Assembly (NCBI GenBank): GCA_030524205.1
Contig: JAUNGZ010000020.1
Location: 1-43,512, forward strand
Reading direction: 5' to 3'
Length of the DNA: 43,512 nucleotides
Source: Eubacteriales bacterium
GTDB taxonomy: Bacteria; Bacillota; Clostridia; Oscillospirales; Butyricicoccaceae
Positions 1-43,512 of the stretch are shown here, one piece after another. Made by a program: the position numbers and the translations under genes. Position 1 is the stretch's first letter. Every line of letters starts with the position of its first letter. The notes beneath the pieces are model-generated. The model worked only from the letters and a program-made list of their open reading frames with translations. It did no database searches and had not been told where the DNA came from.

Positions 1-309
1 GCGCCGTGTCGGCGCTGTCGTCCCCCGTCCTTCGTCCAACTCCGCGCCGTGTCGGCGCTGTCGTCCCCCGTCCCCGCGCCGCCGCGCGCATTCAAACAGA
101 AACCGGCCACGCCGGTTTCATAAAAAGGCCGAGCTTCGCCCGGTCTTTTTATCCAAAGCCGTCACCGCCCGAAAATCAAAATTTTCGGGCGGCGACGGCG
201 CAATAGCCTTCCCGGCGCACCGCCGGAAGGCGTCCCTCGATGGAAGCGCATAGCGCTTCCATCGAACGCCCGCAGGGCGCCCTTCGTTTGAAACCGTGGT
301 TTCAAACGA
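1..309 (+). repeat. Structured intergenic repeat, copy A
   Basis: Noncoding stretch made of successive hairpins. It opens with an exact 30-base direct repeat (1-30 and 44-73), each containing GCGCCGTGTCGGCGC, a short hairpin. Then come hairpins at 99-119 (AAACCGG/CCGGTTT), 120-152 (ATAAAAAG/CTTTTTAT), 158-199 (long stem with CAAA loop), 206-231 (GCCTTC/GAAGGC), 237-265 (TCGATGGAAGCGC/GCGCTTCCATCGA) and an extra terminal hairpin at 284-309 (TCGTTTGAAACC/GGTTTCAAACGA). The last one contains the cobT stop codon. The same order of modules and linkers (ATCCAAAG, GGCGCAATAGCC, GCGTCCCTCGAT) recurs in copies B and C with different but still paired stem sequences. Orientation is called + by analogy with B and C. 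Confidence 0.85.
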
Positions 310-1360
310 GAGGCGTGTACGCCTCCATCCCGATTTCATCAAAGGACGGCATCCCGTTATACGCCGCGAGCGCCAGATCGAGCAGCGCGACCGCCGCGAC
401 CGCGCCCGTTCCCTCGCCCAGCCGCATCCCGGCGGCGAGAAAGGGCTGCATGCCCAGCGCGTCCAGCAGCAAGCGCCCCGCGGGCTCGGCCGACCGGTGG
501 GAGGCGAGCATGTAATCCCGCGCCGCCGGGCACAGCCGCGCCGCCAGCAGCGCCGCAGCGCAGGCGATCACGCCGTCCAGCACGACCGGCAGGCCGCGCG
601 CCGCGCCGCCGAGGTACAGCCCCGCCATGCCCGCGATGTCCAGCCCGCCGACCTTGGCGAGCACGCCGATCGGGTCGTCCTTGTCGGGGAGGTTGACCGA
701 AAGCGCGGTGCGCACCGCGTCTATCTTGCGCCGCAGCCCGTCCGAGGACAGCCCCGCGCCGCGCCCGGTGACCGCCTCCGCCGGCACGCCCAGCAGGGCG
801 GCGGCGACGGCGGCGCTCGTCGTCGTGTTGCCGATGCCCATTTCACCGGCGCAGAGCAGCTCATAGCCCTCGTCCGCGCGCGCCTCGGCCAGCGCAATGC
901 CCGTTTCGACGGCGCGCACAGCCTCCTCCCGCGTCATGGCGGGGCCCTGCGTCATGTCCGCCGTACCGTACCGGATTTTGCGGCGGACGATCTTTTCGCC
1001 CGCCACGTCGCGCGCCACGCCGATATCGACCGGAAACACATCCATGCCGATTTTTTTTGCCATCAGACAGACGGTCGACGCGCCTCGCCCCATGTTCTCG
1101 GCGACGACGGCGGTGATCTCCTGCCCGCACTGGGTCACGCCCCGCGCCACCACGCCGTTATCCGCGCAGAACACGACGGCCGCGCGCTTGTCGATCGCCG
1201 GCCTTGCCGTGCGGCGGACGCCCGCGAGCTGCAGAACCGCGTCCTCCAGCAGGCCGAGCGAGCCGAGCGGGATCGCGATTTGGGAAAAGCGGCGGCGCGC
1301 GGCTTCGACGCTCTCCCCGTCGATCGGCCGCACGGCCGCAATGGTTTGCTGCAAATTCAT
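302..1360 (-). CDS. cobT: Nicotinate-nucleotide--dimethylbenzimidazole phosphoribosyltransferase (CobT)
   Basis: Activates the lower-ligand base: it transfers phosphoribose from nicotinate mononucleotide to dimethylbenzimidazole (or a related base), giving the alpha-ribotide for the cobamide nucleotide loop. At 352 residues it has normal family length. The N-terminal helix region (QTIAAVRPIDGESVEAARRR), the glycine-rich GEMGIGNTTTSAAVAAALLG segment and the C-terminal RLGEGTGA motif, whose Glu316 is the expected catalytic base, are all present. Its ATG overlaps the cbiA stop (ATGA), so the two are translationally coupled. It is the last gene of the riboswitch-led operon in this window. Its TGA lies inside the terminal hairpin of repeat copy A, so no ordinary terminator follows it. 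Confidence 0.95.
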   Translation of the reverse strand: MNLQQTIAAVRPIDGESVEAARRRFSQIAIPLGSLGLLEDAVLQLAGVRRTARPAIDKRAAVVFCADNGVVARGVTQCGQEITAVVAENMGRGASTVCLMAKKIGMDVFPVDIGVARDVAGEKIVRRKIRYGTADMTQGPAMTREEAVRAVETGIALAEARADEGYELLCAGEMGIGNTTTSAAVAAALLGVPAEAVTGRGAGLSSDGLRRKIDAVRTALSVNLPDKDDPIGVLAKVGGLDIAGMAGLYLGGAARGLPVVLDGVIACAAALLAARLCPAARDYMLASHRSAEPAGRLLLDALGMQPFLAAGMRLGEGTGAVAAVALLDLALAAYNGMPSFDEIGMEAYTPLV

Positions 1361-2706
1361 GGTTTTATCTCCTCATACGCCGCACATTTGCGGACGAAAT
1401 TTGCCGCGAGGGCCGGATGCGCGCGAAAATACAAATGCGGATAGCCCGCATACAGCGTATCCGACGCGAAGCCGCCGTCCCAGCCGCGCCCGTTCGGCTT
1501 TTGGGCGCGGAACGCGTCCCCCGCGCGGTCGGACGCGCCGTAGTGGAACTCGTGCGCGCGGATGGACTCGCCCGCACGGCAGAGCAGGTTGTCGGCCTTG
1601 GCCGTCAGCGTCACGTAGCCGAAGCGCCGGAGCTTTTTCGTCATTTGGACATGCAGCGGCAGCGCGCCCGCCATCGGATGGCCGTCCAGCGTCTCGTGCA
1701 GGTACTGGAAGCCGCCGCACTCCGCGATGGCCGGCAAGCCGCCCTGCACGGCGTTTTTCACGCTCTCACGCATGGATTGGTTGGCCGACAGGCGGGCGGC
1801 GTGCAGCTCGGGGTAGCCACCGCCGAGGTACAGGCCGGACACGTTTTCCGGCAGCGTTTCGTCGTCCAGCGGCGAAAACGCGACCAGCTCCACGCCGAGC
1901 GCGCGCAGCACGTCCAAATTATCCGCATAGTAAAAGCAGAACGCCTGATCGCGCGCGACCGCAACGCGCACCCCCTCGCAGATGGGCGACAGCGGCGCTG
2001 TGTCGTCCGCGAGCGGCGCAGCCGTCCGCGCGAGGGCGGCGAGGCCGTCGAGGTCAAGCCCTTCCTCCGCCGCGTCGGCGAGCAGGTCGAGCTTGCGATG
2101 CAGGTTTTCGATCTCGCCCGCCGTGACCAGCCCTAAGTGCCGGTCGGGAATTTCGGCCTCGGACACGGGCGGCAGAAAGCCGTAAACCGGCAGGCCGGCC
2201 TTTTCCGCGATCGCGCGGTAAAAGGGGTACATTGCCGCCGAAACGCCGTTTAAAATCACGCCCGCGAGCGTGTTCGGCGCGAAATCCCGAAAGCCCTGTA
2301 TCTCCGCCGCGAGCGAGAGCGACTGCCCCTTCGGGCGCACGACCAGCACGGCGGGCGCGCCCGCCGCCCGCGCGAGATGGGCGGCGGAGGCCGTGTCGGT
2401 ATCGCCCGAAACGCCGTCGTAAAAGCCCATCGCGCCCTCGATTACGCCGAGGCCGTCCGCCGGGATGTGGCGCGCGAGGTCGGCGCGGACGGTTTTTTCG
2501 TCCACGAAAAAAAGGTCTAAATTGCGGCTGGGCACGCCCAGCACCGCCGTGTGGAACATGGGGTCGATGTAGTCCGGCCCGCATTTGAAGGCGGCGAGGG
2601 TCTCGCCGCGCCGCTGGAAGGCGCGCAGCACGGCGGCCGTCACGGTCGTCTTGCCGCAGCCCGAGCCGGTTCCGCCAAGCAGCAGGCGAGGCGCGTTATT
2701 CGCCAT
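1357..2706 (-). CDS. cbiA: Cobyrinic acid a,c-diamide synthase (CbiA)
   Basis: ATP- and glutamine-dependent amidation of the a and c side chains of (cobalt-)cobyrinic acid. The protein has 449 residues. The P-loop GGTGSGCGKTT is at residues 11-21. The N-terminal half is a dethiobiotin-synthetase-like domain. The C-terminal half is a class I glutamine amidotransferase with GLYLGGGYPELHA (291-303) and the nucleophile Cys330 in AECGGFQYL; a late HEFHYG supplies the expected histidine. The start ATG lies 11 bases inside the end of cbiET, and the stop overlaps the cobT start. All of this argues for one transcript. Family assignment is secure. Confidence 0.95.
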   Translation of the reverse strand: MANNAPRLLLGGTGSGCGKTTVTAAVLRAFQRRGETLAAFKCGPDYIDPMFHTAVLGVPSRNLDLFFVDEKTVRADLARHIPADGLGVIEGAMGFYDGVSGDTDTASAAHLARAAGAPAVLVVRPKGQSLSLAAEIQGFRDFAPNTLAGVILNGVSAAMYPFYRAIAEKAGLPVYGFLPPVSEAEIPDRHLGLVTAGEIENLHRKLDLLADAAEEGLDLDGLAALARTAAPLADDTAPLSPICEGVRVAVARDQAFCFYYADNLDVLRALGVELVAFSPLDDETLPENVSGLYLGGGYPELHAARLSANQSMRESVKNAVQGGLPAIAECGGFQYLHETLDGHPMAGALPLHVQMTKKLRRFGYVTLTAKADNLLCRAGESIRAHEFHYGASDRAGDAFRAQKPNGRGWDGGFASDTLYAGYPHLYFRAHPALAANFVRKCAAYEEIKP

Positions 2707-3889
2707 TTTCGCCGCCCCCCGACAGGATGAACACCGGATTGTTCGCGGTCAGCAGGGTGTACGGCCCGGCGGCCTTGCCGCGCGACGCGGCAAGCTGCAC
2801 GGTCTCGACGTGCGCAAAGCCCAGTTCGATGAGCGCGGTTCTGGCCTCATGCAGCGTTTCCAGCGCGATGGCGTTCACCACGACGCGCGCGGCGGGGTTT
2901 TTCCGCTTGACAAGCTCTAAAATGCGGCGCAGCTCACCCCCGCTGCCGCCGACGAACACCGCGTCCGGCGCAGGCAGCTCTTCGAGTGCGCCCGGCGCTT
3001 CGCCCTCCACGATTTGCACATTATATCCGCCGAGCTTTTGGCGGTTTTGCCGAAGCAGCGCGACGGCCTCCGCGTTCCGTTCGACCGCGCAGACCGCGCC
3101 GTCGCACGCCTTGCGCGCCAGCTCAAGCGCGACCGCGCCCGTGCCCGCTCCCACGTCCCAAACGGTGTCACGCGGGCGCACGGCCAGCTTGGCGGCGCTC
3201 ACCCAGCGCACCTCCTCCTTGGTCATCGGCACGGCCCCGCGCGTGAGCATTTCGTCGCGCACCGGCTCGCGCGCGTCGGCGGGCGCGGGGTTTTCGATCA
3301 GCAGCACGGCCAGCGCGCCGCAGGGCGTGTCCGCGAGGGCGGCTGCGGTATCGGTCACGATGCGCTCGTCCGCCGCGCCGAGGTTTTCGCCTAAGTGAAC
3401 GGTCAAGCCCCCCAGACCCGCGTCGGCCAGCGCGCGGCAGACGGCGGACGCGGTGTGCGTCCCGCCCGTCAGCGCAAAGACCTTTTGATGGTAGCTGACC
3501 GCGCCGAACAGGCTGCCCGCGCGCCCGTGCAGGCTGCGCACGCAGACATCGTCGTAAGCCACGCCGAGCTTGGCGCAGAAATATTGCAGGCTGGACAGGC
3601 CGCAGACCGTTTCCACGTCCCCGTGCGGTGCGAGCGCCGCGCGCAGCATTCCCGCCGCGCTGAAAAAGCCCGCGTCGCCCGAGACGAGCAGCGCGACGGT
3701 CTCCGCGTCCGACGCAAGGGCGCGCGCGGGCATTTCCCCGAAGGGACAGCTCTCCGCGTCTGCGCGCAGGCGCGTCAGACGCGGCGCGGCCAGCACCAGC
3801 CCCGCCGCGGCGATGGCGGCGGCGGCCTCGCCGGTCAGCCCCTCCGGCGCGCCCATTCCTGCGCCGACGATGGTAAAATGACGTGCCAT
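2696..3889 (-). CDS. cbiET: Fused cobalt-precorrin-7 C5-methyltransferase / precorrin-6B C15-methyltransferase-decarboxylase (CbiE-CbiT)
   Basis: A 397-residue two-domain protein equivalent to aerobic CobL. Residues 1 to about 205 form a tetrapyrrole methylase (CbiE), with VGAGMGAPEGLT at the N terminus and LVSGDAGFFSAAG at 68-80. Residues from about 215 form a Rossmann SAM methyltransferase (CbiT), with WDVGAGTGAVALE at 244-256 and DAVFVGGSGG further on. Together they methylate C5 and C15 and remove the C12 acetate carboxylate of the corrin ring. A good GGAG site lies 8 bases before the ATG. It is 14 bases from hemL and overlaps cbiA by 11. The fusion is common; many clostridia keep cbiE and cbiT separate. 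Confidence 0.94.
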   Translation of the reverse strand: MARHFTIVGAGMGAPEGLTGEAAAAIAAAGLVLAAPRLTRLRADAESCPFGEMPARALASDAETVALLVSGDAGFFSAAGMLRAALAPHGDVETVCGLSSLQYFCAKLGVAYDDVCVRSLHGRAGSLFGAVSYHQKVFALTGGTHTASAVCRALADAGLGGLTVHLGENLGAADERIVTDTAAALADTPCGALAVLLIENPAPADAREPVRDEMLTRGAVPMTKEEVRWVSAAKLAVRPRDTVWDVGAGTGAVALELARKACDGAVCAVERNAEAVALLRQNRQKLGGYNVQIVEGEAPGALEELPAPDAVFVGGSGGELRRILELVKRKNPAARVVVNAIALETLHEARTALIELGFAHVETVQLAASRGKAAGPYTLLTANNPVFILSGGGENGE

Positions 3890-3903
3890 GCGGTTTTCTC
3901 CTT

Positions 3904-5186
<1,283 letters not shown>

Positions 5187-5187
<1 letters not shown>

Positions 5188-6173
5188 CAGCCGATGTCCC
5201 CCTTTCGGATCGCGTCCGCCAGCTCGTTGGCGTAGTAGGTGATCAGGATGTCCGCGCCCGCGCGGAACACAGCGACGGCCGACTCGCACATCACGCCGTA
5301 TTCGTCGACCAGCCCCGCCGCCGCGGCGGCTTTTATCATTGCGTACTCGCCGGATACGGAGTACGCCGCGACCGGCAGGTCGAACCGCCGGCGGCATTGG
5401 TAAACCAAGTCGAGATAGCTCATCGCGGGCTTGATCATCAGGATATCCGCGCCCTCCTCCACGTCCAGCGCGCACTCGCGCATGGCCTCGCGGCCGTTGT
5501 GCCAGTCCATCTGGTAGGAGCGGCGGTCACCGAAGGACGGCGCCGAGCCAGCCGCGTCCCGGAACGGACCGTAGAAGAAGGAGGCGTACTTAGCGGCGTA
5601 GCTCATGATCGGCACATTCCCGAACCCGTTTTCATCGAGCGCCGCGCGAATGGCGGAGACGCGGCCGTCCATCATGTCCGAGGGCGCGACCATGTCCGCG
5701 CCCGCCTTGGCGTGCGAAACGGCGATCTGCGCGAGGCGCGCGATCGTCTGGTCGTTATCCACGTAATCGCCGCACAGGATACCGCAGTGCCCGTGGCTGG
5801 TGTATTCACACATGCACACGTCGGTGACGACGTACATTTCGGGGTCCAGCGCCTTGATTTTGCGGATGCCCTGCTGAACGATCCCGTCCTCCGCCCACGC
5901 ACCCGAGCCAATCTCGTCCTTCACTTGCGGCAGGCCGAACAGAATGACGCGGGACACGCCGTGCGCGTGCGCGCGTTCGACCATGCGGCCGAGCTGATCG
6001 GGCGAATAGTGGTACTGCCCGGGCAGCGAGGGGATCTCGCGGTAAATGCCCGCGCCCTCGGCCACGAACACGGGCCAGATCAGGCTTTCGGGCGAAAGGC
6101 GCGTCTCGCGCACCAGCTTGCGCAGCCCGGGCGAGGTGCGCAGGCGGCGGGGACGAATGATATCGTTAAACAT
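5187..6173 (-). CDS. hemB: Porphobilinogen synthase (delta-aminolevulinic acid dehydratase, HemB)
   Basis: Condenses two aminolevulinate molecules to porphobilinogen. The 328 residues are full length. RPRRLRTSPGLRKLVRETRLSPESLIWPVFV is a typical N terminus; the Cys-rich metal-site segment VCMCEYTSHGHCGIL and the active-site lysine segments MSYAAKYASFFYGPFRDA and ILMIKPAMSYLDL are intact. The cysteines suggest a zinc-type rather than magnesium-only enzyme. It overlaps the cobA-hemD end by 8 bases and hands over to hemL by a 1-base ATGA overlap, so it is translated within the long cob operon. Confidence 0.96.
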
Positions 6174-7662
6174 TTTGATATTCCTCCAACAGACAGGCGA
6201 TCATTTCGTCGATGGTCGCGTTTTTTGCAATTTTGACGCGCATTTTATGGTTTCGGGCGGCCTCGGCGGTCTTTTCACTGATGCACAGCGCGGTCAAGCC
6301 GGAAAAATCGGCTTTGCCGACCGCGTTTACAAAGCCCTCGACTGTCGAGACGCTGGTAAAGGTCACCGTGTCAACGGCGTTTTGGGCGAGCAGTTCGCGC
6401 AGGCGTTCGGCCTTGTCCGAGCGGTAAACCGTGTCGTAGGTCGCGATATCGGCAAACGGCACGCCGTTTTCGGCGAGGATGCGCGGCAGCTCGTCCGCGC
6501 CCTGCGCGGCGCGCGGCAGCAGCACGCGCTCGCCCGGCTTTGCCGCGCGCACGAGGGCTTCGGCCAAATGCGCGCCGTCGTAAATTTCGGGGCACAGATC
6601 GGCCGTGATGCCGTATTTTTCGAGCGCCCTTGCCGTGCCCGCGCCGAGGACCGCGAAGCGGCAGCCGTACAGCGCGCGCAGGTCGCGGCCGTTTTTTTGC
6701 AGCGCGTGCAGCAGGGCGGGCACGCCCGCCGGGCTGGTCAGCGCGACCCAGTCCCATTTTTCATGCAGGGCGGTATCGAGCGCGGACACGTCCGCCCGCT
6801 CGACGGTCTCGATGCACGGGCACTCAATCACATTCGCGCCCAAGGCGCGCAGCCTATCCGCCAGCGTGCCCGCCCGCTCGCGCGGGCGGGTGACGGCCAC
6901 GGTTCTGCCGTGCAGCGGCAGCGGGGTGAACCAGTCGAGCGTCTCGCTCAGCGCGCACACGCGCCCGACCACGATAAGCGCCGGGCTTTGCAGCCCCGCC
7001 GCGCGCACCCGTTCGGACAGGGCCGAAATCTCCGCCACGACCTTACTCTGGCTGCCGCGCGCGCCGTTTTCGATGACGGCGGCCGGCATTCGCGGGTCGA
7101 TGCCCGCCGAAAGCAGCCCGTCCGTCACCCGCTCGAGCGCGGTCAGCCCCATCAAAAAGACCAGCGTGCCGTCGAGGCGCACCAGACTTTCAAAGTCGAT
7201 CTCGAGCTTTTTGCCCGCCCGCGCGTGCGCCGTGACGATATGCACGGATGAGCAGTAGTCCCGGTGCGTCACCGGAATGCCTGCGAACGCGGGCGCGGCC
7301 AGCGCCGAGGTCACGCCCGGAATCACCTCAAACGGAACGCCGTTCGCCTTCAGGCATTCGCATTCCTCACCGCCGCGCCCGAACAGGTAGCAGTCCCCGC
7401 CCTTTAAGCGGACGGTGTTTTTACCCGCCTTCGCCAGACGGACGAGGAGTTCGTTGATCTCGTCCTGCGGCACGGGATGGCGGTTGTTTTCCTTGCCGAC
7501 ACTGACGCGCTCCGCGTCCGGCGGGACGAGGTCGAGGATGTCCTCGCTCACCAGCCGGTCGTAAACGACCGCGTCGGCGTTTTCGAGCGCCGCCGCGCCC
7601 GCGCGCGTCAGCAGCCCCCTGCCGCCCGGCCCCGCGCCGACCAAGGTCACTTTTCCGCTCAT
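6166..7662 (-). CDS. cobA-hemD: Fused uroporphyrinogen-III C-methyltransferase / uroporphyrinogen-III synthase (CobA-HemD)
   Basis: A 498-residue bifunctional enzyme. Residues 1 to about 245 are a SUMT tetrapyrrole methylase (VTLVGAGPGGRGLLT, then VVYDRLVS and RLKGGDCYLFGRGGEE), making precorrin-2. The rest is HemD, starting at GRTVAVTRPRERAGTLADRLRALGA, which closes and inverts ring D of hydroxymethylbilane. One chain therefore makes uroporphyrinogen III and immediately commits it to siro/corrin products. The start is taken at 7662, not at the longer open frame, because of the SUMT N terminus, a GGAGGG site and ATGA overlap with the hemC stop. This fusion order is known in clostridia and lactobacilli. 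Confidence 0.95.
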   Translation of the reverse strand: MSGKVTLVGAGPGGRGLLTRAGAAALENADAVVYDRLVSEDILDLVPPDAERVSVGKENNRHPVPQDEINELLVRLAKAGKNTVRLKGGDCYLFGRGGEECECLKANGVPFEVIPGVTSALAAPAFAGIPVTHRDYCSSVHIVTAHARAGKKLEIDFESLVRLDGTLVFLMGLTALERVTDGLLSAGIDPRMPAAVIENGARGSQSKVVAEISALSERVRAAGLQSPALIVVGRVCALSETLDWFTPLPLHGRTVAVTRPRERAGTLADRLRALGANVIECPCIETVERADVSALDTALHEKWDWVALTSPAGVPALLHALQKNGRDLRALYGCRFAVLGAGTARALEKYGITADLCPEIYDGAHLAEALVRAAKPGERVLLPRAAQGADELPRILAENGVPFADIATYDTVYRSDKAERLRELLAQNAVDTVTFTSVSTVEGFVNAVGKADFSGLTALCISEKTAEAARNHKMRVKIAKNATIDEMIACLLEEYQNV

Positions 7663-8531
7663 CTTTTTCCCTCCGCCTGTTCTCTGAGCTGTACGGCCAG
7701 CGTTTGGCCCAGCGTCTCCGCCGCCGCGCGCGCGCCCGAAAGCTCTCCGCGCACGACGGTTTTTTCGTCCGCCGAGGCGTACAGACCGCGTAAGCGCAGC
7801 GTTTCGCCGTCCACCTCCGCGTAGGCCGCGACAGGCGCGAAGCATCCGCCGTCTAGCGCTTTGACGAACGCCCGCTCGGCGCGCGCGCAGTCGCGCGCGT
7901 CCGCGTCGTCAAGAAGGCGCACGGCCTCCGTCCACTCGTCCGCGCGGCCCTGCACGGCCAAAATTCCCTGTCCCGCCGCCGGCAGCATCTCGTCCGGCGA
8001 AAAATAACGGCTGATGCGGCTTTCCAGCCCCAAGCGGCGCAGCCCCGCCGCCGCGAGGACGAGCGCGCCGTATGCGCCGCCGTCGAGCTTTGAAAGCCGT
8101 GTCTGCACGTTGCCGCGCACTGGCTTCACCTCGATTTCCGGAAACAGCGCCGCGAGCTGCACCCGCCGCCGGGCGGACGAGCAGCCGATGGGCTTCGTTT
8201 TGTCCCACGCGCCGCCTTCGGGCAGCACGAGCGCGTCGCGCGCGTCCTCCCGCTTGGGGAACGCTAAAAGCGGCAGGCCGTCCGGCTGCTCCATCGGCAC
8301 GTCCTTTAGGCTGTGCACGGTCAGGTCGACCCGCCCCTCGGCGAGCGCTTGGTCAAGCTCCTTGACAAACAGGCCCTTGCCGCCGACTTGGTCGAGCGTT
8401 TTGTCGAGCACCATGTCGCCCGTGGTTTTCATTGTGACAAGCGTACAGCCGCCGAGCGCGTGGCAGACAAACTCGGCCTGCGCGACAGCGAGCCGGCTGT
8501 CCCGGCTGCCCACCCTAATCGTCTTTTCCAT
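7659..8531 (-). CDS. hemC: Hydroxymethylbilane synthase (porphobilinogen deaminase, HemC)
   Basis: Polymerises four porphobilinogens into hydroxymethylbilane using a dipyrromethane cofactor. Starting at the ATG at 8531, which has GGAGG 6 bases upstream, it has 290 residues and begins IRVGSRDSRLAVAQAE, the canonical N terminus. ALVLPEGG, RGNVQTRLSKLDGGAYGALVLAAAGL (product and cofactor-binding arginines) and the cofactor cysteine in ALDGGCFAPVAAYAE are present. The open frame extends upstream, but that part overlaps the cbiJ-sirC gene in another frame and is not needed. It overlaps that gene by 17 bases and is coupled to cobA-hemD by ATGA. Confidence 0.96.
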   Translation of the reverse strand: MEKTIRVGSRDSRLAVAQAEFVCHALGGCTLVTMKTTGDMVLDKTLDQVGGKGLFVKELDQALAEGRVDLTVHSLKDVPMEQPDGLPLLAFPKREDARDALVLPEGGAWDKTKPIGCSSARRRVQLAALFPEIEVKPVRGNVQTRLSKLDGGAYGALVLAAAGLRRLGLESRISRYFSPDEMLPAAGQGILAVQGRADEWTEAVRLLDDADARDCARAERAFVKALDGGCFAPVAAYAEVDGETLRLRGLYASADEKTVVRGELSGARAAAETLGQTLAVQLREQAEGKR

Positions 8532-9720
8532 CGAGTTCCTCCAATACCGCGCGGATACGCCTTGCCGCCCCGGCGGTCTTTGCATGCGCCGCGCCGAGCG
8601 ACACCACGCCCGCAATAAGCCCCCCTCCCTCGCACACGGCGGGGAAAAAGAAGGTCGACTCGGCGGCGCAATCCGCCACCGAGCACGGAACGCCAAGCGC
8701 CTTGCAGTCCGCGCCGATCCTATGGTTTACCGCGCGGTCGTCCGTCGCCGCGACTGCCAGAAAAACGCCCGAAAGATCGTTTTTCTCGTAGCCGCGGGCT
8801 TCGTCCAACAAGAGCGCCGACCGGCTCTCGGGCGCGATCACGCGCACGGAAGCGCCAAACCGACGAAGCACGCTAACGCGCCGCGCGGCGATCCCGCCCG
8901 CGCCGAACACCGCGCAATTTTTGCCCGCGAGCGAGACAAACAGCGGAAAGCGCGGCAGCGCGCGCTCCGGCTCGGCAAGCCCGAGCCGCGCGGCGAGATA
9001 GGCCTCCACTTCGGCAAGCGTTTTGCCCCGCTCCTCCGCCGGGCGGGCGATGACCAGCACCCGCGCGCCCGTCTCCCGCGCGGCGGACAGCTTTTCGGCA
9101 AAGCCGCCCGCCTCCCCGCCGTCCTTGGTGACCAGAATGTCCGCGCCCGTCTGCCGCAGCAGGGCGGCGTTCATTTCGTGCGAAAACGGCCCCTGCATGG
9201 CAATCACGCGCGCGCCCGGAAAGCCGAGCGCCTCGCACCTTTGCAGCACCGCCGCCGTGGGCAGCACGCGCGGGAACAGGCGCTCTTTGTAATTTTGTAC
9301 GGCGGTGAACGCCTCCAGCTCCTTGCTACCCGTGGTGAGCAGCGCGCGCCCCGGATGCGCGTTCAGCCAAGCGGCCGCCGCCGCCGTGTCCGGCACGGTT
9401 TCGACGCCCGCCGTCCCGCCCGGCGGACGGATCAGCCGCAGATACGCCGCGCCCGCCCGTTCGCAGGCCGCGCGCAGGTTTTTTGTGACCTCGGCGGCGT
9501 AGGGGTGGGTCGCGTCGACCACCAGCGCGTTTTCACCGATCGCGCGCGCCATTTCGTCCGCGTCCAGCCGTCCGGTGCGGACGGTGATCCCCTCCATCGG
9601 CTCGAGCACCTGCCCGCCGTAGGCGGTGGCGACAAAAACCTCGGCCTTCGCGCCGCGCTCGGATAAAAAGCGGCAGAGCGCGCGCCCCTCGCTCGTGCCG
9701 GAAAAAATACGGATGTTCAT
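8515..9720 (-). CDS. cbiJ-sirC: Fused precorrin-6A reductase / precorrin-2 dehydrogenase (CbiJ-SirC)
   Basis: A 401-residue protein with two recognisable parts. Residues 1 to about 250 match CbiJ/CobK: IRIFSGTSEGRALCRFL at the N terminus, VVDATHPYAAEVTKNLRAAC, and a late DILVTKDGGEAGGFAEKLSAA; this enzyme reduces the corrin macrocycle. Residues from about 265 match the NAD-binding part of precorrin-2 dehydrogenase (Met8/SirC/CysG N-domain): FPLFVSLAGKNCAVFGAGGIAARRV, then AVAATDDRAVNHRI and FFFPAVCEGGGLIAGV. That domain oxidises precorrin-2 to sirohydrochlorin, the substrate for cobalt insertion. Two non-consecutive pathway steps are thus joined. The start at 9720 overlaps the cbiH stop. The domain calls are secure; how common the fusion is I cannot say. 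Confidence 0.88.
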   Translation of the reverse strand: MNIRIFSGTSEGRALCRFLSERGAKAEVFVATAYGGQVLEPMEGITVRTGRLDADEMARAIGENALVVDATHPYAAEVTKNLRAACERAGAAYLRLIRPPGGTAGVETVPDTAAAAAWLNAHPGRALLTTGSKELEAFTAVQNYKERLFPRVLPTAAVLQRCEALGFPGARVIAMQGPFSHEMNAALLRQTGADILVTKDGGEAGGFAEKLSAARETGARVLVIARPAEERGKTLAEVEAYLAARLGLAEPERALPRFPLFVSLAGKNCAVFGAGGIAARRVSVLRRFGASVRVIAPESRSALLLDEARGYEKNDLSGVFLAVAATDDRAVNHRIGADCKALGVPCSVADCAAESTFFFPAVCEGGGLIAGVVSLGAAHAKTAGAARRIRAVLEELDGKDD

Positions 9721-10445
9721 ACGCCCTTGTACCCGCGCGGCGTGACCATGCGCCCGCCGACCGCCTTGGTGCGGCTGTTGCCGATGAACACCGTGGTCAG
9801 CATGTCGGCCTTCGTGTCCCGCAAAGCGCCGAGCGTGGTGAGCGTAAACGACTCGCCTTCGCGGCCGATATTGCGCACCGTGCCGCACACCGTTTCGGGC
9901 GGCTGGACGGCGAGCAGGATATCACACGCTTTTTGCAGATGACCGGCGCGCTTTTTGCTCACGGGGTTGTACAGCGCGATGCAGAAATCGCCCGCCGCCG
10001 CCGCGCGCAGGCGCTTTTCGATGACCTCCCACGGGGTCAGCAGATCGGACAGCGAGATCGCCGCGAAGTCGCACGTCAGGGGCGAGCCGAGCGCCGCGCC
10101 GCCCGCGCAGGCCGCCGTCACGCCGGGGATCACCTCGATTTCCAGCTCGGGGAAATCCGCGCACACCTCGATGACGAGCGAGGCCATGCCGTACACGCCC
10201 GCGTCGCCCGAGGAGACGACCGCGACCGTTTTGCCGGAGAGCGCCGCGTCGCGCGCGGCGATGCAGCGGTCAATTTCGCGCGTCATGCCGGTTTCGATGC
10301 GCGTTTTGCCGTCCAGCAGGTTTTTTATTAAATCGAGATACAGGCCATAGCCCGCCACGCAGTCGCACGCTTCCAGCGCGCGCGCCGCGCGCAGGGTCAT
10401 CTGCTCCTCGCCGCCCGGGCCGAGGCCGATTACATACAGTTTCAT
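9717..10445 (-). CDS. cbiH: Precorrin-3B / cobalt-factor III C17-methyltransferase (CbiH/CobJ)
   Basis: SAM-dependent C17 methylation with ring contraction, the step that makes the corrin ring. The start at 10445 gives MKLYVIGLGPGGEEQMTLRA, the typical tetrapyrrole methylase N terminus, and 242 residues, a normal length for CbiH. VAVVSSGDAGVYGMASLV and IEVIPGVTAACAGGAALGSPLTCDFAAISLSDLLTPW are diagnostic for this subfamily. The open frame continues far upstream, but that stretch is out-of-frame hemA sequence. Coupled to hemA upstream (stop/start overlap at 10442-10445) and to cbiJ-sirC downstream. Confidence 0.95.
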   Translation of the reverse strand: MKLYVIGLGPGGEEQMTLRAARALEACDCVAGYGLYLDLIKNLLDGKTRIETGMTREIDRCIAARDAALSGKTVAVVSSGDAGVYGMASLVIEVCADFPELEIEVIPGVTAACAGGAALGSPLTCDFAAISLSDLLTPWEVIEKRLRAAAAGDFCIALYNPVSKKRAGHLQKACDILLAVQPPETVCGTVRNIGREGESFTLTTLGALRDTKADMLTTVFIGNSRTKAVGGRMVTPRGYKGV

Positions 10446-11635
10446 CTGCCGCTCCCCCTTTTGATTTGCGTGAGACAGTCCGATAGAACCGCGGGCGCGA
10501 CCGTCCCCTTCATGCCGCCCAGCAGCAGGTCGACCGTCTTGTTCACCGCCAGCTCGAGCAGCCCGTCCACGTCGTTCTCCGCGTACAGCCCGCCAAAGGC
10601 ATGGTCGTAGCGCAGGCGGTTCAGCGCCGCGTCCTTGATTTCCGCGATCACCGGCAGCGACTGCCGGTAGCCGTACCACGCATAAAATTCCCGCTCCTCC
10701 TCCCGCAGAATCCGGACCGCGGCCTCGCACGCGGCGGCGTTTTCCCCGCCCGGGCCGCCGAGGTCGTCCAGATTCCACAGGGTCGTGCGTTCGTCCTGCG
10801 CCGGCTCGATGTCGCGCGGCATGGCAAGGTCGATCAGCAGCCGCGGCGGACGAGCCAGCGCGCCGCGCTCGGCGGCCGGCACCGTGAAATGCGGGCTGGT
10901 CGTCGCGCTGACGGCCAGATCGGCGCCGTCAAGGATGGCGAAGCGGTCGTCGTAGTCGTGCGCGCGGCAGCCCGCGGGCACGATGGTCTCGCCGTGGCGG
11001 TAGGTGCGCAGGGTGACGGTGACCGCGCACCCCGCCCTTTGCAGCAGCGACGCGGCCGTCCGGCCCATTTCGCCGTTGCCGATCACGACCGCCCGCCGTC
11101 CCGCGAGCGAGCCGAAAAATTCTTCCGCGCGGCGCACCGCCCGCGCCGCCGCCGAGGCGGGCACGGCGGTCAGCCTTACCTCGGTTTTCACGCGCTTGCC
11201 CGCCGTGACCGCGCGGCGGAACAGGGTGTCCAGCACCGCGTCCGCCGTGCCCGCCTCGCGCGCGAGCGCGAGCGCCTCGCGCACCTGCGTGATGATCTGC
11301 CCGTCGCCGAAAATCTGGCTTTCCAGCCCGGCGGCGACCGCCAGCAGGTGGCGCGCCGCCTCCTCTCCCGCGCGCGGGACGCAGTACGGACGGTACGCCG
11401 CCGCGTCCGTCCCCGCCGCTTCGCACAGCAGGGCGAGCGGGTCGGCTCCCGCGCCCTCCGTGTGCACATACAGCTCGGTGCGGTTGCAGGTCGCCAGCAG
11501 CACGCAGCCGCAAACGCCCGCGCCCGCGCGGATACGCGGCAGCAGCTCCCGCACCTGTCCGCGCACAAAGGAGACGCGCTCGCGCATTTCCAGCGGCGCG
11601 TGCGCAAAATCAATGCCGGCCATATAGAGATTCAC
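10442..11635 (-). CDS. hemA: Glutamyl-tRNA reductase (HemA)
   Basis: NADPH-dependent reduction of glutamyl-tRNA(Glu) to glutamate-1-semialdehyde, the first tetrapyrrole step. A GTG at 11635 with GGGAGGG seven bases upstream is the best start (397 residues); the ATG at 11623 would lose the conserved first residues. The nucleophile Cys50 lies in LLATCNRTELYVH. The sequence then has the FGDGQIITQVREAL linker, the Rossmann segment AVVIGNGEMGRTAASLL and the C-terminal dimerisation helices. It sits 31 bases after cbiG, inside the riboswitch-controlled operon, so B12 likely represses entry into the whole tetrapyrrole pathway. A tRNA-Glu gene is encoded nearby at 18722-18796. Confidence 0.95.
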   Translation of the reverse strand: MNLYMAGIDFAHAPLEMRERVSFVRGQVRELLPRIRAGAGVCGCVLLATCNRTELYVHTEGAGADPLALLCEAAGTDAAAYRPYCVPRAGEEAARHLLAVAAGLESQIFGDGQIITQVREALALAREAGTADAVLDTLFRRAVTAGKRVKTEVRLTAVPASAAARAVRRAEEFFGSLAGRRAVVIGNGEMGRTAASLLQRAGCAVTVTLRTYRHGETIVPAGCRAHDYDDRFAILDGADLAVSATTSPHFTVPAAERGALARPPRLLIDLAMPRDIEPAQDERTTLWNLDDLGGPGGENAAACEAAVRILREEEREFYAWYGYRQSLPVIAEIKDAALNRLRYDHAFGGLYAENDVDGLLELAVNKTVDLLLGGMKGTVAPAVLSDCLTQIKRGSGR

Positions 11636-11666
11636 AAAATACCCTCCCCGCGCGGCGCCGTTTCTG

Positions 11667-12689
11667 TCAGTCAAACCGCGCGCGCCAATTTTCCGCATAC
11701 AGCGCGACGGTCACGCCGTCCCGCGCCGTTTTGCCGAGCAGCCTTTGCCCGCCGCCGGACGACAGAAACGCCGCCCGCTCGCACACATTGTCCGCGCCGA
11801 CCGTTTCGCGCACGAAATCGGACGCGGCAAAGTCCCCCGCGGCTTTTTGCAGCTCGTCGGCCGCATAAAAGCCGAGCGGCAGGCCGCGCGCCCCGCAGAA
11901 CAGCAGCAGTCCGGCCTCGTCCCGCTTGAGGTCGACCGACGCGGCGGCGCAAATCGCCTCCGGCGGCACGCCCGCCGTTTGCAGCGCGCCTTGCACCGCG
12001 CGCTCGATCGTCTCCCGCGCCGCGCCCCTGCGGCAGCCGACGCCGAGATGCACGACGCGCGGCGCCAGATGCAGCGTATGCGCAAACGGCGCAGCCGTCC
12101 GGTCGAAGCCGATAAAAATGCCGCTTTCCGCCGCCGCGTCGAGGCTGACCTGCGCGGGCAGCCGCCCGTCCACCGGAAAGGCCGAGCGCAGGCCGGCCGT
12201 CTCGCCGCGCAGCAGCGCGCCCGACACGTATTTGATGTTTTCGGGGTCCAAAACGGCGCAGCCGTGCGCCTTCGCCCAGCTGTCCACGGCGAACACATTC
12301 CGCCCGTCGGTCGCGGTCGTGATGACCGCCGTCGCCCCAAGGCCGTCCGCCAAGCGCCGCGCCAGCTCGTTTGCGCCGCCCAGATGGCCGGACAACAGCG
12401 GGATCACGAATTTGCCCGCCTCGTCCACCACGAGCACCGCCGGGTCGAACGCCTTGCCCGCGAGGCAGGGCGCGACCGCGCGCACCGCGATGCCCGCCGC
12501 GCCGACGAACACGACCAGATCGCTGTCGCACATGGCCTGCTGCGCGAAGCGCGAAAGAAACGTGCCCGCGAGCGAGGGGTCGACCGTGCGGGCGTACCGT
12601 TCGACGCGCATATCGCCCAGCAGGGCGGCGATGCGCGCAAGCGTCTCCGCGCCCCTGTCGGTGAAGGACACCAGCTTGGCGTGCATCAT
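11667..12689 (-). CDS. cbiG: Cobalt-precorrin-5A hydrolase (CbiG)
   Basis: Opens the delta-lactone of cobalt-precorrin-5A and releases acetaldehyde, a step specific to the anaerobic pathway. The 340 residues have the three-part CbiG layout: N-terminal domain with VSFTDRGAETLARIAALL and DLVVFVGAAGIAVRAVAPCLAGKAFDPAVLVVDEAG, the LLSGHLGGANELARRLADGLGATAVITTATD core, and a C-terminal domain beginning VHLGVGCRRGAARETIERAV. The first two codons are both ATG, and the cbiF stop overlaps them. A 31-base gap to hemA is the largest within this part of the operon. Confidence 0.94.
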   Translation of the reverse strand: MMHAKLVSFTDRGAETLARIAALLGDMRVERYARTVDPSLAGTFLSRFAQQAMCDSDLVVFVGAAGIAVRAVAPCLAGKAFDPAVLVVDEAGKFVIPLLSGHLGGANELARRLADGLGATAVITTATDGRNVFAVDSWAKAHGCAVLDPENIKYVSGALLRGETAGLRSAFPVDGRLPAQVSLDAAAESGIFIGFDRTAAPFAHTLHLAPRVVHLGVGCRRGAARETIERAVQGALQTAGVPPEAICAAASVDLKRDEAGLLLFCGARGLPLGFYAADELQKAAGDFAASDFVRETVGADNVCERAAFLSSGGGQRLLGKTARDGVTVALYAENWRARFD

Positions 12690-13441
12690 CGGCTGGCCTC
12701 GCGGAAGCCCGTTTCAAACGCGGGGTCGTACAGCTTGGAGCGGTCGTACGCGCCGCCCAGAAAACCGCCGACCGTGATCAGCGCGGTTTTGGTAATATTC
12801 TCGCGCGCGGCGGCCGCGGGCAGACCGGCAACCGTCGTGCGGACGACCCTTTCGTCCGGCCATGTGGCCTTGTAAACGATGGCGGCGGGCGTTTCGGGCG
12901 CATAGCCGCCCGCGATCAGCCGTGCGGACAGCTCGTCCACCCGCCCGGCGGACAGGAAAATCACCATCGTCGCCCCGTGGGACGCGAGGGCCTCGATTTG
13001 CTCCCTTTCGGGCACGGGCGTGCGGCCCTCCATGCGCGTCAGGATGACCGTTTGGCTGACGCCGGGCAGCGTATACTCGGCCTTTAAGGCCGCCGCCGCG
13101 CCGCAGAAGGAGGATACGCCCGGACAGACCTCGCATTCAAGCCCCAGCCAGTCGAGCGCGTCCATCTGCTCGCGGTGCGCGCCGTAAACGCACGGGTCGC
13201 CCGTGTGCAGGCGCACGACGGTCTTGCCCGCCCGCGCCGCCGGAGCCATGACCGCTATCACTTCCTCCAGCGTCATTTTGGCGCTGTCGTAAATTTCGCA
13301 GCCCGCTTTCGCGTAACCCAAAAGCGCCGGGTTTACCAGCGAGCCCGCGTAGACGATCACGTCCGCCTCGGCGAGCAGCCGCGCGCCGCGCACGGTGATC
13401 AGGTCGGGCGCGCCCGCGCCCGCGCCGACAAAGTAGATCAT
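12686..13441 (-). CDS. cbiF: Precorrin-4 / cobalt-precorrin-4 C11-methyltransferase (CbiF/CobM)
   Basis: SAM-dependent C11 methylation. The 251-residue protein begins MIYFVGAGAGAPDLITVRGARLL and carries VVRLHTGDPCVYGAHREQMDAL and ECEVCPGVSSFCGAAAALKAEYTLPGVSQTVILTR, which are typical of CbiF among the tetrapyrrole methylases. The stop and start codons overlap cbiG and cbiL by 4 bases each, so the three genes form a translationally coupled run. It acts just before CbiG, its direct neighbour, in the pathway. Confidence 0.95.
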   Translation of the reverse strand: MIYFVGAGAGAPDLITVRGARLLAEADVIVYAGSLVNPALLGYAKAGCEIYDSAKMTLEEVIAVMAPAARAGKTVVRLHTGDPCVYGAHREQMDALDWLGLECEVCPGVSSFCGAAAALKAEYTLPGVSQTVILTRMEGRTPVPEREQIEALASHGATMVIFLSAGRVDELSARLIAGGYAPETPAAIVYKATWPDERVVRTTVAGLPAAAARENITKTALITVGGFLGGAYDRSKLYDPAFETGFREASR

Positions 13442-14127
13442 GTCGTTTCCCCCTTGACAAGAATGAGCGAAAAATACCCCGTGGGCTCGCCCAAAGCGTC
13501 CAGATCGCGGACGATCCGCTCGCCCTCCATGCCGCAGCGCTCTACCAGCGCAGCGGTTTCCAGCTCGCCCCGCGCGCGCAGCTTTTCGCGCGCTTCCAGA
13601 ATGCCTTTGCCCGCCTTCATCAGCACCTTGCCGCCCGGAAGGGCAAGGCCCTCGTCCGTCGCACCGTGCGAGGCGGGGATGAGGTGCAGCATTTCGTCAT
13701 CCTCGCACAGCGCGCGCCCCAAGGCCGCCGCCGCCGCGCAGAAGGAGGGCACGCCGGGGATCATCCGCGCGTCGTACCCGCGCGCGGCCACGCGCTGGTG
13801 CACGTACCAGTAGGTTGAGTAAATCGACGGATCGCCCAGCGTCAGGAACGCGACCGTTTTGCCCGCATCGAGGAGCTCGCAGATCTCGTCCGCCGCCTTG
13901 TCGTGGCTCTCGTCCCGCGCGGCCCTGTCGCGCGTCATCGGCATGTCGCAGCACAGGACGGGCTTGCCCTCGATATAGCGCGCCGCGATGGAAAGCGCGG
14001 TGCCTTCGCCCCCACCCGACCGCGGCGCGGCGACCGCGTCGCAGTCCCGTAAAATCCGCACGGCCTTGACCGTCATCAGCTCGGGGTCGCCCGGACCGAC
14101 GCCCACGCCGTATAAAATCCCTTTCAT
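13438..14127 (-). CDS. cbiL: Precorrin-2 / cobalt-factor II C20-methyltransferase (CbiL/CobI)
   Basis: First corrin-specific methylation, at C20. The 229 residues fit the family. MKGILYGVGVGPGDPELMTVKAVRILRDCDAVAAPRSG is the typical start, with VAFLTLGDPSIYSTYWYVHQRV and IPGVPSFCAAAAALG further on, the last two being CbiL/CobI signatures. One base separates it from the cbiD stop, and its own stop overlaps cbiF. It probably accepts the cobalt-containing substrate because its neighbours are cbiD and cbiG, but the sequence alone cannot prove that. Confidence 0.95.
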   Translation of the reverse strand: MKGILYGVGVGPGDPELMTVKAVRILRDCDAVAAPRSGGGEGTALSIAARYIEGKPVLCCDMPMTRDRAARDESHDKAADEICELLDAGKTVAFLTLGDPSIYSTYWYVHQRVAARGYDARMIPGVPSFCAAAAALGRALCEDDEMLHLIPASHGATDEGLALPGGKVLMKAGKGILEAREKLRARGELETAALVERCGMEGERIVRDLDALGEPTGYFSLILVKGETT

Positions 14128-14128
14128 A

Positions 14129-15253
14129 TCATTCCCTCAATTTCCCGCATAAGCCGTCCGCGCCGGTCGACCGCGCCAGCACGCCGTAAGCGTTCGTAAA
14201 CAGGATAAATTCCGCGCGCGCCCGGCCGCGCAGCCGCAGCGCGAGTCGTTTTTCTATCTCCGCGCCGATGCGGGCGAACACAGCCCCACGCAGGCCGGCC
14301 TCGTCCAGCAGCTCGATCATCGCGTCGACCGAAACGGCTTCCATCAGCGCCTCGAGCGTTTCGAGCGGCGCGCCGCAAAGCGCGGCGTGCGCGGTCACGA
14401 TCTCCTGCCGCCCGTCCGCGACCGACGAATGCGTGTTCATCACGCCCGCCGCCAGCTTGACCAGCTTGCCCGCGTGGCCGACGAGCAGGATATCCGGAAA
14501 GCCGCGAAAAACCACGTGGTCGAGCGCGTCCCCGATGAAGTTGGAGCACTTGACCGCCTGTTCCAGATCAAGCCCGAGCCTGTCCCGCGCGAAATCCGCG
14601 CCGTAGTTTCCCGGACAGAGAAACGCCACGCGACGCCCCTGTGCGTACAGGCTGTCCAGCTCGAGGCGGACGGCGTCGGTCAGCGCCTTTTCGCTCATCG
14701 GCTCGACCACGCCGCTGGTGCCGAGGATGGAAATGCCGCCGACCACGCCCAAATGCTCGTTATACGTCTGCTTGGCCAGTTCCGCACCGTTTTCCGCCGA
14801 AACCGTCGCGCGGAAGCCGCCCGCGTAGCCGGTTTCCGCCGCCGCGCGTCCAAGCGCGGCCTCGATCTGCGCGCGCGGCCCGGGGTTGATCGCGGCCTCG
14901 CCCACAGGAACGGACAGGCCGGGCTTTGTCACCCGGCCGACTCCCGCGCCGCCCTCGATTTGAACGCCCGCGGCCGCGCGTTCGACGCGCGCGAAAATGC
15001 GCACCCCGTTTGTCACGTCCGGGTCATCGCCCGCGTCCTTGCGCACCGCGCATTCGGCTGCGCCCCCGTCCAGACGCGCGTACTCGACCGCGAGCGTGAA
15101 CGCCGGGCCGCCCGGCGTTTGCAGCCGGAGCTCGGCGGGCGCTTTGCCGGTCAGCAGCAGAAGCGCCGCCGCCTGTGCCGCCGCCGCGGCGCACGAGCCG
15201 GTCGTCCAGCCGCGCCGCAGCGCTTTCCCGCCGTGATACGCCATATGCTCCAA
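14129..15253 (-). CDS. cbiD: Cobalt-precorrin-5B C1-methyltransferase (CbiD)
   Basis: C1 methylation in the anaerobic pathway, by a non-canonical SAM methyltransferase. The RRGWTTGSCAAAAAQAAALLLLTG segment is the family hallmark; VEPMSEKALTDAVRLELD and VGHAGKLVKLAAGVMNTHSS also fit. The start chosen is a TTG at 15253, because GGAGGG stands 6-7 bases before it, whereas the next ATG (15244) is about 16 bases from that site. The result is 374 residues. A 67-base gap to cbiN holds two overlapping, mutually exclusive hairpins. Confidence 0.93.
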   Translation of the reverse strand: MEHMAYHGGKALRRGWTTGSCAAAAAQAAALLLLTGKAPAELRLQTPGGPAFTLAVEYARLDGGAAECAVRKDAGDDPDVTNGVRIFARVERAAAGVQIEGGAGVGRVTKPGLSVPVGEAAINPGPRAQIEAALGRAAAETGYAGGFRATVSAENGAELAKQTYNEHLGVVGGISILGTSGVVEPMSEKALTDAVRLELDSLYAQGRRVAFLCPGNYGADFARDRLGLDLEQAVKCSNFIGDALDHVVFRGFPDILLVGHAGKLVKLAAGVMNTHSSVADGRQEIVTAHAALCGAPLETLEALMEAVSVDAMIELLDEAGLRGAVFARIGAEIEKRLALRLRGRARAEFILFTNAYGVLARSTGADGLCGKLRE

Positions 15254-15264
15254 CGCGCGCCCTC

Positions 15265-15315
15265 CTTTTCCAAAACAGGAAAAGCAGAACGGGCCGCCCG
15301 ACCCGCCCTGCTTTT
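15265..15315 (-). promoter_or_regulatory. Overlapping hairpins between cbiN and cbiD
   Basis: Read on the minus strand, a stem AAAAGCAG/CTGCTTTT (15280-15315, with an inner CGGG/CCCG helix) is followed by CTTTTCC/GGAAAAG (15265-15284). The two share 15280-15284, so they cannot both form. The 3' arm of the second leads directly into the GGAGGG site of cbiD. The first could act as a weak terminator or RNA stabiliser separating the transporter genes from the biosynthetic genes. The structure is seen in the sequence; the role is inferred. Confidence 0.45.
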
Positions 15316-15320
15316 ATACG

Positions 15321-15653
15321 TTATTCCTCCGCGGCCTTCCCTTCGCCGGACTGCATTTTCTTGCGCTCGACAAAGCGGCCGAGGAAAAACGCGATAACGC
15401 CCACGCCAACACCGGTCTGCACGCAGAACAGCAGGCTTTCCAGCTCGCCGGGCAGCTCGCCGCCCAGCAGCTGCTCGAACACCGGGGTGAACCACGGCTC
15501 GTATTCCTCACCGGTGATTTCGGACACCTTGACGCTGCCCGCGTCGTCCGAACCGCCGAACGCAGCGCCGCGCAATGCCAGCACCGGCGTGATGACCAGC
15601 GCCAGACACAGCGCCAGCAGCGCCGCGACGATTTTCTTATTCCTTTTGCTCAT
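15321..15653 (-). CDS. cbiN: Cobalt transport protein CbiN
   Basis: Auxiliary membrane subunit of the CbiMNQO cobalt importer. The 110-residue length is normal. Two hydrophobic helices (about residues 8-28 and 74-94) flank a soluble loop containing EYEPWFTPVFEQLLGGELPGELESLLFCVQTGVGVG; the EPWF and PGELESLLF pieces are conserved in CbiN. The C-terminal tail is charged. It lies 3 bases after cbiM and is followed by the structured gap before cbiD. CbiN works with CbiM to load Co2+ into the substrate channel. Confidence 0.94.
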   Translation of the reverse strand: MSKRNKKIVAALLALCLALVITPVLALRGAAFGGSDDAGSVKVSEITGEEYEPWFTPVFEQLLGGELPGELESLLFCVQTGVGVGVIAFFLGRFVERKKMQSGEGKAAEE

Positions 15654-15656
15654 GGC

Positions 15657-16400
15657 TTACGCCTCCTCAAAACCGACGGCGCGCAGCTCGGGCCGCGCAT
15701 AGCTTTCCAGCGCGATCATCACGATGACCGTCAGCAGACCCTCCAAAACGGCAAGCGGCAGCTGCGTCGGCGCGAACACGCCGAGAAACTCGACCGCCGA
15801 GCCAAGCACGCCGCCCGTGGCGGACGGATACGCGGCCGCGAGCTGGAAGCTTGTCACGCAGTAGGTCAGCAGGTCGCCCAGCGCCGCCGCGAGGAAAACC
15901 GAAACCATTTTATTAACCTTGCACTTCTGGCACAGCTTGTAAACGCCGAACGAGACGAACGGGCCCGCGATCGCCATCGAAAAGGTGTTCGCGCCGAGCG
16001 TCGTCAGCCCGCCGTGCGCGAGCAGAACCGCCTGAAACAAAAGCACGATCACGCCGAGAATGGACACCGCGCTCGGCCCGAACAGCAGCGCGCCGAGGCC
16101 GGTACCCGTCATGTGCGAGCACGACCCGGTCACCGACGGGATTTTGAGCGAGGAAATCACGAAAATAAACGCGCCCGCCATGGCGTAGAGCGTCACCGAC
16201 CGGCGGTCGCGCGCCACCGTCCGCTTGATCGAAAAATAGCCCGCGATCAGAAAGGGCAGCGCGATCGCGCCCCACAGGATGCACAGCCGCGGCGGCAGAA
16301 AGCCCTCCATAATGTGCATCGCGCCCGCCATGGGCAGCGCGCCGCACAAAAGCGCCGCGCAGGCCGACAGCCGGACCAGCTTCTTTTGTTTGCCTGTCAC
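15657..16400 (-). CDS. cbiM: Cobalt ECF transporter substrate-binding membrane protein CbiM
   Basis: Substrate-specific component of the cobalt energy-coupling-factor transporter. A GTG at 16400 with AAGGAG eight bases upstream gives 247 residues. A signal peptide (about residues 1-24, ending AGA) precedes [17 protein letters not shown]; processing there would expose the Met-His N terminus that coordinates cobalt in this family. Several further helices follow, with [23 protein letters not shown] among them. It is the first gene after the cobalamin riboswitch, so it is expected to be made only when cobamide is scarce. Confidence 0.94.
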
Positions 16401-16432
16401 TTTTATTTCTCCTTCCCATTTAAAAAATGGAC

Positions 16433-16475
16433 AAAAAAACACCGTATCCGTATGCTTCCCACGCATCGGACCGGC
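16433..16475 (-). terminator. Candidate terminator of the riboswitch expression platform
   Basis: On the minus strand a helix CCGATGC/GCAT(A)CGG with one bulged base is followed within 8 bases by TTTTTTT. It lies between the aptamer and the cbiM ribosome binding site, which is where a transcriptional on/off switch would be. The stem is imperfect, so this is a candidate only. A GC-rich palindrome CCGGCGCCGG just upstream could take part in the competing fold. Confidence 0.4.
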
Positions 16476-16560
16476 GCCGGGACCCACTTCCCCTCATGAT
16501 GGGAAAAGGCCTTCCGCACACCGGCCGTCTCTCGCAGCCGTATGCGCTTCCGTCCGAAAA

Positions 16561-16755
16561 GGCAGGTATTCTGGCTCGGGCGTCATCGTCCGCTCCGCCG
16601 GTCTTCCCGGTTTGACCCAGTGACCATCGTTTGGCGGCGGACTCCTCCCTCACAGCGGCGGGACCGCAGGGGAATTTCACCCCTTTCCCTATTATCCTGC
16701 CGGAGAAATGGCAGGAACCCTTTCGTATCCGGCGGCACGGGGCCGTCGGAAGAAG
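16561..16755 (-). ncRNA. Cobalamin (B12) riboswitch
   Basis: Read on the minus strand, the aptamer shows the class hallmarks in order: GTGCCGCCGGA, the AATAGGGAAAGGGGTGAAATTC core with CCCCTGCGGTCCCGCCGCTGTGA (the B12 box region), then GTCACTGG, CCGGGAAGACCGG, and the closing GATGACGCCCGAGCCAGAATACCTGCC. It lies just upstream of cbiM, in front of the long cbi/hem operon, and is preceded by a good promoter. Binding of adenosylcobalamin would be expected to shut the operon off. Boundaries are accurate to about ten bases. Confidence 0.95.
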
Positions 16756-16762
16756 CAAAGAT

Positions 16763-16791
16763 AGTATATCACAAGCGCGCCCCCGGTTCAA
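16763..16791 (-). promoter_or_regulatory. Sigma-70-type promoter for the riboswitch and cbiM-cobT operon
   Basis: TTGAAC (16786-16791) and TATACT (16763-16768) separated by 17 bases on the minus strand, just upstream of the riboswitch. The -35 box is inside the last codons of cbiO and sits in an inverted repeat CGGTTC-AA-GAACCG. Confidence 0.8.
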
Positions 16792-17644
16792 GAACCGTCC
16801 GGGCGGCTTTTCCGTCCCCCGCGCCGAGCAGCGCTTCGAGCGCGGCGGGCGTTTTGGGGCAGGGCGCGCGCTCCGGCACAAAGCCGCGCGCGCGCAGCAG
16901 CTCGAACACCTCGAGCAGGACGGGCCGCCGCAGATTCGCCGCGCACAGCGCGGCGTCCTCCCGGAAAACCGCCTCGGGCGTGCCGTCCGCAATCAGGCGG
17001 CCCCCGGCGAACACGGCCGCGCGGGTCGCCCAGCGGAACGCGAAATCCATATCGTGCGTCGAGATGACCAGCGTTTTGCCCTCGTCCGACAGGCGGGCGA
17101 GCACGGCTTCCAGCCGCTCCTCCCCCGCGGGATCGAGCGACGCGCCCGGCTCGTCGAACAGGATGACCTCGCTTTCCATTGCCAGAATATCCGCGATGGA
17201 CACGCGCTTCTTTTCGCCGCCCGACAGATCGTGCGGCGGGCGGGCTCTGAGCGGTTCGAGCGCCATATACTCCAGCGCGTGCCCCACCCGGCGCGTAACC
17301 TCGTCCCGCGGCAGGCGCAGGTTCATCGGCCCGAACGAGACCTCGGCCGCGACGGTGGACGCGATGATTTGATCGTCCGCGTTCTGGAACACCATGCCGA
17401 CCCGCTCGCACAGCCGTTTGCGCTCCTTCGAGCCGACGGGCGCGCCGTCCAGCAGGATCTCGCCCTCGTCCGGCGTCAGCACGCCGTTGAGGCACAGGAA
17501 AAGGGTCGATTTGCCCGCCCCGTTCGGGCCGAGCACGGCCAGCCGGTCGCCCGCACGGATATCGAGCGAAACGCCGTCGAGCGCGCGCGCCGCGCCGTCA
17601 TAGGAAAAGCGCAGGCCCCGCGCCTGCAAAATCGGTTCTTGCAA
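16769..17644 (-). CDS. cbiO: Cobalt ECF transporter ATPase CbiO
   Basis: ATP-hydrolysing subunit that powers cobalt uptake with CbiQ and CbiM. It has Walker A GPNGAGKST, ABC signature LSGGEKKRVSIADILAM, Walker B VILFDEPGASLDP and the switch histidine in VISTHDMDFAF. A TTG at 17644, seven bases after GAGGGG, gives 291 residues and the usual ILQARGLRFSYDG opening; longer reading upstream overlaps cbiQ. The C-terminal 60 residues extend past the nucleotide-binding domain, as in many CbiO proteins. Its last codons carry the -35 box of the next transcription unit. Confidence 0.93.
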   Translation of the reverse strand: MQEPILQARGLRFSYDGAARALDGVSLDIRAGDRLAVLGPNGAGKSTLFLCLNGVLTPDEGEILLDGAPVGSKERKRLCERVGMVFQNADDQIIASTVAAEVSFGPMNLRLPRDEVTRRVGHALEYMALEPLRARPPHDLSGGEKKRVSIADILAMESEVILFDEPGASLDPAGEERLEAVLARLSDEGKTLVISTHDMDFAFRWATRAAVFAGGRLIADGTPEAVFREDAALCAANLRRPVLLEVFELLRARGFVPERAPCPKTPAALEALLGAGDGKAARTVLEPGARL

Positions 17645-17658
17645 TGTATCGCCCCTCT

Positions 17659-18450
17659 CTAGCGCGCCGCCAGCCGCAGCGCGATCAACGCCGCCCAAAA
17701 TACCGCCGTCCAGAGCGCCGATGCGCGGCAGAACGGCTTGTCCTCCTCTAAAAAGCGAATGCCGCCGTCGTAGCCGCGCGCCGCCATCGCGTCGTAATAC
17801 GCGCGCGAGCGGCGCAGCGACATAACCAGCAGATTGCCCGCCGTTCCGCCGAAGGACCGGCACGAGGTGCGGAAATCGCGCCAGCCCAGACGGGCCGCCG
17901 CCGCGCCGCGCATGCGGTCGTGCGTATCAAGCAGCACAAACGCGAAGCGGTAAATCAGGTACATCAATTCGCACAGCAGCATCGGCAGGTGCGCCCGCTG
18001 CAAAACGCCGACCAGCTCGCACGCGGGCGTGGTCAGCGCGAGCAGGTACATCGCGCTGACCGCGCCGAGCGCCTTGAGCACAAGGGCGAGCGCAAAGCGC
18101 ACACTGTCCGCCGAAGCGCACACATAAAACCAGTGCAGCGACAGGCTCCAATCGCCCGCCGGGACGGGGGACAGATCGCACGCAACCGCCAGCCCGCCGA
18201 GCAGCAGGAAAACGAGCGGCACGCGCAGCAGGCCGAGATAGTCGCGCAGCGGCAGCCTCCCCTTAAATTTTTGCAGCGCCGCAAGCGATGCGATCACCGC
18301 CGCCGACACCGCGGGCCGGTCGGCCGCGAGGCAGATGATCAGCGTGCCCAGCGACAGCACGGTTTTAAACGCCGGATTCCAGCCGCCCATGCCCGAAGCG
18401 TAGGCCAGCCGGTCGATCGACCGCGCGCCGTGTCCATATGATGGCTGCAA
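17659..18450 (-). CDS. cbiQ: Cobalt ECF transporter transmembrane protein CbiQ
   Basis: Energy-coupling T component: an inner-membrane scaffold that connects the ATPase to CbiM. It has 263 residues with about five to six hydrophobic segments. SIDRLAYASGMGGWNPAFKTVLSL at the N terminus is typical of CbiQ, and AAARLGWRDFRTSCRSFGGTAGNLLVMSLRRSRAYYDAMAARGYDG contains the two coupling-helix motifs with the AARGY signature. The start is a TTG at 18450, eight bases after GGAGG. It is first in a cbiQ-cbiO pair with its own promoter and no visible riboswitch. Confidence 0.93.
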   Translation of the reverse strand: MQPSYGHGARSIDRLAYASGMGGWNPAFKTVLSLGTLIICLAADRPAVSAAVIASLAALQKFKGRLPLRDYLGLLRVPLVFLLLGGLAVACDLSPVPAGDWSLSLHWFYVCASADSVRFALALVLKALGAVSAMYLLALTTPACELVGVLQRAHLPMLLCELMYLIYRFAFVLLDTHDRMRGAAAARLGWRDFRTSCRSFGGTAGNLLVMSLRRSRAYYDAMAARGYDGGIRFLEEDKPFCRASALWTAVFWAALIALRLAAR

Positions 18451-18485
18451 ATGTGCCGCCTCCGTTCCTTTTCCAAGATGTGCTT

Positions 18486-18515
18486 ATTGTACGCACAGAC
18501 GCGGCCGTTTGTCAA
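18486..18515 (-). promoter_or_regulatory. Promoter for cbiQ-cbiO
   Basis: TTGACA (18510-18515), 18-base spacer, TACAAT (18486-18491) on the minus strand, about 35 bases before the cbiQ start. Only about 25 transcribed bases precede the Shine-Dalgarno site, too few for a B12 aptamer. Confidence 0.75.
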
Positions 18516-18532
18516 CCGTATCCGGCCCGCCG

Positions 18533-18570
18533 GAACAAGTGAACTCGCTCGAACCGCCGCCCCTCTGCCG
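18533..18570 (-). pseudogene. Decayed 3' half of a tRNA (tRNA-Val-like)
   Basis: On the minus strand, GCAGAGGGGCGGCGGTTCGA and the next 17 bases align without gaps to the 3' half of the tRNA-Val at 18643-18718. About 29 of 37 positions agree, including the T-arm GGTTCGAGC. The 5' half, anticodon and CCA are missing. It could be the remains of a tandem tRNA duplication or of an attachment site; no integrase is nearby. Confidence 0.45.
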
Positions 18571-18614
18571 GTCGGCACATGGTAAACACGGCTGCTTCTC
18601 CTTCCCGGAAAATA

Positions 18615-18640
18615 AAAAAGACGCCCGAAGGCGTCTTTTT
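18615..18640 (-). terminator. Rho-independent terminator after the tRNA cluster
   Basis: AAAAAGACGCC-CGAA-GGCGTCTTTTT, symmetrical and so possibly active in both directions. It directly follows the tRNA-Val 3' end on the minus strand. Confidence 0.85.
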
Positions 18641-18642
18641 CT

Positions 18643-18718
18643 TGGTGGAAGTTAACGGGCTCGAACCGCTGACCCTCTGCTTGTAAGGCAGATGCTCTCC
18701 CAGCTGAGCTAAACTTCC
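18643..18718 (-). tRNA. tRNA-Val (anticodon TAC)
   Basis: Complete cloverleaf: acceptor GGAAGTT/AACTTCC, anticodon stem TCTGC/GCAGA around the loop CTTACAA, T-arm with GGTTCGAGC and an encoded CCA. Last gene of a three-tRNA transcript. Confidence 0.95.
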
Positions 18719-18721
18719 AAA

Positions 18722-18796
18722 TGGTGACCCGTGCGGGAATCGAACCCGCGTTACCGCCGTGAAAGGGCGGTGTCTTAACCGCTTGACCAACGGGCC
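18722..18796 (-). tRNA. tRNA-Glu (anticodon TTC)
   Basis: Complete cloverleaf: acceptor GGCCCGT/ACGGGTC with one G-U pair, anticodon stem CCGCC/GGCGG around CTTTCAC, T-arm GCGGGTTCGATTCCCGC, encoded CCA. Its charged form is the substrate of HemA, encoded at 10442-11635. Confidence 0.95.
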
Positions 18797-18804
18797 AAGG
18801 GAAA

Positions 18805-18881
18805 TGGTAGCGGTAATTGGACTTGAACCAATGACCTTCCGGGTATGAACCGGACGCTCTAGCCAACTAAGCTATACCGCC
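18805..18881 (-). tRNA. tRNA-Met (anticodon CAT, elongator type)
   Basis: Acceptor GGCGGTA/TACCGCT, anticodon stem TCCGG/CCGGA around TTCATAC, T-arm TTGGTTCAAGTCCAA, encoded CCA. The first pair is G-U and the anticodon stem lacks the three consecutive G-C pairs of the initiator. A lysidine-modified tRNA-Ile2 cannot be fully excluded. Confidence 0.9.
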
Positions 18882-18925
18882 GTATCTGGTTTCCCTCCGT
18901 CGCCCGTTTGTTGGCGACGATATTT

Positions 18926-18954
18926 AGTATAACCCAACGGCCAAGCCTTGTCAA
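18926..18954 (-). promoter_or_regulatory. Promoter for the Met-Glu-Val tRNA cluster
   Basis: TTGACA (18949-18954), 17-base spacer, TATACT (18926-18931) on the minus strand, 45 bases before the tRNA-Met 5' end. Confidence 0.85.
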
Positions 18955-18983
18955 GCATTTTTTACTGTTTTCCCTATTTTTCC

Positions 18984-19754
18984 TCATTCCATGCTGTCCA
19001 GCGCCTGCTCGTAAAAAGCCTGATCCCAAACGTGGGTTTTGGCGAGCCGGTCGGCGGGCAGCAGAAAATATTGGTCGGAAACATAGTCCCCGCGGTCGGG
19101 CACGGGGTCGTCGAACGTGCAGTCGATAAAATAGGTCTGCCCGTCCAGCCGCACGGCGTTCCAGCCGTGGTTCATCTCCTCGGACGCGATATAGATGGCC
19201 CGCAGGCCGACCGCCTCGCACAGCATGCCGTAGGCGCGCCCATAGCCCGCGCAGACCGCTTTGTGGTCGATCAGCGCGCCGTCCGCCGCAAAGGGAGCCG
19301 TCGCGCCGTCAGGCGATGTGCCTTCCGCCGTTTCGGTGTCGTACCGGCACAGGCGGATCAGCGCGTCGTGCAGCGCGCGCAGCTTTTCTTCGTCGGTCAT
19401 ATCGTCCGTTACGCATTCGGAGGCCAGCAGCTGGGCATAGCCCCACGCCTGCTCCTGCCGCGCCGGGCGGGAAAGCTCGACCCGCAGCTCGGTCGTGCCG
19501 TTCGGGCGCGTGGTGGCATGCAGTGAAAAGGCATAGGGATACCGCGCTTCCAGCGCGGCGTAAACCTCGTCCAGCTCTACCTCTTCGGTGCGAAACACCG
19601 CGCCGTCGCCGCCGCCGCGCACAGTCTCCTCCAACATGGCCGCCGCCTCATACGGGCTCTGCACATGCGGCGCGCTCAACCGCGGATAGAGCACGGCCAG
19701 CGCGGCCCCGCCGGCAAGCAGCAGAAAAAGCAGCATTTTCAACGCGCGTTTCAA
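18984..19754 (-). CDS. Membrane-anchored transglutaminase-like protein
   Basis: Function in the cell is unknown. The 256-residue protein (TTG at 19754, after AAGGGGG) starts with a hydrophobic anchor at about residues 6-22 and is otherwise predicted to be outside the membrane. The C-terminal part has a transglutaminase/protease-like core: Cys168 in DHKAVCAGYGRAYGMLCEAVG, His197 in MNHGWNAVRLDGQTYFIDCTFDD and Asp211 in the same stretch, forming a plausible Cys-His-Asp triad. Such proteins often act on or near the cell wall. It ends 30 bases before the tRNA promoter. The fold call is good; a specific substrate is not. Confidence 0.75.
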   Translation of the reverse strand: MKRALKMLLFLLLAGGAALAVLYPRLSAPHVQSPYEAAAMLEETVRGGGDGAVFRTEEVELDEVYAALEARYPYAFSLHATTRPNGTTELRVELSRPARQEQAWGYAQLLASECVTDDMTDEEKLRALHDALIRLCRYDTETAEGTSPDGATAPFAADGALIDHKAVCAGYGRAYGMLCEAVGLRAIYIASEEMNHGWNAVRLDGQTYFIDCTFDDPVPDRGDYVSDQYFLLPADRLAKTHVWDQAFYEQALDSME

Positions 19755-19819
19755 GCCAATCCCCCTTTTTCCTCCACAGCACCGAGCCGCCGAAAAAACC
19801 CCGTGCCGCAGCACGCTTT

Positions 19820-19850
19820 AAATAGAAAATGGCGGCAAAGCCGCCATTTC
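19820..19850 (-). terminator. Rho-independent terminator upstream of the transglutaminase-like gene
   Basis: On the minus strand AAATGGCGGC-TTTG-CCGCCATTT followed by TCTATTT. It would end transcripts coming from 20033-20815 and from repeat copy E. Confidence 0.7.
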
Positions 19851-19900
19851 TCTCATTGAATTGCCGCGCGGCGGCGGAAAGCAGACAGAGGGCTGCGGGC

Positions 19901-20023
19901 TATTCAAACCGGCTTCAAGCGCACCCCAGCGCGGCTCCTCTCGCCGCTTTGCGGCAATTCGCCTGCTGCCCGTAGGGCGCGCGCAGAAGCCGGAATATTC
20001 GATTGAATCGTGATTTCAATCGA
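19901..20023 (+). repeat. Structured intergenic repeat, copy E (multi-branched variant)
   Basis: A closing stem CCGGCTTC (19909-19916)/GAAGCCGG (19986-19993) encloses three small hairpins: GCGC/GCGC, GCCGC-TTT-GCGGC and GCCC-GTA-GGGC. A terminal hairpin TCGATTGAA/TTCAATCGA follows at 19999-20023, 9 bases from the stop of the 20033 gene. It shares the terminal hairpin with copies A-D and F but has different inner parts, closest in layout to copy F. Confidence 0.7.
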
Positions 20024-20032
20024 GAGAATCGC

Positions 20033-20815
20033 TCACATCAGCTTAACGGTATAGTATACTGCCGTAATGAACAAATATGCCGCCGCGACGCCCATCGCCG
20101 CCAGCGTATACGCCGGCAGGAACGCCGTTGCCGCGACCAGCACGGTCATCAGCAGGGGCGTCACCGTCAGCATGGTATAGGCGTTGCGGCTGAACTGCGG
20201 GTCCATCGTCCGGCCGCGGAAGGTGATTTTACCCTTCCTGCCGCGCAGCGTCCACACGCAGGCAATCTGGACCACGGTCAGCACGGCCGCCGCAGCCAGC
20301 GCCGCATACGCCATCGAGCCGTAATTTGACGAGGCCAGCGCGCGGTGCGCCACCCACATTAGGCCGAGCGCCGCGCCCGAATCTACCGCGATCAGGAAAA
20401 ACTCCGGCGCGTACGAATGATACACCAAATAGTACACCGCCAGCACGGGCAGAACGACATACAGCACCTTGATGGGCTGCGCGCCGATGTAGTTGATCAC
20501 CGTCATGCACAGGACAAGCACGATGCTCGCGATCAGCACATTGCGGCCGCACAGGATGCGGCGAACCGCCCGCCGCTTGCCCGCGGCCTCGCGCGCCAGC
20601 AGATAAATGCCGGCCGCCGCGCCCACAATGCCGGCGCCCAGCAGCACCCTGACGCAGATAATGCCCATCCGCCACGTATTGCCGTAGTCCAGCAGCCGCT
20701 GAAGGATCATCAATACCAGCACGCCGAGCAGGCACACGCTGAACACCGTCAGCACCTTATTCGTCGTATATTCTTCTTCACTGATTGGCTTCTTGCTCAC
20801 ATTGCTTTTGGCCAA
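20033..20815 (-). CDS. Polytopic membrane protein of unknown function
   Basis: I do not recognise the family. The 260-residue protein starts at a TTG (20815) six bases after GGGAGTGG. A polar N terminus (MAKSNVSKKPISEEEYTTNK) precedes about seven hydrophobic helices, near residues 22-40, 52-75, 90-110, 114-130, 133-150, 158-178 and 208-255 (two). Positively charged loops (EAAGKRRAVRR, LRGRKGK) suggest cytoplasmic sides. No enzyme motif is visible. It follows rsmE by 20 bases, probably in one transcript with prmA and rsmE, and is followed by repeat copy E. Confidence 0.7.
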   Translation of the reverse strand: MAKSNVSKKPISEEEYTTNKVLTVFSVCLLGVLVLMILQRLLDYGNTWRMGIICVRVLLGAGIVGAAAGIYLLAREAAGKRRAVRRILCGRNVLIASIVLVLCMTVINYIGAQPIKVLYVVLPVLAVYYLVYHSYAPEFFLIAVDSGAALGLMWVAHRALASSNYGSMAYAALAAAAVLTVVQIACVWTLRGRKGKITFRGRTMDPQFSRNAYTMLTVTPLLMTVLVAATAFLPAYTLAAMGVAAAYLFITAVYYTVKLM

Positions 20816-20835
20816 TTTGGTCCACTCCCTTTTTC

Positions 20836-21561
20836 TCACATGTTGCCGCCCGCATACAATACGGCGGCGAGCGCCGCGATCGGCGCGGTCTCGCACCGCA
20901 GAATGCGCGTGCCGAGCGAAACGCTCGTCAGACCCGCTTCCTTTGCGGCGGCGGCCTCCTCCGGGGCGAAGCCGCCCTCCGGCCCGATCATCAGCGAAAC
21001 CGTCCGCCCAACGCCGCCCGCAAGCGCGTCCCGCAGGCCGGTCCGCTTTTCATTTTCATAAAAGAACAGCGCGGTTTCACACGCCGCCGCTCGTTCGATC
21101 GCCTGTCCGACCGGCACCACCGCGCCGACCGACGGCAGCCGTCCCCTGCCGCACTGCCCCGCGGCCTCGACCGCGATTTTGCGCCAGCGCTCAACCTTTT
21201 TATCGGTCTTGTCCGGCCGGGACACGCAGTTTTTGGACAGATAGGGCACGATCTCGGCAACGCCAAGCTCGACCGCCTTTTGGACGATCAGCTCCATTTT
21301 ATCGCCCTTTGGCAGGGCCATAAACAGGATAAAGCGCTGTTCCGGCTCGGTGTCTGCCGGGTGCGCGCCGCGCACGCAGCACACAACCGCGTCCTTTTCG
21401 ACCGACTCGACCGCGCAGTCATAATCGGTGCCCGCGCCGTCGCACAGCGTGAGCGCCTCGCCCGGACGCAGCCGCAGCACGCGGCCCGCGTGGTGCGCGT
21501 TTTCGCCGGTGAGCGTCAGCACGCCGTTTACCGGCTGTTCGCTGATAAAGAATCTCGGCAT
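20836..21561 (-). CDS. rsmE: 16S rRNA (uracil1498-N3)-methyltransferase RsmE
   Basis: SPOUT-class methyltransferase acting on 16S rRNA. The 241 residues begin MPRFFISEQPVNGVLTLTGENAHHAGRVLRLRPGE (PUA-like N domain) and contain ILFMALPKGDKMELIVQKAVELGV and the knot motif LMIGPEGGFAPEE with LGTRILRCETAPIAAL at the end. All these are RsmE signatures. It is 62 bases downstream of prmA, an arrangement seen in many Firmicutes, where both modify the translation machinery. Confidence 0.95.
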   Translation of the reverse strand: MPRFFISEQPVNGVLTLTGENAHHAGRVLRLRPGEALTLCDGAGTDYDCAVESVEKDAVVCCVRGAHPADTEPEQRFILFMALPKGDKMELIVQKAVELGVAEIVPYLSKNCVSRPDKTDKKVERWRKIAVEAAGQCGRGRLPSVGAVVPVGQAIERAAACETALFFYENEKRTGLRDALAGGVGRTVSLMIGPEGGFAPEEAAAAKEAGLTSVSLGTRILRCETAPIAALAAVLYAGGNM

Positions 21562-21623
21562 AAACTTAAACCTTTCCTATTCTAACAAAAAAACCGCCGT
21601 TTGGCAAGTGAACAATCCGTGAA

Positions 21624-22586
21624 TCATTTTCTCGCGACAAACGCGCTCCAATCGTCGCTGCTTTCGTGCGACGCTACGGACAGGCCGCTCGCCTCGAGCG
21701 CCGCGCGCACCTCGTCCGCCCGTTCGTTCAGGATGCCCGAGCAGATCAGCGTGCCGCCCGGCGCGAGCTTTGCGAAAAACATCGGCGCCATGCCGATGAT
21801 CACGTCGGCCACAATGTTGGCGACGATGATATCGTAGCCGTCCCCGATCTCCCGCGCGAGCGCGTCATTGCGCAGCGCGTCGCCGCACAGGCCGCGGCCG
21901 ATGGAGACGCGGTTTTTCTCCGCGTTTTCCCGCGCGGTCTTCAGGCAGTTTTCGTCGATGTCGACGACAGCCCGCACCTCCGCGCCCAGCATGGCCGCCG
22001 CGATCGCCAGAATGCCCGAGCCCGTGCCCATGTCGAGCAGCTTGTCCCCGGGCTTGACGCAGGCTTCGAGCGCAGCCATGCAGAGCTGCGTCGTATCGTG
22101 GCTGCCCGTGCCGAAGCTCGAGGCGGGGTCGATCTCCAAAATGCGCCGGCCGCCCGCGTCCTCCACGGTTTCCCACGAGGGCTTGATCAGAAAGGTCCTG
22201 CCGACCGGAAAGGGCTTGAAATACTGCTTCCAGCCCCATTCCCAGTCCTGCTGCCGGGTGACGCCCGTGTCAAAGCACAAGCGGCCCCATGCGTTTTCCG
22301 CGTCGCGCGCTTTCAGGTTTTCCAGCGCGCCGCGGATGCCGGCAAGCTGCGCAGCGCCCGCATCGTCGTCGGGCAGATAAATTTTCAGGCAGGTCTCCTG
22401 CGTGGTTTTTTCCCGCACGAGGCCTTCGTCCACATAGTCCCAGTATATCTCCGTATCCTTGAGAAATTCCTGAAAGTCGGCCGCGTCCTCGAGCACATAG
22501 CCCTCCACGCCGTTCTCCTCCAAAAGCGCCGCGACCGGCTCCACGCCGGCCGTCGTCGTGTAAATCGTCACTTCTTTCCAGTCCAA
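21624..22586 (-). CDS. prmA: Ribosomal protein L11 methyltransferase PrmA
   Basis: Methylates ribosomal protein L11 using SAM. The start at a TTG (22586) gives 320 residues and the conserved MDWKEVTIYTTTAGVEPVAALLEENG opening; an in-frame ATG at 22616 adds ten residues lying in the edge of repeat copy B and has no spaced Shine-Dalgarno site. The SAM motif LLDMGTGSGILAIAAAMLGA and the NxxxNV-like IIVANIVADVIIGMAP motif are intact, preceded by SFGTGSHDTTQLC. The purine-rich edge of copy B (GGGACGAGAG on the minus strand) seems to supply its ribosome binding site. Confidence 0.92.
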   Translation of the reverse strand: MDWKEVTIYTTTAGVEPVAALLEENGVEGYVLEDAADFQEFLKDTEIYWDYVDEGLVREKTTQETCLKIYLPDDDAGAAQLAGIRGALENLKARDAENAWGRLCFDTGVTRQQDWEWGWKQYFKPFPVGRTFLIKPSWETVEDAGGRRILEIDPASSFGTGSHDTTQLCMAALEACVKPGDKLLDMGTGSGILAIAAAMLGAEVRAVVDIDENCLKTARENAEKNRVSIGRGLCGDALRNDALAREIGDGYDIIVANIVADVIIGMAPMFFAKLAPGGTLICSGILNERADEVRAALEASGLSVASHESSDDWSAFVARK

Positions 22587-22591
22587 ACAGC

Positions 22592-22834
22592 TCTCGTCCC
22601 TTCGTCCCTCGTCCATCCCCGCGCCGTGTCGGCGCGACGTTCCCCGCGCCCGCAGGCGCCGTTCAAACAGAAACCGGCCACGCCGGTTTTATAAAAAGTG
22701 CGGGCTTCGCCCGTACTTTTTATCCAAAGGCGGCATTGTCCGAAAATCAAAATTTTCGGACAATGCCGGCGCAGCAGCCTTTCCGACGGAACGTCGGAAG
22801 GCGTCCCTCGATTGAAACTGTAGTTTCAATCGAC
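22592..22834 (+). repeat. Structured intergenic repeat, copy B
   Basis: Pyrimidine-rich leader (CGTCCCTTCGTCCCTCGTCC), hairpin GCGCCGTGTCGGCGC (22621-22635), then AAACCGG/CCGGTTT (22671-22689), ATAAAAAG/CTTTTTAT (22691-22722), GGCATTGTCCGAAAAT/ATTTTCGGACAATGCC with CAAA loop (22732-22767), GCCTTTCCGACG/CGTCGGAAGGC (22777-22802) and TCGATTGAAACT/AGTTTCAATCGA (22808-22833). A 28-base block (22662-22689) is identical to 92-119 in copy A. The stems at 22732 and 22777 differ in sequence from copy A yet stay paired. Confidence 0.88.
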
Positions 22835-22835
22835 A

Positions 22836-23876
22836 TTATAAACGAATCAGCCCGTATTTTTGTTCCAAATAATGCAAAACCTCTTCGGACTGCTCCCACG
22901 TGCCGTCATACAGCGCCAGACCGGGATACACCCGCAGCCCCTGCTCAAGCAGCTCGGCCGACTCCGCGCACAGGCAGACCGGCCGAGAGATCATATACCG
23001 GCACTCCTCCAGCGCGATTACATCGTCCTCCGTTTCGAGCACGAGCTTCAAAGCGCCCGCATCGTCCTCCGCTTCCAAGAGCGCCTCGCTCAGACGGTGG
23101 CCGCACTCGATCTCGTCCGAAATGTCGATCGTCGGGTCGATGAAATGCGCGTTTCTGCCGTCCGGCGCGAGGATGAAATCGTCGTGGTCGCGCGGCACGC
23201 GGCGGGACGCGGCGTGTCCGTCGATTGCCGCGAGCACCTCCGCCTCGCCGTCGGGCGCGCGCGGCAGGAAAATCTCCGTGTTGTACAGCGCGGTCTGCGC
23301 GCGCAGCCACGCGGCGGGAACCGATACGCCGATCGACAGCCGCGCGTAGGGTGCGGCTGCCTCGAGCGCCTCGGTCAGCGCCTCCGGTTCGCGCGCGGTC
23401 AAAATAACGGTCGACACGCCGACGCGCTGCAGCACGCCGACCGCCGCGCGGATATCCGTGCCGTCCTCCAAAAGGCCTTCGTCCCCCTCGACGGTCAGCT
23501 CGGCGATCACCGTCCGTCCGCACAGGTCGGTCAGCGCGAGCACCGCGGCGCGCAGCGCCGCGAACGAGGGCGCGCCGCGCAGGTAATAGAACGCCGCGCC
23601 GTCGTGCAGGCGGCCGCGGAACGCGGCCTTGCACTGCCCGATATAATGCATCGTCTGCGGCCGTTCGCAAAGCTCCTCGTCGGGCGCGGGCGGGCAGTCG
23701 AGCGGCAGGCCGACCGGCAGCGGCTCGAGCGCCTCCGCCCAAGCCGCACAGGCCGCCCCGTCGGGCGCAAGCGCGCCCGCAAAGCGCCCGGGCTGCTTTT
23801 GATACAGCGGCAGCGCGGCGGCGTTTGCCAGAATCAGCTGCGGTTTATCGCCTGTGTGACATAAAGGAATGTCCAA
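22836..23876 (-). CDS. Divergent methionine synthase (MetH)-like protein without zinc-site cysteines
   Basis: The 346-residue protein (TTG start, AGGAGG 10 bases upstream) reads like a shortened, altered MetH N-terminal half. GRFAGALAPDG (30-40), AELTVEGDEGLLEDGTDIRAAVGVLQRVGVSTVILTA (125-161) and ALEAAAPYARLSIGVSVPAAW resemble the homocysteine S-methyltransferase barrel. RPVCLCAESAELLEQGLRVYPGLALYDGT (298-326) and the YLEQKYGLIRL end resemble the pterin-binding barrel. The N-terminal DGAMGT-like strand and the GxNC and GGCCG zinc motifs of active enzymes are not found. It may have lost catalysis or bind something else. The link to MetH is from memory of the family, not a search; moderate confidence. 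Confidence 0.5.
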   Translation of the reverse strand: MDIPLCHTGDKPQLILANAAALPLYQKQPGRFAGALAPDGAACAAWAEALEPLPVGLPLDCPPAPDEELCERPQTMHYIGQCKAAFRGRLHDGAAFYYLRGAPSFAALRAAVLALTDLCGRTVIAELTVEGDEGLLEDGTDIRAAVGVLQRVGVSTVILTAREPEALTEALEAAAPYARLSIGVSVPAAWLRAQTALYNTEIFLPRAPDGEAEVLAAIDGHAASRRVPRDHDDFILAPDGRNAHFIDPTIDISDEIECGHRLSEALLEAEDDAGALKLVLETEDDVIALEECRYMISRPVCLCAESAELLEQGLRVYPGLALYDGTWEQSEEVLHYLEQKYGLIRL

Positions 23877-23907
23877 TTTTTCTTCCTCCTAAGAAGAACG
23901 GGAGCGT

Positions 23908-25392
23908 TTATTTTTTCTTCCAGCCGCCGTCTGCCAGCGGGATATACTGCTGCGGCTTATCCGCCGCGAGCTTACAGATTTCAAGCGCGGTCTGCAGCTG
24001 CTCGTCGAGCAGATAGGTCTGCCCGTCGAGCGTCCGCATCGCGTTTTCGAGCGCCTCCAGCATATCGGGGGAGGCATACAGGTCGGGCGGCATCTCGTAG
24101 CTCTGCCGGAAGGCCGCGACCGCGTCGAGCGTGTCGCCGTCGAAGGAACGGCGCGCCTCGTCGATCAGGCCGAGCAGCGCGAGGCGCTCCGTCATGGCGT
24201 ACACATCGTCCGAGCTGTCGCCGAAGCGCAGCGTCTTGGACGCGTCGAGCGGCGTAAGATTGTTCACATGAACCGTCACCTGCCGGTTTTCGATCTGCAG
24301 GTCGGGCGTCAGGCCGACGCCCTCGTACACGCCGGTTTTGGGCAGCTCAAGCTCGAGCGTGGTGATCACCAGCTTGTCGCCGTTGACCAGATCGAGATGG
24401 AACTGGCCCTGCCCCTTGCCGTAGGTTTTGGAGCCGAGCAGCGTGGCCGTGCCCGTGTCCCTCAGGCTGCCCGCGAGCAGCTCGGCTGCCGAAGCGGTGC
24501 CGCCGTCGACCAGCACGACGATCTTGTTCAGCGGCAGCGCGCCGCCCGTCGAATAGGTCTGCTCGAGGCCGCCCATGTCCGCTCGCCAGCGCACGCCGGC
24601 GAGCAGCGTGTCCTTCTCGGTCACCATAGTGTCGGCCATTTTAAGCGCAACGTCGATCACGCCGCCGCCGTTTCCGCGCAGGTCAAGCACGACCGCGCGC
24701 GTGTTCTTTTCGTCCAGCCCTTCCCAGATCTCGGAAAAGGCCGTCCAGTCGTTCTCCGAGCCCATCGCGCTGACCTTGATGTACTCGACGCCGTCCGCCA
24801 GCGTTTTGTTCGACACATACACCTGATTGACCTTGCGGCGCACGCAGGTGACGGTCACGTCCCGCCCCTGCCGGCGCACAGTCAGCGTGACGCTGGCGCC
24901 CTCCTCGCCGCGCAGCCGTTCGGCCACCTCGGCGTTGGTAAAGCCGGTCGCGTCCTCGCCGCCGATTTTGACGATCAGATCGCCCACCTGCAAGCCGGCC
25001 TCCTCAGCCGCCGAATAGCGCATGACCTCGCTGATCTGCACGCCGCTGGCCGTCTGCTCCAGACCGACGCCCACGCCCACAAAGCCCTCGAGCGTGGAGA
25101 AGCCCTGCGAATACTCCTCGCTCGACAGATACATCGAATGCGTGTCGAGCAGGGAAAGGATGTCGTTGATCACGTCATACATCTCGTCGGGATGCTTTTG
25201 CAGGTATTTGTTGATATAGTTCTGCAAAACGTAGGGGTCGTCCTCGGCCTTGAGGCCGAACGCGTCGATCAGCGCCCATACGCCGTCGAACCAAGTCTCG
25301 CTCTCGCCGTCCTTGGTGACCGCGCCCGCGGGCACGGTCAAGATGATGGCGGCCAGCGCGAGCGCCGTCAGTCTTTTCGCAATTTTTTTCAT
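23908..25392 (-). CDS. Carboxyl-terminal processing protease (S41 family, CtpA-like) with PDZ and peptidoglycan-binding-like domains
   Basis: Secreted or anchored serine protease of 494 residues. A signal peptide (1-24, ending PAGA) is followed by an N-terminal helical part, a PDZ domain (about 104-185, with GVGVGLEQTASGVQISEVM), and the S41 core. Ser301 in DGGTASAAELLAGSLR and Lys326 in GSKTYGKGQGQ form the expected Ser-Lys dyad. The C terminus (about 390-455, LRFGDSSDDVYAMTERLALLGLID) resembles a peptidoglycan-binding repeat, as in Firmicutes CtpA/CtpB. It lies downstream of repeat copy C and 31 bases before the MetH-like gene. Confidence 0.9.
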   Translation of the reverse strand: MKKIAKRLTALALAAIILTVPAGAVTKDGESETWFDGVWALIDAFGLKAEDDPYVLQNYINKYLQKHPDEMYDVINDILSLLDTHSMYLSSEEYSQGFSTLEGFVGVGVGLEQTASGVQISEVMRYSAAEEAGLQVGDLIVKIGGEDATGFTNAEVAERLRGEEGASVTLTVRRQGRDVTVTCVRRKVNQVYVSNKTLADGVEYIKVSAMGSENDWTAFSEIWEGLDEKNTRAVVLDLRGNGGGVIDVALKMADTMVTEKDTLLAGVRWRADMGGLEQTYSTGGALPLNKIVVLVDGGTASAAELLAGSLRDTGTATLLGSKTYGKGQGQFHLDLVNGDKLVITTLELELPKTGVYEGVGLTPDLQIENRQVTVHVNNLTPLDASKTLRFGDSSDDVYAMTERLALLGLIDEARRSFDGDTLDAVAAFRQSYEMPPDLYASPDMLEALENAMRTLDGQTYLLDEQLQTALEICKLAADKPQQYIPLADGGWKKK

Positions 25393-25419
25393 TTGTTTCT
25401 CCCAGCTCCAAGGGTACCC

Positions 25420-25609
25420 GCGCCGTCAGGCGCAATACAATCGGATTTTGCCCCGCAAAATCCATCAAAAGCGCGAGCTCCGCCCGTGCTATTGATACAA
25501 AGGCCGAATAGGCGAAAAATCGAAATTTTTCGTCTGTTCGGGCGCAATAGCCCTTGCGGGCAAGGCCCGCCAAGGGCGTCCCTCGATTGAACCTGTACGG
25601 TTCAATCGA
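25420..25609 (+). repeat. Structured intergenic repeat, copy C
   Basis: Same module order as copies A and B: GCGCC-GTCA-GGCGC (25420-25433), GGATTTTGC/GCAAAATCC (25443-25463), ATCAAAAGC/GCTATTGAT (25464-25496), a long stem with CGAAAAAT/ATTTTTCG at its tip (25503-25543), GCCCTTGCGGGC/GCCCGCCAAGGGC (25550-25577) and TCGATTGAACC/GGTTCAATCGA (25583-25609). Linkers ATACAAAG, GGCGCAATAGCC and GCGTCCCTCGATTGAA match A and B although the stems have changed, so the pairing rather than the stem sequence is kept. Confidence 0.87.
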
Positions 25610-25610
25610 A

Positions 25611-27308
25611 TCACATTTGGCTTGGCGCTTCCACTCCGATCAGCCGCAGCGTGTTGCCGATCGCCTGCTTGGCGGCCATGCACAGCGTCAGGCGGGCGTC
25701 GCGCACGCGCGCGTCGTCGTCCTTGATGCGGCAGGCGTTGTAGAAGTGGTGGAACTGCTGCGCGAGCGCCACCGCGTACTTGTTCAGCCGCGACGGGTCG
25801 CGGCTCTGCGCCGCCTGCGCGATTTCCTCGGGCAGCAGCGCGATCTGCTTGATCAGCGCGCGCTCGTCCGCCCCCGTGAGCACGGAGAGGTCGGTTTTCG
25901 CGGGCTCGGGCAGCACAAAGCCGCTCTCCGCCGCGTTTTTCAGCACCGAGCAGATGCGCGCGTGCGCATACTGCACGTAGTACAGCGGGTTGTCCGAATC
26001 CTGCTTGACCGCGAGGTCAAGATCGAACTCCATCTGCGTCTCCGCCGCGCGCGAGTTGAAGAAAAAGCGCGCCGCGTCCACGGGGATCTCGTCCAGCAGG
26101 TCGGTTAAGGTAAGGCTCTTGCCCGTGCGCTTGGACATGCGGACGACCTCGCCGCCCTGCATCATGCGCACCAGCTGCATCAAAACGATCTCGAGACGGT
26201 GCGTCCCGTCCAGCCCCAGCGCGTCCAGCGCGCATTGCAGGCGCTTTACGTGGCCGTGATGGTCCGCGCCCCAGATGTTGATGACGCGGTCGAAGCCGCG
26301 CTTTTCAAACTTGTTGCGGTGATAGGCGATATCGGCCGCAAAGTACGTGTAAAAGCCGTTGCCGCGACGCAGCACATCGTCCTTGTCACAGCCGAAATCG
26401 GTGCTTTTCAGCCAGAGCGCGCCGTCCTCGGTCTCATAGGTCGCGCCCTTTTGGGTCAGCAGGTCCATGGTCTCCTTGACGTACCCGCTGTTGTGCAGCT
26501 CGCTCTCGCGGAACCACACGTCGTAGTCGATCTTATAGCGCCCCAGATCGCGCTCCATGCGCGCGATGTTGGTCGGCAGGCCGTAGCCCTCGATGATGGC
26601 AAAGCGCTCCTCGGCGGTCTTGTCCAGCAGGCTGCCGCCGTACTGCTCGACCAGATCGTGCGCGAGCGTCTTGATGTCGTCTCCCTGATACCACGAGGGG
26701 TCGAATTCGACCGCGTCCTCGCCGCGCACCTCTTGGATATAGCGCCCCTCGACCGAGTGCGCGAATTTATCCACCTGATTGCCCGCGTCGTTGATATAAA
26801 ACTCGCGGGTGACCTCGTTGCCCGACCACGCCAGCGTTTCGGCCAGACAGTCGCCCAGCACGCCGCCGCGCGCGTTGCCCATGTGCATCGGCCCGGTCGG
26901 GTTGGCGGAAACAAACTCGACCATCACCTTTTCCGGTTTCCGGGTCTGCGTGCGGCCGTAGCTTTCGCCCATTTCGGACACGTTGCGCACGGCTTTTTCG
27001 TACCAGCTCTGACCGAGCGTAAAGTTGAGAAAGCCCGGCCCGGCGATGCCGACCGTGTCGAAGCAGCTGCCCGTCAGGTCGAGATGGTTTACGATCTCCT
27101 CCGCGATTTTGCGGGGCGCAAGACGCAGCGGCTTTGCGCACTGCATGGCAAAGGTGGACGCCCAGTCGCCGTTGGACGCGTCCTTCGGGGTTTCGACCGC
27201 GACGGGCGGAATATCGCCCGCAGGCAGCGCGCCGGCCTCGACCGCTTTGTGATAGGCGGCTTCGACGACTCTGGTCGCCTCGGCGCGCGCGAATTCGTAT
27301 GCGTTCAT
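25611..27308 (-). CDS. argS: Arginyl-tRNA synthetase
   Basis: Charges tRNA-Arg. The 565 residues contain the class I signature as HMGN at 142-145 (FVSANPTGPMHMGNARGGVLGD), the KMSKS equivalent RMSKRTGKSLTLTDLLDE, the N-terminal additional domain and a DALR anticodon-binding C terminus (VQYAHARICSVLKNA onward). The ATG at 27308 is 22 bases after the DUF1934 gene, so the two are probably one transcript. That pairing (DUF1934/YwiB next to argS) is frequent in Firmicutes. The stop is immediately followed by the terminal hairpin of repeat copy C. Confidence 0.96.
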   Translation of the reverse strand: MNAYEFARAEATRVVEAAYHKAVEAGALPAGDIPPVAVETPKDASNGDWASTFAMQCAKPLRLAPRKIAEEIVNHLDLTGSCFDTVGIAGPGFLNFTLGQSWYEKAVRNVSEMGESYGRTQTRKPEKVMVEFVSANPTGPMHMGNARGGVLGDCLAETLAWSGNEVTREFYINDAGNQVDKFAHSVEGRYIQEVRGEDAVEFDPSWYQGDDIKTLAHDLVEQYGGSLLDKTAEERFAIIEGYGLPTNIARMERDLGRYKIDYDVWFRESELHNSGYVKETMDLLTQKGATYETEDGALWLKSTDFGCDKDDVLRRGNGFYTYFAADIAYHRNKFEKRGFDRVINIWGADHHGHVKRLQCALDALGLDGTHRLEIVLMQLVRMMQGGEVVRMSKRTGKSLTLTDLLDEIPVDAARFFFNSRAAETQMEFDLDLAVKQDSDNPLYYVQYAHARICSVLKNAAESGFVLPEPAKTDLSVLTGADERALIKQIALLPEEIAQAAQSRDPSRLNKYAVALAQQFHHFYNACRIKDDDARVRDARLTLCMAAKQAIGNTLRLIGVEAPSQM

Positions 27309-27330
27309 CTGTTCACTCTCCGTTATTTTT

Positions 27331-27774
27331 TCAGACCGCGCCGTCTATCGGCTCGGTCGTGACGTACATTTCAAAATGGTGCTCGCCCATGACGGAATTA
27401 TCCACCTCGACCGTGTAGTCGATCACCAGCTCGCCGCCCTTTTCCCCCACGGTGTTGCGGATATGCGAGGTATGGGTGGCGATGGCGACGCCCTCGCCCA
27501 CCGGGGTCTGGTACAGGCCGACGTGCCGCTCATCCTCGGCAAACAGCATGTGGGAGGGGTATGCGCCCGTCCGGATCAGCGAAACCGTTTTGCCGTCGAG
27601 CTTGAGGGTGGTTCTCGTGCCCTCGAGCCCGGTCAGCTCGCTTTCGTCATAAGCGATGTAATATTTGCCGCCGCGCTCGTAAAGCACGGCCGCCGTGACC
27701 AAGTCGATCTGCTCCTCGTCGCAGTCGGCAAACTGCTGCGTCGATGAGATCGACAGCCAAACATTCTTTTTCAT
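27331..27774 (-). CDS. DUF1934 (YwiB-like) beta-barrel protein
   Basis: A 147-residue cytoplasmic protein of the DUF1934 family, whose role is not established; the fold is lipocalin-like in solved relatives. ADCDEEQIDLVTAAVLYERGGKYYIAYDESELTGLEGTRTTLKLDGKTVSLIRTGAYPSHMLFAEDERHVGLYQTPVGE and the final GGELVIDYTVEVDNSVMGEHHFEMYV match the family pattern. The ATG at 27774 is preferred to the GTG at 27780, since GGAG is five bases before the ATG and would overlap the GTG. It precedes argS. Confidence 0.85.
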   Translation of the reverse strand: MKKNVWLSISSTQQFADCDEEQIDLVTAAVLYERGGKYYIAYDESELTGLEGTRTTLKLDGKTVSLIRTGAYPSHMLFAEDERHVGLYQTPVGEGVAIATHTSHIRNTVGEKGGELVIDYTVEVDNSVMGEHHFEMYVTTEPIDGAV

Positions 27775-27787
27775 AAACACTCCGTGT

Positions 27788-28050
27788 TTTCGATTGAAAA
27801 CACGTTTTCAATCGAGATTTTGCTGATTTCGGTGCGCGCTTAACGCGCACACCGAAATCAGTTTGAATCAAAAACACGGGCAGAGCTCGCGTTTTTGATG
27901 GGGCCGTAGCCCTCTATCCTTGTTCCGCCGCCGTGCGGCGACAAAACGAGAGCAATGGCAGGGTCATTTCCTTTTATAATGCGCGCTGCGGCGCGGGGAC
28001 GGGGGACGGTCGCGCCGACGCGGCGCGGGGTTGGACAAGGGAACGAAGGA
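27788..28050 (-). repeat. Structured intergenic repeat, copy D (inverted, with an extra module)
   Basis: Reading on the minus strand: leader TCCTTCGTTCCCTTGTCCAA (28031-28050), GCGCCGCGTCGGCGC (28012-28026), GCGCCGCAGCGCGC (27981-27994), a module GCTCTCG...CGCCGCACGGCG (27930-27958), ATCAAAAAC/GTTTTTGAT (27867-27899), CTGATTTCGGTG/CACCGAAATCAG (27823-27861) and TCGATTGAAAAC/GTTTTCAATCGA (27790-27815). The leader agrees closely with copy A, and the extra module is shared with copy G. Unlike the others, its terminal hairpin sits at the start, not the end, of the flanking gene. Confidence 0.8.
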
Positions 28051-28063
28051 ATGGATGCGGGGG

Positions 28064-28864
28064 TTAATACTGGGTGATGTCGACAAGCTCGGCGGAGCCG
28101 GCGGCGTCCTGCTGCAAAAACAGGCTGGCGAGCTGGGTAAAGCCCGCGGGGTCGTCGGACACGAAATAGCGCGTTTCGCCCGCGCCGCTTTCGGCCGGCG
28201 CGACCGCGCGACGCACGGCGTTGGCCGCTTCCGCGCCCGAATCGACGAGCGAAACGCCCTCTCCCATAAAGTCCGCGATCACGCCCGACAGCAGCGGATA
28301 GTGTGTGCAGCCGAGGATCAGCGTGTCCACGCCCGCGTCCCGCAGGGGCTGCAAATACTCGCGCACAACGGTTTCGATCACCACGTCGCCCCGCTGCACG
28401 CGGCCGTTTTCCACCAGCGGCACAAACAGCGGGCAGGCCAGCGTCGTCACGTCAAGCGCGCCGTCGGCCTTTTTCAGGCTGCGCTCAAACACGCCGCTGC
28501 GCACGGTCGCCGCCGTGCCGATCACGCCGATCCTGCCGTTTTTTGTCACCCGCCGCGCCTTTTCGCACGAGGGCCCGACCGGGCCGAAGATCGGCACGTC
28601 GAATTCGTCCCGCACGGTGTCGAGCGCCGCGGCCGAGGCCGTGTTGCAGGCCACCACGATGGCCTTTGGCTCATATCCGAGCAAGAACCGGATATCCTGC
28701 CGGGTGTATTTGATGATGGTGTCGCGTCCGCGCGTTCCGTAAGGGACGCGGCCGGTATCGCCGAAATAAATGATGCTCTCGCCCGGCATGGTCTCGTGCA
28801 TGCGCCTGACCGCCGTCAGCCCGCCGAGGCCGGAATCGAACACGCCGATATACCGGTTATCCAT
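28064..28864 (-). CDS. murI: Glutamate racemase MurI
   Basis: Interconverts L- and D-glutamate for peptidoglycan. The 266 residues carry IGVFDSGLGGLTAVR, the first catalytic cysteine Cys73 in VVACNTASAAALD, the second in LILGCTHYPLL, and GVIGTAATVRSG between them. The start overlaps the ddl stop by 8 bases (ATG of murI precedes the ddl TAA), so the two wall-precursor genes are coupled. The C-terminal extension of about 20 residues after LVDSGAEAANAVRRAVA is slightly long. It ends close to repeat copy D. Confidence 0.95.
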   Translation of the reverse strand: MDNRYIGVFDSGLGGLTAVRRMHETMPGESIIYFGDTGRVPYGTRGRDTIIKYTRQDIRFLLGYEPKAIVVACNTASAAALDTVRDEFDVPIFGPVGPSCEKARRVTKNGRIGVIGTAATVRSGVFERSLKKADGALDVTTLACPLFVPLVENGRVQRGDVVIETVVREYLQPLRDAGVDTLILGCTHYPLLSGVIADFMGEGVSLVDSGAEAANAVRRAVAPAESGAGETRYFVSDDPAGFTQLASLFLQQDAAGSAELVDITQY

Positions 28865-29927
28865 GGTGCTCCTCCAGCGCGCAGGAGATCAGCCGGTCGA
28901 GCAGCTCCGCATAGCCGACGCCCACATAGTCGAACAGCTTGGGGTACATGCTGATCGAGGTGAAGCCCGGAATGGAATTGAGCTCGTTGAACACGATCTC
29001 CCCGTCCGCATAGGTGCAGAAGAAGTCCACGCGGGAAAGGCCCCGGCAGCCGAGCGCGGCGTACACGCGCAGGGCGTTCGCCCGCACCGTTTCCAGCTGC
29101 GCGTCCGTGATATGCGCGGGGATGTACAGCTTGGAGGTTTGGTCGTTATACTTAGCGTCAAAGGTGTAAAACTCCTGCGTGGGCGCGATCTCGCCCACGG
29201 TCGACGCGACCGGCTCCCGGTTGCCCAGCACCGCGCACTCGACCTCGTGCCCGTCGATAAACTCCTCGACCAGCACCTTATCGTCGTGCCGGAAGGCCTC
29301 GGTCAGCCCGGCCGCCAGCTCGAGCATGTCGCCCGCCTTGGCAACGCCCACCGACGAGCCCTGCGAGCAGGGCTTGACAAACACCGGGAACGAGCCGATT
29401 TTATCCGCCGCCGCGCGCACCACGCCCTCGGCGTTCCGCTCAAAGTCGTACCGCAGCGCCAGATGATAGCGCGCCTGCCGCACGCCCGCGGCCTCGACCA
29501 GCACCTTGGTGATGGATTTGTCCATCGAGTTTGCGCTCGCCGCGACGCCGCAGCCGACATACGGGACGCCCGCCAGCTCCAACAGGCCCTGCACGGTGCC
29601 GTCCTCCCCGCCCACGCCGTGCAGCACGGGAAAGACGCAGTCCAGACGGACGATTTCGCTTCCGCCGTCCCGCAGCAGCACCAGACCGTGCGCGGCGCGG
29701 TCTGGCGAGAGCACCGCGGGCACCAGCCCGGGCAGACGCGCCCACGAGCCGTCCTCGATGCGGTCCTCCTCATAATCGGGATAATAGAACCAGCGGCCTT
29801 CCTCGGTGATGCCGACCGCGCAGATATCGTATTTGTTTTTGTCCAGATTGCGCAGAACAGAAGCGGCGGATAAGCACGAAACGCTGTGCTCGCTTGACAC
29901 GCCGCCGAACAATACGGCCAATTTCAT
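28857..29927 (-). CDS. ddl: D-alanine--D-alanine ligase
   Basis: ATP-grasp ligase making D-Ala-D-Ala for peptidoglycan. The ATG at 29927 gives MKLAVLFGGVSSEHSVSCLSAASVLRNL, the canonical N terminus, and 356 residues. Also present are FPVLHGVGGEDGTVQGLLELAGVPYVGCGVAASANSMDKSITKVL, FVKPCSQGSSVGV and the C-terminal RVDFFCTYADGEIVFNELNSIPGFTSISMYPKL with metal ligands. Its longer serine-containing loop pattern is of the Ddl type typical of Firmicutes. The VanA/Ddl-lactate distinction would need alignment. It heads a ddl-murI operon. Confidence 0.95.
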   Translation of the reverse strand: MKLAVLFGGVSSEHSVSCLSAASVLRNLDKNKYDICAVGITEEGRWFYYPDYEEDRIEDGSWARLPGLVPAVLSPDRAAHGLVLLRDGGSEIVRLDCVFPVLHGVGGEDGTVQGLLELAGVPYVGCGVAASANSMDKSITKVLVEAAGVRQARYHLALRYDFERNAEGVVRAAADKIGSFPVFVKPCSQGSSVGVAKAGDMLELAAGLTEAFRHDDKVLVEEFIDGHEVECAVLGNREPVASTVGEIAPTQEFYTFDAKYNDQTSKLYIPAHITDAQLETVRANALRVYAALGCRGLSRVDFFCTYADGEIVFNELNSIPGFTSISMYPKLFDYVGVGYAELLDRLISCALEEHHG

Positions 29928-29986
29928 GATATTGGGATTCTCCCCTTCTTTAGCTTTCATCCTATGAATATTTATATACGGATAAC

Positions 29987-30015
29987 ATTATACGCTTTTC
30001 CCGCCGCAAATTCAA
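29987..30015 (-). promoter_or_regulatory. Promoter for ddl-murI
   Basis: TTGAAT (30010-30015), 17-base spacer, TATAAT (29987-29992) on the minus strand, 60 bases before the ddl ATG. It is divergent from the padR promoter. Confidence 0.8.
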
Positions 30016-30089
30016 TGTGTTTTACCGCATTTCCGCGCACTGTTTTGACGAAATTCATCTTCCCTTTCCCGAGATTTTTGAAATGCCTG

Positions 30090-30120
30090 TTGACAGACTA
30101 TATTATATATCATATAATAT
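30090..30120 (+). promoter_or_regulatory. padR promoter with overlapping PadR-like operator
   Basis: Consensus TTGACA (30090-30095), 17-base spacer, TATAAT (30113-30118). A perfect inverted repeat ATATTATAT-ATC-ATATAATAT (30100-30120) covers the spacer and the -10 box. AT-rich dyads of this sort are typical PadR sites, so autorepression of the padR operon is likely. Confidence 0.8.
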
Positions 30121-30149
30121 TATTGCAAACGCAGAAAAGAGGTGGTTCC

Positions 30150-30458
30150 ATGTCTTACCCCATCGCCTCCTCTCTGCTCGACGGCATCGTGCTTGCGGTA
30201 GTCGAGCGGGAGAGCACCTACGGCTACCGGATCACGCAGGATGTGCAGAAAGTGCTGGAAATTTCCGAGTCCACGCTGTACCCGGTGCTGCGCCGCCTGC
30301 AAAAGGACGGCTGCCTGTCGACCTACGACGAAGCCTTTGCCGGGCGCAACCGGCGTTATTACCGCATCACCGATCACGGCCGGGCGCTGCTGCGGCAGCA
30401 CCGCATCGACTGGCAGAACTACCGGGCGGGTATCGACGCGATCTTTTTTGGAGGGTAA
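30150..30458 (+). CDS. PadR family transcriptional regulator
   Basis: A 102-residue winged-helix repressor. The ATG at 30150 follows GAGGTGG and gives MSYPIASSLLDGIVLAVVERESTYGYRITQDVQ, then ISESTLYPVLRRLQKDGCLSTY and GRNRRYYRITDHGRALL, the PadR signature. It lacks the long C-terminal dimer domain, so it belongs to the short subfamily 2. An operator-like dyad lies on its own promoter, and a DUF1700-DUF4097 pair follows at 6 bases. That arrangement is common in Firmicutes and linked to envelope stress; the inducer is unknown. Confidence 0.93.
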   Translation: MSYPIASSLLDGIVLAVVERESTYGYRITQDVQKVLEISESTLYPVLRRLQKDGCLSTYDEAFAGRNRRYYRITDHGRALLRQHRIDWQNYRAGIDAIFFGG

Positions 30459-30464
30459 AAACCG

Positions 30465-31106
30465 ATGAACAGAAACGACTACATGTCCGCGCTGCGGGGC
30501 GCGCTTTCCGTCCTGCCGGATGAGGAACGCGCGAGCGCGCTGCGTTATTACGAGGAATACTTCGACGACGCCGGCCCGGAAAACGAGCAGAAGGTAATCG
30601 AGGATTTGGGCGCGCCGGAAATGGTTGCCGCGCAGATCCTCGCGGATTACCGCGAGCTGACCGCCGCCCCCGCGCAGTCAGGCGCCGCCGGCGGAAGCGC
30701 CGCGCCCCGGCGCGGCTGGCGCGGCATCAACCCATGGCTGCTCGCGCTTTTGGTGCTGCTCGCCATTCCAATCGGCATTCCGCTCGCGGCGGCGCTGGGC
30801 GGCGTGCTTATCAGCGTTTTGGCCGTGCTTGCCGCCGCCGTGCTTGTGGTGGTCGTCTTGGTCGCGGTCGTGCCGTTCGTGCTGCTGGTGGGCGGCGTGG
30901 CGTTCATCGTCTGCTCCTGCTTTGTCTGGTGGCATCCGGCGAGCGCGCTGGTCACGCTCGGCTGCGGCCTCGCCCTGCTCGCGCTCGGCGCGCTCGCGGC
31001 CATGCTGATGATCAAGCTGTGCACGCTGTTCCTCCCGCCCATTTTCCGCGGCTTTGTCGCAATCCTGCGCTGGCCGTTCGATAGGATTCGAGGTGTAAAA
31101 AAATGA
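30465..31106 (+). CDS. DUF1700 (HAAS-domain) membrane protein
   Basis: A 213-residue protein whose first 65 residues are soluble and match the HAAS/DUF1700 pattern (YMSALRGALSVLPDEERASALRYYEEYFDDAG, then EQKVIEDLGAPEMVAAQILADYRE). About four hydrophobic segments follow (residues 90-115, 117-142, 145-165, 170-190). GGAGGG stands nine bases before the ATG. It lies between padR and a DUF4097 gene, with a 4-base ATGA overlap to the latter. The module is usually regulated as a unit by PadR; the molecular function is not established. Confidence 0.88.
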   Translation: MNRNDYMSALRGALSVLPDEERASALRYYEEYFDDAGPENEQKVIEDLGAPEMVAAQILADYRELTAAPAQSGAAGGSAAPRRGWRGINPWLLALLVLLAIPIGIPLAAALGGVLISVLAVLAAAVLVVVVLVAVVPFVLLVGGVAFIVCSCFVWWHPASALVTLGCGLALLALGALAAMLMIKLCTLFLPPIFRGFVAILRWPFDRIRGVKK

Positions 31107-31930
31107 AAAAGCTGATCATTGCATGCTTGGTCGTGCTGCTGGCCGGCGGCGCGCTGGCCATCGGCGGCGCGGCCGCGGGCGGCGAATTGTACGGCTCCTA
31201 TTACGACGGGGCGCTTCATTCCGTGCGCGAATCCTTTCTTGACGGAAGCGATTTCGTCCGCCGCCGCCTGCATTACGAGGAGGGCTACGGCCGCGACGGC
31301 GTCTGGCACTCCGGTTGGTTTGAGGACGGCTATGGCGTCGACGATTTCGGCGGCGGTCATTTTGGTGACGGCTTTGACGACGGCCTCGCCGACCTGCCCG
31401 ATTCGGATATCACCAAGCTGGACCTCTCTTTTGACGGCGGCAATTACCGCATTATCGAGGGCGACACCTTCGGCTGCACCGGCGCGATCGTCCGCAAGGA
31501 GTCCATGCACAACGGCAAATGGGAGCTTTCCCTGAAGCGCAAGAACAGCACGGAGGCCACCGTAACGCTTCCGCAGACGGTTTTTGAGGAGCTGGAGTGC
31601 AACGTCGGCGGCGCTTCCGTCGTCATAGACCTGCCGCTGACCGTGCAGGAAGCGGAGTTTAATGTGGGCGCGGGCTCGCTGACCGCCGCCGAGGCGCTCG
31701 ACGCGAAGAAGATCGAGCTCGACTGCGGCATGGGTTCGGCCAGCTTGCTGCTTGCGGGCGGCGCGGATGAATACGGCTACGAGATTGCCGCCGCGCTGGG
31801 CAGCGCAACGCTGAACGATGACGAACTGGCCGGCGGCATTGCCGGAACCCGCCGCGCGGAGCGCCGCGGCGGCCGTTCGCTTGAGATAAACGTGGGCGCG
31901 GGCTCGGTCGAGCTGTTCACAGAAGATTAA
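31103..31930 (+). CDS. DUF4097-type putative adhesin / envelope protein
   Basis: A 275-residue protein with an N-terminal hydrophobic anchor (KLIIACLVVLLAGGALAIGGAAAGG), a Gly/Asp/Tyr-rich linker (about 60-95) and a repetitive beta-strand region. The repeats are NVGGASVVIDLPLTVQEAEFNVGAGSLTAAEALDAKKIELDCGMGSASLLL and a final INVGAGSVELFTED, which is the DUF4097 beta-helix-like pattern. It probably lies outside the membrane. It overlaps the DUF1700 gene and ends just before a separate promoter for pspC. Biochemical role unknown. Confidence 0.83.
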   Translation: MKKLIIACLVVLLAGGALAIGGAAAGGELYGSYYDGALHSVRESFLDGSDFVRRRLHYEEGYGRDGVWHSGWFEDGYGVDDFGGGHFGDGFDDGLADLPDSDITKLDLSFDGGNYRIIEGDTFGCTGAIVRKESMHNGKWELSLKRKNSTEATVTLPQTVFEELECNVGGASVVIDLPLTVQEAEFNVGAGSLTAAEALDAKKIELDCGMGSASLLLAGGADEYGYEIAAALGSATLNDDELAGGIAGTRRAERRGGRSLEINVGAGSVELFTED

Positions 31931-31931
31931 C

Positions 31932-31960
31932 TTGACTGAACCTGCCAAAAATCGTATGAT
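31932..31960 (+). promoter_or_regulatory. Promoter for pspC-like gene
   Basis: TTGACT (31932-31937), 17-base spacer, TATGAT (31955-31960), directly after the DUF4097 stop. The predicted leader is only about 14 bases and carries AAGGAG. Confidence 0.75.
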
Positions 31961-31980
31961 AGAAAAAAGGAGTCTTTACT

Positions 31981-32178
31981 ATGAATGGCAAGAAACTGTA
32001 CCGCAGCGAGTCCAACCGGATGCTGTGCGGCGTGTGCGCCGGTATCGCCGAGTATTTTGATATTGACGCAACGCTGATTCGTCTCGCTTGGGTATTTCTG
32101 TGCTGTCTCGGATTTTCCGGCATCGTAGCGTATATCATCGCCGCGATCGTCATTCCGACGCAGAGCGCCGTCCAGTAA
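31981..32178 (+). CDS. PspC-domain small membrane protein
   Basis: A 65-residue protein made of one PspC domain: KKLYRSESNRMLCGVCAGIAEYFDIDATLIRLAWVFL, then a hydrophobic segment GFSGIVAYIIAAIVIP. PspC-domain proteins act in envelope stress sensing, often beside PadR/DUF4097 genes as here. AAGGAG lies eight bases before the ATG, and the gene has its own promoter. No other domain is attached, unlike the larger PspC fusions. Confidence 0.92.
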   Translation: MNGKKLYRSESNRMLCGVCAGIAEYFDIDATLIRLAWVFLCCLGFSGIVAYIIAAIVIPTQSAVQ

Positions 32179-32202
32179 GTCCCAACGAGAGGATGTGCCC
32201 CC

Positions 32203-32613
32203 ATGAGCGAAAACCAGCAGCCGCTGTCTGAGAAAAACGGCCAAAGCGAACAAACCGCCCTTGAAAGCGCGGAAACCCCGCTGCCCGAGGAAACAGAGGA
32301 TACCTATGTCCTGTCGCCCGAAGAGGCGGAGGAAGAGGTCGAAGAGGAGCTTGACCCCGCCGACGTCAAGATTTTCGGCATGCCGCGCATGTGTTTCCAC
32401 GGCGCCGCGTTCGGCGTGGCGGCGGGCTATATCCTGTGCGGCATCCTCGGCTTGATTTTTAAGGACACGCCGAACGCAAAAGTGCCCAGCGCGACCATTT
32501 GCGCGGTCGGGTGCGCGGTCGTCGGCTACTTTATCGCCAAGTATTTCTATAATAAACGCAAAAAGGACGGCGATGCGCCGCTGTCCGCCGAGGACGGCCA
32601 GCAAGCCGATTGA
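32203..32613 (+). CDS. Small acidic membrane protein of unknown function
   Basis: I do not recognise the family. The 136 residues begin with a very acidic, Glu/Pro-rich stretch (about 1-55, with EEAEEEVEEELDPADVK), then MPRMCFHGAAFGVAAGYILCGILGLIF and VPSATICAVGCAVVGYFIAKYFY as two transmembrane helices, and a charged tail KRKKDGDAPLSAEDGQ. GAGAGG upstream supports the start. It is 24 bases after the PspC gene, probably the same transcript. Its stop codon is followed within 3 bases by the terminal hairpin of repeat copy G. Confidence 0.75.
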   Translation: MSENQQPLSEKNGQSEQTALESAETPLPEETEDTYVLSPEEAEEEVEEELDPADVKIFGMPRMCFHGAAFGVAAGYILCGILGLIFKDTPNAKVPSATICAVGCAVVGYFIAKYFYNKRKKDGDAPLSAEDGQQAD

Positions 32614-32780
32614 GGCTGTCGAAAAACGGTGTTTTTCGCACCGCCTCTCGGTCACGCCCCACGCACGCCCGTCAAATCGCCGTGCGGCGATAACGCGAGA
32701 GCAAAGCACGCACTTTTGCGGGAAATTCGGCAAGCTGCGTTTCCCTATTTTACGCGCGCTGCGGCGCGCGGGCTTTTTCG
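32614..32780 (-). repeat. Structured intergenic repeat, copy G (partial, inverted)
   Basis: A terminal-type hairpin TGTCGAAAAAC/GTTTTTCGCA (32617-32640) lies right after the stop of the 32203 gene. Then come the module shared with copy D (32679-32706: GCCGTGCGGCGATAACGCGA and AGCAAAGC) and CGCGCTGCGGCGCG (32755-32768). Its terminal stem has a different sequence from the TCGATTGAA type. It lacks the stretch with ATAAAAAG-like arms. It reads away from the gene on the plus strand, so it is minus by the orientation used for the others. Confidence 0.65.
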
Positions 32781-32788
32781 GCCAGCTG

Positions 32789-32826
32789 AAGCGGCGGACA
32801 AAATTTTGTCCGCCGCTTTTTATTTT
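32789..32826 (+). terminator. Strong rho-independent terminator after the padR-pspC region
   Basis: Near-perfect hairpin AAGCGGCGGACAAA/TTTGTCCGCCGCTT followed by TTTATTTTT. It separates the stress module from the flavodoxin gene. Confidence 0.9.
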
Positions 32827-32828
32827 TG

Positions 32829-32837
32829 TGTTATACT
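32829..32837 (+). promoter_or_regulatory. Extended -10 promoter for the flavodoxin-like gene
   Basis: TGTTATACT gives a TATACT -10 with a TGn extension. No good -35 hexamer lies at 17 bases, so this is a candidate. Confidence 0.5.
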
Positions 32838-32871
32838 GAAAGCAAACCGAGTCAAAGGAGAGGGTATCCCC

Positions 32872-33288
32872 ATGAAAACCGCTGTCGTCTACTTCACGCT
32901 CGGCGGCTCGACGCGCGCGTTTGCCCGCGCGGAAGCCGACGCGCGCGGCGCCGATCTGTTCGAAGCCGTTCCCGCGAAAAAATACAACCCTTTCACGGCC
33001 TTTGTGCGCGGCTGCCCGGCCGCGCTGAAGCAGAAAAGCGTGCCGCTCGAAGCCGCGCCCGATCTCAAAAGCTACGAGCGGATCGTGCTGATGGCCCCTG
33101 TCTGGGCGGGCTTTCCCGCCCCGCCGTTCAACGCGATGATCGCTCTGCTGCCGCGCGGCGCCGAGGTCGAGGCGCTGCTGGTCTCCTCCTCCGGCGATTC
33201 CTCCAAAAGCAAGGATAAGGTGCGCGCGCTGATTGAAAAAACGGGCTGCAAGGTCGTCGCCCAGCGCGACATCCGGCCCCACAAATGA
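32872..33288 (+). CDS. Flavodoxin-like protein
   Basis: A 138-residue protein with AVVYFTLGGSTRAFARAEADARGADLFEA at its N terminus, in the position of the flavodoxin phosphate loop, and ERIVLMAPVWAGFPAPPFNAMIALL, the usual aromatic-flanked FMN region. It is probably an FMN-binding electron carrier or flavodoxin-family oxidoreductase; the phosphate loop (YFTLGGSTRA) is of the short flavodoxin-4 type. The ATG follows GGAGAGGGT. The stop overlaps the next gene as ATGA. Frames open further upstream only run into the terminator. Confidence 0.8.
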   Translation: MKTAVVYFTLGGSTRAFARAEADARGADLFEAVPAKKYNPFTAFVRGCPAALKQKSVPLEAAPDLKSYERIVLMAPVWAGFPAPPFNAMIALLPRGAEVEALLVSSSGDSSKSKDKVRALIEKTGCKVVAQRDIRPHK

Positions 33289-34145
33289 GCGGCTACACCT
33301 ACATCCTCCGCTGTGCGGACGATACGCTCTACTGCGGCTGGACCAACGACCTGACCGCGCGCCTTGCCGCCCACAACAGCGGCAAGGGCGCGAAATACAC
33401 GCGCGGGCGCGGCCCGGTCAAGCTGGTGTACAGCGAGCTGTTTGCAACGCAGAGCGAGGCCATGCGGCGCGAAGCCGCGATCAAGCGCCTGCCGCGCGCG
33501 GAAAAGGACGCGCTGCTCAAAACCCAGTCGGGCGGCGAGCAGCTCACCGTTTACGACGCGCTCGGCCGCCCCTGCGGCGAGCGCCCGCGCGCCGTTGTGC
33601 ACGCGCAGGGGCTGTTCCACCACGTCTGCCACCTCTGGATCGTCGGCGTGTGGGATGGAACGCCCGGCCTGTGGCTGCAGCAGCGGCAGCTCGACCGCCC
33701 GCTCTATCCCGGCTGGTTTGATCTGGCCTCGACCGGCCACATCGACCCCGGCGAAACGCCCGAAGCCGGCGTTCTGCGCGAAGCGCGGGAGGAAATCGGT
33801 CTGGCGCTCCCCGAGGGCTCGCTGGCGCCCGCCGGCAGCTACCGGCAGCGCTATGCGCGCGGCGAGGGCGGCGGATTCGACGACGAGCTGGCGCACGCCT
33901 TCGCCGTCCGCATCGACGGCGTGCCGCCCTTTTCGCCCGGCAGCGAGGTCGCGGGCATGGCGTTCGCGTCCCTTTCGGCTTTCGCACGCGCGCACACGGA
34001 ACAGGCGCCGCTCAACGCCCGCCGGGCGGACGGCGCGCCCCTGTCCATCCCGCACGAGCGGCTGTGCTGCCTGCACCAAGAGGAGTGGGACGGCACCTAT
34101 CCCACGCTGGCGGCTCTTCTGCCGCCCGGCGGCGCGACAACATAA
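33285..34145 (+). CDS. GIY-YIG nuclease domain fused to a Nudix hydrolase
   Basis: A single 286-residue frame with two domains. Residues 4-80 are a GIY-YIG endonuclease domain of the small YhbQ/YazA kind: YTYILRCADDTLYCGWTNDLTARLAAHNSGKGAKYTRGR, then EAMRREAAIKRLPRAEKDALL. Residues about 85-270 are a Nudix hydrolase: TVYDALGRPCGERPRAVVHAQGLFHHVCHLWIV and a perfect Nudix box, G151 through G172, with R165-E166 and E169-E170. The second part resembles the isopentenyl-diphosphate-isomerase-like YfcD group. Both active sites look intact. The gene is coupled to the flavodoxin gene and followed by a terminator. The substrate is unknown. Confidence 0.85.
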   Translation: MSGYTYILRCADDTLYCGWTNDLTARLAAHNSGKGAKYTRGRGPVKLVYSELFATQSEAMRREAAIKRLPRAEKDALLKTQSGGEQLTVYDALGRPCGERPRAVVHAQGLFHHVCHLWIVGVWDGTPGLWLQQRQLDRPLYPGWFDLASTGHIDPGETPEAGVLREAREEIGLALPEGSLAPAGSYRQRYARGEGGGFDDELAHAFAVRIDGVPPFSPGSEVAGMAFASLSAFARAHTEQAPLNARRADGAPLSIPHERLCCLHQEEWDGTYPTLAALLPPGGATT

Positions 34146-34177
34146 AAAAAGAACCGTCTGAAAGACGGTTCTTTTTT
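34144..34177 (+). terminator. Bidirectional rho-independent terminator
   Basis: AAAAAAGAACCGTC-TGAAA-GACGGTTCTTTTTT between convergent genes. It can end both the Nudix-fusion transcript (plus) and the secG transcript (minus). Confidence 0.9.
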
Positions 34178-34188
34178 CTCCTTTTTTG

Positions 34189-34410
34189 TCAGCGCGTCAG
34201 CGCGCCGATCAAAATGCACAGCGCCAGACAAACCGCGCCCGCAGCCGCAGAAAGCACCGCGCGCTTCTGGCACGCCTTGGCCTTGGGGTCCTCCTGCCGG
34301 TCCTCTCCCTCGGCGCGGCCGCAGATCATGCCGTACCGCACCTGCTGGAAGATGGTAAGCGCCGCGAACAGCGCGAACCCGCCGAGCAGCAGCTTTTGCA
34401 GCGCAGCCAT
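34189..34410 (-). CDS. Small two-helix membrane protein downstream of secG
   Basis: I do not recognise it. The 73 residues have two hydrophobic stretches (about 5-22 and 50-70) and a charged loop between them (GRAEGEDRQEDPKAKACQKR). Its ATG is one base after the secG stop, so it is surely co-transcribed with secG. It may be a membrane-associated helper or a spurious small gene, but codon use and placement before the terminator favour a real gene. Confidence 0.6.
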   Translation of the reverse strand: MAALQKLLLGGFALFAALTIFQQVRYGMICGRAEGEDRQEDPKAKACQKRAVLSAAAGAVCLALCILIGALTR

Positions 34411-34411
34411 A

Positions 34412-34648
34412 TCAGTGGATCAGATTGAGCACAAGCGCCGCCAGTACGAACACCACGCCGACGACCGAGGTCAGCCGGGCGAGCACCTTATCCGCCGCGG
34501 TGGCCTTGCCCGCGCCGAAGAAGGTCTCCGCGCCGCCGGAAACAGCGCCCAGACCCTGCTGCGCGCCGCTCTGGAGCAGTACGACGATGATCAGGAACAG
34601 GCTTGCGACGATCATTACAATAGAAAGTGCGATTTGTGCGGTAGTCAT
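34412..34648 (-). CDS. secG: Preprotein translocase subunit SecG
   Basis: Auxiliary subunit of the SecYEG channel. The 78 residues start MTTAQIALSIVMIVASLFLIIVVLLQSGAQQGLGAVSGGAETFFGAGKA: one helix, the conserved LLQ..QQGLG linker, then a second helix (SVVGVVFVLAALVLNLI). GGGAGG lies about eight bases before the ATG. Upstream in-frame codons are not preceded by a ribosome site. A good promoter lies 65-90 bases upstream, at the end of the neighbouring gene. Confidence 0.96.
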   Translation of the reverse strand: MTTAQIALSIVMIVASLFLIIVVLLQSGAQQGLGAVSGGAETFFGAGKATAADKVLARLTSVVGVVFVLAALVLNLIH

Positions 34649-34711
34649 AGTTAAAATTCCTCCCATATTCTTATCGCGCCGCAACGGGCGCGCTTCGCTT
34701 GCGTAATTGGT

Positions 34712-34740
34712 ACTATATCACAGATATTGCGCTATTTCAA
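34712..34740 (-). promoter_or_regulatory. Promoter for secG
   Basis: TTGAAA (34735-34740), 17-base spacer, TATAGT (34712-34717) on the minus strand. The -35 box touches the last codons of the gene at 34737. Confidence 0.8.
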
Positions 34741-35258
34741 GTGTTTTTTTGCAAAATAGGCTTTAAAACGTTCTTCAGCGGCTCGCCCATGCGGTTGGTA
34801 TGCGCTTTGTTCTCCGTCAGGTCGACCGCCGCCAGCCGGACCGACGACCAGCCGTTCTGCCCGCCTCCGTACCGCCGCTCGCCCGAAAACCGTTTCAGCT
34901 TTTTCTGCACCGCCTTGTCGACCTCTCCGGTCGCCAATATGACCGAAACGATGGAAAACTCATGCGAAGCGTCCGCCTGCACCAGTTCATCCTCAGCCGC
35001 GAGCGCGTACCGCCACCAGTCGTCCAGCTCGCGTTCGCCCAGCACGGGCACGGCAAACAGCAGCCGGTATTCGTGCGCGTGAGACACGCCGCCCGTCGGC
35101 ATCACGCCGAGCAGCTTGCGCTCGGCGCTGACCGAAAAGCAGCTCAGCAGCGCCGCCGTCCGACCCGCGACCTCGGCGTTCTGCCGGTGGATAAACTGCT
35201 TATCCTGCCCGGTGAGCATGCGGTCGCGCAGTTCGACAAAGGCCACCGAAAAATCCAT
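34737..35258 (-). CDS. Protein of unknown function (173 residues)
   Basis: I do not recognise the family. It is a soluble, mixed alpha/beta protein with no signal peptide or transmembrane helix. Visible pieces are FVELRDRMLTGQDKQFIHRQNAEVAGRTAALLSCFSVSAERKLLGVMP, HEYRLLFAVPVLGERELDDWWRYALAAEDELV and LKRFSGERRYGGGQNGWSSVRLAAVDLTEN. No catalytic motif stands out. The ATG is followed upstream by AGAGAGGG. It lies 14 bases after the nucleotidyltransferase-like gene, probably in its operon. Confidence 0.75.
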   Translation of the reverse strand: MDFSVAFVELRDRMLTGQDKQFIHRQNAEVAGRTAALLSCFSVSAERKLLGVMPTGGVSHAHEYRLLFAVPVLGERELDDWWRYALAAEDELVQADASHEFSIVSVILATGEVDKAVQKKLKRFSGERRYGGGQNGWSSVRLAAVDLTENKAHTNRMGEPLKNVLKPILQKNT

Positions 35259-35272
35259 ATCCGTCCCTCTCT

Positions 35273-36196
35273 TTACAGGTCGGCGGGGTAATCGCCCCGC
35301 GCGGTCATATCCGCAATGGCGGCGCAGACCACCGGCTTATCCTCCCGATAGGTCACGCCGAACCAGCGCGCATCGGTCGACAGCACCTTGGCGGTCGCGC
35401 GGCCGGCCTCGATCAGCTCGTCGACCGCGAAGGGCAGGTAGTATTCGCCCTTCATCGGGTTCGCGGGCAGCTTTTCCGCGAAAAAGCGGCGCAGGCCTTC
35501 GTCCAGACACGGCAGGAACGACGGCGTGAAGCCCCACAGGTTGAGCGATACCAGCGTGCCCGCCGCGAGCTCGCACGCGGGCAGCTCGCCGTCCGCCTCG
35601 CAGACGATCGCGCCGTCCGCCCGGCGCGAAATCGCCGTGCGCTCGACAATGCCGGTCAGCAGGCCGTTTTCATCGGTCGTGCACACACCGCGGGACACCG
35701 TGCCGTTCTCCGTCAGCGTATTCTCGACGCAGTAGCCGACCATGCAGTAGCGGTACCGCCCCGGCGCGTCCTCGGCAGAGGACAGGTACTCGTATATCTT
35801 GCGAAACGCGTCCGCGCCGTAGAAATCGTCCGCGTTAATCACTGCGATGGGCGCGCCCGCGGTCAGCTCCTTCGCGCACCAGACGGCGTGCGCCGTGCCG
35901 AGCGGCTTTTCGCGTCCCTCCGGCGCGCGCAGCCCCTCCGGCAGGCGGTCGAGCGTCTGATAGGCGTAATCCACCTGCATAAAACGGCGCGCCTTGCGGC
36001 CGATGGCGGCTTCAAACGCCGTTTCCAGCTCGGGCCGGATGATGAAAACCACCCGTTCAAAGCCCGCGCGGTGCGCATCGTAAACGGAATAATCCAAAAT
36101 GATCTGGCCGCCCGGGCCGACCGGGTCGATCTGTTTGAGCCCGCCGTAGCGCGAGCCCATGCCCGCGGCCATAATCACTAAAATCGGCTTTTCCAT
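35273..36196 (-). CDS. Nucleotidyltransferase-like protein (sugar-nucleotide pyrophosphorylase fold)
   Basis: A 307-residue protein of the NTP_transferase (GT-A-like) fold: PILVIMAAGMGSRYGGLKQIDPVGPGGQIILDYSVYDAHRAGF at residues 3-45, with the GMGSRYGGLKQ nucleotide loop, then GTAHAVWCAKELTAGAPIAVINADDFYGADAFRKIYEYL with the metal-binding Asp pair. A later PMKGEYYLPFAVDELI fits the same group. Substrate (sugar phosphate or other) is not visible. The ATG at 36196 is preferred to the longer frame. It has a good divergent promoter facing pyk. Confidence 0.82.
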   Translation of the reverse strand: MEKPILVIMAAGMGSRYGGLKQIDPVGPGGQIILDYSVYDAHRAGFERVVFIIRPELETAFEAAIGRKARRFMQVDYAYQTLDRLPEGLRAPEGREKPLGTAHAVWCAKELTAGAPIAVINADDFYGADAFRKIYEYLSSAEDAPGRYRYCMVGYCVENTLTENGTVSRGVCTTDENGLLTGIVERTAISRRADGAIVCEADGELPACELAAGTLVSLNLWGFTPSFLPCLDEGLRRFFAEKLPANPMKGEYYLPFAVDELIEAGRATAKVLSTDARWFGVTYREDKPVVCAAIADMTARGDYPADL

Positions 36197-36266
36197 AAAT
36201 AATTTCCCCTGTTTTCTCACAGAATGGGAACAAACGGCACTTTATCCGTTCGCTCTTTGCTTACCT

Positions 36267-36295
36267 ATTATACAAGACCGTATCAGAAAATACAA
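36267..36295 (-). promoter_or_regulatory. Promoter for the nucleotidyltransferase-like gene
   Basis: TTGTAT (36290-36295), 17-base spacer, TATAAT (36267-36272) on the minus strand, 70 bases before the ATG. Confidence 0.78.
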
Positions 36296-36363
36296 GATGT
36301 TTGCACCCAGCCCCGATTTTTTTGTAGAAAAACATGAAAATGAAATCCAAAGCGCAGGAAAGA

Positions 36364-36392
36364 TTGCAAAACGGTTGCAATACTGATAAAAT
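36364..36392 (+). promoter_or_regulatory. Promoter for pyk
   Basis: TTGCAA (36364-36369), 17-base spacer, TAAAAT (36387-36392). A second TTGCAA at 36375-36380 lies in the spacer, so the palindromic hexamer occurs twice, five bases apart. Confidence 0.65.
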
Positions 36393-36465
36393 AAATCCGT
36401 TAAAAAAATATCAGAGAGTTTAGAAGAAGCACGAAAGTGTAACGTACAGAGAGGAATATGATTTG

Positions 36466-37929
36466 ATGCGCAAGACCAAGATCATTTGCACGCTCGGCCC
36501 CGCGACCGACGCCGTACTGCCCGAAATGATTCAGGCAGGCATGAACGTAGCCCGTATGAACTTCAGCCACGGCTCGCACGAGGAGCACAAGGCCCGTATG
36601 GACGCCGTCAAGGCCGCCCGCAAGGCGCTCGGCATGCCCGTTGGCATTATGCTTGATACCAAAGGTCCGGAAATCCGCACAAAAACCTACAAGGACGGGA
36701 AAATCGACATCAAGGAAGGCCAGACCTTCACGCTGACCACGCGCGACGTCGAGGGCGACGGCTCTATCGTTTCGATCACCTACGAGGGACTGCCGCACGA
36801 CGTAAAGCCCGGCACGCGCATCCTGATCGACGACGGCCTTGTAGCCTTCGACGTAATCGAGATCAAGGACGGCACCGACATCGTCTGCAAGGCGCTCAAC
36901 AACGGCCCGCTGTCCAACCGCAAATCGATCAACGTGCCCGCCATCAAACTGAACATGCCCTTTGTTTCCGAAAAGGACCGCTCGGATATCGAATTCGGCC
37001 TGACGCAGGGCATCGACTTTATCGCCGCCTCCTTCACCCGCAGCGCGCAGGACGTGCGCGACATTAAGGCTATCCTCAAGGCAAACGGCAAAGAGGACGT
37101 CGAAATCATCGCCAAAATCGAAAACATGGAAGGCGTCAACAACATTCAGGAAATTTTGGACGAGGCCAACGGCGTTATGGTCGCCCGCGGCGATCTGGGC
37201 GTAGAGGTGCCGTTCGAGGCGCTGCCCGAAATCCAGAAAAGCATCATCAAAACCTGCATTTCGCGCGGCAAGCGCGTGGTCACGGCCACGCAGATGCTCG
37301 AGTCGATGGCCAAGAACCCGCGCCCGACCCGCGCCGAGGTTTCCGACGTTGCCAACGCCGTGTATGACGGCACCTCCGCCATCATGCTGTCGGGCGAGAC
37401 CTCGGTCGGCAAGTACCCGGTCGAAACCGTGTCCACGATGAGCATGATCGCGGAAAACGCCGAAAAGACCATCCACTACGACCGCCGCCGCACCACCCGT
37501 CTGGAATTCCAGAACATGAACGTGTCGGGCGACGACAAAACCAACGCCATCGCGCATGCGACCTGCTCGACCACGCACGATCTGGGCGCCAAGTGCATCG
37601 TCGCGTTTACCGAATCCGGCTCGACCGCCAGAGCGGTGTCCACCTACCGTCCGGGCGCGCCCATCATCGGCGCCACGCCCAGCGAAAAGACCTTCAACCG
37701 CCTTACCATGTCGTGGGGCGTCCATCCCGTGCTGGTGCCCAGCCGTCCCACCTCGGGCACCGAGCTGTACGACCTGTCCGCCGCCGCGGCCGTCTCGATC
37801 ATCGACGCCAAGGTAGGAGACATCATCACCGTCACCGCCGGCATGCCGGTCGGCAAGGTCAATTACACCAACACGCTGCGCGTTCTCCAGCTGGCCGAGC
37901 ACGTTTTCGCGCAGACCGCACAGGACTGA
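36466..37929 (+). CDS. pyk: Pyruvate kinase
   Basis: Converts phosphoenolpyruvate and ADP to pyruvate and ATP. The 487 residues start MRKTKIICTLGPATDAVLPEMIQAGMNVARMNFSHGSHEEH and include LDTKGPEIRTKTYKDG, the KIENMEGVNNIQEILDEANGVMVARGDLGVEVPFE catalytic block with metal-binding Glu and Asp, and MLESMAKNPRPTRAEVSDVANAVYDGTSAIMLSGE. The normal C-terminal domain is present, without the extra PEP-utiliser domain of Bacillus. A TTG directly before the ATG is an alternative start. It is followed at 4 bases by the LCP gene. Confidence 0.95.
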   Translation: MRKTKIICTLGPATDAVLPEMIQAGMNVARMNFSHGSHEEHKARMDAVKAARKALGMPVGIMLDTKGPEIRTKTYKDGKIDIKEGQTFTLTTRDVEGDGSIVSITYEGLPHDVKPGTRILIDDGLVAFDVIEIKDGTDIVCKALNNGPLSNRKSINVPAIKLNMPFVSEKDRSDIEFGLTQGIDFIAASFTRSAQDVRDIKAILKANGKEDVEIIAKIENMEGVNNIQEILDEANGVMVARGDLGVEVPFEALPEIQKSIIKTCISRGKRVVTATQMLESMAKNPRPTRAEVSDVANAVYDGTSAIMLSGETSVGKYPVETVSTMSMIAENAEKTIHYDRRRTTRLEFQNMNVSGDDKTNAIAHATCSTTHDLGAKCIVAFTESGSTARAVSTYRPGAPIIGATPSEKTFNRLTMSWGVHPVLVPSRPTSGTELYDLSAAAAVSIIDAKVGDIITVTAGMPVGKVNYTNTLRVLQLAEHVFAQTAQD

Positions 37930-37933
37930 TTCC

Positions 37934-39148
37934 ATGTCTCTCAAACGCTTTCAGCGCAGGCTCGTGCGCGTACTCGCCGTGCTTGTGGCGCTGTCCATCC
38001 TGTTCTGCTTCGGATTGTACGGCTACCGCATGTTTTTCGGCTACAATTACGATTCCTCGCTCTTTGAAAAGGATCTTGCCGCCGGCGTGCAGGCGGATGA
38101 GAACATCACCAATATCGCGCTGTTCGGTCTGGACACGCGCGAGGGCGATACGCAGAGCCATTCGGACTGCATGATGATCGTCACGGTCGACAATACGCGC
38201 GGCAAGATCAAGCTGACCAGCCTGATGCGCGATTCGCTGGTCGATATCGACGGCCACGGCGAGGACAAGCTCAACGCCGCCTACTTCCTCGGCGGCCCGG
38301 CGCTCGCGATCCGCACGGTCAACGAGAACTTCGGCACCGATATCACCGACTATATCGCGGTCAATTTCGAGCAGCTCGTCGACATCATCGACGCGCTGGA
38401 CGGCGTTGAGATCGACGTGCAGGATTTTGAGCTCACCGAGCTCAACCGCGTGATCGCCGACTACGGCATCGAGCAGAAAAAGCAGTTCAAGGGGCTTGAC
38501 AGCGCGGGCACGCAAACGCTCAGCGGCGTGCAGGCGCTGTGCTACGGCCGCATCCGCAAGGGCGGCACGGGCGACGACTGGGGCCGCGTCGAGCGGCAGG
38601 GCGTCGTGCTGAACGCAATGTTTGAAAAGGTGCAGTCGCTCAGCGCCGGCAAGCTGATCGGCCTGATGCAGAAGCTGATGCCCAACGTGACGACCTCGCT
38701 TTCGGCGGGCGAAATCGCGCCACTGATCGTCGGCGCGGTCAAAAACGGCACGCCCGCGCTTGAGCACACCCGCGTCCCGCTGGACGGCGAGTGGAATTAC
38801 TACGGCTCCTCGGGCGAATACATTCTGTACGACCTCGATGTGGCCGCAAGCCATATCCACGAATACATCTATAACGACGTGTTCCCGGGCGACACCTCGT
38901 CCTCCCACGCGCCGAGCGGCACGGACGCCGGCGCGGACGAACCGCTCGGCGGAGGCGGAGACTTTGACGAGCCGCCCACAAACGGCCCCGCCGGGGGCTC
39001 CGGCACTGGCGGAACGGGCGCGCAGGCGGTAGATCCCGCCTCCCTCGCCGAGGAGGGCGGCTATTACGACGCCGCCGCCGGCGAATACGTCGATATGGAC
39101 GGCGACCGCTATGTTCTCGATGAGAACGGCAATAAGGTATACCGATAA
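37934..39148 (+). CDS. LytR-CpsA-Psr (LCP) family cell wall polymer ligase
   Basis: Attaches wall polymers (teichoic acid or capsule) to peptidoglycan. The 404-residue protein has a cytoplasmic tail, one transmembrane helix (about 11-31) and an outer LCP domain: NIALFGLDTREGDTQSHSDCMMIVTVDNTRGKIKLTSLMRDSLVDIDGHGEDKLNAAYFLGGPALAIRTVNENFGTDITDYIAVNFEQLVDIIDALDGV. These carry the arginines and aspartates that bind the pyrophosphate lipid. The last 80 residues are low-complexity, Gly/Pro/Ala-rich. The start is 4 bases after pyk. The acceptor substrate cannot be told. Confidence 0.92.
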   Translation: MSLKRFQRRLVRVLAVLVALSILFCFGLYGYRMFFGYNYDSSLFEKDLAAGVQADENITNIALFGLDTREGDTQSHSDCMMIVTVDNTRGKIKLTSLMRDSLVDIDGHGEDKLNAAYFLGGPALAIRTVNENFGTDITDYIAVNFEQLVDIIDALDGVEIDVQDFELTELNRVIADYGIEQKKQFKGLDSAGTQTLSGVQALCYGRIRKGGTGDDWGRVERQGVVLNAMFEKVQSLSAGKLIGLMQKLMPNVTTSLSAGEIAPLIVGAVKNGTPALEHTRVPLDGEWNYYGSSGEYILYDLDVAASHIHEYIYNDVFPGDTSSSHAPSGTDAGADEPLGGGGDFDEPPTNGPAGGSGTGGTGAQAVDPASLAEEGGYYDAAAGEYVDMDGDRYVLDENGNKVYR

Positions 39149-39158
39149 AACCAGCAAA

Positions 39159-39186
39159 CAGGGGACATGTGCAGGCATGTCCCCTG
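39159..39186 (+). terminator. Hairpin between the LCP and M16 genes
   Basis: CAGGGGACATG-TGCAGG-CATGTCCCCTG, followed by GCAATTTATTGC, not a clean T-run. It may be a weak terminator or an RNA stabiliser between the two genes. Confidence 0.5.
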
Positions 39187-39216
39187 CAATTTATTGCAGA
39201 TAGGAAAGAAGCCTTT

Positions 39217-40470
39217 ATGTATGTAAAACGAGTCCTCCCCAACGGCGTGCGCCTGATCTCGGAAAAGATCGACACCGTGCGCACCGCCTCGGTCGGCATC
39301 TGGATCGGCAACGGCAGCCGGTACGAGCCCGCCTCGCTCGGCGGCATTTCCCACTTTATCGAGCACATGATCTTCAAGGGCACGGAAAAGCGCTCGGCGC
39401 GGCATATCGCCATCGCCATCGACGCGCTCGGCGGGCAGGCCAACGCCTTTACCGATAAGGAGTGCACCTGCTACTATATGAAGGTGCTCGACAGCCGCCT
39501 GCAAAACGGCGTTTCCATTCTGGCGGATATGTTCATGCACTCGCGCTTCGCGCAGGAAGATATCGAGCTTGAGCGCGGCGTCGTGCTCGAGGAGATCGAC
39601 ATGTACGAGGATTCTCCCGAGGACGTCGCGGTCGACAAGCTGTTCGAGGCGTGCTTTGACGGCTCCTCCCTCGGCCGCCCGATTCTGGGCACCGCCGAAA
39701 CGCTTGAAACCATGGATTCCGCCGCCCTGCACGATTACATGCGCCGCTATTACCGCCCGGCCGATACGGTCGTGGCCGTCTCCGGCCATTTCTACGACGA
39801 GGACCTCGACTATATCGCCGGGCTGTTCTCCCAAATGCAGGGCGAGGGCCGCAACCAGATCACGCCGGCCTTCTACCAGCCGCGCATCGTGCTCCGCGAA
39901 AAGGAGATCGAGCAGAACCACCTGTGCCTTGCCTTCCCGGGCGTTTCGCTGCTCTCGGAGGAGCGGTACGCCATGAACCTGCTCAGCTCGATCCTCGGCG
40001 GCGGCATGTCCTCGCGCCTGTTCCAGACCGTGCGCGAGCAGAACGGCCTGTGCTACTCGATCTACACCTTCACCACGCCGCATCTGGACGCCGGGCTGCT
40101 GTCCATTTACGTCGGGCTTGGAGCCGATACCGAGCAAAAAGCGCTCGAGCTGATCATACGCGAGCTGCGGCAGTTCTGCGAAACGGGCCCCGAGCCGGAC
40201 GAGCTGTCCCGCTGCCGCGAGCAGGTCAAGACCACGCTGCTGATGGGGCTTGAAAACACGGGCAGCCGCATGATGACCATCGGCCGCAGCGAGCTGCTGC
40301 GCGGCGAGGTGCTCCCGATCGAACAGGTGCTCGCCGCTTACGACGCGGTCACTCAGGCCGACCTGCTGCGTCTGGCGCGCCGCGTGTTCGATTTTTCACA
40401 GGCCTCCCTCTCGGTCGTCGGCCAGCCCGAGGACGAGAGCGTCTACCGCGCGCTGCTTTGTCAAGAATAA
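39217..40470 (+). CDS. M16 family zinc metallopeptidase
   Basis: A 417-residue peptidase of the processing-peptidase/YmxG kind. The inverted zinc motif HFIEH (residues 48-52 in SLGGISHFIEHMIFKGTEKRS) is followed by the third-ligand region LERGVVLEEIDMYEDSPEDVA with the expected Glu. LCLAFPGVSLLSEERYAMNLLSSILGGGMSSRLFQTVREQNGLCYSIYTF is the C-terminal half's hallmark, ending in a second inactive-like half. No signal peptide, so it is probably cytoplasmic. The ATG at 39217 follows TAGGAAAGAAG. It ends before a convergent terminator. Confidence 0.93.
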   Translation: MYVKRVLPNGVRLISEKIDTVRTASVGIWIGNGSRYEPASLGGISHFIEHMIFKGTEKRSARHIAIAIDALGGQANAFTDKECTCYYMKVLDSRLQNGVSILADMFMHSRFAQEDIELERGVVLEEIDMYEDSPEDVAVDKLFEACFDGSSLGRPILGTAETLETMDSAALHDYMRRYYRPADTVVAVSGHFYDEDLDYIAGLFSQMQGEGRNQITPAFYQPRIVLREKEIEQNHLCLAFPGVSLLSEERYAMNLLSSILGGGMSSRLFQTVREQNGLCYSIYTFTTPHLDAGLLSIYVGLGADTEQKALELIIRELRQFCETGPEPDELSRCREQVKTTLLMGLENTGSRMMTIGRSELLRGEVLPIEQVLAAYDAVTQADLLRLARRVFDFSQASLSVVGQPEDESVYRALLCQE

Positions 40471-40714
40471 GCAAAACAGGCCGACGTAGTCGAGGTTTGC
40501 GGGAGAGGCTGCCGATCGTCGATTCTGCAAAGCGGTCGCGCGCCATACGCGGCGCCAGCGCGGCATATTGGCGCTGGTTGAGCAGGCATTCCTTTCGTAC
40601 CGTTTGAAAACGTCCTGATGAGCGCTCCGTTCCTCCCTGCGGCGTTTTTCTCGTTCCCTCTTTCCTGCGCGGCACAGCCCGCCGTTTTCGGGGCCGGTCG
40701 CAGAAACTCCACAC
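40471..40714. other. Intergenic stretch with no supported gene
   Basis: Part of a 476-base gap between convergent genes. On the minus strand all three frames stay open for more than 100 codons across parts of this gap, which only shows a lack of stop codons in GC-rich DNA; none has a ribosome site or known motif. GCGCCA/TGGCGC-type inverted repeats occur near 40550-40575. I see no conserved RNA I can name. Confidence 0.5.
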
Positions 40715-40748
40715 AAAAAAGAGGCTTTGCCAAGCAAAGCCTCTTTTT
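40715..40748 (+). terminator. Bidirectional rho-independent terminator
   Basis: AAAAAAGAGGCTTTG-CCAAG-CAAAGCCTCTTTTT between convergent M16 peptidase and LtaS-like genes. Confidence 0.88.
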
Positions 40749-40766
40749 CTCTACCGAAAACTTCCC

Positions 40767-40954
40767 GCGCCGCAGCGCGCTTTTGAAAAGAAGATCGAAA
40801 GCGGAGCGAAGCGCAGACTCGCTTTTTATCCAAACCGATGACAAGTGTGGTCCAGACCACCTTCTCTTGTCCCTGCAGGGCAATTTACCTTGCACCCGCA
40901 GGGTGCGCGCAGGCATCGGCAAAAAACTTCGATTGAACCTGTAGTTTCAATCGA
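40767..40954 (+). repeat. Structured intergenic repeat, copy F (multi-branched variant)
   Basis: GCGCCGCAGCGCGC (40767-40780), a stem AAAGCGGAG/CTCGCTTT near 40798-40826, the linker TTTTTATCCAAA, then a closing stem CCGATG (40835-40840)/CATCGG (40914-40919) enclosing ACAAG/CTTGT with GTGGTC-CA-GACCAC, CCCTGCAGGG and TGCACCC/GGGTGC. The terminal hairpin TCGATTGAACC/GTTTCAATCGA (40929-40954) carries the stop codon of the LtaS-like gene. Leader, linker and terminal hairpin match copies A-D; inner hairpins are copy-specific. Confidence 0.8.
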
Positions 40955-42884
40955 GATTTTCATATTTCATGCGGTAATAAATGCGGTCCTTGTATTCGGC
41001 GACGGCATCTGCGGATTCCGCGGGCGTCTGCGCGTGGTACGCGCCGTCCGCGTCGACCGCCGTGCCGCGCTGCACGACGGGCAGCTCCCGCCGCAGCGTG
41101 TTGACGAAGCGGAAAAACGGGTCGCTTTCGCCGCAGCCGACCGCGTCGAGCACGGCCGCGCCGAGAAAGCTCGCGCTCAGCTTGCCGTTCTCCGGCAGGC
41201 CGAGGCGCGCGGCGAGCGTGCCGAAATCGAGCGCCTCGGCGCCCGCTTCGTTCGCCCAGAGCAGGAACGGCGGCGCATATGCGTCCAGCCAGTCCTCCCG
41301 CGTGCGGTCGTCGGTCATTTCCATGCCGAGCGCGCGGTAGCACAGGTAATCCTCGCCCATGCTGGGCAGATGGTCACCGAAAAACACGAGCAGCACCGGC
41401 TCGTCCCGCTTTGCAAAATAATCGGTCATCGCGCCGAGCATGTCGTCCGCGTCGCGCAGGCCGTAAAGGTATTCGGTCAGCATGATCCGCGCCTCGTCGG
41501 GCAGCTCGCCCTTGACGCTGATCGGCGTCAGATCGACCGCCGGGCCGTACTTCTGCTCGGTATAGGCCATGTGGTTCTGTATGGTGGTCACATAGGTGAA
41601 CTGCGGCTGGCCGTTTGCCGCGTGCCGCTCGAAATTATCGGTCATATAGTCGAGGAGCGCCGCGTCCGTCACATAACCGCCCTTGTAGGCCGCGCCCTCA
41701 AAGGCGTCCTCGAACACAATCTCCTGCGCGCCCAGCCATTTATAGATGTTCTGCCGGTTGTAAAACCACGCTTTACCCGGGTGGATAAACTGCGTCTGCC
41801 AGCCGTTTTGAACGGCCACGCGGAACACCGAATCGACGTTTTTATGCAGCACGCGGAAGGAGGACACGCCCGCGTCGGACAGCAGGGCGGTCTGCATGCC
41901 GGTCAGCACGTCGAACTCGGTATTGGCCGTGCCGCCGCCGTAATTGGGCACGATCAAATGCCCCGAAATCGCGTTTTCCGACCGCTGCAGGGCGTGGTAA
42001 TTTTTCAGCGGGTCGGTTTCCGCCGTCCATGTGAAATCGTCGTCGTCGGACAGGTCGCAGAACGCCTCGCTCATTACAAAAATCACGTTGACCGGTTTTG
42101 GGGCCGCCGGGACGGTCTCGGTTGCGGCGATGCGCGCCTCGGTTTCGGTTTTGGAAAAGCCCTCGGGCTTTTGCAGGTTGTTCTGCGTCACGTTGCGCAG
42201 AAAGCTGAAGTGGAAGCCCGCCTGCTCGTACACCGTGGTCATATTGAAACGGTTGGTGACGGGAAAGGACGCGAACACGTCCGCCGAGGCGTACACCGTA
42301 TACGTCAGCAGCACCAGCAGCCCGGCGCAGCCAAGGCAGCCGCCCGCCCGCGCCGCCGCGCGAAAAGCGCCGCGCAGCCCGGTGCGGCGCGTGCGGAACA
42401 GCATCGCACACACCACGAGCGCCAGCAGCACAATAACGCACAGCAGCACAAGCGGCGTATCCACATGCAGATCATAGCTGCCCGCCGCCTGCACGGCCTC
42501 GCGCGCCATCGAAAGATCCTGCGGGACGAGCGGATCGTCGCGCGCGTCGATCTTGAGACGGTTGGCAAAGTTCAGCAGGCCGCACACCGCAAGCGTCGCC
42601 GCCGCCGCCGAAAACACGTTGCCGAAGGCGCTGAGCAGCGCGAGCAGCACGAGCAGCACCGGCAGCCAGTTGAGCAGGCCGAGCAGCGGCGTGGTAAAGA
42701 ACGTCGACGGAATGACGGGCGCGGTTTTCAGGCACAAAAACCAGACGCCGAGCGACAGCAGCACCGCGAGCGGCAGGTTCCAGCCCGCGGCATACCGCAC
42801 AAGGCCGTGTTTCTTCTCTTTTGCGCCGGGACGGCGGTGTTCCGCCTGATGCGCGCCCGGCCGCGCTTCATGAAAGTGATGCAT
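40947..42884 (-). CDS. LtaS-like sulfatase-family membrane enzyme (phosphoglycerol transferase type)
   Basis: A 645-residue protein of the lipoteichoic-acid-synthase/alkaline phosphatase superfamily. About five transmembrane helices lie in residues 35-205, then an extracellular catalytic domain. Glu273 in NVIFVMSEAFCD, the nucleophile Thr319 in VPNYGGGTANTEFDVLTG, HPGKAWFYNRQNIYKWLGAQEIVFEDAF, and FFGDHLPSMGEDY give the metal site. It probably polymerises or transfers glycerol phosphate to a wall glycolipid. The start at 42884 leaves almost no leader after its promoter; a TTG at 42920 is an alternative. Its stop lies in repeat copy F. Confidence 0.85.
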   Translation of the reverse strand: MHHFHEARPGAHQAEHRRPGAKEKKHGLVRYAAGWNLPLAVLLSLGVWFLCLKTAPVIPSTFFTTPLLGLLNWLPVLLVLLALLSAFGNVFSAAAATLAVCGLLNFANRLKIDARDDPLVPQDLSMAREAVQAAGSYDLHVDTPLVLLCVIVLLALVVCAMLFRTRRTGLRGAFRAAARAGGCLGCAGLLVLLTYTVYASADVFASFPVTNRFNMTTVYEQAGFHFSFLRNVTQNNLQKPEGFSKTETEARIAATETVPAAPKPVNVIFVMSEAFCDLSDDDDFTWTAETDPLKNYHALQRSENAISGHLIVPNYGGGTANTEFDVLTGMQTALLSDAGVSSFRVLHKNVDSVFRVAVQNGWQTQFIHPGKAWFYNRQNIYKWLGAQEIVFEDAFEGAAYKGGYVTDAALLDYMTDNFERHAANGQPQFTYVTTIQNHMAYTEQKYGPAVDLTPISVKGELPDEARIMLTEYLYGLRDADDMLGAMTDYFAKRDEPVLLVFFGDHLPSMGEDYLCYRALGMEMTDDRTREDWLDAYAPPFLLWANEAGAEALDFGTLAARLGLPENGKLSASFLGAAVLDAVGCGESDPFFRFVNTLRRELPVVQRGTAVDADGAYHAQTPAESADAVAEYKDRIYYRMKYENLD

Positions 42885-42890
42885 AGTACA

Positions 42891-42920
42891 GTTATACACC
42901 CGTTTGCCGCCTTCTGGCAA
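42891..42920 (-). promoter_or_regulatory. Candidate promoter for the LtaS-like gene
   Basis: TTGCCA (42915-42920), 18-base spacer, TATAAC (42891-42896) on the minus strand. Initiation about seven bases downstream would fall on or near the ATG at 42884. Confidence 0.5.
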
Positions 42921-42940
42921 GCCCTTTTCGTCCTATCCGG

Positions 42941-42969
42941 TTGACTTTGGCCCTCCTGCGCGATATACT
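42941..42969 (+). promoter_or_regulatory. Promoter for the lipoprotein gene
   Basis: TTGACT (42941-42946), 17-base spacer, TATACT (42964-42969), 43 bases before the ATG at 43012, with GGAGGGGG between. Confidence 0.8.
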
Positions 42970-43011
42970 GAGGCCACAACAGGATAGGATTGCCGAACGG
43001 AGGGGGTTAAA

Positions 43012-43512
43012 ATGAAACGAAACATACCGCGCCTATTCCCGGTGCTGCTTGCGCTTTTGCTGCTCGCGGGCTGCGGCGGCGCGACGGAAAGCGCGCGGAC
43101 CGCCATGCGGCTCGAGCCGGTCGCGCTGAGCGAGAACGAAACCGAGCTGCTTGCCTTGGCGAACGCCGACCCGGCCAAATTCGCGCTGTATGCATACCGC
43201 GCGGACGAAAACCTGCGTGCGATTTCCGTGCGCCGCTATGTGCTGAACGACGCGCTCGAGTGGGAGCAGGACGCCGCCTATACCAACGCGGTGTTCGACG
43301 AAACGCTCTCCCCCACCGGCCGCATCGGCCTGATGGAAACGGACGGCGGCTCGTACAGCTACAATCTGCGCACCGGGGGCGTTGGGTACGCCGTGCCCGC
43401 GCCCGCCCTGCCGGACGGGCTGCCCGGGAACGCCTCCGAGGGCATGGGCCGTCTGGACGGGGGCGGCGAGATCGTCTACGGGCAGGAAATCCCTCTGCTG
43501 CTTCACACGCTG
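43012..43512 (+). CDS. Putative lipoprotein, cut by the window edge
   Basis: The first 167 codons of an open frame that continues past the right edge. The N terminus is KRNIPRLFPVLLALLLLAGCGG, a lipoprotein signal with lipobox LLAGC (Cys21). The rest is a secreted domain I do not recognise; EPVALSENETELLALANADPAKFALYAYRADENLRAISVRRYVLNDALEWEQDAAYTNAVFDETLSP and IGLMETDGGSYSYNL are its clearest parts, with predicted beta-rich character. A promoter and GGAGGGGG upstream support the start. Confidence 0.85.
   Translation, partial: MKRNIPRLFPVLLALLLLAGCGGATESARTAMRLEPVALSENETELLALANADPAKFALYAYRADENLRAISVRRYVLNDALEWEQDAAYTNAVFDETLSPTGRIGLMETDGGSYSYNLRTGGVGYAVPAPALPDGLPGNASEGMGRLDGGGEIVYGQEIPLLLHTL

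Follow-up and report, generated by a model that had tools for sequence, protein, structure and literature searches.

The spacers of this Eubacteriales genome hold a real, genus-restricted family of hairpin arrays. Most of these arrays begin at a stop codon and run in the direction of the gene that they follow; their stems covary, they are in general better conserved than synonymous sites, and at orthologous positions they are present in some species and absent in others. Our preferred reading, at about even odds, is that these genus-restricted composite palindromic repeats form the structured 3' ends of transcription units.

The window, meaning the whole stretch of 43,512 nucleotides that was analysed, contains three copies (A, B and C) in which hairpins H5-H4-H3-H2-H1 follow one another in identical order with conserved linkers, as the original prediction had it. 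Read on the gene strand, which is the minus strand for all three, the order is stop codon, H5, GGGACG, H4, CTATTGC, H3, TTTGTAT, H2, H1 and H0, with a G-rich tail 3' of H0 in some copies that can be repeated. The tail unit is about 43 nt long, has the form GCGCCG..CGGCGC with GGGACGAGGGACGA-like linkers, and stands in tandem after H0 in some arrays (window 1-73 and 22603-22661, and several copies elsewhere in the genome). Copy A (1-309, minus strand) is a full type I array with an extra H5-like hairpin (284-309) and adjoins the stop codon of a CobT-like (DBI_PRT) gene at 302-1360. Copy B (22603-22834, minus), also a full type I array, lies between a gene at 22836-23876 and a PrmA-like gene at 21624-22616, both on the minus strand. 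Its H5 (22808-22833) abuts the stop codon and is separated from H4 (22777-22802) by the GGGAC linker; H3 (22731-22768) has a long stem with a AATTTTGATT-type centre, H2 (22691-22723) consists of an A-tract, a GC stem and a T-tract, with a core that is the sole terminator-like call in the spacer, H1 (22670-22689) has the form GAAACCGGC..GCCGGTTTC, and H0 (22646-22659) is a short GC hairpin, all on the minus strand. Copy C (25420-25609, minus), again of type I, is placed between argS (25611-27308, minus) and an S41 peptidase gene (23908-25392, minus). The covariance model R1 matched A at 117-267, B at 22688-22835 and C at 25461-25611, all on the minus strand, and the folds of these three copies were strong on both strands (z from -5.8 to -11.8).

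Copies D to G had been proposed as related variants. R1 confirmed D (27788-27902, plus strand, 65.8 bits) and weakly E (40783-40956, minus, 21.6 bits), and two further arrays were recognised by eye. Copy D is a variant array antisense to its flanking genes (27788-28045, plus; right end set by eye), and copy E a divergent variant (40756-40955, minus) that ends at the stop codon of a sulfatase-like gene (40947-42920, minus). The first of the arrays found by eye (19800-20028, minus) combines the same H5 head and H1/H0 tail with a type IV-like centre and adjoins the stop of the gene at 20033-20815 (minus); the second (32640-32790, plus) is partial, with H2/H1/H0-like hairpins, and neither was reported by R1 at E≤1. 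Lower-scoring copies elsewhere in the genome retain H5 and the H2-H1-H0 tail around other centres, classed by eye as types II, III and IV, and since the centres differ by array type the family does not have one fixed layout. The type III centre, AAAAGTTCCGAC..GCGAAACTTTT, contains a conserved C.A mismatch (for example G000:C14:56705-56849, G000 being the source genome) and is common to copies at unrelated genes and to the argS spacers of six other species. A search of the window against Rfam at the gathering score gave four matches, a cobalamin riboswitch (16544-16737, minus) and three tRNA genes (18646-18881, minus), none of them on the arrays.

A covariance-model search of the host and its relatives, which had been proposed as a check, extended the family far beyond the copies in the window and across the whole genus. 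In the host genome, blastn with copy B gave at least 47 matches (40 of 92 first-look candidates scored) and R1 at E≤0.01 at least 124 (150 of 1356 first-look candidates scored). From the latter 115 were carried forward, and removal of overlaps left 101 places; most of the nine matches dropped scored below 25.8 bits, copy E among them, and at least one was stronger and overlapped a better match. The hundreds of copies per genome once extrapolated were not reached: the count is at least 101 non-overlapping places, all of 26.3 bits or more, in the 2.21 Mb of an 82%-complete assembly, a lower bound because 150 of 1356 candidates were scored and because R1, built for type I, does not pick up the array at 19800. 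The best identity between copies was 86% and the median 76% (86 copies with a partner aligned over at least 90 nt); with none near-identical, no recent burst is visible. R1 matches occurred in all 25 genomes of the genus and in none of 62 genomes from 14 other genera of the family (best 35 candidates per genome scored). In a wider set of 60 genomes the 25 with matches were the 25 of the genus, and the 35 genomes from 35 other genera had none among the best 51 candidates of each. Both wide searches used stricter filters than the search of the host genome, and as R1 is a type I model the range of the other types may be wider. A pattern search found no match in plasmids, one in viral contigs (L253), which by eye is a chance match in coding-like DNA, and one in genome contigs, in Erwinia oleae (L070), where by a rough estimate about two chance matches are expected.

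The arrays had been said to fill the spacers; they do form an intergenic family, but their anchoring at stop codons in the orientation of the gene had been overlooked. With genes called by a simple codon-usage caller trained on the eight window genes with Pfam hits, the position analysis covered 96 of the 101 places, five without flanking DNA being omitted. At 67 of the 96 the array starts between -20 and +15 nt from a same-strand stop codon and runs in the direction of the gene, and 54 of those 67 start between -1 and +5. Six more start 34-54 nt from the stop; in several of these, copy A included, the gap is occupied by a short GGGACGCC-type hairpin together with an additional H5-like one. 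By neighbour class, 45 of the 96 places lie between a same-strand gene end and a same-strand start, 27 between convergent genes, 11 are antisense and 13 belong to other classes, so that within co-directional spacers 45 sense copies stand against 11 antisense ones (binomial p 5e-6). An upstream neighbour on the opposite strand, found at 15 of the 96 places, counts against the 3'-end reading. In other species the array stands at the stop in 23 of 30 loci, all 30 being strong type I matches; two of the remainder are far from a called stop, and in five the neighbour at 35-36 nt is on the opposite strand, a single orthologous site accounting for four of those five. Convergent genes can carry back-to-back arrays, as at C33:2105 with C33:2419 and at C28:50105 with C28:50319.

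The pairing of the stems was assessed in copies from the host genome, 19 of which were extracted, one (L028) being left out before alignment and the other 18 aligned (A1) and folded. In these 18, 94.4% of cells were paired, against a mean of 71.9% when the arms were shuffled, and 38 of 48 pairs showed two-sided change, against 22.3 when shuffled. The covariation score was 0.593, against 0.174 for shuffled arms and at most 0.164 when the partner was slid by 1-3 columns; the fold was predicted from this very alignment, which gives the unslid version an advantage, but the gap is very large. Compensatory change in the repeated copies, as first noticed, is thus far above both controls, and the claim of a family withstood the check for an excess of covariation. 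Among eight orthologs at a single locus, behind a glutamate-dehydrogenase-like gene (alignment A2), 24 of 68 pairs changed on both sides (9.3 shuffled, at most 7 slid) and 96.6% of cells were paired (87.7% shuffled), with a structure hand-drawn on one species and a helix 4 (88% paired) poorly aligned in some rows. Compensation is therefore not confined to paralogs but is also found between species at a single site. The letters of the hairpins vary between copies while their pairing is kept, which suggests that the cell benefits from the folded 3' end.

Selection on the mRNA fold alone would tolerate G.U pairs and not A.C, which makes the comparison of the two its test. Among 4104 pairs in 318 stems of the host genome there were 53 G.T, 86 A.C and 18 other mismatches; places containing N were skipped in this count and in those below for H5-H3 and H2. 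Confined to about H5-H3, the counts of G.U against A.C were 8 to 17 in copies of at least 100 bits, 8 to 28 in copies below 100 bits and 14 to 15 in other species. Selection on the RNA only was unsupported, as sense-strand G.U pairs do not outnumber A.C mismatches; the comparison leaves selection on sense RNA alone unproven and is not decisive. Positions conserved in H2 and in the centres of type III arrays account for part of the A.C excess. In 28 stems classed as H2 (copies of at least 60 bits) there were 26 G.T/T.G and 21 A.C/C.A mismatches, mostly at the same two places, and the other stems were nearly perfect. In the dehydrogenase-locus alignment, by contrast, helix 3 has several G.U pairs and no broken pair. 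These counts bear on a further possibility, that template switching between the arms at replication keeps the stems perfect without selection on the fold. Mutation of this kind would fit the scarcity of mismatches (157 of 4104 pairs), the fact that 139 of the 157 are G.T or A.C, kinds one transition away, with no preference for G.U, and the outer H3 stems, which are near random between copies yet paired. It leaves unexplained the conservation of linkers 1 and 2, a change slower than that of third codon positions and the placement at stop codons, and we consider it decidedly improbable.

Mean pairwise identity in the linkers was 0.93, 0.81 and 0.74 from first to third, and in the stems 0.72 for H5, 0.64 for H4, 0.75 for H2, 0.77 for inner H3 and 0.39 for outer H3. 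Linkers 1 and 2 thereby exceed every stem; the third is no better conserved than the H5 and H2 stems, a point against the 3'-end reading. The contrast between linkers and outer H3, together with the gene-strand orientation, would also suit a 3' UTR regulon, in which the unpaired boxes GGGACG, CTATTGC and TTTGTAT would be recognised by a protein or small RNA in roughly a hundred mRNAs, the stems only keeping them apart. Such a regulon appears highly improbable to us, given that other array types keep H5 and H2 with different centres (by eye) and that the same housekeeping gene has an array in some species only.

In 57 of 61 ortholog pairs the arrays were more alike than third positions of conserved codons. 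The pairs belong to six groups, one of which (X1, 6 of the 61 pairs) was added since its arrays had looked very alike. The four exceptions are the synthetase pair G000/G011 and the rubrerythrin pairs G000/G023, G015/G019 and G015/G023, where the arrays look unrelated. Array identity exceeded that of the whole coding stretch in 25 of the 61. Since spacers that are unrelated still score 0.74 with this aligner, pairs with few gaps make the strongest cases, and in those with at most 8 gap columns the array was ahead of third positions in 34 of 34. The array was also ahead in 15 of 16 comparisons with spacers that lack one in the same two species. These controls came from two genes, with G004, G007, G010, G013 and G024 set aside because they may be remnants, and on the other side the diverged arrays were excluded (all those of the synthetase, rubrerythrin of G000 and G015 and argS of G011), so that this comparison favours the array. 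Orthologous arrays of two species (L264 and L265) are 99.3% identical over 152 nt, in 2.8-kb surroundings that are 88.7% identical. The original prediction had offered selection on the fold or a mechanism that copies hairpins. Selection is supported by the compensation among eight species, by the 57 of 61 pairs and by the two linkers above every stem; hairpin copying keeps a small share of the probability, A.C mismatches being at least as common as G.U.

The spacers behind five genes, followed through the species of the genus with array states judged by eye, showed arrays in some species and not in others. Behind argS, 11 of 23 species have an array (two cut by contig ends; three types), 2 a partial one and 10 none, and behind a class II aminoacyl-tRNA synthetase gene 3 of 24 have a full array, 4 remnants and 17 none. 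The glutamate-dehydrogenase-like gene has a full type I array at the stop in 8 of 20 species, an array of another type further on in 2, remnants or fragments in 4 and none in 6. In the two species with the more distant array (G010 and G024; L202 and L201) it is type IV-like and stands beyond the native terminator, not at the stop. Rubrerythrin has a full array in 4 of 22 species, and the phosphoglucomutase/phosphomannomutase gene an array in 1 of 21; its absence from the other 20 indicates that the array is dispensable there. The decayed copies among orthologous spacers count against the 3'-end reading. Species lacking an array mostly have a plain terminator at the synthetase, dehydrogenase, phosphoglucomutase and rubrerythrin genes; array-free argS spacers are short and have no obvious terminator.

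Patchy occupancy of this kind (8/20, 4/22, 1/21 and 3/24 at the dehydrogenase, rubrerythrin, phosphoglucomutase and synthetase genes) could also be produced by REP- or MITE-like palindromes, selfish and non-autonomous, that insert at the 3' ends of genes without any role for the host, their stem covariation reflecting needs of their own mobility such as a hairpin-binding enzyme. The eleven antisense copies would be in keeping with this, and the conserved H2 mismatches could mark a strand. We hold it to be a possibility on the unlikely side. No match to the Y1 transposase (PF01797) was found in the 82%-complete host genome, and only 4 of the 25 genus genomes had one above cut-off, which leaves REP/RAYT mobility unsupported; the two ends of the array, H5 and H0, are by eye not inverted copies of each other, as looked for in a MITE, whose other mark, a target-site duplication, would be obscured by the divergence between species with filled and empty sites; and both the lack of near-identical copies in the genome and the conservation of orthologous arrays above third codon positions argue against it.

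The reading as structured 3' ends is consistent with the terminator-like character of some hairpins. A consensus scan of two spacers called H2 of copies B and C, in which a T-run follows a GC-rich stem, and H1 of copy C on the gene strand, where shuffled sequence is expected to give 0.5 calls per region, and made no call on the opposite strand of these spacers. H3 was also considered as the gene's own terminator, with only a partial result. In 3 of 17 arrays (synthetase of G000 and G011, dehydrogenase of G008) it resembles another species' terminator at the same locus above all 2000 draws from other loci; in the other 14 it does not. A few entries in the terminator set were themselves remnants or type II hairpins, and for G011 the matching terminator comes from G004, where the spacer is possibly what is left of an array.

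The original prediction knew no named repeat with this layout, and the arrays fit neither of the tagged REP definitions applied; a known kind with similar placement does exist. We read the arrays as relatives in kind of the REP/BIME repeats, kept as structured 3' ends with terminator-like hairpins, and find no support for counting them as REPs. The linkers GGGACG, CTATTGC and TTTGTAT, read in alignment A1, show no unpaired GTAG end as in GTAG-tagged REPs. CGTC-tagged REPs, in the excerpted text of PMC3733652, have a terminal CGTC, a stem of 8-9 bp opening with A/T pairs, a loop of 4-5 nt and a CCA-like tail. GACG, the complement of CGTC, does border H4, but H4 opens with G-C pairs and mostly has longer stems. 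REPs are single palindromes of 20-40 bp with GTAG or CGTC tags, whereas the arrays are five to six different hairpins in fixed order. What the two have in common, going by the same excerpts, is that they are dispersed intergenic palindromes in many copies near the 3' ends of upstream genes: REPs lie there in co-directional and convergent spacers, most convergent ones under 20 bp from the 3' end of the upstream gene in the two species plotted, with others showing the same pattern (PMC3733652), and 67 of 96 arrays lie within -20 to +15 nt of a same-strand stop. The study on ribosome-stalling E. coli REPs near stop codons is reportedly that of Liang and colleagues from 2015. An earlier study cited in PMC12306157 proposed that 260 of 496 E. 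coli REPs, at most 15 nt from the stop, affect translation by stalling ribosomes, and a newer count in that paper places 446 of the 4,072 REPs predicted in E. coli no more than 15 nt from a stop codon, by which measure tight anchoring is stronger in the present arrays.

Other known systems share single traits with the arrays. BOX elements of Streptococcus pneumoniae are likewise modular short intergenic repeats with ordered sub-units; in PMC3049150 they are boxA-boxB(n)-boxC units taken for parasitic, the passages that describe them mention no anchoring at stop codons, and it is by description that they are set apart. Intrinsic terminators resemble H2, a GC stem and then a T-run, and some H3 resemble terminators of the same locus, but in the arrays such hairpins are part of a larger repeated unit of several hairpins joined by conserved linkers. 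Among stem-loop repeat families in 40 bacterial genomes two thirds share a predicted structure (excerpts of PMC2267715); these too are folding intergenic repeat families, compared here by description, and 'compensat-' is absent from the main text of that paper. No work on the array family was found in the open literature, at the level of titles and abstract openings.

For arrays as structured 3' ends we infer the following course of events. H2, and H1 with it, would end transcription and shield the 3' end of the mRNA. H5, mostly about 5 nt or less from the stop, would sit where E. coli REPs reportedly stall the terminating ribosome. The stems would be free to change provided that both arms change. 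Copies may spread or be replaced at gene ends, lineage by lineage, and those once established would then be held by purifying selection. A bolder version, unlikely in our judgement, is that the genus has rebuilt many gene 3' ends from a shared kit of covarying hairpins starting at the stop, a common 3' end code in which the conserved unpaired boxes and the ribosome-proximal hairpin jointly influence termination and translation at about a hundred genes and the lifetime of their mRNAs.

In a genome such as this one, much intergenic sequence can be a single family of structured elements, which sequence-only repeat finding picks up as short fragments. Whether REP-like repeats are junk, mobile DNA or regulators of 3' ends is still argued. 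Because copies can be traced at the same gene across species of this genus, alongside natural array-free versions, the question of parasite or function becomes directly testable.
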